DNA from: Hericium rajendrae
Lineage: Eukaryota; Basidiomycota; Agaricomycetes; Russulales; Hericiaceae
Length of the DNA stretch: 64,000 nt
Direction: 5' to 3'
Assembly: GCA_033439255.1 (NCBI GenBank)
Contig: JAVRDV010000016.1
Location: 124,001-188,000, forward strand
Shown: piece after piece, positions 1 to 64,000 of the stretch
How the letters are laid out: each line of letters begins with the position of its first letter
How positions within the stretch are numbered: position 1 is the first letter of the stretch
Program-made: the position numbers and the translations under genes
Notes under the pieces: generated by a model
Databases searched by the model: none
Told to the model about the DNA's origin: nothing
What the model saw: only the letters and a program-made list of their open reading frames with translations

Positions 1-86
1 CACAGTGCCACAAGAGTCAAGACTGGACAGAACGACCGTCTTCTGTGCTGAGGTAAGCAACGGAGACTAGTCCGACGGCTGTCCTT

Positions 87-299
87 CGTCGAGCCATCTT
101 CGAACGTCCGTCCCTTTACTGGACTCCTGACATTATTCGGTTCTCGACCTTGTTTACATCTGCTCCGCTGGAAGGCTTAGGTTATATTGGTGACTCGCCT
201 CTGGGTGGGAAGATTGGCAGGCTGCCGAAGCTGGAGGCCATGTTGGACCTGTTGACGGACATGGAATTCAGTACTTATCAAAGTCAGGTCGCCGCATGA
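87..299 (+). CDS. possible 3' end of a gene starting before the window
   Basis: A stop-free stretch of 70 codons ends in TGA at 297-299. Its product would end in a leucine-rich segment around LEAMLDLLTDM. A GTAAG at 52-56 could be the donor of an intron lying just upstream. I do not recognise the family. The open stretch may be chance, or a remnant like the decayed genes at 8-13 kb. Low confidence. Confidence 0.25.
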   Translation, partial: RRAIFERPSLYWTPDIIRFSTLFTSAPLEGLGYIGDSPLGGKIGRLPKLEAMLDLLTDMEFSTYQSQVAA

Positions 300-1080
300 T
301 GAAGCCACATCGTTGGACTCAAGACGAGCACCCCGGAAACAAACCAGATTCTCATAGAAAATCCCGCACCATGAATAGGAAGGGCAAACCTCTTGGAAGC
401 ATCAAGCTGCTACGGTTACCAAGCTCGTGCTATTCCTCGATGGTTGTGCGAGCTACGTTCTGTGACCATGGAAGGTATGTATCCTTTCAAGCATCCTTCG
501 ACATATTTACAATGTCCCTGAAGGCGTTATCCTCGAAATTAATGGGTGGACATCGCCCAGATACCACACAAACAACATCTCGCGAATCGTGACCTCTGCC
601 TCGCGCTGCGACCCACAGCAGTCTGCTCCATCGTGCCTTCTTCCCTGCGGACTCCGGAGTATGCTCTTGCCACTGGTTGGTCAGGATCTTATGCGATCCC
701 CGTTTGGGCTCGAAGAATCAGCACAGGAACTCGACTCACGCACCGCTCTCGATGCCGCGATCATTCCACTGCATCGACCAAGCCGCCGGACGACCGCAAT
801 CAAATCTATACAGGCATCATATTTATTCGCCGAAAGACAAGCTTCATCCTTGCGATTCCAGTTCCCCCGTGTTCTGCGACGCATTCGGGTGGCTGGATGT
901 GATATCGTTGCGGGTGCATTAGGATGAAGCACAGCAGAAAGGTCGAATGACTGACAAGTCCACATGCACCTTCGTTTTCTGTCAATCAGCTGATAGACAG
1001 CTTCCCTTGATTCATGAATGGCATGTTATGACATTCATCTTGCATGTTCCTGCAGATCGGGACGGGATCATCAGGGACCG
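300..1080. other. no gene seen
   Basis: Several overlapping short open frames occur but none has a recognisable motif or a consistent exon chain. The stretch precedes the repeat copy at about 1090 and may be part of an older degraded insertion. Confidence 0.4.
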
Positions 1081-1089
1081 CCGAGTTGG

Positions 1090-2230
1090 ACGAGTCAGCT
1101 CGAAGAGCTACCTCCGTTGTGCAGTACCTAGCTACGGACGACTTCTCGAATTAGGCTCACAACTCACTTCGCCCTCCTTTCGATACGCGCTCGGTATGTC
1201 CATTTCCTGCACGCATGTATTTTGACTGATCGTGTTTCACGAACCCCGTATATCTTACAAGGCCTGGTTCTTGTTGCCTCTAAGCTGTTACCTCCGCGGA
1301 GTTCTGTGCCACGTTCCGCACACGAAACAGCCTGTTTATTCTGCGACTTGATGCCGCTGATACGCCAATCTTAATGTCCCCATTGATCAAGAAGCAATGC
1401 GGCACGGAGTCCTCTATCACAATCCCCGTCGCTCACCTCTCGTTATCAAATCTACATATCCGTGCTGCCTAGTCTTTATCAGTGTAGCCTTCTGCTGATT
1501 TACCTGCGATCTACTTGGGTCTAATGTCCGTCCATCATTGTTCCGTCATCGTCAGACTCAAAACATCAAGGACGACTAGAAATGAGCACCGCCTCTGTGC
1601 GATCGTTTATTGACCACGACAAAAGGAGGAAAGCGCGTGTCTCCCATTCAACCAGGGAACCGTCACATTAGCAGAACAAGGACATACGAACGAGTCTGGT
1701 GTCTGTCAACAGAATCAAGAAGCACTTCCGCTGTCGTGCCCTTGTGCTAACCATCCAGCGCTTCAATCTGCAACATTTCTGCAGCGTCTGACCGTCCGAA
1801 TCTTGCTGCACACGCTCATAATGCCAACACCGCTCAAGGCACAACTAGCGTCTCTTTCCACCGTCCTCGCGCGGATAGCGCAAGCGCTTCCAGCCCTCCA
1901 AGCGCAAGCGCCAAATCAACCCGTCTTCTTTGTCCCCACGGCCGCATCAGGATGTCAGATCATCTTCTCGGGCCTGACGCAGGTGCGTCCGCTTTCTCAC
2001 CATCTCGCTGGCGCGGTGCGGGACCATCCATATCCGCACAGGCATGCGGAGATGCGGATGACGCGCGCGGGGTTGGGCCGCGTACGACGACGAGTTCACC
2101 TGCGTACCTTGCCGACTCGGTCGCGCTGCCGACATCGAGCGCAGGCGTCTGCGGGCGCAATCCTCCCAGCAACCCGCCCATCAGCTCAATTCTCCGAGGA
2201 CCCGCCCACTGATCAAGAGAATGGTTGCGT
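1090..2230 (+). repeat. old dispersed repeat, copy 1 (inverted partner at 10.2-11.5 kb)
   Basis: Read forward, this stretch aligns by eye along most of its length with the reverse complement of about 10235-11500. Shared blocks include the segment around 1375-1440, the CTTGTGCTAA segment near 1740, the CTTTGTCCCCACG segment near 1928 and a block near 2085-2135. The last block encodes, in both copies, a phrase like YDDEFTC..C..GRAAD.ERRR. Both copies carry stops and indels, so this is a degenerate element or a decayed duplicated gene. I do not recognise the protein. Ends are approximate. Confidence 0.6.
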
Positions 2231-4468
2231 CCCAGCTTACATCGAGTAGCTATCACCGTGATATTGCTCATCGTATGCATCACGTGGCGCATTTCGTCCG
2301 TGGGGATTTCGCAGAAATCGACGTAAGGAACCCTCCGCATGGAGAGAAAACTGGTGCGGGTGCCGAGATGGTTGCGGGGCGCGACGTAAGATGGATGGGC
2401 TTGCTGGGAAAAGGACCGTAGTTATATTACGCCCGGTACGATTGTACACGCGGATTCATGTGCGCTGGGTGCCACGCGCGATTTGCAGCAAGCGACGGAG
2501 AGCAGAGGTGTCCTTGCGGCGGATCGTCTGGGCCAACAGGAGGCATAGAGTTTGGATTTGTCGACGATGGAGGTCGATCGGCGGCGGCGCGACATGCTCG
2601 TCGATACCATACTCCGGATACCTGTCGACCAGCAGGGTGCGCGTGGTCTGATTCTGCGCTGCAGACGGAATCCTGCACGGGATCCTGGCATGCAGGATGT
2701 GTATGTAGACGCTTCCTTGATGTGTAGACACTTCTTTGAACTTCGATCTGTTGGTCCTCTTCGTTGAATGTTCGTCCACGAGAGATCGTCCATATCTGTC
2801 GCGCGCATGGCATGATAGGCGCGTCTTCATTCATTGCCACTATTTGAACGCAGAGACATCGTCAATAGAGCCTGCTTCTATATCGCTGTACGACCAGCAT
2901 CGCGTGCGTCCAGAAGCGCGACCAGACGCACATCGACGCTACCATCCGCGACTGAATGCTCGGGCTCAGCGTGCGCAAGCGCATAAAGGACGAACATCAA
3001 GAGAGAAGCAGCCCCCGACCCTGCAGCGAGCACATATCAATCGCCCGAGCACCGACATCGACATCGACATCACAGCACAGGCTATAATGCCCATCTGCGC
3101 ATCCCCGGATCCGATCAGCGACGAGAACAGAACACACCTTCCTCGACAGGCGGTGTGCGGCGGTGCGGGGCGGTGCGGCGGAAGCGGCACAGCCCGGGCC
3201 GTGCCCGCAATGTCCGTCCCGGGTATGACGCACGCCGAGGCTGTTCGCGAAGCGGGCGGGAAGGATGAACATGAAGTGAAGGAAGATGAGCTGGTGCGCC
3301 GTGGGCTTCGGTGGGCCCGGGTCGGGCTGTTGGGTGCCCGGAGACCTTGAAACTAAAGTGATTTGATTGCAATACAGTACATTTCCCGCTATACATAGCG
3401 GCGCTATACTTGGACTCGCAAAAATAGCACGTCCGCTCGGGCGACGGAGGGCAATAATAGCCCTGCGCGGGGCCGAGGTGGTGGGGATGCGCACGCCACA
3501 TACAGGGAAGCGCGTGCGCACAACGTGGCAGCGGTGCAGGTTGATGCTGCTGGGGAGTGCAATGTCGAGAAGACGCGGCGGTGTAAGCGTATAGAAGCAC
3601 TCGAGTCGCCGCGGGCGGTGCAGCGGATGGATGCGTATGTATGGACGGAAGGGACGTCGGTGATCGAGTCAGCGCGGCCGGAGGGGCGTCCGCCGGCGTC
3701 ATGCGGTGCTGCGTGTATCTGGTGTACGTTCCTGCATGTAAGGACGGGGCGGATTCCAGCAAACTACCGGAGAGAGATTGTGGCCCAGGGGCAGAAAGGT
3801 GCTGCACCCTCGACGTGCACCGGGGAGCACCGGCGGTGCCGCAGCATAAGCGCGTAACGGAATGGACGGCAGAGGACAGAAGCGGATGCATCAACTAATT
3901 CTTGCGCTCGCATGATGCGGATGGAGGAGATCAAATTGTTGGAACTTATGTTACTGTACAGAGATGCGACTGTCGGACATGTCCACGCTGGGCCTGCGCC
4001 TGCCGCCGGCCGTCGTCGCACGGATGTCTGAACAAATGGTCTTTCGCTCAAGCTGGAGTGAGAGGGTGCCTGTTTGGAAGAGAGTGGCGCTGGAGGGAAT
4101 ACGCCGCGGAGGGTGAGGGCGGCAATCAGGATCAGACAGTTGTTGTTGTGTGTCGGCAAGATCACGGACTCGTTCGCGCGCGAGCATTGGGCAAAGGGTC
4201 CGCCGTGCTGGCGCAGTTGGGCACTGTAGGGCAATAGAGGAGCGGCATTGGTTTATACAAACAAAAGAAAGACTTGTGAGGGCTGTGTGTCGGGGGAGGA
4301 GGGGAAGAGGACGAGATCAAGTGATGAGAAGTTTGTCATGCTGCGGAGAGGGTAGGACACAGCCGCATCTAACCACAGCACAGCTCGAGATCTCTCTTTT
4401 CTCTCGCCACTACATCGTGAACTGCACATCTGCTCCTGCCCCGTCCTCTTATATATCCCCTCTTTCCA
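2231..4468. other. long region upstream of the Crz1-like gene, no gene seen
   Basis: The first ~200 bases continue an open frame from the repeat. The rest shows only mutually overlapping short frames, typical of GC-rich chance ORFs, without splice-consistent coding. It probably contains the promoter and 5' leader of the Crz1-like gene; a pyrimidine-rich stretch lies at about 4390-4465 just before its ATG. Confidence 0.4.
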
Positions 4469-6810
4469 ATGGATCGCTATCACGGCCCCGCCCTCGACTA
4501 TATATCCGATCTTGATTTCGACTCCTCCCACCCCAACATCGCCACCACCGACCCCTTCGATCCCTTCCCAGCCAGTCCCTTTCCCGCCACTCCTTCCTAC
4601 GCCGGCTCGTATCAGAACTCCCCGTACTCCGGGGCTTCCGATCTGCACGACTTTGACCAGAAGGACGACGCCTTGGGCCTCTTCTCTGACAGCGACCCCC
4701 TCGTCATCTCTCGCGACGAATACTCCCGCGACGAATACGACCCCGCCGCATACGACGCCCCTTCCTCTGGTGGTGGACTGCTCATGTTCGATAACGATTT
4801 CATGACCAACATCGACGGCCCCAACGTGTCCCTCTCCGTCACCCCCGCTGACGACCCCTCCCCCGCCCACTCCCCGGCCATGTACGACCACAGCTCTCCT
4901 GCCTCGAGTGCTGGTCGCGCGGACAGCCCCGCCTCCTCTGTCTCCTCCCACCCCCATTCTGGCGGCTCCCACCACACTAATGCTCCCAATCCCTCCCCGC
5001 GAATAAACTTTGACACCCTCCGTGTCGACTCGCCCTTTATGCCTAACCAACAGCTGCCGTCCTCCCCGCCTAACAAGCCTCGGAGCCCGCCACAGCTCCT
5101 CATCCCAGAGGGCCAGGAACAGGCACCGCCCATGATCAACGCCCCAGAGGGCGATGGCGGCGTGGGTCCCCGCTTGCATATCGTCCCCGCGACACCGGTC
5201 GGGGGAGGTGATCCCAATCAAGGCCACTCCAATCCATTCGGACAAGGTATGTCCGTCGCTCTGATGTGTTTCATCCCACCCCACGTTCTCGTCATCTCCA
5301 TTCCCCATCATCATCTCTTTTTTGAAACATCTATCTGACAACGCCACAGGTTCGCAGCAGTCCGCCTCGACTGCCTGGCAACACGACTCCTCCACCTCCA
5401 ACGCCGCGCAATCCAGCTCGTACCAACCCTCCTTCACCTTCCCCGCCGAGCGCCCACTCATCAACACCGGCGGCAACGGCGGCCTCCCGTCTTCCGCTGA
5501 CGACTTCCTCCTCCCGCCCTCGCCCTCCCGCATCCGCAGCAAATCCGACACCTCCGCCCGCCCGCCCCAGTGGCTCGGCAGCGGCGGCATGTCCCTGCTC
5601 CCGCAGAACGCGCTCGACGACCGCACGCACACCGTCAACCTCGGCGACGTCCTCCCGCCCGTCAGCGACCTCGACCGGCGCCACCACCAGCCGGCGTACG
5701 CCTCCGGCCCGGGCCTCGCGCCGCCGGGCTTCGGCGGCCAGGGCTTCGGGCTGCCCCCGAACAACGGCCTGCTCTCGCCGGACTTCAACGCGCTGCGGCG
5801 CGCGAAGAGCGACGCGGGGCGCATGACGCACCGCCAGGTGCGCTCGGAGGACCTGCGGTCCTCGCCGGGCGTCGGGCTCGGCTTCCCGCCGTCGCCGCAC
5901 CAGGACTTCATCCGCGCGGCGCAGACGGGGCCCGCGACGCAGTTCCTGCACCCGACGGAGGTCGCGCGCGTCGCGGGCGGGCATCACCGCCGCGCGTCGA
6001 GCGGGAGCCGCGAGCGCGGGTGGGGCGGGGGGCACTCGGCGCGCGCGTCGCCGTACCCGAGCCCCAGCGCGAGCCCTGCGCGGCTCGTGGAGCCGCTGCC
6101 GTCCGTCGGCGGGATGGGCGGGATGTACGGCGGGGGCATGGGCGGGATGGGGATGGGGATGGGGATGGGCGGCATGGACGCGCCGTATATGAGTGCGAGT
6201 GCGAGCCGCGCGAGCACGCCCGCGGCGGTTGCGAAGCCGAATGTGACGACGACGGCGACGGCGGACGCGAGCATGAAGCGGCGGATCAACGACGCCAAGT
6301 TTGTGTGCCCCGTGCCCGGGTGCGGGAGCACGTTCACGCGGCACTTTAATCTCAAGGGTGCGTGTTTCTTTGGGCTGCGCGGCGGCGGGTGCTGATGCGG
6401 CGCAGGGCACATGCGGTCGCACAACGACGAGAAGCCGTTCCAGTGCAAGTGGCCTGGGTGCGGGAAGGGCTTCGCGCGGCAGCACGACTGCAAGCGGCAC
6501 GAGCAGCTGCACTCGAACCACCGCCCGTTCACGTGCGAGGGCTGCAAGAAGCCGTTCGCGCGGCTCGACGCGCTCAACCGGCATCGTGCGTACTTTCCTT
6601 CCGTTCCTTTCGTTCTCAGTCTGATGGGTTGTGGCTACAGTGCGCTCGGAAGGCGGCGCGGGATGCGCAAAGATGCAGGAGGGGGCCGGCGGCGAGGGCA
6701 TGGATGCGCATGCGCACCATCAGGCGCCGCCGGAGCTGTCCCTCCCAGGCAAGATGGAGCCGGACGTGCCCGGCTGGGGCAACGCAGGCTTCGCCGGGAT
6801 CGTGATGTGA
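4469..6810 (+). CDS. CRZ1: Crz1-like C2H2 zinc-finger transcription factor
   Basis: Four exons (4469-5246, 5350-6357, 6406-6585, 6641-6810) give 711 residues. The N-terminal ~570 residues are Ser/Pro/Asn-rich and look disordered, with acidic stretches and a Gly/Met-rich repeat. Three zinc fingers follow: about 576-600 (CPVPGC...HMRSH), 606-630 (CKWPGC...HEQLH) and 636-660 (CEGCKKPF, with a variant final ligand pattern). The finger order and the wording [10 protein letters not shown] are typical of fungal Crz1, the calcineurin-dephosphorylated activator of calcium and stress genes that shuttles to the nucleus. Introns two and three cut within the finger array at phase 1, which confirms the model. 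All introns are GT-AG (103, 48 and 55 nt). I did not locate a clear PxIxIT docking site. Family call is strong; orthology to Crz1 rather than a close paralogue is inferred. Confidence 0.9.
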
Positions 6811-8280
6811 TGCCTGCGGGCCCCCCTCCCTCCTTCCTCCCCTCTCCTCCTGTTCGTCGCAAAAGTCCAGTCTCGCCTCGCCGCGCCGCCATCTTTCATC
6901 GCCCGCACCGCCCGACGATCCCATCACGATCACGATCGTGATGGGGATCATGATCCCGCCTCTGTTCCCTCGGCGTCCTGCGCCGAACGCACGCCACCCC
7001 CGCCCGAACGCCACGAAGAAGATCCACGTCTGTAACATCACTCTACACCGCACCGCCTGCCCCCGCCCTCAGCGCGCCTAGACCCCCGCCGCCTTGCTTT
7101 CTCTCGCAGTACTCTACTCTAAGCTATGTATGCGCATCGTATCATACACCGGACAGTGCGCTCGGTCGCCTGGTTTCCGTCTCATTCCCATTCCCATCTC
7201 ACGTCTGCACGCTGCTTGACTTCTAACTTCTGACTTCTGACCTTACGTCTGACGTATCTTACGCTGCGCTTACCCGTCCTAGTCTGTTTACCTGCCCCCG
7301 CTGTGCGTTATCGATGCGGCGGGGCCCTGTAGCGTATACTATACATGTGTCGTGCCGTGTCCCTGCTGCTAGAGACTCTGGAGGGCGCTCGCTGCTTTTT
7401 GAGGCTGTTTGGTATTTATTGTACTATACGCGTATATGGGATATATATTTTTATATGGGCTATTGTGGGCGCCGGCGCGTGGGAGTTGGTTTGTTGCTTT
7501 TTTGGGTGCGGTGTGAATTTGCGGTGTCTTGCTTTCTTCGTCTCTGGAGAGCTTCGTACCGGGGGCAGGCGGTCTGTGGATTGAGCACTGTCCAACTCGG
7601 AACGGCCTTTCGCCAGCGGGTGAGACAGCGGCGACTCGGACATCGTGTGTCGTGTCTGAGCGGAGACGGCACCGTGTCAATGCAGGTGCTGGTTTACTTG
7701 CTTTCCTGTGTCGAGTACGTGCAGGTGCGTGGTGTTTGGTCTCGTCAAGTGGGCCACGTACAGTAGATTCGTGGTCCGCGGTAGTAGTTTTCGGGCGCAC
7801 CAGTGCCACGACGCCGCTTCGTCCGTGGCGGGCCACGATGGCTCTCGTAACAGATGGGAGCTCTCTATACATGTGTTGCGTCAACGTACATGTGCGCTGC
7901 GACTCTGCCCATTGCGCCCATCGGTTGCGGTCCTTGTTTGCGCGTCGATGGAGATGCGTACTCTCGAACTTGGGCCCATCGCTGATGCGTCTGTGCAGAA
8001 ATCCCGGTGCATGCTGAGTCGTGGTGGTCGTCGGTCGCTCTGCTGCAAGCCCATTCCGGTGGGCAAGCAAGGCTGCTCACTTTATGGCGACGGCGCTGCT
8101 TTTGGTAGCTTGCCATAGTGTCATTCACGACTTCGAAGAGGGAAAACCAGGCGGTGACGCAACAAGTCGGTTTAGCTGATAAAGCAGGAAGGAAGATTCA
8201 TGAGAACGGAGTCTGCAATGGCATGGTATAAAGGACCAGCCCCATATAACATGTTTCTTCACAGAACTATCCAGCCACGT
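6811..8280. other. 3' region of the Crz1-like gene and spacer, no gene seen
   Basis: A pyrimidine-rich 3' region follows the stop. Two perfect 14-bp palindromes lie almost back to back: ATCACGATCGTGAT at 6929-6942 and GGGATCATGATCCC at 6944-6957. From 7300 on there are only overlapping chance frames. Confidence 0.4.
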
Positions 8281-8284
8281 CTTC

Positions 8285-10110
8285 CTCCCTGCAACAGAAA
8301 GCCCTTATTCTCCATGGCAAGGGCGCGCCGTTTGAGGTCGCCACCCGCGATATTCCTCACGGCCCAGCCTGCCCCCGGCGAGGTGCTCGTGCATGTACCG
8401 CACGTGCAGCGCACGGGCGACTTCGTCTTGACGTGGCCCACCGTACTTGGGTTCGATGGGGCGGGCGTGGTCCACGAGTCGGGCGACGGCGTCACGGCCT
8501 TGAAGAAAGGCGATAGAGTGTACGTGCGTTCCATTCCGCGATGTGCTGATCAGAGGATGCATGCAGCCTCTTTTAAGCTGTGTACTTCTACAACCTCGGG
8601 ACCCTCTAGCAGTACATGCTTGCGACTGCCACGCGCGCGGCGAAGTCGGTGCTGTGTCGTTTGTGCAAGCCTGCGCGTACTTACGCGTGAGATTTTAGAT
8701 CTCGGATAATGTTTCCTTTGACGAGGCGGCTACTTTGTCTACGAATTTTGCCACGGCCGCCATTGACATCTATGGCGGTCAGCTCGATCCGTTTGACATG
8801 TAGGGCGCTACCAGGGCGCAGAATACATTGCAACGTGGATAGATAGCGGCGTAAGCAAGTACAAAGATGAGCCCATGGTCATCATCGGCGGGTCGAGCTC
8901 GGTCGGCCAGTTCGGTATATGCTTTGCGTGCCGGAGATACAGAGTTTTATATTTAATCTCTTGCGCTGACTGATCACAGACATCCAGCTGGCTACAGTGC
9001 CTTGCATATCAGTCTGCAGTCGACGCGTCGAGAAACATGTTTGTAGTCGCCAAATAGTCACGTCATGTCACACGTCGACCGCCGACTGCTCGGATGTTCC
9101 ACTCTGCGTCTTGCCGTCTTCGACGACGGCCATTTACTTTCTGTAAGTGTCTGACCCAGTTGATAAAGTGGCTGAAAAGCCGTGAGAACCCGTCTGGCCA
9201 CATATCTCTCTGCCAGCTATGCACACCCTCGAATCTCGCACCGAGACATGGATTTCCAGCACCCCGGCATAGCAGCCATAGCTCTCGCGCTTGTGTGTGT
9301 TCCATAACCGCCAATATTGAGGGGAGCCAAGATCTCATGCTGGCTATGGTGCATGAACATTCTGAATGCACTGACATGTTCTTCGCCCGGGTTTACATGC
9401 AGCGCAGAGCGCAAGTTCGTGTGCCTCAGGCACTGCGAGTTGTCCTTGAGCCAGACATTCATGCATGTAGGATAATGATAATCCCCGAGCCACATCCATG
9501 CCCCGATAGGCTCACTACAGCTATGCCGGAGGACGTCGAGCGCGTGTTCGAGATGCCTTCTCGGGAGGGCAGCAGGAGCATTATGTCTCGATGGATGTCA
9601 GCAGATACGGTGTGCAGGTGCCGGTTAGGCTGCAGCTGTTCAAATTTGGATGTCTTTACAAGACTTTGTCTGTAGAATGTTTACCTGTTTGTTTAAATGG
9701 GAAGTTGAGTGCTACAAGACATACAAATGTGCATAAGTACTGCGAACTCGCAAACAGGATCCAGAGCGCTAAAGTGTCACGCTTTGGTCCGAACAAACAA
9801 AGATCTCAGCGCGTCGACTGCAGACTGATATGCAAGGCACTGTAAGCTGTCCGGCTTCAACCCCATCATCACCACCGCATCCGCGAGCAGTGAGGAATAT
9901 AGCAAGCACGCTGGCGCAACACGACGCCGTACTCCGCACCCCGCCGCCGCCGTCGCGCAGATCACATCGAAATCCGTCAAGCTTGTGTACGCCGCCATCT
10001 CGTCCGAGGGCGCGCGGCGCGCGGCGTTGGAAGTCGTCGCGCAAGGTGGGTACGTCTTGATCACGCTCGAGTCTACGATCTGCGCGCTCGGCGAGCGCGA
10101 GGATCGACTA
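8285..10110 (+). pseudogene. decayed medium-chain (zinc-type) dehydrogenase / enoyl reductase-like gene, interrupted by a transposon
   Basis: Translated pieces follow the order of an MDR oxidoreductase. QQKALILHGKGAPFEV starts near 8290, PGEVLVHV and VLGFDGAGVV near 8375-8470, ISDNVSFDEAATL near 8694. The nucleotide-binding stretch VIIGGSSSVGQF lies near 8878-8912, followed after a probable intron by DIQLA. The frame changes near 8360, a segment before VLGFDGAG is missing, and at least one in-frame stop occurs, so it cannot make a full enzyme. The 848-bp element at 8995-9842 splits the gene. Coding sense resumes exactly after it with KLSGFNPIITTAS and continues to about 10110. The intact family reduces C=C or carbonyl groups with NADPH. 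A second, diverged C-terminal fragment lies at 11.5 kb. Confidence 0.75.
8995..9842. mobile_element. non-autonomous Tc1/mariner-type inverted-repeat element
   Basis: The 848-bp element has 33-bp terminal inverted repeats that match perfectly (8995-9027 against 9810-9842), beginning CAGTGCCTTGCATATC. It is flanked on both sides by TA (8993-8994 and 9843-9844). Removing the element and one TA joins the dehydrogenase codons in frame as QLA then KLSG, which fixes the boundaries. TA duplication and a CAGT tip are typical of the Tc1/mariner superfamily, including fungal pogo/Fot1 elements. No transposase frame is visible, so it must have moved in trans. Perfect repeat ends inside a decayed host gene suggest a fairly young insertion. 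Confidence 0.9.
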
Positions 10111-10234
10111 CTGATCTGATCTCATGTAGGCTCTGCGCCCGCGTCCGGGATGCGAAAATGACGCAGCGCTGTGCGTGATTGCTGCCTGGCCCTGTGGTAT
10201 GATGTCGACGTCGACGTCAAGGTTCACACGACGG

Positions 10235-11500
10235 ATCCACTTTCTTGATCCACTGGTTTAGGCCCGGGTGGAACGGAGTCATGCTTGTGATGGAGCGCAG
10301 GTTTCTGGGAGGGTTGTGCCCAGCATCGTCTGCGTTCGTTGTCGGCAGCGCGACCGGTTTGGCAATGCAAGCACGTGAACTCTTCGTCGTACACCCGCAG
10401 GCCTGCGTAGACCGACAGATGCTAGCAGGCTAGCCCCGCACCATCTACATCTCCGACATGCCTGTACCTGCACCGCCTGCTGTTAGAAACTCAGTCTGGA
10501 CCGTGCCGGCTAGAGGATGAGAAAGCGGGGGCGCTTCGACATGTCTATGTCAGGCCCCGAGAAAACCATCCAGAGTACTGATGCGACGTAGCGTGGGGAC
10601 AAAGAAGATGGATGTTTACTCAGCACTTGCATTTGAAGAGCTTCAGAGGCGAAGAGGCGATCCAAGGCGAGGACAGTGGGAAAAGATGGTGCTTGCGCCT
10701 TGCAAAGCGAGAGGTGTTAGTGTCGTAGGCGCATGCGGCAAAGTTCGGCGACTTCGACGGCGACATGCTACATAGATGTCATCAACTGGAGCGCTGGACC
10801 ATTAGCACAAGAATACGGCAGTGAAACTGCCAACATGGCTGTTGATAGATGCTAGTCTATTTCGAAAGTTTTTGTTTTGCTGACACACGGCGCGCTGCGA
10901 TCGACTTCTGGTTCAGTAAGAGGGACGAACGCTGTTCCTCTGATTAAGGTTCGCGGCCTAGCTCTGAGTTCAAGAAACGATCGCACACGATGCGCGAGGC
11001 GGTGTTCATATCCCAATGCTGTCCTCACGGCTGTCAACGACGGAGCACTGATGGACGGACCTAAGACCCAAGGAGATGTGGACTTGACAATGAGGGGGTG
11101 ACGACGGAGGTTATGATAGAGGCGTCCGTGCTGCATTGCTCCTTAATCGATGGGGATATTAAGGTTGGCGTGGATCAGCGGTATCGCGGTATCAAGTTTC
11201 AGGATGCACGATGCTGTTTCAAGTTTGGAACGTGGTGTTGGAAGTCGCACAGTCCGAAGGAGAACGAAAACAAGGCCCTACAAGATTATTGAGTTTCATG
11301 AAACAGCATCAATGAATAATGACCGTGGACAAAGTGAACGAACCATGCGTACGTCGCCTCGAGGGGGGTCGAAGACAAAGTTGTAGATCTGAAAATTGTG
11401 CGGGGCGGTAGAAACATAGACATGCGATCTTCAGGTACGAACTTGTTTTTTCTAACTCTGGAAGAAAGAGAATCGATGTCTCGTGAGCGATGACATGCCG
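10235..11500 (-). repeat. old dispersed repeat, copy 2 (inverted relative to 1.1-2.2 kb)
   Basis: The reverse strand aligns with 1090-2230. Matching blocks include the phrase YDEEFTC.HC..GRAAD.ERRR (near 10330-10400), a segment near 10790-10850 that matches 1690-1760, and a segment near 11020-11150 that matches 1375-1580. Both copies contain stops and small indels. It sits between two fragments of medium-chain dehydrogenase and may have inserted there. Ends are approximate. Confidence 0.6.
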
Positions 11501-11504
11501 GCGG

Positions 11505-11940
11505 CATTTCTTCAAGCTGGCTCCTCGAATTTGACGTATATGACGCGATCTCGGTCGAGGACTCGCTATGCGCATCGCTGCAGGTCGTCGCGAAGTGCAA
11601 TTATGTCGTGATTATGGTTCCGTCCGCAATGGGAGCGGTGGGCGATCGTGACGGCGGCAAGAACGTCTTGTTTGTCTTCGGGTCAGTGAACGTTCCCGCC
11701 AACCACGACCTCGGCGACAAGATGTATGAGGCGCTTCCGGGTTTTCTAGCTAATAGGGACATTAAAGTATAGACGTTTAGCGTATGGATTCTGCTTCCTT
11801 GCTTGACCATTCGGTCCTGCAGCCTAACGGATGCAAGATTCCGCCCAATGCTCTTGCGGGTGTGTCGGAGACGCGGAGAGCTTGTCAATAAGCCAGCCAG
11901 CGGCGTGAAGTTTGCCCTGCATCCACAGGAGACGTCTTGA
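11505..11940 (+). pseudogene. C-terminal fragment of a second medium-chain dehydrogenase
   Basis: Pieces VVAKCNYVVIM, NVLFVFGSVNVP, LGDKMYEALPGFL and finally VKFALHPQETS with stop TGA at 11938-11940 match the C-terminal third of the same family as the gene at 8.3 kb. The segment around VYDAISVEDSLCASLQVVAK is homologous to, but different from, VYAAISSEGARRAALEVVAQ in the first gene. This is therefore a paralogue rather than the missing tail. The frame is broken in the middle, and the N-terminal two thirds are absent, replaced by the repeat at 10.2-11.5 kb. Confidence 0.7.
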
Positions 11941-12142
11941 AGAGAAATATAAGTAGAAGCTAAGATCTAGTCAACAAAAATCTATCACCGACATGTCAGA
12001 CCTATGCGTAACACTGCGCACTACGTGAAGACTGAGGAGGAAGCGACAAGACTCTACCTCTGTCATACGAGGGATTATGAATTTCAATTATCAGAGAACA
12101 TATTCCGCGAAGGAGTAAAATATACCCAACAGATCGACAACG

Positions 12143-13378
12143 TTACGCGTCAAGTTCCGAGACAGAGCGTCCAGAGAGCGTCCGGACCGATGTTTCTCTT
12201 GCGCCCTTAGCAACATCACGCGGAACGTCGGGCTCTCGAATAGCCCTCGAACCCAAGGTGTGCTCCACTTCTATGCTGTCCCCACCGTTCCAGAACAGGT
12301 CCACGTAACGGGTGTCTTGATTTCCAAAAAGCTGCTTCACGAACATCAGGCAGAAAAAAGCACGTCCCCATGAGTAGGGAGGATCTGATGGAGGAGACCT
12401 TGAACAAGCGGTGAATCCGGAATGAACGTGGACCCGCTCAGAAATATGGAAGACGCGCGAGTAGCCGAAGCGCAAGAGGATATACGAGGATGCAGTTGCA
12501 CAAGTCCAAGCGCCAGCACATCGTCTTCTATGAAGCCATAACGTGAGAGAGTGCCTGGTCTTCAGGAGCAATTCCTCTCCTCATACAGCCGTTTACAAAT
12601 CGATAGGCCTTCCCGAGAATGTAAGGTATAGAGATCGTGTTTGAGTCGGCGAAGGTCGGAAATCGCTTACGACCGTGCCAGATCATGCCCCGCCCCTCCT
12701 GCCGTGCTGCCGTTGCCACCGATTGGCCAGGTGCGAGCCAGAATCAAGCTCCACCTGTATGTTGAATGTCCGACGTACGCTGCGATATCTATCAACTTCT
12801 GCCGAGGGGGGCCTATGGATTTGTAAACGGCTGTAATCGGAGAAATCACAAAGTGCGCCTTCGCGTACAAGACGGAACCCAAGCGGAATTGGATAGCCGA
12901 TGAAGCTTACCCTGGCAGCGTAGCCATTCATTGCCACAATGGTCATCTTGTGACTGCGGTGAATCACGAGGCTGACTTCGCCTCCGGTCTCCCTATGAGT
13001 TTGAGAAAGAATGAACTTCGTTAGGCCAGAAAGGTCCATACCGTGATGTCGTCCTTTCAGAGGCTCCTCTATTAACTACCCTATCCTGAGGAAAAGAGGC
13101 CGAACTTAACATCAAGAACTGCCGAACATCGTAAATCCGAACCTTCTTCTCGCACTGTCACGCTCTACCGATCGCGCAGGTCGAACGCCGCCATTATCTA
13201 ATCTTCTTCCGAGCGTATTCCGTCTATATCAGATCTGACAGCGTCAGTGCACGGAAAATAAACGGAGGCAACTGGTACAACACTTTTGCGGTCGATATTC
13301 AAGCGTCACGGCGGCCACCGAGCCGTCCAGCTGGACGACAATGTCTTTGCATCCCTGGGCGCGACAGGTAGGCGACAA
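12143..13378 (-). pseudogene. decayed enoyl-CoA hydratase/isomerase-like gene, copy 1
   Basis: Reading the minus strand, DIVVQLDGSVAAVTL lies near 13330-13290, FDLRDR near 13190, then THRETGGEVSLVIHRSHKMT and AMNGYAARV near 13000-12910. Next come GFRLVREGALCDF near 12870 and the tail GDSIEVEHTLGSRAIREPDV near 12290-12230, ending in TGA at 12143. The order and wording match the crotonase fold of the intact copy that begins at 63.4 kb. Frames change several times, so the gene is dead. The normal oxyanion-hole phrase NGHAVGVG has become NGYAARVS. Confidence 0.75.
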
Positions 13379-14638
13379 TATTGTCAGTGTTAGACAATTC
13401 TGGTCAGATCGAGGCGAAGTTAGGGAGACAGCTTGAGCATCCCCGGGACTTCGACAGTTGTGCCAATGTTAGTACACCATGAGCGCAGGTCGGCCTATAC
13501 TTACTCGGGCCCGTCATAAGCAACCTCTTGACCTTCATTTGGTACAGGTACAGCCGGCAGGCACTCTTGGCATCGTGGAATGGAAGTTGAGACGTGCTTT
13601 GACTTCAGATGGGCAACTCCAACGAATTGAAGCTGCCATTGCCAACGATTGGTCGGACTCGCTTCGGCTGTCACGCGCAGCAGTTACGTTGTCACTGTGA
13701 CACGCCGTGATCTCGCACGGCGTCGTTCAAGTTGCCTCATCGCTGGACAGAACTTTTTTTGACCAAATTACGGTATGCTCATTTAATTATTCAAATATTG
13801 GACTTCTGAACACCACGTTTGAATTAGGCTGTAAGATTCTCTGTCACGGATGCTGGTGTAAGTACACGACGGATGGACATCATGAGGATTCAAATATTCA
13901 GCGCCAGCGACTAGTGCCATACTACTGTTTCCACACTAGCGATTTTTTCTTCAGACAAAACGAGGGATACTTAAGTCCCGTCCCTTGTGTCCGATTGCTG
14001 CGTCTTGGGTGTTTCAAGACTTCTCCGCTGACGATATTGATGAAGGCTCGCTGCTCCATCCAAGCTCCCTCCGCAGGAGGAGGCTGTCGAGACACAAGTA
14101 CTGCATTCCATAGTCGTACCAAGACCCCGCTTCATGCGTCATCTGGAGCCTCGCCTGTATCATACGGTATCTATCAGCCGCGCAGACTTGACATAGGGCG
14201 AAAGGAAGTTCCGTGGCTCGGTGTTTCCTATGCTTTACTGTCCTTTGCAGGTCAGATTCTTCTGTGCGCGTAACATTTATCCCCAAACGAAAGCATACAT
14301 CACCCGGTTACTGACATTGGCTGTAGATTGTCCTGACCCTGATTTTAGGAGGTGAGAGGTTCCTGTACGCAGGTGGCTTGTTCTTAATTATATCCTTACA
14401 GAAGCTTGAACATATGAAGCATTGCATGCTCCCTCTTCCCCCGGCCTTCGCAGGGCACTGCTTCGGTATCAAGCAACTCCATGGAACATGTCAAGTACTC
14501 TGCGGAACTATTTCCGGGACTTGCCTGTGTCAGTCGAATTGAATCTACTTCCGCTTTCAAGCCGAACTCATGATAGGGATGGCGTGCACTCGATAATCAG
14601 CTGGCCTTTATTGACGCTTCCCTTACCGTTGATGGCCT
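13379..14638. other. spacer upstream of DyP peroxidase 1, no gene seen
   Basis: Open frames here (for example 13707-14273) show no recognisable motif and no splice-consistent chain. A weak phrase AGSWYDYGMQY on the minus strand near 14140 could be a gene remnant, but I cannot assign it. Confidence 0.35.
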
Positions 14639-14644
14639 ATAAAT
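14639..14644 (+). promoter_or_regulatory. TATA box of DyP peroxidase 1
   Basis: TATAAA lies 109-114 bases upstream of the ATG at 14753. DyP peroxidase 2 has TATATA at nearly the same distance, which supports both being core promoters. Confidence 0.6.
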
Positions 14645-14752
14645 GCTGAGCGGCGCACTCCAGGTTGTTCTCGATAGAGTGCCCTCATCGCCTTTGTCTC
14701 GTCTACCAGCAAGTTCAACTACCCTACCGCTGGTCTACTATCATCATTTGCC

Positions 14753-17167
14753 ATGTCGATCTTTTTTCCCGACTTTCACCCCGATCTATTGCTGAATTTC
14801 ACTCGTCGCGCTCTCCTGCCCAATTTAGGCCTGCCCGAATTATTTGGCATAAGGCTGCCTGGCGCCCCGAAGCTACCTGATTTAAATAATGTTCAGGGAG
14901 ACGTCTTCTATCTCTTTCCAAAGGTTCGTAACGTTATGCATTGCCCGCTCGTCCTGATATTCACATTACCGGGCATCCAGCGTGCCGAGAATTTCGTGTT
15001 CTTTACCATCAATGACGTCCAAGCGTTCAAGGACGCGCTCGCAAATTACAAACCGACAACCTCGCAAGATGTGCTTCGCAATCTGCGGGCAATTGCTCTT
15101 TCCAAGAGAGACACCGGTGGCCGCCACGTCGACATCATACAGCACCAGATTGCTCTCAGCCGTTCCGGACTGAACAAGCTTGACCAGACTGAGGCAACGC
15201 TCGACACTCACTTCGATAACGGTCCTATGATCAAAGAGAAGCCCATCCTCGGTGACGGAAGAGACTGGGACCCTATCTTCAATGACGGCAAGGCTGACGG
15301 CGTGTTTGTCGTCGCAGCCGGGGGTCAGTGACCATGCGCATCCCTTTGTTTTGTTTGCAATATTGACTTCCCATCCGCAGATGCTAGAGATTGCGACAAA
15401 GCATCCGATAACCTGATATCCGTCTTCGGTGCAGGGCTTACCGGCGTCGTTACTGTCAAGGGAAACCTTCGTCCTGGCAAGTATAAAGGACATGAGCATT
15501 TCGGATATGAGGACGGCGCCTCGCAGCCCGCGTTGCGGTACGTGTTCTTTGGGCTCATCGGATGAGTGTCGCTCATAGCTCTGTATTCAGAGGTCTTGTC
15601 AAGCCGAACAAAGGCCAACTTCAAGTCGATCCTGGCGTCATCGTCATGGGGTATCCGGGCGATCCGTTCTACGACAACCCAAACGGCCCTCAGCGACCGG
15701 CTTGGACGACCGACGGCACCATCATGGTCTTCAGGAAGCTCGAGCAAGATGCTGTGGGGTTCGAGCATTATCTGGCAAAGAACGGCCCCAAATGGCGAGA
15801 GTGGCTCACTCCGGAGCAAGTCAAGGATATTAATCCTCCGCTCACCGACTCAGAAGGCGCCGAACTATTTGGCGCACGTCTCGTTGGCCGTTGGAAATCG
15901 GTACGTGCTTGTGCTCCGGTGGCTTAATTATATGCTCAATCTGGGGTCGTGACATTAGGGCGCACCGCTTGCGAATGCGCCTTACCGTGATAATTACAAG
16001 CTCGCTGCCCTAGACAAGAGAAACGACTTTGACTACACCGTGCCTGGGCAAACTGGCCCATCCGACCGCTTCTGTCCCTTTTCTGCCCATACTCGCAAGA
16101 CTGCGCCCCGTAACTTGGACCCTTATGTCCAGAAGAAATTCTTGGAATCAGCCGTTGTCGTGCGCGCAGGCATTGCGTATGGTCCCGAAGTACGATCAGT
16201 TCTGCGCACCTGATGAGAGACGCTTGTTAACGTTCATGGTCCAGATCGCTCAGGCTGAGCGCGATAATTATGATCCCAACGCCAAGAGCCCAAGAGGACT
16301 CTTGTTCGTCTGTTACCAGTCGACGGTCGCAAACGGCTTCATGACTCAAACGGCGGCCTTCGCCGGCAATGACCACTTCCCGACAACAAGCCTTACGCCC
16401 CAGATTATTGGTATGTCTATGAATGAATAGATCAGAAGTCCCTTTCTTATGGCGCCTCGTCGACAGGGCAAGATCCAATTATAGGCGGCCCGTCGAAGAA
16501 TCCCGTCGTCGCGGCGCAGTTCTCAAATCAAGAATTTTTCGTCACGTCTCGAGGCGGAGAGTACTTCTTCGTCCCGTCGGTCTCGACGCTCAAGGCCCTG
16601 GCAGGTGCCGGCAGGGCGCAGGAACTGTCCGGACCCACGGATGTCATCGATCAGAATGCAGTGGGCTCTGCGTTGAGGTCGGCAACGGTCAATAATCCTT
16701 TCGCTCAGAACGCAGAGCAGCTGTCTTCTGCGTTGAGGTCAGCAACGGCGAGCAACCCGGTCCTCGCTAATTTGGTCGAGCAAGGACAAGAGGCAGTTGC
16801 TCACATGGGGGCCGGCCAGTTGCCATTTGGTAACCCTCTGGGTGGTGGTAACCTCCTGGGAGGTAATCCTCTGGGGAATAACCCCATCCTCGGTAATTTG
16901 GTCGAGCAGGGACAAGAGGCGGTTGCTCACATGGGGGCCGGTCAGTTGCCATTTGGTAACCCTCTGGGCGGTAACCTTCTGGGAGGTAATCCTCTGGGGA
17001 ATATGGTCCAGCAGGGACAAGAGGCAGTTGCTCACATGGGGGCCGGTCAGTTGCCATTTGGTAACCTTCTGGGCGGTAACCCTCTGGGTGGCGGTAACCT
17101 CCTAGGAGGTAATCCTCTGGGGAAGAACCCTCTGGGCGGTAACTTTTTCGGTGGTCTGGGTAGATAA
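14753..17167 (+). CDS. DyP-type (dye-decolourising) heme peroxidase with repetitive C-terminal extension
   Basis: Seven exons (14753-14923, 14981-15323, 15381-15537, 15591-15900, 15959-16189, 16245-16410, 16467-17167) give 692 residues. The DyP signature GYEDGASQ lies near residue 215; its Asp is the distal acid. SAHTRKT near residue 370 should carry the proximal heme-ligand His. The peroxidase domain ends near residue 500, the normal length of the family. DyP enzymes use H2O2 to oxidise dyes, phenols and some lignin model compounds. The start MSIFFPDFHPD shows no classical signal peptide, so the protein may be intracellular or exported unconventionally. The last exon adds about 190 residues of Leu/Gly/Asn-rich sequence with three near-identical repeats, absent from DyP 2, whose exons 2, 4, 5 and 6 have identical lengths. 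The gene is convergent with the lectin-GMC gene. Confidence 0.93.
16775..17160 (+). repeat. in-frame tandem repeat encoding the DyP 1 C-terminal extension
   Basis: Repeats start at 16775, 16901 and about 17006, so spacings are 126 and 105 bases, both multiples of three. Each encodes a core QGQEAVAHMGAGQLPFGN followed by a run of GGNLLGGNPLG-type pentads. Near-identity at the DNA level indicates recent expansion or gene conversion. Confidence 0.9.
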
Positions 17168-18201
17168 GGGTTTTAGACCTTGAAGATGTACACGCATTTC
17201 CTCTAGTGTTGTAAGCTTTTGCGTTCAGTCAACTCCTCTGTCCCATTTACGTTTCGTCGCTGCCTGAGTGTAAATTAGGATTTCTCCGTATTTTGCCTGT
17301 AAAGATAACGTCTAGGTCTCTTTGCACTTTCGAAGGCCGAATCGCACGTACTGGCAAGCCGTGTTCCTGAGCGAAAGACGGGCACTGTAAGAAAAGTTAG
17401 ACTGCTCACCTCACTCTCGACGCACAATGGCGGAAGAGCGGGTATTGTTTGGAAAATGCCGTGGGCCTTTGCTGGCCTCGCACGTTTCCGAGGCAAGTTC
17501 TCTGCAACTCAGAGCCTCGGCGTGCTCGCTAGCCGATGCCAACAGCAGTGCATAGGAAATCTTCGTTATACTGAGACCTGAAATGCCTTTCCATATATAA
17601 ATATGTCTACTTGCTTCAATGTGCTCGGGCCTATGGATGTGTTTCTCCGAGTAAACCTGATCTCAAAATGCTTCAATCATGATGCGCGTATGTTCCCACC
17701 GCTGCGAGTGCGCCCACAGCCGAATGTCCGTGCGTTCCATTCCCCCCTTCCAGCGGGCTTATAGCAGAGGTGGCTGCGCTCCGCCTTATGACTTACATGT
17801 TATTGCATCCTCGTGATCTCCGGGACCACCTATCGTGAATCGTCCGATGAATACGAACCTTCCAAGTCGACCTGGTCTGCGCTTATACCGATGGCACTGC
17901 TCGGTTTCCAGCCTTTGATACCGTATTACTATAGGTGATGGCATAAGCATACTCAGCTTATTTGAACGAGATAAGAATGCTTCGGCTTTATTTTTGGGGC
18001 ATTGCGGCACCATCTGTGATCTCAACTAAGCTTCTGAACGTGCAATAAAGATTCATCAAGTCAAATACTATCGGGCCTCCGCATACAAGTATCGATATCG
18101 TACAAACTGTCTGCCGTATGTAATGGGGTTTTCTGGCGTTTGGAATAGACGATGAAATTCGAGGAATTTGGGAGTGTACCACAGAACTCCTGCGCGCAGC
18201 A
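17168..18201. other. convergent 3' spacer between DyP 1 and the lectin-GMC gene
   Basis: The spacer is AT-richer than the flanking genes. No frame with recognisable content is seen; it presumably holds both 3' UTRs and terminators. Confidence 0.45.
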
Positions 18202-20793
18202 TTAATGAATAGGCAAGATCGTACCAGGATGCGCGACCCTCAACTCCGGCTCCGCCAAAAATTCCTCCAGGCTGTTGAACGCAAGTCGGAACACAGATAC
18301 CGCCTCGGCCGTGCCAGCACACCTGGTGCGCGTAGTCCACTCTCCGGGCTCTAACTCGGTATCGCCATCAGTGGTCGAATACACATCCGCGCGATTGCCA
18401 ATGAAGACTCTGATCTTCATTCCGGAGTGATTCACGACGTACACCGTGTTAGGATCGATCCGACCGTTCTGCGTGCTGATTATATCGCCATCAGGGGTCG
18501 TGAGGCTCAATCGGGGTGCGAGGACCTCGCGCGAGAGCCTCAACGCAAGGGCGGCGAGAGTGAGGGTCGGGTTGACCTCTGGCGACATGGGGAATACCGA
18601 GAGATCGCAGACATATACACCGTCATGGCCAACGAGTTTGAGGTCCTCATCGAGACAGTAAGTGGAAGGGCCGCCTGACTTGCCGCGCATGGGAATGGTC
18701 CCAAGCTCATGCGCGACACCGCCTAGCTCCAACGGCTGGAAGTAACGGGGATCGGTGTTTGTGTGGTCCTTCAGGAACTCGATGTTGAGCACTTCCTGCA
18801 GCGTCGCCATGACCTTGTCTGTCGCCTTCCTCAGGCTCTTCATATCAGGATCGTCGTTGTTGAATGGACGCTCGCGGTTGATGGTCACGACCGGCTCATC
18901 GTCGACCATCTCGACCATGTTATTGGGGTTGAGCGGTGCAGGTCGGATGAACGCGATGATCCATTTGGGGAAGTCGTTGTACTGGAGGAGATTACCGCGC
19001 GGAAGGAAGGAGGAAGCGTCGATGGACATGTTAGAGAGTACCACTTCATCCTCGGCGCCCTCGCGCTCAAGCCTCATGTAGGTCTGCAATTTCATCGTGC
19101 CGACTTCCTGACGAGCCTGAGGAATGCGATAACGGAAGGGCTGGGCCTTGAAGAAGATGTCGTGGTCAGTCAGATGGAGACCACCGTGTTTCTTCAGGTT
19201 GACGCCACTCCTGAGCAGAATAGCAGGTGACGCGACGCTACCTGCAGCGAGCACAACCCTTCCGTTGGTCTTCAGTGAGATAGTCTCCTCCCTCCCATCG
19301 GGCGTGCGGACGACGACGCCAGTGGCCTTCCTCTCGTCGTCGAACTCAAGAGCGCGCGCTTCTGTCTCCAGCAGGATCTTGAAATTGGCATGCTCGATGT
19401 CCGACCCGTCCGGCGCCTTCGGCTTGCTCATCGCGATCTCCAGCAGCTTGTCGATGGTGCTGTATGCTCCACTCGCGAAGTCGAAATTCTTGTCGTCGCG
19501 GAACTCAGACGCGATGCGGCCCCATTGCCACTGAACGCCGAGGTCACCCGCCATGTTCAGGCGCTCCATCAGGTCCTGGTGGATGGGCTTCGTCGTCGGA
19601 AGGGAGAGGGACATAAGTGTCTCGGCCTCGCGGAAGTACTTGCTCACTAGATCGTGGCGGACGCGAGGGTGGAAGTGACGTGAAAGGATTTCATCGTGGA
19701 CTCGAGGCGCGAATAGACCCCAGGCTGCGCTGCGACCTCCAAGGCAGTACATGGGCCCACCCTTCCAGTCATCGACATTCATCTCCTCTGAGAAGTTGAA
19801 GTTCTCACGGAACTTGGCGAAGAACGTGTCGTTCTGCTGTCCACGGTCCTCATTCAGGCCGGACGGACGAGCGGTATTGAGGCAGTGCGAGTGGAAGGCC
19901 AGGTTGCCGCGCTCGATGACAAGGACCGATTTGGCGTCCTTACCGAGCATGGAGTTTGTCTCGAAGAGGTCGCTAGCGATGATACCTCCCCCGATGCCGG
20001 TGCCAATGACGATGATATCGTATTCATTGAGCTTGGCCTGGTCGACGGTCAGCTGGAAGAACGATCTCTGAAGGTCCCTGTCGGCCGCCGTGGGGCCTGG
20101 TGGGTTATAAATGTCGACGCGTTCGAAAACCCAGCGCTGATGGACCGAGTCCTACAAATGACAATCAATAATGAATCCCTGGGAAGTGAGAAGGGTTAAA
20201 CACACATGGTCCGGCTTATTGAATCGAACCTGATAAAGGTCATCCATGAGTATCACCTATTATATTGAGACAGGAATGTCTACGCACGACTTTTTCGCTA
20301 ACTTTATCATGCGAGCAATCCAGTTCTTCCGATTCATGGAGGAGCGTTATCCTGATTGGTTATCTCAGCGCGTCATAAAAATGTCAAAGAGAGACGACAC
20401 CCACTTGGAGAACTTATGAATATGAAATGATCCCTCTGTCAGCACCCAAGTAGCTGATTTGCCCGAAGCTTCCGGCACCGGATAGCCATATCCATCGAGG
20501 CCACGTTCAGCGGACTTCACAAGGCCAGAATTATCGAAGACAGAGTGGATGTGGTACTGATCGTTGTCGATAGGCGTGATGACCCACTGTCAGAATGAAG
20601 CCAGCGTCAGAAATCAACGATAGGTTTACAGCCGACAGGTCCTTACCTGCTGTTTCGTGTCTGAAGCATTCAGAGGGTTGAGCTTGACGGAAGGATTGCC
20701 GCCAGGGACGAGCTCCATGTACAAGTCTGGAGAATGCTCAAGGAGCCTAATGCGATAGATACCCTTGGCCGAGGGCTTGCTCTGAGGTTCCAT
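18202..20793 (-). CDS. GMC-type FAD oxidoreductase with an N-terminal R-type (beta-trefoil) lectin domain
   Basis: Exons 20647-20793, 20401-20586, 20206-20256 and 18202-20151 join in phase to 777 residues. Residues 1 to ~140 form an R-type lectin domain with QxW-like motifs KQQW and HQRWVF and the phrase MELVPGGNPS, very close to the stand-alone lectin at 46.3 kb. From residue ~150 follows a GMC oxidoreductase: FAD dinucleotide fold VIGTGIGGG, GGRSAAWGLF, VVLAAGSVASP, HELGT (catalytic-region His) and VCDLSVFPMSPEVNPT. About 110 residues of unknown character end the protein. GMC enzymes oxidise alcohols or sugars and many pass electrons to O2, making H2O2. No signal peptide is visible. The 144-nt intron at 20257-20400 contains a remnant resembling the lectin's third exon (NQDNAPP) without a usable donor, so the lectin may lack one strand set. 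The neighbour is DyP 1, tail to tail. Confidence 0.85.
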
Positions 20794-20889
20794 GACGAAG
20801 AGAACTGTGCAGACGATGATAGATCACGGTGTAAGAGCGAAACACAGTTAAGACTGCGTGTGGGGAAGGCATCACGCAAAAGCAATACC

Positions 20890-20897
20890 TTTAAATA
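20890..20897 (-). promoter_or_regulatory. TATA-like box of the lectin-GMC gene
   Basis: On the minus strand TATTTAAA lies about 100 bases upstream of the ATG at 20793, similar in spacing to the TATA boxes of the two DyP genes. Confidence 0.4.
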
Positions 20898-21389
20898 CCG
20901 TTGCACGCCAACGTGTTCCCGGCTTTCAAGATAGCGGAACATTTTCCGACTGAAATAAACACACCGTTGAGAGGCGTTCATAGATCACTTTACGGGGTAT
21001 TAGATGTCAGGACAAGAATGAACCGGTGATGCGGCGGAGATAGTGAGCGGTGCGTGCTCCAAGGTAGACGTTTAACCACGGGCAGTATCTTTCAATGGAT
21101 TTCCGCCTTCTGTGATATTTGATTCGCGCTGTACATTCCACAGAGTCTGAAATACGAATGGAAGTATGCGCTTCGATGTTTCTGAATTCCTCATATCTAT
21201 AAGGCACGTACCACATGTTCTCCCTGCGCCTGTGCGCGGACATTGTGTCGAAATGATTGGGACGATGACCTCCAGCTTATGTGTCACGTCCGTGTCTGCA
21301 GAGTACTTGAGCACCTATTCGTACAGTAGCGTACAATGAGCTTGAAAGCTGCCATCGAAGGCGAACCAATTCAGGAAAAAGGCAGATAT
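20898..21389. other. spacer, no clear gene
   Basis: Minus-strand open frames near 21007-21314 could be the diverged 3' end of the enoyl-CoA hydratase remnant just upstream of them, but I cannot align them convincingly. Confidence 0.3.
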
Positions 21390-22100
21390 TCTCGAATAGC
21401 CATTAAGGCGCCGGAGGAGGTACGAGTGGCTGCAAGGTCCGAGTGTCAGCACTTTGTCTTCCATCCTTCATGAGAGCTTTCCTCACCATCAAGATGGATC
21501 CCGCCCATAACGAAAGGCACAGACATCCTTGCGCCTTCCCACACAAAACGGAATTCGAGAGGAACTGGCGAACCGGAGAAGCCTGACATTGCCTATTCAT
21601 AGCCGTAATAAGTGTTTGCGGCATTGATTGCTGGCCGCCGTTGTCCCTATGAGCTTGAAATGATAGATGTCAAAACAACTGAATGATCCTCGATTTTCCA
21701 GAAAGGTGGTCGCACCTTGATATTCTTTTTTTAATAGACAGCCCACCCTGATGAGACGAACGCTTGATAGAACTTCAGGCACTCGTCACTGTGGAGCAAA
21801 TCAAACGTCGAAATTATCTCTCGAGGAAGACCCTCCGGACGTAATCCTCTGTATCAAAGCTGACAGCATCCATGCATGCTGTGAGTATGGAGGAAACTGG
21901 TGCAGTACTCTTTCGGTCAGTTCAGCATCACGAGGGCCGCTAGGCCGTCCAGCTGGAAGACGGTGATTTTTTATTCCCGAGCCCCAGCAGCTGTTTCGAA
22001 GAAGCGTTCTGACATTCCGCACGTTTTCCGTCTTGAGTAGAAGCGACAGCGTCAGTATACGGAAATTGAACGGACGAAGATGGTGCACAATACGTACTCT
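21390..22100 (-). pseudogene. decayed enoyl-CoA hydratase/isomerase-like gene, copy 4
   Basis: On the minus strand FQLDGLAALVMLN and PKEYCTSF are found near 21960-21900. The phrases LPREIISTFDLL and the later PLEFRFVWEGARMSVPFV (near 21550-21500) follow the same order as in the intact copy starting at 63.4 kb. Stops and frame changes are present, including a stop directly after VMLN. It lies just upstream of the lectin-GMC gene on the same strand. Confidence 0.65.
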
Positions 22101-23019
22101 TTCGACCGATTCATCGTCACGGTGACATTGTATCGCCGGGGGTTGTAGCCAGGCTACGATGTGGGCATAATCGCGGCAATGGCCAAGAGGAGGCAAGAAT
22201 TATTGAACAGGGCGCTGGGTAAGGTAGGTGACCCTCCACAGGTTCGATAACGCCAAGATATGATGCGTACTTGAAGATCCGTCACTGACGATTTCGTACT
22301 CGTCAAATCGAGCGCTACGACCGCATGGCGATCCAGCAGATGGAATTTGGGTGAGACATGAGTACGTTGTTCGCCACGGTGTGATGCAATCTAGGTTTAG
22401 ACTATAAAATCATCCATAAGCGCCGGGGAAAGGAATGCAGCTGTTGCGTCGATATTTTTATCCATTGGATCGTCCTGAGCAGTCAAGTTGTCGTCATTGT
22501 TATCTTCTGGCGGAGAGGAAAAACTCTGTCGATCGCCGTGATGCGGTGGTATATGGTGCTAACGGTGCTCAGAGCCATGAACGCAAGGACGATGCCATCC
22601 TAGATACTTGAATTCAGCTAATGTCGGTTCGTTGAGAGATGCCTTTGAGATCAGCCGCGGACATTATGACGACATGCGCTGTAGATAAGATGTTGTAACG
22701 CTCGGAGCACAATGGAGCACAGTCAGATGTGGGGCTGATCTTAACCTCCAGAAGCCAAGCAGAAATTCGAGTCCAGTTGGAGGAGAGACTGGAGAGTAAA
22801 GGAAGATGAAATGTCAAGGCACGGCATCTGCCGAACTCCAGGCGGTTGTTTGGCAACGGCCTCTGAAACAAACAACGCGTCCGGAGATTTTACGGTCAAC
22901 ATCGCTACATAAGTCATATCTTTGTGAGTCCTGTGTATTGGCTTGACTGATCTGTCTTTATATCATGTCGTAGTGTCAAATTCGCGGGTCTATTTCATAT
23001 TGCCCCCACATAACACAGC
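22101..23019. other. spacer upstream of RAI1, no gene seen
   Basis: Only short overlapping frames are present. The last ~100 bases before 23020 are AT-richer and probably hold the RAI1 promoter and leader. Confidence 0.4.
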
Positions 23020-24657
23020 ATGACATCTCGAAAACGCTCAATATCTGACCTCGTTGACTACGACCAAGACACCCCGTCAGGAACGAAGCCGCGTCTTTCC
23101 TCGCCGTCTCCGTCTCCTGAAACGAAAGATGACGTGCCAGTACCGAAGCTTACACTTTCATACCCGTCAACATCGAAGTCCTCAGCGCCGCCTCGACCGG
23201 TTCCGTTCCAACAGCCCCTTCCTCTCCTCACCTTCTCGTATACCCCCGCCCGCGAACTCGAGTTCACAGATTCTGCGATGCGCTATTACGTCGATCCTCC
23301 GAGAGGTGCTGAGCTAGGACATGGATACGAGCGGTGGGTGCGTCGGCCAGAAGAGAAAGGAAGAATTGATGGGCTGCTGCGTGCGTATTCGAAGATACGC
23401 AAGCAGACGCCTGGCAGTACAGGAACCATCGGAGTTGTAAGCTGGCGCGGAGTCATGACGAAGTAAGCTCTGAATATTTTTTGGTGTACTTCATAAAGTC
23501 TGAGGCGGCATGTGGCTTGTCTCTTTCGTGAGTGAGGATATTGACAGCACCTTACGAGGACCGGGACGGCTGGGAGCTGAACGTCATGGTTCCTGATGGA
23601 ACGTTGTACTTTGAAGAGCATTTAAGTGACACTCGATTACAAGAGAAGTGAGCACATTCGAACCATGACTGCAGTTGCGAAGGTACCAACTTCGTTTATA
23701 GGACAAATATACCTCCGCACCAGCGTCTCCAAACCTACTACGGGTATGCTTTTGAATCATGGAGTACAGCCGCCAAGCCAAATGCTCAGCCTGGTTGGGG
23801 CGGAGATGTCGACACAAACGTGCAATGGTGCAGTGTCGTCAAGACAAAGCTGGGCGACACGCGGATGATAATTGGGGGAGAAGTCGACTGCGTACGAGGT
23901 ATGGTGTCTGCAACTTCAGGACACAATAGCATCTCATAGCTGTCATAAAGACAGATATACTGGTCGAAACGACACCATGGTCGAGTTGAAGACCTCGATG
24001 AATATCCGTGGTGCACAAGACGAAGCCAGATTTGAGAAGTAAGTTCATTGACAACATGTTCCGCCCTTCCACTCGCTAAACACCGGCGCCTCAGGAAGCT
24101 ACTCAAATTCTACTTTCAGTCATTTTTGCTCGGCGTGCCGGTGAGTTATCCCGACTAAAGGAAGCCACCGGCTCACTCCGTGACAGGAAATTGTAGTGGG
24201 TTTCCGTACACCCAAAGGCCAGCTCACGACTCTACAGTCATTCAAGACATTGCAGCTTCCCCGCATGGTCCGCGGCAAGCCAAATGGCTGGGATCCACAA
24301 GTCTGTCTGGACTGGGGACAACGTTTCCTCTCATGGCTGCGACAGGCCATCGAGAAGCAAGCGTCGAAATCGACGGACGCGCCGCAGATCTGGCGGGTCA
24401 GGTTCGTGCCGCGCAAGGGCGTTAACGTGTCTTTGCTCGGCGAAGACGGGGTACGCGAAGTTGAAGCGGGCGAGGACCGGTTTGGATTTCTGCCGAAATG
24501 GTATTGGGACGAGATACGGGAGGCTTCTGATGGGCCCGCTACTAGCGAGGTTGGAGCGACCGCAACTGTGCAGGAGGAAAGCAGTTCAATACACATCGAG
24601 ACGTCGGGGAAAACCAAGGCAGATACTCGGGATCTTGCTTCGGGGTGGCGTATATAG
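23020..24657 (+). CDS. RAI1: RAI1/DXO family RNA 5'-end decapping and pyrophosphohydrolase enzyme
   Basis: Six exons (23020-23462, 23537-23647, 23702-23898, 23951-24038, 24095-24140, 24187-24657) give 451 residues. The first ~70 residues are a Ser/Pro-rich linker absent from the catalytic fold. Conserved blocks follow: VVSWRGVMTK and PYEDRDGWELNVM near 140-160, the metal-site Glu in GYAFESW, then EVDC and VELKTS (acidic metal ligands), and FYFQSFLLGVPEIVVGFR. In yeast and animals this family removes incomplete or non-canonical caps and partners the Rat1/Xrn2 exonuclease in nuclear RNA quality control. All catalytic motifs look intact and all introns are GT-AG and 46-73 nt. The start was chosen because MTSRKRSISDLVDY is in a good context and is the first ATG in frame. 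Confidence 0.93.
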
Positions 24658-26399
24658 CTCATTTCGCAGCTTGTTGGACTTCTTCCCGTTGCCCAATGTC
24701 CCGGCAGGATTCGTGCGATATTCGTGGCGCACGTCATTGCAAAAAAGAGTACATTGCCTAGACTTTGGAAATGACGAGCTACTTACATGGCTAGACGATG
24801 CTGACTAGTCAGTCCTACTGCTACTGGCCAGAGGTCATGGCGAAAGAAACCCCATAAATGGGACGATGAGGAGATGTCGAGGATAGAGGAAGAGATAGCA
24901 TCGATATCCGAGGGTTCAATAGAGCCGCTAGTCTTTTTTGTCCCTCGATGACCCACCGTACATATCCAATGGATCGACTCCATACTCGACCGCCAAACAT
25001 GCCCGATCTCTCAGCTGTTGCAAGGCATTCTGCTGACTGCGATCCCATTTCGGGATAAGGGTGTCAAGACTGGGTTCAGGGGAACAGTGAAGCCATCCAA
25101 GTCACCCCAAGGGATCAAGGATCAAAGAGCAGAGGATGTCATAGAGAGTAGAGACAGGCTGAGAATGTCTAGGGTACAATGGGACTGGAGAGTCAAGTGG
25201 ACAAACTGAGGAAGCCAGTCAGAAAGGTAGCCCTATATATACTGGAAGGATAGCCCAAAGGGGAACAAGGGATATCCTGAAAGGGGAACAAGGGGAAGGG
25301 GAACAAGGGATGTCCCAAAAGGGAACAAGGGATATCCTAAAGGGGAACAAGGGATATCCTAACAGGGAACAAGGGGACATAACAAGGGAGTGTCCATATA
25401 GGGAACAAAGGGAATGAAGAAGACCAATGGGCGATTCATGACAAAGGGCGGCATGCTCTGGCAGCTCATATCCGGGCACTATTGAAAGATTAGCCGACAT
25501 GGAAGTGGAGATGATAGCTGTCGGTATTGACTGACTCTTAGTTGATTGAAGATATTTCAGAGACGTGGTCTTGTCCCCGAATTGCGCGTCGGGAAGATCA
25601 ACTTCAGAGTGCAAGATCTGGCTCAGCGTATGCTGTTTGTGTGAACACTGAAAAACAAACCGTCTGAATTATCTTCGACAGGCGTATGTAAATCAGCGCC
25701 CCAGCCTTCGTCGTTGTACAGGCCTACAAAGCGCAGCGTAAATGTCTCATATCAGGCCGGCTTTGTGCGTAGGCCTCACCTCGGCGAACATATTTTTATA
25801 CCGTTGGATGATTCGGATGAAACCAGCGATGACGGTTCTCATTTCCACAGTGCGGATTGTCCATGTGAGCGTGTTCCAGTTTGTCCATATGATGACCTGG
25901 CGATGTAAGGAACCCATAATACTGTAATGATAGCGTTAGCATATTATGACGCCGGTACAACGGAGTGATCAACGCACTGTGCAGTTCCTTCGAAGAGCGT
26001 AATGATTTGTGGATCTTTTCCCGCATACTCTAGATCGCTCGGTGACATAGCTTGTAAGAAGGCCTTGAATGTATCCAACAGCACAAGCACTGGTGACGTA
26101 GACCACTCAGTTTATCCTAGACTGCAAGTCAGACCCAGCGTTCTTGATAGGTAAAAGGGAGGACATACTCGATGGTCCTTCACTTTCGATACTTTTTTTT
26201 CAGAGGTCGGCCCAAAGTTCCACCGAGCGACTGTGCAATTCCATCCATAGGGCCTTGTTGTTGATGACCATCAGCAAAAAGAACCCTGCAATCTAAGAAA
26301 TGGGACCTCACGAATCGCGCATTTAGTACTTGTGATCCAGTATCAACCACTGAAGAGAAGATTGAGCAGGATCCGATGAATGAAGCATGAAGCAGCATA
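24658..26399. other. gene-poor region with a minisatellite
   Basis: No confident gene. The minus strand near 25714-26026 has exon-like pieces without a recognised motif. A minisatellite lies at 25254-25400. The rest holds only chance frames. Confidence 0.35.
25254..25400. repeat. minisatellite of GGGGAACAAGGGATATCCTA-type units
   Basis: About seven imperfect units built on GGGGAACAAGGGATATCC follow one another, with unit length varying around 20-24 bases and internal indels. Spacers are far too short and too similar for a CRISPR array. Confidence 0.8.
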
Positions 26400-27450
26400 C
26401 GCACCTCGTCCTGATGAAGAAGCTCCAGCGACCGTCTTATCTACTATTGGGGCGAGAGATTTGGGCGGCCGGAGCGTGGGGGCGTGACCAAAGAATCCAA
26501 GAGGCGAGGTTGGAATTTTCGCTTCTGACGGCGTTATGAACGTAAGCCTCCGTTCCAAGCTGTCCAAAAGCACGGAGTCAGCGACCTTGGGGAAGCACGT
26601 ATCCTGGGAGAAACTCGCAAAGCCTTGGGCTGGAGGCCCCGTCGGTGGGCAGTCACAATGATCTGGCAGGCGTCGGTCTGGTTGTTCCGCGAGGACCGTG
26701 TAGCAATGGAGAAGTTGGAAAACCGCCGAGAACCAGATGAGCTAGACGAGTCCGAAGAGGATGCGTTGTCGGACACAGCCTCCCGCATTGGAGTCATCGT
26801 AAATGGCCACTCGATATGGCCTTTCGACTTGATAGACGTTGAGTCGAGCTCTTCGGGTACAAGGCTGCGGCGCGTCTCTGCCAAGGGTTCCGGTGAGCCC
26901 GCCGCGAATTCCAACATCTAGTAACACGATGAATTGTACCGACGAACGATGATAACATTGAGTCCTCACGACGACCTCTACGCGCGTGATACTCGAGAGG
27001 TTCGCGAGCGGGAGTGCGACGTATCCAGAAATCTCGTCGCCCATGTAGTACGTCGGGGGCATGTCCGGGTTGTGCGAGCGGCTCCGCATGACGACGATAG
27101 CGCATTCTTTGTCGCGAGCCCTGAGAGGATATCGATGTTCGCAGTTGAAAGCGGTCGTAAATGACAGGCCAGAAGCGATGGGTCGAAGTTCCATGTCGTG
27201 TGAGTAGGAATCCGAAGCGCCGTTAATTCTTGAGCACTCTCCCGCTTCAGGATCCGGCTCTGGCGAAGAAAACCGTTGAGCACGATGTCCTGCGGGAAAT
27301 CGGCCGTGAAGTTTGGTGATGGCGTTGAGAGCGGAATATCCCAGTCCATGACTTCGAGGGTGTTCTGAAGAGTGAGAAAGAGAGGGCCAAGACAAATGAC
27401 TGCGCGACGTTTTATAATAACGCCTGGTGTGGCCAACTTGGTGACGCACG
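26400..27450 (-). CDS. N-terminal half of an arrestin-like protein, probably truncated
   Basis: On the minus strand an exon ending at 26970 encodes MPPTYYMGDEISGYVAL and SSITRVEVVV, typical of the first beta-sheet of fungal arrestin-like proteins. It is spliced in phase (intron 26918-26969) to an exon starting at 26917. That exon encodes SLVPEELDSTSIKSKGHIEW and PFTMTP, then a Ser-rich loop and ACQIIVTAHRRG, the end of the N-terminal arrestin lobe. The first exon and the start codon are uncertain. Downstream of 26540 another frame reads SPLGFFGHAPTLRPPKSLAP, like the linker between lobes, but no C-terminal lobe follows. A matching C-terminal lobe lies upstream at 28.8-29.4 kb. Arrestin-like proteins usually recruit ubiquitin ligases to membrane transporters. 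Confidence 0.5.
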
Positions 27451-28804
27451 TTCGTGCTGTTATACAGTTACCAAAGATGGACAAGGTTCATTCACCTTCT
27501 GCCCACTCAGGCGACGGAACGATCTTTCTTTAGTGACTAGCGCTCGCAGTAGAGTGCCTGACCCTACATCACTGACCATGTTGTAAAAATAGTAGCCATG
27601 ATGGGAGAAAAAAGGCGCAGTATCATCCAGATGAGCACCGGCTGGAACCGTATAACACAGCCATTTGACACTGGAGTCAAGTTCTCAAGTTCCGCGATGG
27701 AACCCAGAGGGAGGTACCCCGATTCCCGGCACGGAAATAGGCACAGCACAAGGGCTTCATTATTGACATTAAGATGGCGGGTCCGGGTCGAAGAGTGTAG
27801 AAACTTCACAGCACTCGTTTGCCTGGGAAACAGCATGTCACGGGTGCGGATGTCTGATATTGCAAGCCTGGAGACATATTGAGGCCTTGCGACGAAGAGC
27901 ACTGCTAGTAATACGCACAGAGAAGGCGCCGCACAGCCAGATCCTGCCAAAATGGATTGAGGCTAATTGGAGACTCTCGTCGGCGGCGGCAGAGGGGTTT
28001 TGTACGCCCGGAGAAGCTGACCGCTGCATGTTGATGTATAGGACGGAAAAACGAACGGCCTCGATAGACAGACTTGATGATCGCAAACAGAGTGGGCTTC
28101 ACGGTCAGGACAGGGCGCTGCAGGGCAACAACTGAACTTGCTTGCCTATTTTTGGACACTGCATCATATCTGCATGTATTAGAGGAGCAACGGGGTATGG
28201 ACGGGTATGGACGGGTATGAACGGGTATAGACGGGTATGGACGGCATGAAGGGTTGTCGAAGAGCCGACATGCTCGAAGCTGGACGGAGAAATGATCACA
28301 TCATGCGGAAGGCACGGTCTCCGGCTCCGCAGAGAGATCGATTGCAAAACCGGCAAATATTATCCGAGTCCAAAATGCCGGTCTGAAAATGACGAACGTT
28401 CGACAGGGTTACCGTCGAAATCAAGCTGAGATTTATGTTGGCTTTCTCCTGACTTTCATTCAGCATAACCAATCTCCTCCTCCATGTTTTTCCACCGCTA
28501 GACTATATAGATGTGTACATATGTACGATGCCTCTAAAAATACCATAATTTATATGCGAGCGAAATATTACAACACTTAACCAGATACCCAGAGTTCAAC
28601 GTTCAGATACAAGCACAACAACACAACATGACCGAATAGATGAAAACGATAGCATGGGGGGATAAAGAGAGATGACCAGTCCTTCTAAACACGAGATCAC
28701 GAAAGCAGATGCAACGAACCACCTATTCCTCCGCGCGTGATGGGTGCGTGAGCGTGAGCTAGATGTCAGATCAATGCCCTCAGCATCAGCTGGCATGAAC
28801 ACGG
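27451..28804. other. no clear gene; contains a 10-bp tandem repeat
   Basis: Minus-strand frames at 27564-27950 and 27838-28086 are open but carry no motif I recognise. One could be a first exon (MQRSASPGVQNP, near 28030). A short minisatellite occupies 28191-28245. Confidence 0.3.
28191..28245. repeat. 10-bp minisatellite, unit ACGGGTATGG
   Basis: About five and a half tandem copies of ACGGGTATGG, with two single-base variants, lie in a row. Confidence 0.9.
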
Positions 28805-29390
28805 TCATGAATCATTGATTGTGACCTTGAGTATGATGAGCTCCTTGTCAGCTGCCAAGAACGGGTGGAAGTCCTTCGCCTTGAACGGGAACAGGTTGAC
28901 CGTGTACTGCGCAAGCCCACATTAGCACAGCACACTCAAGCACCGGTAAAACAGCCACGCACCATCATCGCCATGTGGTTGTACTCGAATGACGTCGAAG
29001 TTACCTTCGCATCTTCGTGCGTGGGAAGCGCGCCACGCAGCCGCACCCGCCAGCGTGGTCGGTCATCCCCCGGCAAGGGGGGCAGCTGGCCGGAGCTCTC
29101 AGGGACCCAGAGCGCGATACCGACGCATTCCTTGCGCTTGTACGTCGCGCGGTAGCTTGGCGCGACCTCGTGTGCATTCTTGTCAAAGGTCATCGTCTTG
29201 AACAGCCGCACGTCGATGGCTTGTGACACTGCGAGGAGGTCGACCGCGGGCCGGTCGGGGGTGGTGAGAGTCATACTGAGGGGAATGGATTCGCCAACGG
29301 CATATACGAGCTGGATGTGGAGTGGCGAGTAAGGGAGTATCCAGAAGGCAATCCTGATGCTACGAACTGGTACTGCGATGCCTAACTAAG
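28805..29390 (-). CDS. C-terminal half of an arrestin-like protein, N-terminal half not found upstream
   Basis: The minus strand from about 29370 encodes LHIQLVYAVGESIPLSMTL, ALWVPESSGQLPPL and KVTSTSFEYNHM. After a GT-AG intron near 28910-28968 comes YTVNLFPFKAKDFHPF, ending in KVTINDS and TGA at 28805. This is the second lobe and C-terminal strand of arrestin-like proteins. Upstream lies the 3' end of the GDVGY-family gene, so no first lobe is available in the expected place. Either an unrecognised short first exon exists or this is a truncated gene. Confidence 0.5.
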
Positions 29391-29705
29391 AGCAATGAAT
29401 TTACGTTAGACATGCATAGCCCGACACATGAGAGATGCATACCTGGCAGTGCACTTCAACAGGGTCAGTCCTAAAGAGCAATCCCTTGATTACTACGGGG
29501 TGGAGCTCCTGCATCCGCCGCTCTGGTTTGACTTCGGAACTCGAAGCGGACGTCTCTTGCTGGATCTAGTGACTATGAATCGATCCGGTCTGCATCTAGA
29601 ACTTAAATGTACTGACTACTTGATTAAGATCCGTTGAAGCAGGGTTTGTGTTGACATCCTAGAAACAGAATGCAAAGTGTCAGGCTCGGTAAAGAAATCC
29701 TGATT
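29391..29705. other. short spacer, nothing seen
   Basis: About 300 bases between the GDVGY-family stop and the arrestin-like fragment. It shows no recognisable coding. Confidence 0.4.
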
Positions 29706-31419
29706 TCAAGATGTACATCCCTCCAGTGTTTTACGCTCTCCTCCGATCGAGAGACGCCCGAATCCAGCAAGGTCTATGTACTATAAGATTTGAGAACGGA
29801 TGACAAGAGGTTCTTCGTGGTGGCCGATACTCACAGTATCCGGCCTCAGTTGATCAAGAAGCACGGCTATGTTTTCGGGAAGGCTCGCATGGAGGGCCTT
29901 GAAAGACTGTAAGGATGAAAAGTAAGAGGTTGTCACATATCCTTGGGAAGTAGGAAAACATACTTCAAGCAGACCATCGACGTCGTCGTCTGATACCACA
30001 ACGTGATGAGCATTGGGCTCAGTCTCAGCACCTTGTCAAAATCCTCATAGCAGACAATTATCAAGGTGCGCTCACTTCAAGGATGTACAATGACAAAACC
30101 TCGAGGGGATCCATATGCTGTGAATCCACAGTATCTCCACACAACGTACATTCTCAAAGAAAATTAAATGACTCACGAAGATATGGTCTTCGCTCTCCTC
30201 CTCCCGTAAGACGGAATACATACCGAAGTCAGCCAGGTCTGCGATAATCGACGAATACTTCGAGGCTCCTCTGGTACGATCCTGGGGTGAACGCGCACTC
30301 TCCTCGGATGATGGCTGCTGACGTTCATTTCCAGAGGCCTTGGCCGATTTGTCGGCCGCGGGTCCTCCAAGCGACACATCCCGGCGCCCGATCCTGTAGG
30401 TCATCTTGTACCGAATCTTGTCCAGCGAGGAGCGGTCAGACGCCATCAGCCGCCGAATAAATACAGTCTGGTTGCGCTTCAGCTCGCCCGCCTGCGCCGC
30501 GCCGCCCTCGAGGTGCCACGGCCCATGATTCACATGCGGTGTCCGCGTCAGCGTCAGCGACTGCCGGAACTCGAGCCCGCCGGACCCTATCGCAGGGAGC
30601 TCGACGTCCAGCGATATGGCATTCGCGGAGCGGCTCTGCTCGACGGCAACGCATGTCCACGCCGTCGTCTTCGTGTGGCCGTACACGAACATGAGCTGGT
30701 CCGCGCTTTCGCTGTGCGCGGCGCAGTCGCGCGTGAACTCGCGCCAGGGCTCCCAGAGCGCCTTGCAGTAGTCCCGGAAGAGCGCGATGGGGGCCTGCCA
30801 GCGCACGCCGTCCGAGCGGAGGAAGAGCGCCGCGCCTCGGCGGCGCTCCGATGAGAACGCGAGGCTTGCGCCGACCTCCACGGGGACCCTGCCAGCGCGG
30901 AACGGCGTCAGAGCTGGGAGACGGATGAGAGCGCGCATCGCTTACGGTCCGGAGGGGTCGACACCTGTGTGCGGCCGGACTTCCTTCAGCTGGCACCGCT
31001 CACCGGAGTGCTGACCCTGGGGTATGTGTCCGTGTATTGCAAACTCCCATGCAGGCATGGTCAGAGGGACGTGGCCAGACGGTACACCGTATACATTGGG
31101 ATGCGGCCGCTCGTAGGCGAATGGTGTGAATAGATCCGAAGGCGGCAGTGGGTTTGGTGACGACGTGTTGATGGGTTGACCGGAGGTGTCTTCGTAGAAT
31201 ACATTGAAGACTCTGCGAAATCTTCCTTCGCTACGGGAGTTTCAGTGTCTCGGCCACTGTGCATGTGCACATGAGAAAGTTCGGACAGACGTACTACATA
31301 TATCCGACATCTCCTACTTGGACCTCGTCCCTGACCGAGAACGGCTCTGCCTCCCATATGGGCAAGCCGTGTCCGAGCATATAGAGCTCCTGCTCGTATA
31401 TGTCCCAGTATTTGGACAT
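29706..31419 (-). CDS. conserved basidiomycete protein of unknown function (GDVGY-motif family)
   Basis: Seven exons (31298-31419, 30946-31230, 30177-30888, 30076-30117, 29964-30023, 29835-29906, 29706-29780) join in phase to 455 residues. The N-terminus carries LYMLGHGLPIWEAEP and GDVGYIEGRFRRVFN, the hallmark of a family I remember as common and uncharacterised in Agaricomycetes. A middle block reads FSSERRRGAALFLR and LMFVYGHTKTTAWTCVAVEQ, again typical. The C-terminal quarter comprises four small exons ending LAGFGRLSIGG. No signal peptide, membrane segment or known catalytic motif is visible. The start was placed at the first ATG before LYMLGHG; the frame is open further upstream but without a better ATG. 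The function is not known to me. Confidence 0.8.
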
Positions 31420-31863
31420 TTGCCTTCCAAGTGGACACCTAGTCGAGGGGCAGATGGGTGGTTTGTGCAGCGACAAGTAGTCTCCAGACTAATGGCGAGA
31501 AAAGCAGCCGTAGACCTCGAGACACCTGTTTAATGCTTCAGCGGTTATCTGTCAACGAGCTGATTACGGGGTGATTGAGAAGAAGAGAAGCAGAGCCATC
31601 CTATGAAGAAGTCAATTGAGAGTCGACAATTTTGGGCCTTCCGGAACCCTTCGAACTGTCGACTGTCCCACCATCCAGAAGGTCAGTGGTGAAGCAGAAA
31701 AGGTCCTCTGGCATTCGAAGCCCTTCCCCCGCGGCCACCTGTGATGCCCGTGCGAGGGTTGCAATTTGCCGTACGTCGCTCCTCGTCACGCAGTACGTTG
31801 TACCCTGTCGTACCGTACCCTTGATCGCCTTGCTGAGCAAGCCTTCATACTGTCAGACTTCAA

Positions 31864-31979
31864 ATCAGCAAAACAGTCGGGGTCCTTGAGGCCTTGGGGG
31901 CTCTTGGCGCACTTTGCAAGAGGTGTCAAGAGACCTCAAGGCCTCAAGACGCGTCAAGCACCCCGACTGCTTTGCTGAT
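31864..31979. mobile_element. 116-bp MITE-like inverted-repeat element
   Basis: The two ends match as inverted repeats of about 22 bases (ATCAGCAAAACAGTCGGGGT against ATCAGCAAAGCAGTCGGGGT read from the other end). The inner parts are also partly self-complementary around CTTGAGGCC. No clear target-site duplication is visible, so the superfamily is unknown. Confidence 0.65.
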
Positions 31980-32177
31980 AAGTTGATTTTAACCGACCGT
32001 GCACTTTGGGATACGAAGTAGAACACGTCAGTTATTCTGGTCTTCTGATAACAGAATTTGTGGGCCAAACAACGCATATTGAAAAAGCCAGAGATATCAG
32101 AAGACTTGTCGGCAAACTTGAACACATCTGAGACTGGCATGACTGGAAGAGTCAAGGCACGAATCGGAGAGAGCGTT

Positions 32178-32988
32178 CCGGACATGGAAGTCCGCGTTTT
32201 TTCTCGGATGCGGACGCGGACGCGGACATTAAAAATCCGGACGCGGACGTCCGCGTTTTTGTCCGGGGGGTCACGTTTGCCTGATAAACGTGACCCTGGA
32301 GTCCGCGTTTTCTGTCGGACGGCGGCACGACCTGTTTGAGACAGGAATTTGTGACATACTGCTTACATCATCAAACAGAGCTACAACCCGCGGGTCACAG
32401 CGGGTCATGTCCGAGTAAGAAAGAAGGGTGAAGCTCCTCGCAAAATATTTGCACACAAATACCTAGACTAGTCATAATCATGCAAGCCCCTGCCCCTGCC
32501 CCAACCTCCTCACCCACCCCCAGCAAACATATACCGGCTAACCCAACCCCAACCCCAACCCCAACCCCAACCCAACCGCCAACCCAACCGCCAACCAACC
32601 GCCAACCCAACCCATCCCAACCTCAACCGGCGTGACCGCAAAAGCTACTTTGTGGTATATGCAGTCTGAAGTCTTATAATTAATCTGAGATCATTGAGAT
32701 CTCTTAGATTTACTGTCAGTCCAGACTGACAATGGCTAAAGCTAGCCTCAACATCAAGGTTGAGGGCATGGCGGGCCGCAAGGATAGGCCCCGCGGGTCA
32801 CATCCAGAAAAGGGAGCTGATGTAACTCTGTGACATGCATGTCTCAGATGTCACGTCCGCACTTTTCGGCGGACGTCCGCGTTTTTTTGTCTCTCGTCCG
32901 CGTTTTGCGTCCGACGTCCGCGCTCGGATCCGACCTGTTGTCCGCGTCCGAGCAAAAACGCGGACAACCCGAAAAGTTCCATATCCGG
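32178..32988. mobile_element. non-autonomous DNA element with GC-rich subterminal inverted repeats
   Basis: The left arm begins CCGGACATGGAA and the right arm, read in reverse, begins CCGGATATGGAA. Both continue into repeated GTCCGCGTTTTT and GGACGCGGAC motifs over roughly 100 bases. The arms are degenerate but clearly inverted copies. An 11-bp-stem hairpin (GGGTCACGTTT, 7-base loop) lies at 32268-32296. No transposase frame is present. Boundaries are approximate. Confidence 0.6.
32538..32612. repeat. simple repeat of AACCCC and AACCGCC units
   Basis: Perfect AACCCC units are followed by variable AACCCAACCGCC units inside the inverted-repeat element. Confidence 0.9.
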
Positions 32989-33155
32989 CACAATCTGGAA
33001 TCGGAAAGAAAGAGGGCGTGACATGTAATCGCGTGACATAACGCGATATCGTGACTTACGCGTCAGCGTGTCGGTCGAGGTGAGTCACCTCGTCCTCCAT
33101 CCCCATTCGCAGCTTCCTCTATTCACGTCCCTCCACCCCTTCGAAACCATCCAAA

Positions 33156-34864
33156 ATGCTTTGGGTAGACCTGGCAAGTGATTTTTGTTCTCTTTTTAAC
33201 ACAAGGCTCACGTACGTGCGCAGTACCGACCTAGAGCTCTCGACGACCTGGACTACCATGCAGGCTTATCCGACCGACTGAAGTCCCTCGTGCGTCGTCA
33301 GTGGGATGCAGCAGAACGAATAATATGGCTGATGCGCGTATCTGCAGGCCGCGTCTGGCGACTTCCCGCATATGTTGTTCTATGGCCCCTCGGGCGCGGG
33401 GAAGAAAACGCGCATTGCAGCCACACTGAGACAGCTGTTCGGTCCCGGTGTCGAAAAGGTGCATGCCACTCTGTTTTTCACCTTTGTATATTGCAGTATG
33501 TTGACGCTGCGTCTGCGTGCAGCTCAAAATCGACCAGCGGGTCTTCCTCACGCCGTCGAGGCGGAAACTGGATGTGAACATCGTACAGAGCAATTACCAC
33601 ATTGAGCTCACACCGAGGTACGTTTTCATCTCGTAGATAGAGGTTGCTTGGCTGAATACGGGACGCTGCAGCGAAGTGGGGAACTATGATCGGATCGTGA
33701 TCCAGGAGGTGCTGAAGGAGATCGCGCAGACGCAGCAGGTGGACCTCAGCGCGCGGCATCGATTCAAAGGTCCTCGCTCCACATACCTCTTCGCCAGTCG
33801 ACTTTGCTGATGTTTTCTGGATATCGCAACAGTGGTCATCATCAACGAAGCGGACTCGCTCTCGCGTGATGCGCAGGCCGCGCTGCGCCGCACCATGGAG
33901 AAGTACATGTCGAACATGCGCATCATCCTCTGCGCGAACAGCACGAGCCGGCTCATCGCGCCCATCAAGAGTCGATGTCTCCTGATGCGCGTCGCGGCTC
34001 CCAATCATGACGAGGTGCGTTATTGGCTTGCATCACCCGCTTCACATGCCTCTTGGGGCGGCCATCACACATCAATCGACGTCGTTATGTGCTTTCCTTT
34101 GGCGTTGATGGCGGGACGTGTGGATCGGGACTGATCGTGGTCAATTTGGCAGATGCACAAGGTGCTGCTCCGCGTCGCCGACAAGGCGGGCATCCGCGGG
34201 GGCATCCCGGACGAGGCCGCCGATGAGATCATCAAGGATGCAAACGGGAACCTGCGCAAAGCCATCCTCGTCTTCGAGGCGCTCAAAATGCAGATGTGCG
34301 TTCTCCTTTTGCATCACTCGGAGCGAGCTGCCGACGCTGACCGCGCCAGCCCCGATCTGACCGGGCCGCTCACGATCGCGAAGCCGGACTGGGAGACGTA
34401 CTGCCACAAGGTGGCGGACATGATCGTGCAGGAGCAGAGCCCGCAGCGCGTGATGGACGTGCGCGCGAAGTTCTACGAGCTGCTCAGCCACTGCATTCCG
34501 CCGACGGTCATTCTGAAGGTATGCATGCATGGCGTCTTGTCGCGGGCTGTGCTCACGGCTCGGCAGACCGTGGCGGATCGGGTGGTCGAGCGTGTCGACG
34601 AGGCTCTGAAGGCGGACATCATGCATTGGGCGGCGATATATGTGCGTGGCGCTCTCACGTTTCTGGCACGAGTCAGGCTGATGCGTGTGATGCAGGAGAA
34701 TCGCATGCGACTCGGGAACAAGAAGATCTACCACCTGGAGGCTTGGGTGGTCAAGGTGATGTCGCTATACAAGGTAGGCATGCTGTGTCGAGGTATGGAA
34801 TGGTGCTGACTATGGCGTCTAGCATTTCTTGTTTGACATCGATATGACTGGATTCGACGATTGA
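33156..34864 (+). CDS. RFC5: replication factor C small subunit (yeast Rfc5 / human RFC3 type)
   Basis: Eleven exons (33156-33173, 33224-33289, 33348-33458, 33523-33617, 33672-33769, 33833-34014, 34153-34295, 34350-34518, 34567-34641, 34696-34773, 34823-34864) give 358 residues, close to yeast Rfc5 (354). The RFC boxes are in order. [10 protein letters not shown] is followed by the P-loop [19 protein letters not shown] replaces the usual DEAD box, as in Rfc5. [15 protein letters not shown] and the SRC motif in IKSRCLL, which supplies an arginine finger, come next, then the collar domain. Rfc5 is one of five subunits that load PCNA at primer ends. The first exon codes for only six residues, and its donor is GC (GCAAGT), the accepted GC-AG class. 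No GT donor keeps the frame. The product reads VDLYRP where many homologues have VDKYRP. Confidence 0.95.
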
Positions 34865-35602
34865 GCATTCCAGTTGCCTGCTCTCGAAACGCCGATTCCG
34901 GTTGCTCTTGCACTGCATTTTAAGCATGCTTGCAACGAGCGGACGCGCGCCTGTTCCAAGTTTACATTTCGCCCCTAATTTGTATAAAATTTCTCCGGAT
35001 GACATCTGTAGCCATAATTTATTTTGGGACCCATGCGAGTCAACAGGGTCTTTGCTGCGAAACGTGGCATTTTCACGCATGCCTGCCTTCCTGGAATTTC
35101 TCAGTGCCGTCAGCTGATGAGGCTGAAGATGGCGATATCTGCTTATCAGTGCCCATCTGCGATGGAGAGGGAGAGCTGTGGATGCCCATTATGTATGAAT
35201 TACGCCGATGACGCGTGTGCAAGCACTGTCAGTGTGCCACTACTGCCCGCGACGGGAGGGCACGGTGGCAGGGAGCGCCGTCGAAGACCTCGGAAGAAGA
35301 GGGTGGAAGAGGGTGGTGCGCTGGTGAAGGGCACCGGCGGCGTGGCGGCTGGTTGCGGCGAAAATTGATGAAGGTGGGACCGGGCGGCCGGTTGCTGTGG
35401 CTGAAACGCCGGACAGCCGAGCGGGGAACGCGCGCGACGCGACATAATGACCCGACCCGCGTCTCACCCGTATCCCACGTCTTACTCACTAGTCCAACGC
35501 GCCTCGTCCTCATCGTCAACGACTTTTCCGACGCTCTTTCGTGACTACCGCCTTCAGACAACACTTGAGACTACAACCTTGGATATCGCTGATTACGCGA
35601 GC
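34865..35602. other. spacer and probable leader of the Whi5-like gene
   Basis: No gene is seen. A frame open from an ATG at 35447 runs into the Whi5-like exon, so translation could start there and add 52 residues. Confidence 0.4.
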
Positions 35603-37582
35603 ATGACGACTCCGTCGTCGTCCATAACCACACCCTCGCCCCCCATGGCCTACCTTCAGGCAAATCCACTTAGCGCCTCGACGACCGTGGCGGGCCCCGG
35701 TATCGACGCGGCAGAGCGCGAAGAGAGACAGCGTGCAGTACAGAAGTTTATGGCTAGGGCTGAGATATCCAAGGTGAGCTGGCGCTCTGAGTCTCGGGCC
35801 TCTCCACCGTGCGCTACGCGTCTCACGCCCATGGGCGCGTCTCGACGAGCGTGTCCCCCGCTCACGGGTCCTGTGATGGCGTCGTGCCTGGGTGTATTGT
35901 CTCTTTGGACACCTTCATGCCTCCTATGCGAGTTCCGATGCTGACTATGGCTCTCCTCTTCCCTTTTCGCCCCTCCGCAGCTCACCCGTGGTCTTCGCGC
36001 TCGCCTATCTTACGCATCCTACAAGGCCACACACAATGTGTCCCAACTCCCCCTCGGCGATCTCGAAGCCCACGCGCAGACCAGCGCCCGGGCGATCGCG
36101 GGCAAGACCACCTACTACGACGGAACCCCTAGCCAAGGGGCCGGCATGATGTCCCCTCCATCCACCGGCTTGCAGCGCCGTGGATCTATGGCGCCGCCCA
36201 CCGCCATCCCATCCACATCGCGCGCCCACCATGCGCAGCCTAACGGCAAAGAGGGGCCAAGCGCCCATGCGGCGCAGAGCCTCTACGCTTCGATCCTCGC
36301 GCCTCCGCCCGCAAAACGCGCGCGCACGATCCACAATCCCGAGTCTCCGCATGTGCCGGCACCGCCTAAAATGACGAATGGCACGCCGAAAGCGCGTAGG
36401 GGTTCGCATCCCACGCAGCCCTCGCGGACGGCCCACGGCCGCACAGGCTCCGGCACGCAGATCTTCTCGAGTATCGCGGAGCACACCCGCGCCCAGTCGC
36501 GTCGGAAACCCGAGCCATCAAAGGGCAAGACCTCGAAGCGCGATAAAGGCAAGGCGCGCCGCCACGCCGAGGGCACAAGCGCGTTCAAGCCGGGCGACGC
36601 CCATGACGTCGACATCGACATGAAGGCCGCCGCGACGCTCACGCATCTGCTCCGCAACTCGCGCTCGTCCATCACGGTCGGCACCGCCTCGCCGCGGTCC
36701 AGCATATCCGCGGGATCGGACGTCGGCTCGGCGCAGTCCCTCTCCCAGTTCGCGCAGAGCTCGGCGCGCACGACGACCGCGCCGTCCTCGCTTGTCCACT
36801 CCGCCGAGTCCTCCTTCATGGCCTCAGCCGCGCGTCCCACAACGCCGCCTCTCGGTCGGCGGAGCGAAGGCAACACGACGCCCAAGATGGGGCACCAGGC
36901 AGCGCCGGGCGGCGGCACTGGGCCTGCAAGCGCCACAGACCAGGAGGCCGTGAACCTGCTCTACTACCTGCACGAGTCACCGTCGCCCGCTCGTCCGACG
37001 ACGACGCGCGGCACAGACGCGCACGACGCGGCCGCGTTCCGCGCGCTGGGCGGCGGCGCGGAGCTGCAGGCCAAGGGCCGCGTGCTCTTCCCCGCGGGGG
37101 GCACGCCCGACGGCGCACTCGCGCAGCGGATGCTCGCGCGCGACAACTCGGGCAGCTTCTCGTCGACGGCGACCGTGCTCTCGGACAGCCCGACGCGCCG
37201 GCAGTCGCTCGCGAGCCTCGGCTCGCAGTCGCAGTCGCAGTCGTTCTCGAAGCCCGACGCGCCGCCGCCGAAGGTGACGCTGACGTCGTCCGAGCCGCGC
37301 GCGGAGCCCCTGCCGCTGCCCGTGTCGCCGTCACCGCGGCCCGCACAGGTGCAGGCGCCTCGGCAGCAGCAGCCTGCGCCCACGACGCCCGGGACGTTCA
37401 CGTTCAACCTGAACGAGTTCATCAACGTCTCGCCGTCGCCCGCGGCGGGCCCGGGCGCGCTGCTGAAGCCGGGGCTGCGCGCGGACGTCGGGCGCAAGCT
37501 GTTCGAGGAGGAGACGGGCGAGCCGCGGCAGGAGGGCGCGAACGGGGCGCTCGGCGCGGGGATCCACCTTGCGCACTTCTAG
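35603..37582 (+). CDS. Whi5/Nrm1-like cell-cycle transcriptional repressor
   Basis: Two exons (35603-35773, 35981-37582; intron 207 nt) give 590 residues. Residues ~45-82, read across the splice, contain FMARAEISK then LTRGLRARLSYASYKATHN, the short conserved motif of the Whi5/Nrm1 family that binds G1/S factors of the SBF/MBF class. The rest is low-complexity Ser/Pro/Ala-rich sequence with several SP/TP sites suited to Cdk phosphorylation. A conserved-looking patch FTFNLNEFINVSPSP lies near the end. Yeast Whi5 and Nrm1 restrain G1/S transcription until phosphorylated or removed. The start at 35603 was preferred because homologues have short N-termini; an upstream in-frame ATG at 35447 is possible. 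High GC and low complexity make long antisense frames here meaningless. Confidence 0.8.
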
Positions 37583-38821
37583 GCCCGACTCGTTGTGCGA
37601 ACAATCAATCTGCAATTGTCATATTTACCAGCACGCATGGATTTGGAACATTGTTTGTTTCTGTACGACCACGCTAACGCCCCGATTTGTATCACCCAGT
37701 CTGTGTCTCCCGTCTCAGCCCAGCCCGCCCGCCCGCTCGCTTCGACGCTTTGCTCGATCCGACCCGACGCCGTTCGACGGCCACCTTGGCCGACTCTCCG
37801 CCCTTTTATTCCTTTCGATGCCCGTCCCTTTTTATTCGCGTCGCGCGACGATGGTTAATGGGCGGGCATATTTATCCACGTTGAAATCTTAGCGTTGTAT
37901 AAGATATGCACGCATCTACGCCTGTCATCCGTATCTTTCCTGTTTATTTATTTATGCCCGTCGCTCCCTCGCTTTCCCCCTTTTTTAATCGCCTGTCCAT
38001 AGTCATAATTCCTTTTGCCGTCGCCTTCCCGCGGGTCCTGATTCGCATAGACTTCCACCTTCTCTCTGCTCTGTCTTGTTTACCACCACGCCCCTCGTTC
38101 TGCGCACACGTTATGGATCCTTTGCCTTTCTTTATTCCGTTCCCGTTCCGCGTGTCTATTTTTGCTTGCATTGCTTGTTTGCTTGTTTGTTCTCGCTCGT
38201 GTTGATGCACCGCTTGTATATCAGTTTGAGTTCATGACGAATGTGGTTCTAGTTTGCGTTGAATTTGCGCGTAACGTTTGGTGGTGGCGTCGGGCCGCTC
38301 CGCCCCTCGTGTCCGTTTACGCAGATGCGAAGGTCCTGCGGTGCGATCGACGCGTTGCGACACAGGCACGCCCGGCTCTAGCGTAATTCAAACCCGCTCG
38401 ACGTCGAGAGCCAGGTACGCCGCCATGGGGCCCCGCATTTGCGCGCGTCTGTCTCCGCTTTAATTAGAATATTGCGGGGCGGACCGCGGGCCCGCGCCCG
38501 GTCCGTGTGGGGGCGGAATACTGTAGTCGTGCGCGATCTAATTTAGCGGCTCTTAGCAGGGGCTTTGCAGGTCTTCCCGCGTTGGCGAGTGAGCTTTGGC
38601 GTAAGTAGTGCTGGTTGGAGAGAGCGCGCCCCGCGGCTTGGCGCGATCAAGTGACTGCAGGGCGCGCGTCCATTTGGGGACGTGCTGATCTTTCATCCTC
38701 AGGCCGTCTTGCGCGTGAGGGCGCGTCGCATTCTCAGAGGTCGCATGATCACGTCTGGAGGGACTACAAAAATCGGCGGTCCAGCGCGCCTCGTTCTCCG
38801 TGCTCTCCCTCCTGCGTCGCG
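37583..38821. other. spacer, no gene seen
   Basis: Pyrimidine-rich and AT-richer stretches follow the Whi5-like stop. No coding signal is recognised before the MFS gene. Confidence 0.45.
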
Positions 38822-40590
38822 ATGTCGCCCCAGCCCCGCCTCACGCTCGCAGCGCACATGCGCTTGTACCGCCACGCGTACGCGCTCGCGCTGTCCGCGG
38901 CGATGGGCTCCATCTTCTACGGGTGGGACATCGGCCTCATTGGCGGCGTTATCTCTATGCCGTCGTTCAAGGCGTCCTTTGGCGTCGACAAGATGTCGCC
39001 CAGTGCCGCCGCCGACTTCAACGGGAACGTCGTGTCCGTGCTGCAGGCCGGGAGCTTGTGAGTCGTACCGCGCCGCGCTTGCGATTGGCGGGCATGCTGG
39101 CTGACGCGTGGTACGTGCAGCTTCGGAGCGCTGTTCACGGGCCCGTATTCGTCGAAGTTTGGACGGAAGCCTGCGCTCTTGCTATCGGGCCTCATCTACA
39201 TCGTCGGTTCGGTCCTGCAGTGTATCGTCGGGCTCGGCAGCAGCCAGGCGGTTGCGGTCCGCGTTCTGTTTTTCAGTCGTTTCGTGGGTGGATTCGGCGT
39301 CGGGATGGTCTCCGCCTTGGTGCCGTCCTACGTCTCGGAGTGCGTGCCCAAGTCCATCCGTGGTCGCTGTACGGGAAGCATGCAGTTCGCGAACAACGTT
39401 GGGATTATGTTGAGCTGTGCGTACCTTTTTCCCGCACTTATGCAGACCCGTGCTAATTCGTACATTCGCTAGACTGGGTCAATTATGGCTGCCAGAAGAA
39501 TATGGCTGTCAGTCCTATGCAGTGGCGACTGCCGTTTATCGTGCAGATTATCCCCGGCGTGTGCTTCGTGTTCTGCATGATCTTCCAGCCCGAGTCACCC
39601 CGGTGGCTCGTCGAGCACGGACGGATCGACCAGGCCGCCAAGTCGCTCGCCTTCGCCGCCGGGCGGCCTGTGGAGGACCCGGATGTGCAGGCGACGTTGG
39701 AGGAGATCAAAGAGGACTTTGTCGGGAAGGAGCACCTGCCCATCTGGAAGCAGTTCAAGATGATGGGCGAGAGCCGCATCACGGTCCTGCGCTGCTTCAT
39801 CCCGTCGCTCGTCATGTTCTTCCAGCAGTGGACCGGCACGAACGCGATCAACTACTTCAGCCCGGAGATCTTCGCCGGCCTCGGCCTCAGCTCGACGTCC
39901 GCGGGCCTCTTCGCGACGGGCATCTACGGCGTCGTCAAGGTCGTCGCGGTCGGCTCCATCCTCGTCTTCGCCGTCGAGCGCCTCGGGCGCAAGAAGTGCC
40001 TGCTCGTCGGCTCCGTCGGGCAGGGCCTCATGATGCTCTGGATCGGCGGCTTCAGCGCCGCGCACCCGCGCCCGGACATCGTCCCCGCGTCGTACGTCTC
40101 GCTCGTCGCGGTGTACCTCTACGCCGTGTTCTACTGCGTCGGGTGGGGCCCCGTCGCGTGGGTCGTCGCGGGCGAGGTCGCGCCGAACCACGTGCGCACC
40201 GCCGCGCTGAGCGTCGCGATCGCGGTGAACTGGCTCTTCGCGTTCACGATCTCGAAGCTCACGCCGATCATGCTGAACAGCATCGCGTACGGCACGTTCC
40301 TCCTCTTTGGCGTCATGTGCATGGTCATGGGCGTGTGGACGTACTTTCTCTTCCCCGAGACGGGCGGGTACGCGCTCGAGGACATCCGCTATCTGTTCGA
40401 GCGCGATATGGTCGTGCGCGCGCTCGAGGACGCGCCGGGCGGGAAGGTTTTCCTCGGGAATAGGCGGTCGACGCCGCTCGAGGAGCTGCGGGATGCGGAT
40501 GCGGTGGCGAAGGTGCAGGGTGCGTCCGACGTCGAGAAAGGCTCTACGGAGATGGTGGAGGATGTCGCGCCTGGCCTTCCAAAGGCATAG
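38822..40590 (+). CDS. MFS sugar/quinate-type transporter
   Basis: Three exons (38822-39057, 39121-39416, 39473-40590) give 549 residues, the normal length for the sugar porter family. Signature motifs are in order: FYGWDIGLIGGV in helix 1, FGRKPALLL in the first cytoplasmic loop, FVGGFGVGM and PSYVSECVPKSIRGRCTG. PESPRWLVEHGR precedes the long central loop, then QQWTGTNAINYFSP in helix 7, ERLGRKK, and FPETGGYALEDI after helix 12. The tail is hydrophilic and acidic. The NYFSPEIF wording and short first loop resemble quinate permeases as much as hexose carriers, so the substrate cannot be fixed. It should lie in the plasma membrane and import substrate with protons. Confidence 0.9.
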
Positions 40591-41252
40591 ACAACGATGG
40601 GTCTGGGTCTGGATGGACTGTATGATACCTTTACTCACAGATTCCCTGGGCATGTCTCTGATCTATGCGTTGACGATGATAATGGTTCCCGTTTGTGACT
40701 TGTAGTTTTATCACGTTGCTTGTATATCCTTACGACCAGTGCATACTAGTACCATGTAATGCATATTATACCCTTTTTTCTGAGAAGTCACACGCTGTCA
40801 AACCCTCCCTAAATCATGCAGACGCTGTTGGTGTCTTCAGAGCTCACAGAAAATGGAGGCCCAAGAACTTGGGTATCTGGATCCATGCCTAAATGGACCT
40901 TAGACATTATTGTTGCAATAAGAGTGTACAGATCCAGAAATCGAAAAACGGCTGCCGATGCCGCGGCAGCCTGGTATCGGAACTTGACTCGGTAGTATGG
41001 TGTTTGTTTATTTCAGAGGCTGTTGCCAAACAACCGCCTAATTTCGGCAAACGCCGCGCCAATACTGCCCTTGACATTCCCTTTTCCCTCTGACTCGGAT
41101 CTCTATCTGGCTTTGAAGCGAAGACAAACTTCGCATATAATTGTGCGTCAAATATGAGTATATCTTACCCACAGTGCATGTCTCTGACGTGTGGCAATCT
41201 CCAGGCATTCTCAACGAACCGACGTCAGGCTGGAATCTGGATTTATCATAGG
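40591..41252. other. spacer, no gene seen
   Basis: AT-rich intergenic sequence. The frame of the cytochrome b5 gene is open upstream to an ATG at 41154, but the ATG at 41253 gives the more natural start. Confidence 0.45.
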
Positions 41253-42109
41253 ATGGCGTCTTATCTGCGCTCCTGGCTCTCAGCACCTGTAGCATCGGCT
41301 CCTACTGCATCCCGATCAAATGGACCGCCCGATCCTGACACCATTCTCTCCGTCTCTCCGCCCGACGACGACGACGACAACTTCACTGCCAAGGGCGATT
41401 CAGAGGATGAAGACCTTGACATGCCAGCCGCATTCCCTGCTCCCTTCAGCGCCCAGCGCCTACAGACACCACAGTCTAATTCTGGAGTGCCTCGAATCCT
41501 GACCGATAACGCGCGCATGCCGCCTCCGCCAAATCCATCTCTGGCTCGCCGTGGCGGAGCTGGAGGACTTACTGTTCCTTCCGGTTCGGGATCGCTGATG
41601 CCTCCACCGACGACACTGAAGGCTCCATCTCAGCTGTCCTCTTCGTCTAAGCGGGGGAAAGTTGCTCTAGCTCCCGGACACAGTCCTTTGGATTGGGCGT
41701 GTCTGAAGTCATCGGGGGCGGATCTTCGAGTGCGTCCCTTTCGCTTTGTTTCACTTTCCGTTATTGACCGGATTGCTATAATATTAGGGCGGTGTCGAGC
41801 AGCTCATGAAGATCCCACCATCGGTGTTGAAACAGCATAATAAGCGCGACGACGCGTGGTCGGCCTTTAATGGCAAGGTGTATAACATCACGCCTTATCT
41901 TGCCTTTCATCCTGGGGGCGAGAAGGAACTCATGCGCGTTGCGGGACGCGATGGCACAAAGCTTTTTGGTTCGTAATATGATCAATATAGCTAAGCTTAT
42001 CGTCTTGTCTTATCGACGACTTCTAGCGCTCACGCATGCATGGGTCAACGCCGATTTCATGCTTGATGCCTGCCTTGTTGGGTTCCTCGTACCCGAACCT
42101 CGCTCGTAG
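41253..42109 (+). CDS. cytochrome b5 heme-binding domain protein
   Basis: Three exons (41253-41729, 41788-41968, 42027-42109) give 246 residues. The first ~140 residues are Ser/Pro/Asp-rich and look disordered. The C-terminal ~90 residues are a cytochrome b5 domain, starting IPPSVLKQHNKRDDAW and NGKVYNITPYL. FHPGGEKELM holds the first axial His, and THAWVN, formed across the last splice, holds the second. Both heme ligands are therefore present. The pattern with THAWVN resembles the b5 half of Irc21/CYB5R4-like proteins, but no reductase domain follows. It is probably a small cytosolic electron carrier, with no transmembrane anchor at the end. Confidence 0.88.
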
Positions 42110-42471
42110 AGTATGTCAACGCTTTTCCAGTCATAGATCACAGATAGCATGAATGACCTGCATTAACGACTCATCTACGACGTATCACGATACCGTACAT
42201 ATCATTCCTAGGACTGATTCACTTTATTGCTTGTCACATGCATAATTCACCACACGCATATTGTATTCTCTGTCCCATATAATTATATCCTCCGACTGTT
42301 CCTCCATTACTTACGCTTGAGGACTTCCAGTCTGAATTCGCTCTACTCGAGTACCCAGCTGGTGGCTGCCATCGACGCATATGGAAATGATTGCCTGTTT
42401 GAGTCTACTAACGGCATTTCAGACCTTTTCGAGAGCATCATGCTATCAAGTATGCCCGAGCACGCCGTCCA
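42110..42471. other. short spacer, nothing seen
   Basis: AT-rich intergenic sequence. It might hide an unrecognised first exon of the next gene. Confidence 0.35.
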
Positions 42472-44893
42472 ATGTTCGTAGAGCTCGATCGCCATCACAA
42501 GCTCTGCAAAACCACATCCTCCACGGCATATTCCATAGTTGCAGCAGCTATAGGTGCCCAAGTCTCCGCCCTCACCGCAGCGGACCCGCCTCGTGGACCC
42601 GAGTCGGACGGCACGCTGCCATCTCCCCATGTCGAACTTGATTTGTCCGAAAAGCCGCAGGATTGTACGCGTCCGACTGTTTCGCAGCCTTCGCCAGACG
42701 CGGAGAGCGCAAACGAGTCAATCGACACAAAAGACGCGAACAATACCAAGGGCGGTGCCAATGGCGTTTCTAGAGAGTCGCTGCCACCGATGGAGGATAA
42801 GAAGGCCAACTCAGAGGATCGTAGCCTAGCTATTACGACCTCGCTGCCCACGGCTTCTGGCAACGCGCAGTCCGAACCTGCTGTAGAGGTGCGTGCACTG
42901 TCTGATTATGGCAGGACCTGCGTAGCTTCCTGTCGTGCTAATATAGTTATCTCACAGGATTTGCATGACGCCATGCCACCCGCCAAACCGAAGATCGACG
43001 TCGAGGAGGGGGAGATCGATGAAGAGGAGGAAGCTGTGTTGACGGGACAGCAGCCGCAGGTGGACATGGAAGTGGAGGAAGGTCAAGCCAGCGCGAGTTC
43101 ACCCACACCTTCAAACATGCTGCCCGCACGCGAACAAGAATACGATGGCCGCGATTTCGTCCAAGGTTCATCCAAGGACTCAGTCTCGGTCGAGGAGCAA
43201 TGCAGGAGGAAGCTGATTCCCTTGATCTCGATGAACCTCATGAAGAGAGGCGGCGAGGACGAGGCAAAGCTGGACGAAATGGTGGCCCAGGCTGCAAGGG
43301 ATCTCACCGACGAGCAATGTCGGCAGTTCATGGGCTTGGCCAGAAAGGTCGCGTCTCAGCTTCGACAGCGAGAGCTTTCGTTGCTGGAATCGGGCAGAGG
43401 TGCACCTGCAAATGACGATGGCGTGCGCCAGACCAAGCGCATCCGCGATGGTGATCTAGGGTCGACAGCCGCGAACACAAAACGACAGCGTCTCGAACAC
43501 GAGATGGGAAGCGATCTGGTGTCTACAGCCTCATCTCCGACGTTTGGGAGTGTTAGCTCCGTTACTCTGGTAGACAGACCTGGTCGAGACGAAACGGCAA
43601 GTCCTAACGTGAAGAACCCACCAACGGCACCTCGGGCAATGCGGAATGCCAAAGTGGCATTCACTCAAACATACCGGGACTGGAACACCAAGACTTCTAG
43701 CATTCCGCAGCAAAGGGATTCGCCTGCGCAGTCGATAGGGCCTGGTGAGCGGCACAACGACACGGGCTCTGCTCAGCTACCACCGTCTGTGCATCGTCAA
43801 CGACCACTGTCTCCTTTGCGAACCGGGAACAATGGAAGTGGACTTTTCAACGAACGACGCGCCACACCACATGGAGGCCCGACTATTCATGCCGAAGACA
43901 ATGGTAGCGCTGCGGAAGTGGACTTTCCGACACGCATAAAAGGAGAGATTTCCAGTCCACATACGTCTACATCCCATTCTAGGACGCCTGCGGGTAACGA
44001 TGCGAGGAGTTCTGTACAGTCCGCAGCGGCAGACGCCCGTACACCTGATATAAACCCCCCACTGTCGACTACGGGTCCTTCAGATAGCCCAACTCCCATG
44101 GGTCTCCCCGCATTCTCTCGGGATGACACAGAAGTCGTCCCGCCACCCCCTCCCGAGCCCGTTCGCATCCCCGGTCTGTGGAATGTCACGATCGGAGAGC
44201 CGGCACGCAAGATCGTCACCCTCCAGTTCGTGGTAGACGCTCCGACAGCCGCGGCGATTCAGCGCTGGAACGCCCGCCGCGAACGTTTCGAGTACGTTCT
44301 TATGTTCTCCGATGTGATGCACAGAACTGACCTTTGCTTCCGCCGTTCATCACTTCCTTATCTGGATACTCATCATCGCCGACATACGCGTCCAGCCCAA
44401 ACGAGCGGTGTATCGCCGTGCACCTGCTCTGTCTTCCGGCGAAAGAGGTGTCCGCGCTCAATCAGAGTGTTGGCGAGGGGACGATGCCGTCGACGCCAGA
44501 GGCAATCGCTCACGGGGTGTGGCGCGTCAAGTCAACATGGCCGGCGCGAGGAACGATAATGTTTCAGATGAATGAAGGGCAGCCCGAGGAGCGGGTTTGG
44601 TTCCCTGAGAACCTGGTAGGCTGAGGCATCCTGTCATTTACACTTCGCGCCCGCGCTGACTCGTGTTGATACAGCATGCTTCGCTGCACCTTGATATCTC
44701 GGAGGCTGTTCGACCGGGAATAAACGAGTTACAGGTGATCCAATTGGACGACATGTCTCGTTTCGTGTTTGTGGTCCACGCGTCGGACCCATTTGCGCAG
44801 AAGATCCTTGACGACTCCGTGGCGCCCGCATCCCCGTTCGCCGATATGTTCGCTCGGCTCTCCACAAACAATGGAGTCTTCACCTTCCCTTAG
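42472..44893 (+). CDS. long disordered protein with a conserved C-terminal domain, function unknown
   Basis: Four exons (42472-42888, 42958-44291, 44396-44615, 44675-44893) join in phase. The first ~550 residues are rich in Ser, Pro, Glu and Asp with an acidic block EEGEIDEEEEA and no fold that I recognise. From about residue 545 a conserved-looking domain begins: RIPGLWNVTIGEPARK, VDAPTAAAIQRW, then NERCIAVHLLCLPAKEVSAL, HLDISEAVRPGINELQVIQL and FVFVVHASDP. The end resembles, loosely, the PINIT domain of SUMO ligases, but no zinc RING follows, so I give no function. The second intron-exon border uses a 69-nt intron that is stop-free and a multiple of three, so its retention would add 23 residues. 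The start is uncertain. A decayed partial copy lies at 50.1 kb. Confidence 0.65.
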
Positions 44894-45430
44894 CGATGAG
44901 GCATCACAGCTGGGATATGGGATTTTACAATAGGACAGTGTACACAGTTTGCATTATATGGACAACGCATTACTTCTACTTTATTCGTAGCATTTACCTT
45001 CAGTGTCGATATTTGCTGTACTATGTACTTCTGTGGCCCTTGCCTCCTGTAGATATTCGTGGCTCGCGGAGTGGCCGGCACTTTTTCATCCAAGTCCGCG
45101 CGTGTCCGGTGCTGCTTCAACGCGCAGAGATCGCGTTGTGTTCTCGTGGCAAGAAGCAAAGTACCCCGCATGACTTTCACGGCGGAGCACGCAGATTGAC
45201 GCGTCTACTGTCTTGTTCTTCCTAGCGCTTGCTTCATTGGCTTCTCGAAAGCGCAACTTCCGTTCGATCACAAAAGCGCCATAACGCTATTCGGCTTGCA
45301 TATTGTCTGCATCGATTCCGCAGGTAGGTCAGGAGGGTGTCTATGACGAGCCCGTGTACATGCTGAAACACGCAGCAGCTGCCGACGTACGATATCGACA
45401 CAGTTGTCAAATTCATGCGCGGCTATAGTA
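44894..45430. other. spacer; its 3' part resembles the region upstream of the hydratase at 63.4 kb
   Basis: Stretches near 45210-45260 and 45390-45490 align by eye with 63150-63210 and 63340-63430, so the two hydratase copies share upstream DNA as well as coding sequence. No gene is seen otherwise. Confidence 0.45.
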
Positions 45431-46090
45431 CTTTCTTAAGTTCGCCGTGCCTTGTCCGACAGTTGTTGCCTCGTTCTTGACCGTTGTCGCGGACATGTTG
45501 ACATCGTGGCCTGACTACAGCGCCCAGGAAGCAGACAGCATCTTCCACCTGGAGGGCTCGGTGGCTGTCGTGACGCTGAGCCCGCCGAAAGAGTAATCAG
45601 GGTGCGATTGCTTACCTTTGCCTCCGGTGCACTGATTCTGTGAATTCTGACATAGGTGGAACACGTTTGAAAGAATGTTGCCTCGAGACGGCGATAGTGG
45701 CGGCGTTTGACCTGCTCGACCGGGACGATTGCGGGCGCTCATTATCCTAACGCTCGACCCCAGGGCGCTAGGACACGGACACGTACGCTCTGGACCTTTG
45801 ACGTTCAGTGGTTCGGTATAGACTTGGATCAAGCTCTCTGGGCGGTCATCTCGTCGCTGGGATGGGGCAGTCTGTTCAGAGATGAGAAGTTTGAAGAAAG
45901 GTTGATACGCTAAGATCGGCTTGTGATCGGAGGCCAGTCGAAGTTCGTCCGGGCATTCAGAATGCCTTCCAAGCCCATAGCGACGCTGGACTCGGCGAAG
46001 TCAGCCCTGCTATCTATCGTCATCGCAAGATCATCACAAGGCAGTGGACGACCATGCGGCCTGGGTAGGCTCAACCTTGACACTGCCTCT
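45431..46090 (+). pseudogene. decayed enoyl-CoA hydratase/isomerase-like gene, copy 2
   Basis: An ATG at 45495 starts [20 protein letters not shown] and continues GSVAVVTLSPPKE, matching the first exon of the copy at 63429, then meets a stop (TAA at 45594-45596). Later pieces follow, [10 protein letters not shown] near 45700-45730 and AIYRHRKIIT near 46010-46045, in shifted frames. The catalytic-loop phrase NGHAVGVG is not preserved. It lies next to the stand-alone lectin and DyP 2, as copy 4 lies next to the lectin-GMC gene. Confidence 0.75.
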
Positions 46091-46314
46091 CGATGTCCGT
46101 GTTGTGTGGGTCAGGAAGCTACAAGGGTACCGTTGAGCGCAGTTGCAGTGGTGAAAACGATCAGTTCTACGACTTGGGCATCGGCAGGGTATTGAGCAAA
46201 CAAGTTCATTTGCGCACGACAGGGCATTCCAGGTCTTCGTACAAAGAATCTATCTTACACACTGCCCAAATCGTCCAAACGGGCCATAACGTCATCTGCA
46301 GATATTTGCTAGGC

Positions 46315-46987
46315 TCAGGCACCTTGCACGTATTCAAACTCCCAGCGCTGATTGGGGAACGACTACGGGAAGCTGGTCAGACCAAGAAGCCCAAAAGCAT
46401 TTAAGAGTACTTACATCCTTGTCATAGTAGAAGTGGACCTGGACATAGATCATCAGTACGTGGGGCAGTCTAGGTGGGGGGACTTTCGAAGATACTTACC
46501 GCGTCCGAGGCTCCATCTTGATTGTCTAAAGGATTCGGAGACCCGTCCTTTCTGATCCTGGGCGAATATCATTAGATAAGATATAACCTCGGGAATGGCC
46601 CTACGTCGACTTACTTGGAATACGTAGCTCCACCGCTCGTCTCCTGGCATATGCGCCAGACATCAGAGTTGCCCGAGGTGTCCGGGATAGGGAAGTTATA
46701 TCCCCAATAGCCATAGTTGGACTTGACCACTCCAGACTGGTCGAAGAAGCTGTTAATCGTGTACTTGTCCTTTTGACCCGTGGGGTTGATGATCCACTAA
46801 GCGCCTCTCGTCAGAAATGATAGTGGTATCGGGGCTGAGTAATCACCTTCTGCTTGTCCTCGGATGCGTCCAGAGTGGTGAGCTTGATATACGGATTCCC
46901 ACCGGGCACAAGTTCCATGTACGAAAGATTGAGTAGACGAATACGGTAGACACCCTTCGTCGTGGGCCACGGGCTGCGAAGTAGCAT
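46315..46987 (-). CDS. stand-alone R-type (beta-trefoil) lectin
   Basis: Five exons (46847-46987, 46615-46796, 46500-46557, 46415-46438, 46315-46362) give 150 residues, the size of one R-type lectin domain. KGVYRIRLLNLSYMELVPGG, NPYIKL, DKQKW (across the first splice), YGYWGYNFPIPDTSG and the terminal QxW-like NQRWEF match the N-terminal domain of the lectin-GMC protein closely. Such domains bind galactose-type or other sugars through three similar lobes. No signal peptide is seen, as is usual for cytoplasmic fungal lectins. The ATG is only 34 bases after the stop of DyP 2 on the same strand, so it may share the transcript, or have a promoter inside the DyP 2 coding region. An upstream ATG followed at once by a stop (rc of 46998-47006) forms a tiny upstream ORF. 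Confidence 0.85.
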
Positions 46988-47021
46988 GGTGAATACGCGT
47001 CAGGCCATACTATAATCGGCC

Positions 47022-48921
47022 TTACAGAATTGTTCCAGGGGCGATGCCCGAGCCGGAATTGCTGGAGCCAGATGCTAGAGACTGGAGCGTCGTGACCGGC
47101 GGGACGAAGAAGTACTCCCCGCCTCGAGATGTGACGAAAAATTGTTGATTGGGCAATTTCGCCGCGACGACAGGATTTGCCGATGGGCCGCCTATAATTG
47201 GATCTGGCCCTATTGAGGAGGCATCGTAAGAATGGATGCTCAGATCTATGCATTCGTAGACATACCAACAATCTGGGGCTGGAGGCTTGTCGGCGGAAAG
47301 TAATCATCGGCCGCAAATTTCCTGGTTTGAGTCATGAAGCCTTTCTCAACCGTCGACTGGTAGCAAAGGAACAGAAGGCCTCTGGGGCTCTTGGCGTTGG
47401 GATCATAGTTATTGCGCTCAGCCTGAGTGACCTAAAATAAACGTTACCAAGCGTGTCTCGTTTACCACATAGAGCTCGTCGTACCTCAGGACCATATGCA
47501 ATACCTCCGCGGACGGCAACGGCTGCTTCCAATTCTTTTCGCTGGACGAAAGGATCCAAGTTACGAGGGGCTGTCTTGCGAGTGTGGGCAGAAAAAGGAC
47601 AATAGCGGTCGGAAGGGCCAGTTTGTCCTGGAACGGTGTAGTCGAAGTCGTTTATCCTGTCTTGGTAAATGAGGGTGGGATCATCACGGTAAGGCGCATT
47701 CGCAAGTGGTGCACCCTAATCGCACGTCCATATCAGCCATACAATCAAGCCGTGACATTCACAAGCACATACAGATTTCCAACGGCCGACCAGACGCGCG
47801 CCAAATAGCTCAGCACCTTCTTGATCCGTGAGGGGAGGATTGATATCATTGACTTGCTCCGGAGTGAGCCACTGACGCCACTTCGGGCCGTTGTCAGCCA
47901 GGTATTTCTCGAATCCAATGACATCTTGCTCCAGCTTCCTGAATACCATGATGCTGCCGTCCTTCGTCCAAGCTGGTCGCTGAGGGCCATTCGGGTCGTC
48001 GAAAAATGGATCGCCCTTATACCCCATGACGATGACACCAGGATCGACTTGAAGTTGACCTGCGTTCGGCTTGACAAGCCCTCTGAATCCAGAGCTATGA
48101 GTGACACTCGTTTGATGAAAGCGAAGAACAGTTGCACATACCGCAACGCGGGCTGTGAGGCGCCGTCCTCGTATCCGAAATGCTCGTGGCCTTTTTCCTT
48201 GCCCGGACGGACCTGACCCTTGACGATGACGGGATTGGTAAGACCGAAGTTAGATACCAGGGCATTGGAGGCCTTGTCACAGTCAACAGCCTCTATCACC
48301 CCGAAGTCAGTGCTGCAGCAAAAAAAAAAAGGTAATAGAGACGAAGGATCACTGACTTTCGGCTGCGACCATAAACACGCCATCAACCTTCCCGTCATTG
48401 AAAACGGGATCCCAGTCTCTTCCATCACCGAGAATGGGCTTCTCTTTGATCATAGGACCGTTATCGAAGTGGATGTCGAGTGTCTTGTCCGTCAAGCCGA
48501 GCTTGTCTAATCCAGAACGGCTAAGAGCGAGCTGGTCCTGTACGATGTCAATACGATTGCCAGCGGAATCCCTCTTGGTGCGAGCAATGTCTCGCAGATT
48601 GTCTAGCAGATCTTTAGAGGACGTCGGCTTGTAATTCGTGAGGCCAGCCTTGAATGCCTGGACGTCATTGATGGTGAAGAACACGAAATTCTCGACAGCC
48701 TGGATGTCCGACAGAATCAGCTATTTCAGGACGAACAGGTACTCGCGACTGATGTTACGGACCTTGGGTAAGAGTAAGAACACATCTCCCTGAACATTAT
48801 CCAGTTTAGGGAGACCCTCAGGTCCTTGGTGCGGGCCTGGCAAGCCTAAGTTAGGCAAGAGAGTACGACGAGGAAAATGTTGCAAGAGATCGGGATGAAA
48901 GTCGGGGTGAATGATCGGCAT
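47022..48921 (-). CDS. DyP-type heme peroxidase 2
   Basis: Seven exons (48763-48921, 48357-48699, 48142-48292, 47773-48082, 47485-47715, 47266-47431, 47022-47209) give 515 residues. Exons 2, 4, 5 and 6 have the same lengths as in DyP 1 (343, 310, 231, 166 nt), showing recent common descent. GYEDGASQ and SAHTRKT are intact, so distal Asp and proximal His are present. The N-terminus MPIIHPDFHPDLLQHF parallels DyP 1 and has no classical signal peptide. The protein stops soon after the peroxidase domain with ...SGIAPGTIL and lacks the repeat extension of DyP 1. It is followed 34 bases later by the lectin gene. Confidence 0.93.
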
Positions 48922-49035
48922 GGCTGGTCGTGATAGTAGAGGAGCTGCAGAGTTACTCGAGTTACAGGATTAATGGGAGACGAAGCAAAGCCGAGGAGGG
49001 CACTGTTCAGAGCAACCTTGAACACCACACTTTGA

Positions 49036-49041
49036 TATATA
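49036..49041 (-). promoter_or_regulatory. TATA box of DyP peroxidase 2
   Basis: On the minus strand TATATA lies 115-120 bases upstream of the ATG at 48921, matching the spacing at DyP 1. Confidence 0.55.
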
Positions 49042-50139
49042 GGCCGTCAAGGATTATGGAAAACATCAAAGAGTCAGCTGATGATCCGATAGACGCAATC
49101 ACCGTCTTGGACACTTATCGCAAAATGCTCTTTGACGAGGACAGTATGAGTTCGGCTTGAAAGCGGAATTAGATTAAGTCAAATTGAGACAAATAGAACA
49201 CGGAAATAGTTCCGTAGAGTGTTGGACAGGTTCCATGGAGTGACGCTTGACACCGAAGCAGTGCCCCCTGTGAATGTGGAGGAAGAGCGAACATACGACG
49301 ATGTATGATTGCTGTTCTATCCTATAGCATGAGCTTCCAAAAGGATCTATATTAGAATGAAGGGATCACTTGCGCATAGGAACTTTCCACCTCCGGAAGC
49401 CAGAATTGGACCGCTCGGTCTTCTATGGGAGATATTGTTCAGAGCATTCTACCATTTGGGAACAAGCGCTACGCACAGATGAATGTGACCTGCGTCGGAT
49501 AGTCATGTATAGGAAATCCCACAGTGAGAAAACGTCACTTTGAACTAGTACATGCAACACGATATGAGAATCACCTCGCATTATGAACGCATTGACATGC
49601 ATCTGTTCTGACTCTGGCTCGGATTCGCAGATCTCTGCGCGTACCGGCTTCAGGGGTCTGAAGCCTACCGCGTGAGAACGAGGCACTGGGCATGGAAGAC
49701 GATGCTTACGCCTCGCCGAAACTTTTTGTGAAGGAGACACCAAGCCTTTGCATCTGCTATCAGACTTCGAAGCACTGGTACCTCGCCTGTGACCCTCCGC
49801 AAGATGCAGAGTGATCGCTAGCGCTCAACCCTCACGTTCATCGATGAACTTAGACCAGCATTCGTAATTTAATGGATCCAAAACAAGCCCTCGTTCTAGA
49901 TGGAATGTCGCGTCAAGAGTGGAATATCCGAACGAATGTATCAACGTACCGTCGATTAGAAGAGTGGAGGCGGTACAAGTCCATTGCACATTAGTGCCGT
50001 CCCCGTAACAACCAGGAAGACGCCGTGATTCCCTCACCGCAAAAGATCTTCGACCTTCAATGATGCTATACGCACAAACTGTAATGGCCATTCAGCTTTA
50101 GAACGCTCACCGCGAACGATTCCAGCATATTACCATGTT
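49042..50139. other. no clear gene
   Basis: The plus strand near 49380-49440 reads PPPEARIGPLGLLWEILFRA, faintly like the start of an F-box protein, but stops follow. Nothing else can be supported. Confidence 0.3.
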
Positions 50140-50640
50140 CTTCGGTGCGCGTCCCCATAGGTCCCCACCTGGACTTTTCTTGTCATCATTGTCGTGCACC
50201 TTCTTTGCCTTCCGATGCAAGAAGTCTCCGCAGTTGACCAAAGCATGAGCGCGAGAGCGACACTGTTGACGGCAGAAGCCGTCGCCCACGAAGGCATAGT
50301 ACGTCACGTCCGGGGCATGATCATGCTTCCATGAGTGAAGGGCGACTCGAGGAAGCTCGACGAGCGGTCTTGGTCCCCTGAGACTCTGGCAAGCATCCTA
50401 TCGTGACGTGTACTCTGCGCCCTTAGTGGCTTGTACTCTCGTATCAGCGCGTTTCGATATCTCGGAGACATTTTGACCCAAAAGACACGCATCCAATTAG
50501 ACAACGAGTCTCGCTTCGTATTTATGAGTCAAGCGTTGGCCACAGGAGATCTTTGACGAGTGAGTTTCCGTTTGAGGACATGCTCCGTCGGCTGTCTGCG
50601 ATTGCTAGAGCAAGTGATTCACTCATTGAGAGTTGATGTA
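50140..50640 (+). pseudogene. decayed partial copy of the disordered-protein gene at 42.5-44.9 kb
   Basis: The sequence aligns with 44396-44880. VVHLLCLPMQEVSAVDQSMS parallels AVHLLCLPAKEVSALNQSVG. Further on, a stretch near 50450-50620 (DISET, then a CCAATTAGACAACGAGTCTCG block) parallels the last exon. The intron between exons 3 and 4 is still present in diverged form, so the copy arose through DNA, not through mRNA. Stops and frame changes show that it is dead. Confidence 0.7.
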
Positions 50641-52579
50641 TTGTCCAGAAAGGATAGATTTGTTTGCTGATTGGATGTTGTCAAGGGTCGGATTCAGCTG
50701 AAGCACTGACTCGTCCTGAAATGAAAGGACTGAGCACTCACGGCGAGATCATACCCCGGGCATGCAACATCATTGAGAAATAGCTTTTGAGCTCACATGA
50801 TTTACTTTCGATGCGAAAGCCTCTCAATTATTGGAGGAGGTTCAAAAGCGTGCGGACCGTGGAACGACAGCGCCTGGCTCAGAGTCAATGCATGTGGCGA
50901 CATGCACGAGGAACGTGCACGAGAGCCGTTGCACGTTCGGCGTCAGGCAGGGCTTGCACCTTGCTCATGGCGAGAAAGCTGCGAAGGCCATCATCGACGA
51001 GATCACACAAGTCGCGAGAGTTAAATCTGAAGGGGAAAGCGGAGCACTGCTGGTTCGTCGGGAGAGGCAGGACGGGATGCGAGCCAATCGGCGTGACGCC
51101 AAAAGTTATCTAGATCTATTATCTTATCATTACGACAAGCCGTGGCCAATGGGTGCGATGCCGAAGTGATGGGAAGTACGGCAGAGGCACCAATTACATA
51201 GCTCAATTCCAAGGGTGCGAGAACCCTTGCAATTCGGGTCTGCGGTCCACCAAGCCCAAAACAGAGGTGAGCACTTGAAACAAGACGGGATATTATTCCT
51301 TAGAACTACCTAACAAGCTCCAACGTAGCGACGGGTGCTTTCAACATGATAACTCGTCATTGTCGGCTTTCGTCGGCCACGATTCCTTCCTCCCGAGTCC
51401 CGACATGCCTCTCGGTCTAGTAACCTTGAAAGCATCTTCTTGCTCACTTTCATTATGCAACCTACCCCACTTTTGATGTGCTATCTCGTCGCTGACTGTT
51501 AAAATATAAATACTCAATAATGCCAGGCCAAAGCTTGACAGGCCGGAGCTTGGTCTGCCAACTTCGAGATTGGAAAGTCACGCACCCGGGTCCTCCATTA
51601 GCTGCGCGTGCAGCACTGATGTCCATGTCAAACGTCTTGGGCAGACTCTGCTGACCCCAAGGAGTGGCTTCTCACGTACGCCTTGGAACGAGACTTCGTT
51701 GTGCCACACGTTCTATATCGATCGAGCGCACGAGCTTTGCTTCTGGACTCGTGTGCGCCGCGTCTCTGCACGCATGGATATTATCATCATGCTGGGTGGT
51801 GTCGTCTGGGTGGGTTAGATGGGGCGCAGTGCTGGCGCAATCGGGTGCTGCTGTCGCACTAGCCAACTTGCCTGCATCTTTATCGGAGTCAAGTCGTACG
51901 CGAACGCCGCCCGTCGTCCGTAGAAGGGCTGGCTACGTGGATAATGTACGCGCATTCCCTCCATCTTATTCGTAAGATCTGTCTTACAGTGTCGATATCT
52001 GTATCGTCTACTTCTTGCGTCCTATAGATATGTAGCTCCAGAATGTTCAGGGCCTACTATGTACATCTGAATTCGTGCATGTGCCAGGGGGCCTCGCTGT
52101 GTCCTGTACAATACTGTACGTCAGGAAAACGGGACATAGAGTTGTCAGCGCAGATAGGCGCTCATAAGCACGATAACTGCGAAAATTCTGCCGGCGTCTT
52201 ACCGGCAATGATCAAACCGGAAACACTTTTATTGAATGCTCCGAAATAGTTACCATCGCCAGTTTCGTAGATACAACTAATAAGAATGTGACCTACTGAG
52301 GTTGATAAGGGATAAAAATCTGCATTGCTTTGGATCTGAAGTGGTTTCGATGGAGCATAGTCGCCGTCATAATGCATAAACATTCAGGTCGAGTCTCGTC
52401 ATAATTGGTTAGCATGCGCCACGAGCCTCATTGTAATCAGTAAGCATTTACGATGAGCTCCATTATAACTAGTAAGTACGCTTACAGATTAGCTTGGAAA
52501 CCAACAATAATGTTGTCCAGTGCTATCCAACATTACTTCTCACCTATCATAAGCGGTCGTGATGGGTAAGGCGAGGAAG
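50641..52579. other. no gene seen
   Basis: A few short open frames exist (for example 50831-51169 and 51570-51975), but none has a motif or splice-consistent partner. The 52300-52560 part is AT-rich. Confidence 0.35.
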
Positions 52580-52790
52580 TGAGAAAAAATGAAAAAGTAA
52601 TCACGGTAGCTTCAACTGCGCTGCGGAACGACCGGTTCATGCACGACAGCAACCCCCAAATGATCCAGGATATCATATCTAGCTCAGAGCAAGATTGACA
52701 AGTTGATAGCGAGATTCGAACCCAGAGACAGACGGAGCGAAGCATAGCAAGCACAGCAGAATATTCCAGTTGAGCCACAAGACCATTCGT
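52580..52790 (-). mobile_element. tRNA-derived SINE-like element
   Basis: On the minus strand there is a Pol III A box TGGCTCAACTGG (52766-52777) and a B box GGGTTCGAATC (52713-52723). The 42 bases between the boxes cannot be folded into a normal tRNA: the acceptor stem does not pair and the anticodon arm is absent. About 130 bases of unrelated body follow, ending in a T-rich tract (minus strand of 52577-52600). This is the usual SINE layout of tRNA head, body and T-rich or A-rich tail. Confidence 0.55.
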
Positions 52791-53157
52791 TACAAAGTAA
52801 ATGCGTAATCTATGTGCTGTTTTTCGACAGACTGCTAGCTCGTGCGTCGGCTCGAAACAAGCCTTCGTACTTCCCCTATGAATAGAAACACATCTGAAGC
52901 TTCATTTTATGAAGCAAAAATCCACTTTTCGTTTGGACTTCGGTGTTGAGAGCCAACCTTGGGCGACGCCCCTGTCCAGATTAGGTGATGCGAGATATCA
53001 CTTTGCAGCTCGTCCTTCATCGAAGTTCATCAATGCAAGTACATCAGAAGCAGCAAGGAAAGTTCTTTATTGGCTAATGGTACATGATTCAGTTTTGCTT
53101 TTGCTTTTTTGAGTGATCCTGTTCTCCGTATGGTGCTCGAGTATATGAACTCTGCCT
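52791..53157. other. short spacer, nothing seen
   Basis: Only short frames without motif. Confidence 0.35.
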
Positions 53158-54899
53158 TCAAGGCTCCTGTCCGAGTTCTGCTGCCCCGGCCGAGGATTCG
53201 ACACCCTCGGGTGTCTGCGTGGAATGCGATGGTGAGACGGTCGAGGTATGTGACCTCCTAGCTATCGCTCTTGGCTGCGCTTGTGTAGTAGCAGCGGCGC
53301 TACGGGTTTCCCCATCATCGTCATCTTCTCCAGTGTTGAGAAGATCAAACATCGCCTTCTCTTCTGGCTGGCGTGATTCATTTGGATCATCTGATCCATG
53401 GAATTGCGGAAAGACAGCACTATTGAAGTAAGCCATCAGCTTGCGGTGCTTGACAGGCTTCTTCGCCTTCAGAACTGATAACATATCCATGCGAGTGTGA
53501 TAGAATTTCCCAAAGTCATATCCATCTTGGACTTCGACAAACTCGGATGCGCCGCTCAACACATAGTACAGCTGCAACGTGCAAGATCAGCTTTCACTGG
53601 GAGAGAGGGTTGGGAAGCCACGCACCGCTGTTACAACATACGACAGCAATCCGTGTGTCACCTCGGTTAACCTCCATATCTCTCCGTATGTCTCGCGAAC
53701 CTTGGCCTTTGTCCCGTTTTGCAGATACGAAGGGCCTTTTAACAATAGCACAATGGCCTTCAAAACTGGGTAAGCTTTTACACTCTGAGGTTACGTAGAG
53801 AAGTGGTTATTTACCTTTAGGATGCAAGGATTGCGAAGGTGCGCGTCTTCTTTGTTACCGGAAGCTAACAGGTCCGAATCGTACAGGAATCGATAATCCG
53901 TCAGAAGCTCGTTTACATCGGCAATAGTTGGGCGTTTGGTCTTCTCGATGAGAAGAAACCGTTCCCGGCTCCCGAGCTGGCCTGAGCCAAATACGAGGTC
54001 GACATTGTTGTTGAGCTTCAACACAAAAGTTGAACGGATTTCTCTCATCCCAGTCATGACCTTATACAAAATTGGAAAGGTAAGCTGGCTTGATGTCAAA
54101 TTCATGGAATCACTCACAGCACTTTCGAACCATTTGCGCCCACGGTATTTTCTCAATCGCGATGGCAAATCTTCCTCGAACAGCGTGACAGCTCGATCGC
54201 ATTGCTCACGCTCCTCGGAATCAAGCTCAAGGTCGTACTCCGAGTCGCTGTCTTCGTCCCGCTCCTCAGACGGTATGAAGTGCTGCCAGAAGCCTATCGG
54301 AAGCCAGAGCAATCTGCATGCCGCGAACTGTCTTCCAAAGCGTCGAGCTCTCATCTGAAAAATCTGAAATCTACATAGCTGCCAGCCAATGCTATGTCTG
54401 GTATAATAGTGCTATGGCTGCTATGTAGTTGGGCCACACAGCTATACAGGACTATGGTAGCTATCATAGCTATCATAGTCATGGGTGATGGGTACATAGT
54501 ATTACATAGTAATAGGACATTACTATGCCTGCTATGTAACTTATGTATTTCTAGTCTCCCTCTATGTATCCTATAGATACTATGTTCCATACAGAGCTTT
54601 AGTCTGCTATAATATCTACAGTTAATGTAGAGTCTATGATATTGATACTATACTCAAAACAGGTCAAATTAAATTATATTTAACTACTACGACAATCAAA
54701 TACACTAAGTTACATGTATGCCTGCGAGGTGACAAGGCGTGCATGCGCAAGGGCGCGACTGATATGCACGACACTGCACGCGAGGTGCAATGGTGCACGC
54801 GAAGCCCGGGACCCGTGCGCGAGAGTCGCATGCTGTGAGGCCCGTGCACGATAGGGCGGGCCTGCGTTATGCAGCAAGCCTGCGCGCGGGAGATGCGGA

Positions 54900-55345
54900 A
54901 CGCGGGGTTCGTACGCGTGGCGCGGGGACCGTTCACGAGGCGCGTGGAAGGTGCGCATGGCGCGGGGACCGTTCACGAGGCGCGGGGACCGTTCGCGTGG
55001 CGCGGAGGACGTGCGCGTGGGCAGAGGACGTGCGCGTGGGGCAGAGGACGTGCGCGATGCACGGACGACGTGCGCGAGGGCGACGGCGACATGCGCAAGG
55101 GCGACGGCGAGGGCGACGCGCGCGAGGCGAGGGCGACGCGCACGAGGCACGGACGACGGGCTCGAGGGGACGGCGACATGCGCAAGGGCGAGGGCGAGGG
55201 CGACGCGCGCGACAGCGAGGGCGACGCGCGCGAGGGCGAGGGCGACGGGCACGAGGCGAGGGCGACGGGCGCGAGGCGAGGGCGACGGGCGCGAGGCGAG
55301 GGCGACGGGCGCGAGGCGAGGGCGACGGGCATGAGGCGTGAGGGA
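54900..55345. repeat. GC-rich minisatellite, unit GCGCGAGGCGAGGGCGACGG
   Basis: Four near-perfect 20-bp units lie at about 55250-55330, with looser GGCGAC/GGCGAG copies upstream from 54900. Because 20 is not a multiple of three and the units lack stops, long open frames appear in several frames on both strands. They are repeat artefacts rather than genes. Confidence 0.85.
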
Positions 55346-55695
55346 CCCGCACGAGGCGTCGGCGTCGGCGGGCCCGTGCGCGATGCTGCAACCTGCATGC
55401 GGGAGACGCGAGGCACGCGGGGAGGCGTGCGCGAAGCGTCGGGGGCAGCGGGCCTGGGCGCGATGGCGTAGACGGTCGCGCGGATGGAGAGGGCCACGCG
55501 CGACGTGCGTGTGCTGGCGTGCCCGTCCCGGGTCGTGGACGATCGGGCGCACTCCGCTGATCGTGACCGTTGGAGGTGGCGCGCCGGGCGCTAGCGACGT
55601 GACGGCAAGGCGGCGAGGTCGGTGGAGGGCAAGGTGATGCGGGAGGGGCAGCAGTCGGAGGCGAGGGGGAGTGAGGGCGCGGGAGGACGAAAGAA

Positions 55696-55731
55696 GTCGA
55701 GAGTATCGCTCGAACGAGCAATACTCTCGAC
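55696..55731. repeat. 36-bp hairpin-forming inverted repeat
   Basis: GTCGAGAGTAT-CGCTCG is followed after two bases by CGAGC-ATACTCTCGAC, a near-perfect 17-bp stem with one mismatch or bulge. It lies at the edge of the GC-rich block. Confidence 0.75.
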
Positions 55732-56162
55732 GTTAGCACGAATAAACGAAATAAAAGTATTCTTTACTCACCTTCGAGACCCTCTGCATCCGCCTGAGTC
55801 CCTCCTGCATGCGGTTTGACGAGTTAGAGGGAGAGTAGGAGGATGGAGGGAGGAGAGTGGAGAGTTAATGTGGTGGAGACAGCGAGAGACGAACTTCGAC
55901 GCGCGTTTCGGTGCTTCAGCCACCGAACGAGCGAAGCTACGTTTCTCGAACCACCACAAATCAAGAAAAATCACACAAATTTAGAAAAAAACAGTAGAGC
56001 CATAAATTGTAAATACGATTCGAATGAATGAGCATTGTAAGTATCTACTATACATCAAGCTCACAGAGAGCCAAGGCCATTTAGTGGAGTCTGGCCCCAG
56101 TCTCTGACGCGATGCTCGGCAAGCGCCCGGCAGCCACGAATCCCGGCTCCGCCCGGGATTCG

Positions 56163-56169
56163 TATATAA
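56163..56169 (+). promoter_or_regulatory. TATATAA promoter-like site inside the element
   Basis: TATATAA is followed by a pyrimidine-rich stretch and, ~160 bases on, by AAGGTAATG, which looks like a splice donor. No coding frame follows, so any transcript would be non-coding or spliced to an unseen exon. Confidence 0.3.
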
Positions 56170-57679
56170 GGCTCGCGCGACGCGCGCTGCCTCTTGCTCT
56201 TTAACTCCCACTATCTCTTGCCACGTCGACGCCTTCGTCGACGTCGTTTGCTTGCTCGTCGTTGTTTTTTGCTTGCTCGTCATTGTTTTCTACTTGCTCG
56301 TTGTTTCTTGCTCGTTGTTGCTGTCTTTAAGGTAATGTTTTAATTGTTGGTCTCTTATTGCTTATACTAATACTAATGTCTTCAAGTTAGTTTCTTACAT
56401 TTCGCTTTTTGTTACTTTGGTAAGTTCTTATATGTTATCTTTATCTTCTAAGACTCATGTTTTCTTATCTTTTCTTACTTAGTTTCTTATATTCTCTTAT
56501 CTTATGTCCTTTTACTTATCTTATCTTATCATATCTTCTTATCATACTGTATTATCTTATCTTCTTGTATTATCTTATCTTATCTTTTTATTTTCTTACT
56601 TATATTTTCACTTTTTAGTTAGTAGTAGTGTTTGTGATATCAATATAATCTTGATGCTTTGAAATATTATAAATCTGTGTGATCATATGTTATTAATTTT
56701 GATATGATTATAGAAAAGATTTAAAGTTCTAATAAATTTTATTGCTTTAATATGTATATCAGGTCTACATATTAAATATAAGATATATGAGACACATATT
56801 GAATATAGGATATGTCTCACATATATTATACATAGGTTATGTGAGACACATATTGAATATAGGATATGTAAGATACATAAGCCTTATAGCTTTGATAGAT
56901 ACTGATAGCTTTGATAGCTAGTCATACTATCATAGCTACATAGTCAGCTCTCATAGCTATGATAGCACTCCATAGCACTCCATAGCATCACCTTTGAGCC
57001 TCATAGCACTACATAGCATCACCCTTTGGCTATGTGGGCTATACAATAAAGGGCGATACTATGAAGCTAGGAGATCTATGTAGACTATATAGAGCTATGT
57101 ACCACTGGCAAATTTTTCAGATGCTGGGAGCAGCAGAGTGTTCAAGCTTCGCCTTCTTTCGAGTGCCACGATCAGAATCATCTGCAGTGGCATCACCAGA
57201 TCCCTGGTGCTTCAAAAGTGTGATCTCAGCTTCGTTCTCCTTCACAACTTGACGGAGCTCATTGTTCTCAGCTTGCGTTTCATCGAGGGCCTGAAGTCAC
57301 AGTCAGCTGAGGTGGGCACTTGAAGCTTACATCACAGGATAACTTAAACCAACGTACTCTTTTCAGCTCGCGCCTCTCAGTCTTTCTCCCGTGGTGACGC
57401 TGGGCACGTACTTCTTCCCTGGCTTCGTCGGCAGATGGCATACTGGGAACGAGACAGAGAGAAATAAGAAGCTGACTCAGGCAAGTGTCGTGCCAATTCT
57501 GTTGACTTGGTAACATGTGCGACATCAATGACTGACCTTCGGAGTGCACAGGTGCTCCAACTATTGCCACATTATTTCGTCAGACTTTTCTGATGACTCG
57601 GACTTCACTTTGGACAGGAAGACCAACCTCTGCCCTTCTACATCCAAGCCTCAGACATATACATTTTTGCCAGTAATTG

Positions 57680-58784
57680 ATGGAGTCAACAGACATGTCC
57701 GATCCGCCTCCGAGTCTGTCCCAATCGGTAAGTGCTCGCACTACAGGTACACCCGTTGATTGACCACATTTGTGTTGAATAGCTTGCGCACCCGGACCTG
57801 GAGTCTGTACCAAGCAATGTCCAACTTCCTGAATGCCGTAGCCAGGATTCCGACTCGTCAGCCTGCAGCCTAGCAACCGTACAAATTGGTGGCCGACTTG
57901 TGTCGTTCACCGGCACATCTTCTGAAGTGTCTTTCGGCACCCTTCCAATGGATATTCAGGATGCTTTAGAGAAAGTGGAGATGAAGGATATCTTGCTAGT
58001 TGAGTATCCTGCATTGTGCGGCATGGAAAGCTACAACGTATGTCGCACTTTCCCTTCTTTCCTGCAGGCTCTTTGATAAGATATGTTTTGCTTCAAAGAG
58101 CGCCGATATGAATCGATCGACGCTAACAATACTCGATCCATGGAACCGCATTACAAGAGATACAAACCCGGTGCGCACGAGGACTGTTGTGATCAGTCCA
58201 AGCCTCGTTTTCGAGGAAGACAATGCCTACAAAAAGGTCATGACTGCACGCCGTGGTAACTGCCTTCGTGGGATTCGAGCTGCCCTTGGGAATGATACCG
58301 ACAACATCGAAGAGGTAAATGTCAAACCGAGAACATTGCCCCATGAATACTAAGACAGAATCTTCTTTCAGTTCCAAGAAATGCGGGCATGGCTTCACAA
58401 CCGAAGTGAGGTCTGGGTACGTACACCTTGCGCATCCTCGAAGAGTTCGTTAATATGTATAATTGTCTGTAGGTTCCGATGTTCATCAGTCGCAGTGTTC
58501 GTGCAAAGTATCGAAAGCTAGCGCACTCGCCTGAGCTTCGAGCTTACAAGTCAAGTTCATCGGCAGCGAGGCCGTTCATGACACCCCGGCGGTTGCGCCA
58601 ACTTCACCACAAAGCTCGATGTGATGTTGAGCACGTCGCGGGGCATGCATTTAAGGAAGACGCTCTCAAGGTCGAAGCCACGCAGCGTACAATTTGTCGA
58701 GAGAAGCTAGGAATTATGCTCCAAGAAATGGATGGGGACGAAGATGAAGACGAAGATGAGATATCAAGTGGTAGTGAGTCATAA
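57680..58784 (+). CDS. unknown protein gene tail-to-tail with the Plavaka transposase
   Basis: Five exons (57680-57727, 57783-58037, 58081-58314, 58372-58416, 58473-58784) all end in phase 0 and give 297 residues. The start is MESTDMSDPPPSLSQS; the middle contains VQIGGRLVSFTGTSSEVSF, DILLVEYPALCGMESYN and LTILDPWNRITRDTNP; the end is strongly acidic (EMDGDEDEDEDE). I recognise no domain. The third exon needs acceptor ATAAG rather than the stronger CTGCAG 13 bases earlier, which would give a stop. The stop lies 5 bases from the stop of the transposase on the other strand, so the two transcripts must overlap. It is probably cargo or an accessory gene of the transposon. Confidence 0.65.
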
Positions 58785-58789
58785 AGCAA

Positions 58790-61700
58790 TCAGGTTAGAT
58801 ACAGTAGGCGCAAGTACATGTCTGAATCAACGAGATCCTGTAATACGTAGCTTGTATGTGTCCTTGTTGGCGGAAGAATGTGTGCTGCACGAATAATTGA
58901 ATCTGTAAACAGAAACTCGAAATTACCCTGATCCTGCAGTTCAATGTATTGTGTCTCCGAGTTGCGTACAATCTGGTGGTAGACACGTGCGAAAGCCAGT
59001 GAAAAATCTGATTGGTGGTATGACAGCATGAAAAGCGAGAAGAGTTGTGCAATATAAATGTTCGTTCGGCTTCCGCGAAGAAGGACCCAATCATGGCGTG
59101 GATCGGGTCCGCGCCAAGTGGGCGACACATGTACAATGTCTTCTTTGTCGGTAGCATCCATTTGACAGAAATAATGCACACGCAAAGCGCGGTAAGGTGT
59201 TGTCTAAGGAGAAGACAATGAGTGATGGTGATTTAGCTATTTGTAGTTGAGACATACAATGATATTGCGAAGCTGAGGCAGACCAATGTCACGCCGCAGG
59301 TGGAATGAGAGGAACTGGCGTAGTGTATCAACAAATGTATCCTTGTTAATCTGGCTGCTGACCGACCGCATCATCGCTGCCAAACCAGTTCGCGTCTGTC
59401 GAGAGCGAAGCTGGACACGGGCTTCAGTTGTTATTGTTGTAGCATCAGCGATAGCATCAGAGTCAATGTGGTTGAGATCTTCTGCGTCGATCCTGGAGCG
59501 GATGTGCATAACCGTATCACGCTCCTGCGCCATGCGAAGCATCTATGAAACCAAGTCAATAGCAAATTATGGTATATAGGAAGGCTTGATAACCTCAATG
59601 TCTGTACTTCTGGGTTGATGACTTGACCTCTGATAATCTTTCTTGCTCTGTGGATGAAGAGCTTCACCCATCCCTGTTTCGTAATTGTCGGTTGTAGCTT
59701 TCCTGCGGATGATATCAATACGATGAGTCAAGGAATGCATCTTGGGCCATTTAAAAGTAAGGCCAATATCTAGGTTCCGAATCTCCTGCAAAGTCATCCT
59801 GAGTCGATGGTTCCAATAACCGCCTGCAGCGTTGAAAACTTACCTCTATCACCTCTCCCAAGCTGTTAATTTGCTTCTCCAATAAGTCAAGAGTGAGGTC
59901 AGTGTGAGTACTGAATTTTGAAATGAGTAAGATGCACGCTTGAAGACGAAGTAAGCGTAAAATTAGATTCTCGTAATCTCCGACGAGACCAGCTATGCAC
60001 GGCGACAGATACTGTTGTCAAGATTGGGCAATGATCAGACCTTGCAAACAGCTAGCCCTAGATGCACATAGACATACCCGAGCGATGATGTTGTGCTCAG
60101 ATCCTGTCACGTTCTGAAGCTCTGTGATGCCATTTGTGAAGTGGTGGATACCAGGGAAACGCGACAACGACCTGAAGCTATACAATATATAACAGTCTGA
60201 TCCGATGCATAAATGTAACAGCGACGTACTTGTCATCAAGCTCAACCTGTGCTCCCTGATCCAGATGCTCGATAGTCCATGGAATGACATGGCGTCCCGC
60301 ATTTCCCTGCTCATCCTGGTGCAATGGATCACCGATAAATGCACGATAAACAGGCAGCGCTGGGTGCATCACTTTGAAGAACACGTTCTATACATGTGAA
60401 CGTCAGCATCACTCCACTTCGATGTGCCTCGAAGACAAGAGTACTTACCTCAATGTTACGCACGGACTGCCCCTGTAGCTTCGCCTTTTTAGCCTTTTTT
60501 GTAGAGGTCTTATTTGCAGAGCGACAGAGATTTTCTGTTCCTGACACTGTACGTGCCGGCCAGGTGCTTCGAATGTCCCATTGCGCTGCATTCGGTACTA
60601 AGCAAATTGGACAAGGAAAGCCACTTTTGTGGCCAAGGATCGCTGCGGCCCGAACCCTACGATATGAGAATGAGCCCGCATGCAGAATAACATGAAAGAG
60701 AACGGTACATTTCTTCATAGTCCATCGACAAAACAGCGATGATAGTATGCCCTTTCAATCGCTGTCCCCAGACGTCCACGCCGATTCCAAAACGACTTCG
60801 ACTTCGCAGGGAATCCAAAATGAATTCCACTGATTGATGATATACGCGCACTCGATGATCCGCCATGGTCGACGTGTCACCCTTCTCCTTTACAACGACC
60901 TGTTCGCAGCCGCCATAAGCTTTTGCGTGGATTCCACTGAAGAGGGAAACCATAAAGTTGACACGCACAGAAGGTAAGTATCCAAGAAGCACGGCACGGC
61001 CCTTTCCACGGCCTTTGCGAGTCACTTTTGGGACATTTCCAAGCCAAAGGTAGACCGCCCAAACTTTCTTATTTCCAAAAGTCGAGATCTTGGTCGCATC
61101 AGTGTAGATCTGGACATATATGACGACACCCTCAGGCCCGATTTCTGTCTAAAAAGGAATGAGATCAGTAGCTATATGAAGAACAAAGAGGCAAACCTGT
61201 AGATTCCACCACTCGTCCCCAGACGAGATTTCTCGCCAAACGCGCATGTTACCTGGCCGTCCATCACTTCTTCGTACATATCGTCAGTCTGGGTACCAGA
61301 TCATATCTTTGCGTAGTGCTGGGTCCTCTAGGATTTTCAGGACAATGGGAAGCGCAGGACGATACTGCACAGTGTAGGATCGGCAGTCGTCCTTGTATGT
61401 CACTTGAAAGGTTTCTGTCAGAAACTACAACCTGTTTTGTAAGAAACAAAAATAATTTGATAGATATAGAGGTACTGACATCACCAAAAGAATCGATGCT
61501 ATTCTCTTCAGCTAGCAAGGAATGCATTTCATCTGCAGATTTCAGCGTGACTGCTGAGGACGCAGTTGAAGCCCGCCGAATGATTTTCAACTGTCGATCG
61601 ATGGTAGAGGCCGTAGCATTTGAGCCGACGAAGAGCTCTGCTTGCTCAAAATCGAGGCGAGTCCTAAACGGAGCCCACGGCGGAACGGGTGAAGGTTGAT

Positions 61701-62280
61701 GATCCGAGTCGCGACTTCCGGACAGCGAAGCCGAGCATACTGGTACCAATTGGCGGGGCTTTCGTGAGAATGGATGGTGCTCTATGAGCATCATACCATC
61801 CTGTATATTCACATTCTCGGGATCTGCTGCCGGAGCGAACTCGTCTGTCTGCAGGAAGTCGTCCGAGTCACGATGCGCACTCGGACCTGCATCGCCAGAA
61901 TCGCTGCTCCACGAACCTATGATTACAAGCTCGAGTTAGTGCTCACTATTAGAGATGCTGAGAGAGGAGCCTGAACTACCTTTTGCACCCCCAATCATGT
62001 CCTCGTCGTGATGGCTCTGGGTCGAGCTAGAGTCGGACACGGAGTCATCGGACGAAAAGGCCTCATCGGCGAAAATGGCAGTGGACAAGCCTTCGATCCT
62101 GTTTGTTGCCCTTGCAGGAGAGCGGGACCTTCGTCTACTTTGACAAGAACGAGAATGTAGGTACGGGCCGTTCTTGGTCCTGGCATACCAGCCGTCGCAG
62201 CGGGGACAGTTCCAGTCTCGGCGGGTATCGGGCTGCCCAGCTCTTGTGCGTTCACGGCGCCTTTGATTGGCACGGAGCAT
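58790..62280 (-). mobile_element. Plavaka-type DNA transposon transposase gene
   Basis: The minus-strand ATG at 62280 starts a zinc-binding N-terminus (CPRCDGWY...H..SC) in an exon 61980-62280. Blocks typical of Plavaka transposases follow in order: PWAPFRTRLDFEQAELF, TVQYRPALPIVLKILEDPAL, YTDATKISTFGNKKVWAVYL, VLSMDYEEM, ILGHKSGFPCPICLVP. After these come DPLHQDEQGNAGRH, FPGIHHFTNGITELQNVTGS, WPKMHSLTHRIDII and a C-terminal domain with RNSETQYIELQDQ, ending at the stop at 58790. At least ten exons are needed. I saw no certain disabling break, so it may be functional; the exon around 61270 needs a non-obvious splice to avoid a stop. The enzyme moves its element by cut and paste. Terminal repeats of the whole transposon were not found. 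Confidence 0.8.
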
Positions 62281-63428
62281 GTTTCAGGTTAATCTATCAT
62301 CTACTTTCAGTCAAGATCTCTCTGTTTCATCGCAGTTGAGATGCACGATGAGACAGACTAGGAGGAAGTATAGAGGAATAAGTACTGGCGCGCAACTCGG
62401 CCGGACGCGTAGTGACCTGTCACAGTGCCGGTGACTGCAGTCACTCATACGCAATTCCTCGACCGCCGGCATGTGCTAACGTCTGAAAAGCGCAAAGTGT
62501 ATCTCTTAGAGCAATATAGGTCGATCCGTGAGGAGAAAACCTACTTCTCGAGCTGTTCGACCCTAGAACGCCTATGTCACCAACGGGTCACAACTGGTGT
62601 GACGTTTCAAGGCTGCGTTTGCCGTGGTGCTCAGAATCTAGAGCGTGCCCCGGGTGCTAGCACTTATGTACAATACATTCATCTATGCCATTTCATTGCT
62701 TACAATAAGATGTCCAATGATTATAATCCACCATCCACCAGTAGATGGTACTGATCACTCAATGACAACATAGGAAGGCAACCTTTTTAGGCAGTTCTAA
62801 TGGGCTTTCCACTGATGACCTTCGACAGGCGGGGCTATGACAACGTGGTTACGCCAATGTTCCAATCCATCATAAGCCAAATTGGCGCTTTACTACAGCC
62901 TTACAACGTCGTTATCACAGACCGTAATCCATAATCGCTTATAATCGCGGTCCCATTTTCCTGACGTAAGGAGAGTGAAGCAAAGGACCCTGCGCGTACA
63001 ACTTTCGCGGCGGAACACGCGCGCATACTTTAAAATTGAATTGACCGTCAGATGAAACGATCCTGACGCACGATGGTTGAGTCATCATCTAAGTACTCTG
63101 CCTTAGGGAGACCAAATTGACCCGTCTATAGCCATCTGCGCATGCTGACGTAGATCTTGTTTTCCCAGCGCTTGCGCACCTCGTCGGCATTTGGAAGGCA
63201 TCACTTCTATTCGATCATGAGAGTGCCTTCATGCCCATATATCGTCCGGCTTGTATGAACCCGGACACCACATGCAGGTCAGAAGGTTGCTTATGATGAG
63301 CTCGGGTACCGACCGACCCACACTGCCGACGCATTATATTGGCACAGTTGTTCAATTCGTGCGCAGCTGCTACTTATCTTCTTGACTTCACCGTACCCTG
63401 CCGGGGAGTTCTTACCATTGTCGCGAAC
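62281..63428. other. spacer; a palindromic patch, then DNA shared with the region upstream of hydratase copy 2
   Basis: A perfect 14-bp palindrome GTGACTGCAGTCAC lies at 62431-62444, just after GTGACCTGTCAC. It may be part of a transposon end, but no partner was found. From about 63150 the sequence aligns with 45210-45490. No gene is seen. Confidence 0.4.
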
Positions 63429-64000
63429 ATGGCAACATCGTGGCCTGACTATAGCGCCCAAGGATACAGAGACATCATCGTTCAGCTGGACGGGGCGGTA
63501 GCCGTCGTGACGCTGAACCGGCCGAAAGAGTACTGTACCAGTTGTCTCCGTCCTCACAACATGCACTGATGCTGTCTGCCCTGGCACAGACGCAACACGT
63601 TCGGAGGAACGCTTCCTCAAGAGATAGTAGCGGCGTTTGACTTGCTCGACCGAGATGATCGCGTGAGAGTGGTTGTCCTCACTGCTGACCCCAAGGCTCC
63701 AGCATATTGTGCGGGAGTAAGCTTCGAAGTTATAACCTTCGGTGGTTCTCGACTTTAACCATGCTCTCTAGGCGGACATCTCGTCAGGATGGGGCGGTCT
63801 GTTCACGAAGGAGTCTCTGAAAGAAGGGCCTCAATGTATGACCATTTTTCTGAGCCACCGAAGTTCATTCACTCATCATGCTCTCTGCACTTTCAAGCCC
63901 ATAGGGACACCGGAGGTAAAGTAAGCCTTGCAATCTACCGCTGCCGCAAGATCACCATTGCGGCGGTGAATGGTCATGCTGTCGGCGTAGGCTTCACCGG
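63429..64000 (+). CDS. enoyl-CoA hydratase/isomerase-like gene, copy 3, runs off the window
   Basis: Exons 63429-63529, 63590-63716, 63772-63835 and 63898 onward join in phase and give 131 residues before the edge. [53 protein letters not shown] and [20 protein letters not shown] form the acyl-CoA binding loop, AYCAGADI being the first oxyanion-hole segment. Then come [20 protein letters not shown] and [10 protein letters not shown], the second oxyanion-hole segment. All these are intact, unlike copies 1, 2 and 4. Crotonase-fold enzymes hydrate or isomerise enoyl-CoA in fatty-acid or other acyl-CoA breakdown. The C-terminal half lies outside the window. Confidence 0.85.

What the first reader, a model, noticed from the sequence alone, without database searches (positions are those of the whole stretch)
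18202..20793. Lectin fused to a GMC oxidoreductase
An R-type lectin domain is joined in phase to a full GMC flavoenzyme, a combination I do not know as a standard architecture. A lectin would tether an H2O2-producing enzyme to a glycan surface. The close stand-alone lectin at 46.3 kb shows that the domain exists on its own and was probably captured by the enzyme.
Basis: partly seen in the sequence, partly recalled or inferred. Interest (0 to 1): 0.72.

Follow-up and report, generated by a model that had tools for sequence, protein, structure and literature searches.

The report
Lectin-tagged flavoenzyme and lectin-tagged peroxidase
A fungal gene joins a sugar-binding (lectin) domain to a flavin oxidoreductase, and the only other copy of that lectin found in the genome sits on a peroxidase gene nearby, which suggests two redox enzymes sharing one sugar-seeking tag.

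Summary
The fusion is real at the level of the gene model. Five exons (20793-18202, minus strand) encode 783 aa: one R-type beta-trefoil, then a GMC flavoenzyme. The last lectin strand lies in the same exon as the enzyme, and no Met precedes the FAD motif there. The two lectins are 46% identical and share four introns in the same phases, three of four at the same alignment column, with a 24-nt micro-exon. No further copy was found in the 46.8-Mb genome. A lectin-free DyP paralogue lies tail-to-tail beside the GMC gene; a third, 87 kb past the window, lost its lectin but keeps a scar. My best reading: a cytosolic pair, one making and one using H2O2, with the same glycan tag, perhaps for defence. 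Sugar binding, H2O2 production and transcripts are untested; the GMC copy of the lectin is below Pfam's cut-off; no fungal collection was available for comparison.

The parts
18202..20793 (-). GMC-lec gene: 5 exons, 783 aa, N-terminal R-type lectin followed by a GMC flavoenzyme and a ~105-aa C-terminal extension
   Evidence: spliced model; Pfam GMC_oxred_N and C above cut-off
20647..20793 (-). exon 1, start codon and first lectin repeat (ends in QQ, W follows in exon 2)
   Evidence: donor GTAAGG
20405..20586 (-). exon 2, second lectin repeat
   Evidence: bounded by introns of phases 0 and 2 as in DyP-B
20303..20351 (-). exon 3, third lectin repeat, first part
20206..20229 (-). exon 4, 24-nt micro-exon of the lectin
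   Evidence: same length and alignment columns in DyP-B
18202..20151 (-). exon 5, last lectin strand (QRW motif) plus the entire GMC enzyme in one open frame
   Evidence: first Met after QRW139 is residue 202, after the GxGxxG motif at 184-189
18202..18519 (-). C-terminal extension of GMC-lec, ~105 aa, no Pfam match
   Evidence: 0 families at E up to 10
46315..48921 (-). DyP-B gene: 12 exons, 660 aa, DyP-type peroxidase with C-terminal R-type lectin
   Evidence: DyP_N 123 bits; TIGR01413 154 bits, cut-off 100.5; PDB 7anv E 4.5e-80
   Evidence: RicinB_lectin_2 27.0 bits cut out, cut-off 25.6; 25.3 in the whole protein; 46% identical to the GMC lectin
14753..17167 (+). DyP-A gene: 7 exons, 692 aa, paralogue without lectin, with a Gly-rich repeat tail; tail-to-tail with GMC-lec, 1.0 kb away
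   Evidence: DyP_N 132 bits; its six introns match the first six of DyP-B in order and phase
17545..17587 (+). 43-nt stretch downstream of DyP-A that resembles DNA just downstream of the lectin in DyP-B (46265-46223)
   Evidence: blastn E 0.004; local alignment 31 against shuffle maximum 29 of 200; weak

Best explanation
GMC-lec is a genuine two-part protein: a single R-type beta-trefoil lectin followed by a GMC flavoenzyme. The same lectin is carried by a DyP-type peroxidase encoded 25 kb away. Most likely the lectin is a shared address tag. GMC-lec oxidises a sugar or alcohol and, if it is an oxidase, passes electrons to O2 to make H2O2; DyP-B spends H2O2 on oxidising aromatic or other targets at the same glycan surface. 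The proteins show no signal-peptide-like stretch, so they would be stored in the cytosol and act when the cell is broken or eaten, as cytoplasmic fungal defence lectins do. Shown here by computation: gene models, domain identity, shared lectin and introns, DyP paralogues, lectin remnant in DyP-C. Inferred: sugar binding, H2O2 production, the pairing and the defence role. My confidence in the fusion itself is about 0.88; the figure given is for the whole mechanism.
For: One open frame runs from the lectin QRW motif through the GMC stop, with no Met before the FAD motif. The best-scoring coding stretch of that frame starts just after QRW, at 20127, and runs unbroken to 18208 (the codon model was trained on these same genes). 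The alignments pair His615 and Asn661 with His and Asn of cellobiose dehydrogenase (positions; catalytic role recalled). DyP-B Asp210, Arg318 and His365 align with 7anv (roles recalled). The two lectins are 46% identical, with four introns in phases 0,2,0,0; three of four at the same alignment column, the fourth 3 columns off in a poorly conserved stretch. Lectin dN/dS is about 0.42, with dS near saturation. No other place in the genome matched this lectin. A two-lectin profile ranks the fungal chimerolectin CCTX2 (9s11) first of 7 PDB sequences up to E 1. No strongly hydrophobic stretch at the N-termini of the three window proteins.
Against: No transcript was available. Sugar-contact residues were not mapped. 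Oxidase versus dehydrogenase is unknown. The GMC copy of the lectin is below Pfam's cut-off, and the genome-wide PF14200 search rang only on contig C4, at neither lectin of this window. A single provisional lectin sequence had an unrelated enzyme as first PDB hit (E 0.15) and 9s11 second (E 0.29). GMC-lec and DyP-B are 25 kb apart with an RFC-like gene and a sugar transporter between, so this is not a tight cluster. DNA upstream of GMC-lec shows no similarity to that of DyP-A or DyP-B, so nothing points to a shared promoter. The nearest DyP (DyP-A) has no lectin, and DyP-C lacks it. Fungal DyPs and most fungal GMC enzymes are described as secreted (PMC10512322, passages seen), so the cytosolic reading is unusual. 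One genome only.
Confidence: 0.38

Rival explanations
1. The lectin acts like a carbohydrate-binding module that brings the GMC enzyme to its own sugar substrate, and DyP-B to plant or fungal wall material. The two enzymes share the module by ancestry but do not work as a pair.
For: CBMs occur on cellobiose dehydrogenases (PMC6509819, passages seen) and a sugar-binding domain occurs on hybrid B heme peroxidases (PMC8945051, passages seen). Genes are not tightly linked and share no upstream similarity.
Against: No signal-peptide-like stretch, whereas CDH is extracellular (PMC10512322, passage seen). Only two carriers were found and both are redox enzymes.
Confidence: 0.25
2. The beta-trefoil is a protein-protein or dimerisation module and not a working lectin.
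For: Pfam lectin score of the GMC copy is below cut-off (20.7 against 25.6); the third repeat is poorly conserved between the two copies and the middle repeat lacks the Gln of QxW.
Against: Best PDB matches of the profile are lectins (9s11, 3phz, HA33), though all weak; W and two QxW motifs remain.
Confidence: 0.2
3. Two separate genes were joined by the gene model: a lectin gene ending before a GMC gene.
For: No RNA evidence; several AG acceptors exist inside exon 5 between the lectin and GMC parts; codon third-position GC differs between halves, 0.583 and 0.734.
Against: No stop between the parts, the final lectin motif is in the GMC exon, no Met before the FAD motif.
Confidence: 0.08
4. Non-adaptive fusion: a chance rearrangement that attached a redundant lectin copy to an unrelated housekeeping GMC enzyme.
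For: The lectin is not stably kept here: DyP-C keeps only a scar.
Against: Both copies remain open with conserved motifs and pairwise dN/dS of about 0.42.
Confidence: 0.09

Closest known systems
Fungal defence chimerolectins (CCTX2, PDB 9S11; MOA)
   Same: R-type beta-trefoil lectin joined to a non-lectin part, fungal; CCTX2 is the top PDB match of the lectin profile; such defence lectins are cytoplasmic (PMC13324453, passages seen)
   Different: CCTX2 has four trefoils and a domain of unknown function, MOA has proteolytic activity (PMC13324453, passages and a reference title); here one trefoil on a flavoenzyme or a heme peroxidase
Ricin-B entries annotated as oxidases
   Same: a ricin-B/CBM13 survey counts ricin-B lectin entries named galactose oxidase (5) and gluco-oligosaccharide oxidase (2) (PMC11212257, Table 6 passage seen), so ricin-B domains on H2O2-making oxidases are on record
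   Different: neither is a GMC enzyme (recalled: copper-radical and AA7-type flavin oxidase); the paper's main text has no occurrence of GMC or peroxidase
Fungal GMC oxidoreductases (AA3), incl. cellobiose dehydrogenase
   Same: GMC_oxred_N and C above cut-off; nearest PDB match is CDH
   Different: only a distant match (best E 9.2e-10); N-terminal lectin, no cytochrome or CBM1 match in Pfam. The 2019 survey discarded GMC sequences with other major domains beyond a short list (PMC6509819, passage seen)
D-type fungal DyP peroxidases
   Same: DyP-B matches 7anv, an ancestral D-type DyP, over residues 40-497
   Different: C-terminal lectin and no signal-peptide-like stretch
Hybrid B heme peroxidases
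   Same: heme peroxidase with a C-terminal sugar-binding domain (PMC8945051, passages seen)
   Different: unrelated peroxidase fold and a WSC-like, not R-type, domain (fold difference recalled); that paper calls the C-terminal CBM typical of HyBpox alone among known heme peroxidases

Membership tests
GMC oxidoreductase | GMC_oxred_N and GMC_oxred_C domains | tested here: met
   34.4 and 53.3 bits, both over cut-off; but the N model matches only its last third, 140-216 of 218
GMC oxidoreductase | FAD-binding GxGxxG near the start and His/Asn active-site pair | tested here: met
   GxGxxG at 184-189, His615, Asn661 (pairing with CDH; catalytic role recalled)
GMC oxidoreductase | oxidase activity (H2O2) | not testable with these tools
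   needs enzyme assay
R-type (ricin B) lectin | RicinB_lectin profile over curated cut-off | tested here: inconclusive
   DyP-B copy 27.0 bits over 25.6 when cut out, 25.3 in the whole protein; GMC copy 20.7 cut out, 16.0 in the whole protein, below
R-type (ricin B) lectin | three repeats, each with a QxW-like motif | tested here: inconclusive
   seen directly: QQW, ATW, QRW in the GMC copy; QKW, DVW, QRW in DyP-B; the middle one lacks Gln
R-type (ricin B) lectin | binds a glycan | not testable with these tools
   no binding data; sugar-contact residues not mapped
DyP-type peroxidase | DyP family profile | tested here: met
   TIGR01413 154.2 bits, cut-off 100.5, for DyP-B (DyP-A not run there); DyP_N over cut-off for A and B, Dyp_perox_C below cut-off for both
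DyP-type peroxidase | GXXDG motif, distal Arg, proximal His | tested here: met
   DyP-B Asp210, Arg318, His365 aligned with 7anv; roles recalled
Fungal cytoplasmic defence chimerolectin | no secretion signal | tested here: inconclusive
   hydropathy of the first 50 residues only, highest 11-residue mean 0.35 (GMC-lec), 0.75 (DyP-B), 1.10 (DyP-A); no signal-peptide predictor available
Fungal cytoplasmic defence chimerolectin | toxic to fungivores | not tested
   needs experiment

The most novel reading that the evidence does not exclude
A two-enzyme, glycan-addressed oxidative device: one lectin tag shared by an H2O2-making GMC enzyme and an H2O2-using DyP peroxidase, stored in the fungal cytosol and assembled on a foreign glycan surface when the cell is breached. 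It would be a chimerolectin system whose effector is local oxidative chemistry.
Probability: 0.28. Interest if true: 0.82.

Novelty: new variant of a known kind. Interest (0 to 1): 0.57.

Why it matters
What fungal DyPs and many GMC enzymes do for the fungus is largely open (recalled). If one lectin sends both a producer and a user of H2O2 to the same glycan, that gives a specific and testable role, and adds redox enzymes to the known effectors of fungal lectins. The one fungal GMC survey I looked into discarded sequences with such extra domains (PMC6509819, passage seen), so it would not have seen this one.

Tried and rejected
Separate lectin and GMC genes: unlikely, because the last lectin strand is in the GMC exon and there is no Met before the FAD motif.

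Stand-alone lectin as donor: rejected; that lectin belongs to DyP-B.

Other copies of the GMC part in the genome: only itself at E 1e-5 (2 candidates scored), although 42 GMC_oxred_C matches exist (49 candidates scored, counts are lower bounds).

Prokaryotic or viral relatives: genome contigs gave no confirmed relative in two scans; viral contigs none for the GMC exon or the lectins. These scans need near-exact short peptides and can miss distant relatives. Plasmids: no match at E 1e-5 but, with the limit at 10, 164 records, best a Microcystis GMC enzyme at 24% identity and E 3e-14. I cannot explain that discrepancy between two searches of one collection. Of the 27 annotated features around it, many hypothetical, none is named a peroxidase or lectin. 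So the origin of the GMC part stays open.

Structure prediction of the GMC exon from one sequence failed (mean pLDDT 30.4); no fold search was made from it.

C-terminal extension of GMC-lec: no Pfam family.

Literature: 9 searches showed no paper that I recognised as describing a lectin-GMC or lectin-DyP fusion. The lists were capped: 4 of 4, 20 of 33, 15 of 15, 20 of 159, 20 of 108, 20 of 31, 20 of 252, 2 of 2 and 12 of 111 papers shown. I saw titles and abstract starts, plus passages of seven papers (PMC11212257, PMC13324453, PMC12355970, PMC10512322, PMC6509819, PMC8945051, PMC6126850). The library lacks most subscription journals and I could not query domain-architecture databases, so novelty in print is not established.

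Rows: the E-value limits named with each call were the only filters. One search listed 21 matches; by position all 21 belong to DyP-A, DyP-B, DyP-C or the GMC lectin.

Full report
What was checked. Short GT-AG introns and gene content indicate a fungus, probably a basidiomycete (inference; no taxonomy was available).

The fusion. On the minus strand I built a five-exon model from 20793 to 18202. It encodes 783 residues with no internal stop. Residues 1-146 form a lectin-like trefoil and the rest a GMC enzyme with a C-terminal extension of about 105 aa without a Pfam match. Exon 5 (20151-18202) holds the last lectin strand, with QRW at residue 139, and then the whole enzyme. The first Met after QRW is residue 202, after the FAD-binding GxGxxG at 184-189. 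A GMC protein starting in this exon would lack that motif. An alternative upstream exon cannot be excluded without RNA.

Domain identity. GMC_oxred_C and GMC_oxred_N pass their cut-offs. The top NCBIfam matches are GMC families, all far below their cut-offs. The nearest of 27 PDB sequences up to E 0.01 are cellobiose dehydrogenase and choline oxidase, all distant (best E 9.2e-10). The lectin of GMC-lec alone does not pass Pfam's cut-off (20.7 of 25.6 bits), and a genome-wide PF14200 search rang only on contig C4. A provisional single lectin sequence found an unrelated dehalogenase first (E 0.15) and 9s11 second (E 0.29) in the PDB. A two-sequence profile of both complete lectins finds 9s11 first (whole-sequence E 0.0033, best single stretch 0.042) and a Ricin B-related lectin, 3phz, second (E 0.041), then R-type hemagglutinin components, among 7 PDB sequences up to E 1. 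PDB 9S11 is CCTX2 according to the data-availability passage of PMC13324453. The R-type call therefore rests on the DyP-B copy, the homology of the two copies and weak profile hits.

The second lectin. At 48921-46315 a 12-exon gene encodes 660 residues: a DyP-type peroxidase (DyP-B) and then the lectin. TIGR01413 scores 154 bits and DyP_N 123 bits; PDB 7anv matches residues 40-497 with E 4.5e-80. Dyp_perox_C stays below its cut-off (17.7 of 20). So the 'stand-alone lectin' belongs to a peroxidase.

Shared history of the lectins. They are 46% identical. Both have four introns in phases 0,2,0,0. Three of the four fall in the same alignment column; the other is 3 columns off in a weakly conserved stretch. 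One shared exon is only 24 nt. This is strong evidence of common descent of the genomic block with its introns. A search of the genome with the provisional lectin found only these two places (4 exon matches, 3 candidates scored). Pairwise dN/dS of the lectins is 0.53/1.25, about 0.42, with synonymous sites near saturation; for the DyP parts of A and B it is 0.145/0.62, about 0.23.

The DyP family. DyP-A (14753-17167, plus) lies tail-to-tail with GMC-lec, about 1.0 kb away, and has no lectin but a Gly-rich repeat tail. Its six introns match the first six of DyP-B in order and phase, and about 151 nt upstream of the two genes are alike (score 134, shuffle maximum 27 of 100). The DNA upstream of GMC-lec is not like either (scores 22 and 27, shuffle maxima 28 and 29 of 100). 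DyP-C lies at about C16:274861-276734, 87 kb past the window. Its alignment with DyP-B shows one large gap that removes the lectin except for its last exon, which stands downstream of the DyP-C stop and reads FNQHWVFEYVQNA and stop, against FPNQRWEFEYVQGA and stop in DyP-B. The simplest reading is that the ancestor of B and C carried the lectin. A weak 43-nt match downstream of DyP-A (31 against shuffle maximum 29 of 200) fits a common 3' end but does not show that A once had a lectin.

Composition. Third-position GC is 0.583 in the lectin part and 0.734 in the rest of GMC-lec, against 0.596 in each DyP gene. The GMC part is intronless in the model. Both fit a joining of two genes with different histories; they do not tell the source.

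Mechanism. Shown: two different redox enzymes carry one lectin. From established knowledge: GMC oxidases make H2O2 and peroxidases use it (also stated in PMC10512322, passages seen). Inferred: GMC-lec is an oxidase, both lectins still bind a glycan, and both enzymes meet there. The lack of a signal-peptide-like stretch (hydropathy only) suggests the cytosol, where fungal defence lectins are kept until a grazer ingests them (PMC13324453, passages seen; PMC6126850, passage on intracellular lectins of fruiting bodies). Against this: most fungal GMC enzymes and DyPs are described as secreted (PMC10512322). Against pairing: the two genes are 25 kb apart, with an RFC-type gene, an open frame with a Whi5-like match below cut-off, and a sugar transporter between them (7 frames scanned, chosen by eye), and no upstream similarity.

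Relation to what is known. Lectin-enzyme fusions (chimerolectins) are a known kind. A ricin-B/CBM13 survey lists ricin-B entries named galactose oxidase (5) and gluco-oligosaccharide oxidase (2) in its Table 6 (PMC11212257, passage), so ricin-B domains on oxidases are on record; its main text has no occurrence of GMC or peroxidase. A chimerolectin review has no occurrence of oxidoreductase, peroxidase or GMC in its main text but treats galactose oxidase as an enzymatic lectin (PMC12355970). The 2019 fungal GMC survey discarded sequences with other major domains beyond a short list (PMC6509819). PMC8945051 calls a C-terminal CBM typical of hybrid B peroxidases alone among known heme peroxidases. 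This supports 'new variant of a known kind', within the limits of those sources.

Noticed in passing
14753-17167: DyP-A ends in a ~170-residue tail with repeats of the type GQEAVAHMGAGQLPFGNPLGGNLLGGNPLG, absent from DyP-B.
   Followed up: partly
L036:6861-8797: Third DyP paralogue (DyP-C) that lacks the lectin except for the last exon, left as a scar just after its stop codon.
   Followed up: yes
18202-18519: C-terminal extension of GMC-lec of about 105 aa without any Pfam match at E up to 10.
   Followed up: partly
L001:1501-2013: A different ricin-B lectin match on contig C4, not found with this lectin's protein sequence.
   Followed up: no
34135-34809: Replication factor C subunit 3-like gene between the two lectin-bearing genes.
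   Followed up: no
39457-40590: Sugar transporter gene (Sugar_tr, 246 bits) between the two lectin-bearing genes.
   Followed up: no
54710-55763: Long overlapping open frames on both strands with low-complexity Arg/Pro/Ala-rich translations, looking like a repeat region.
   Followed up: no
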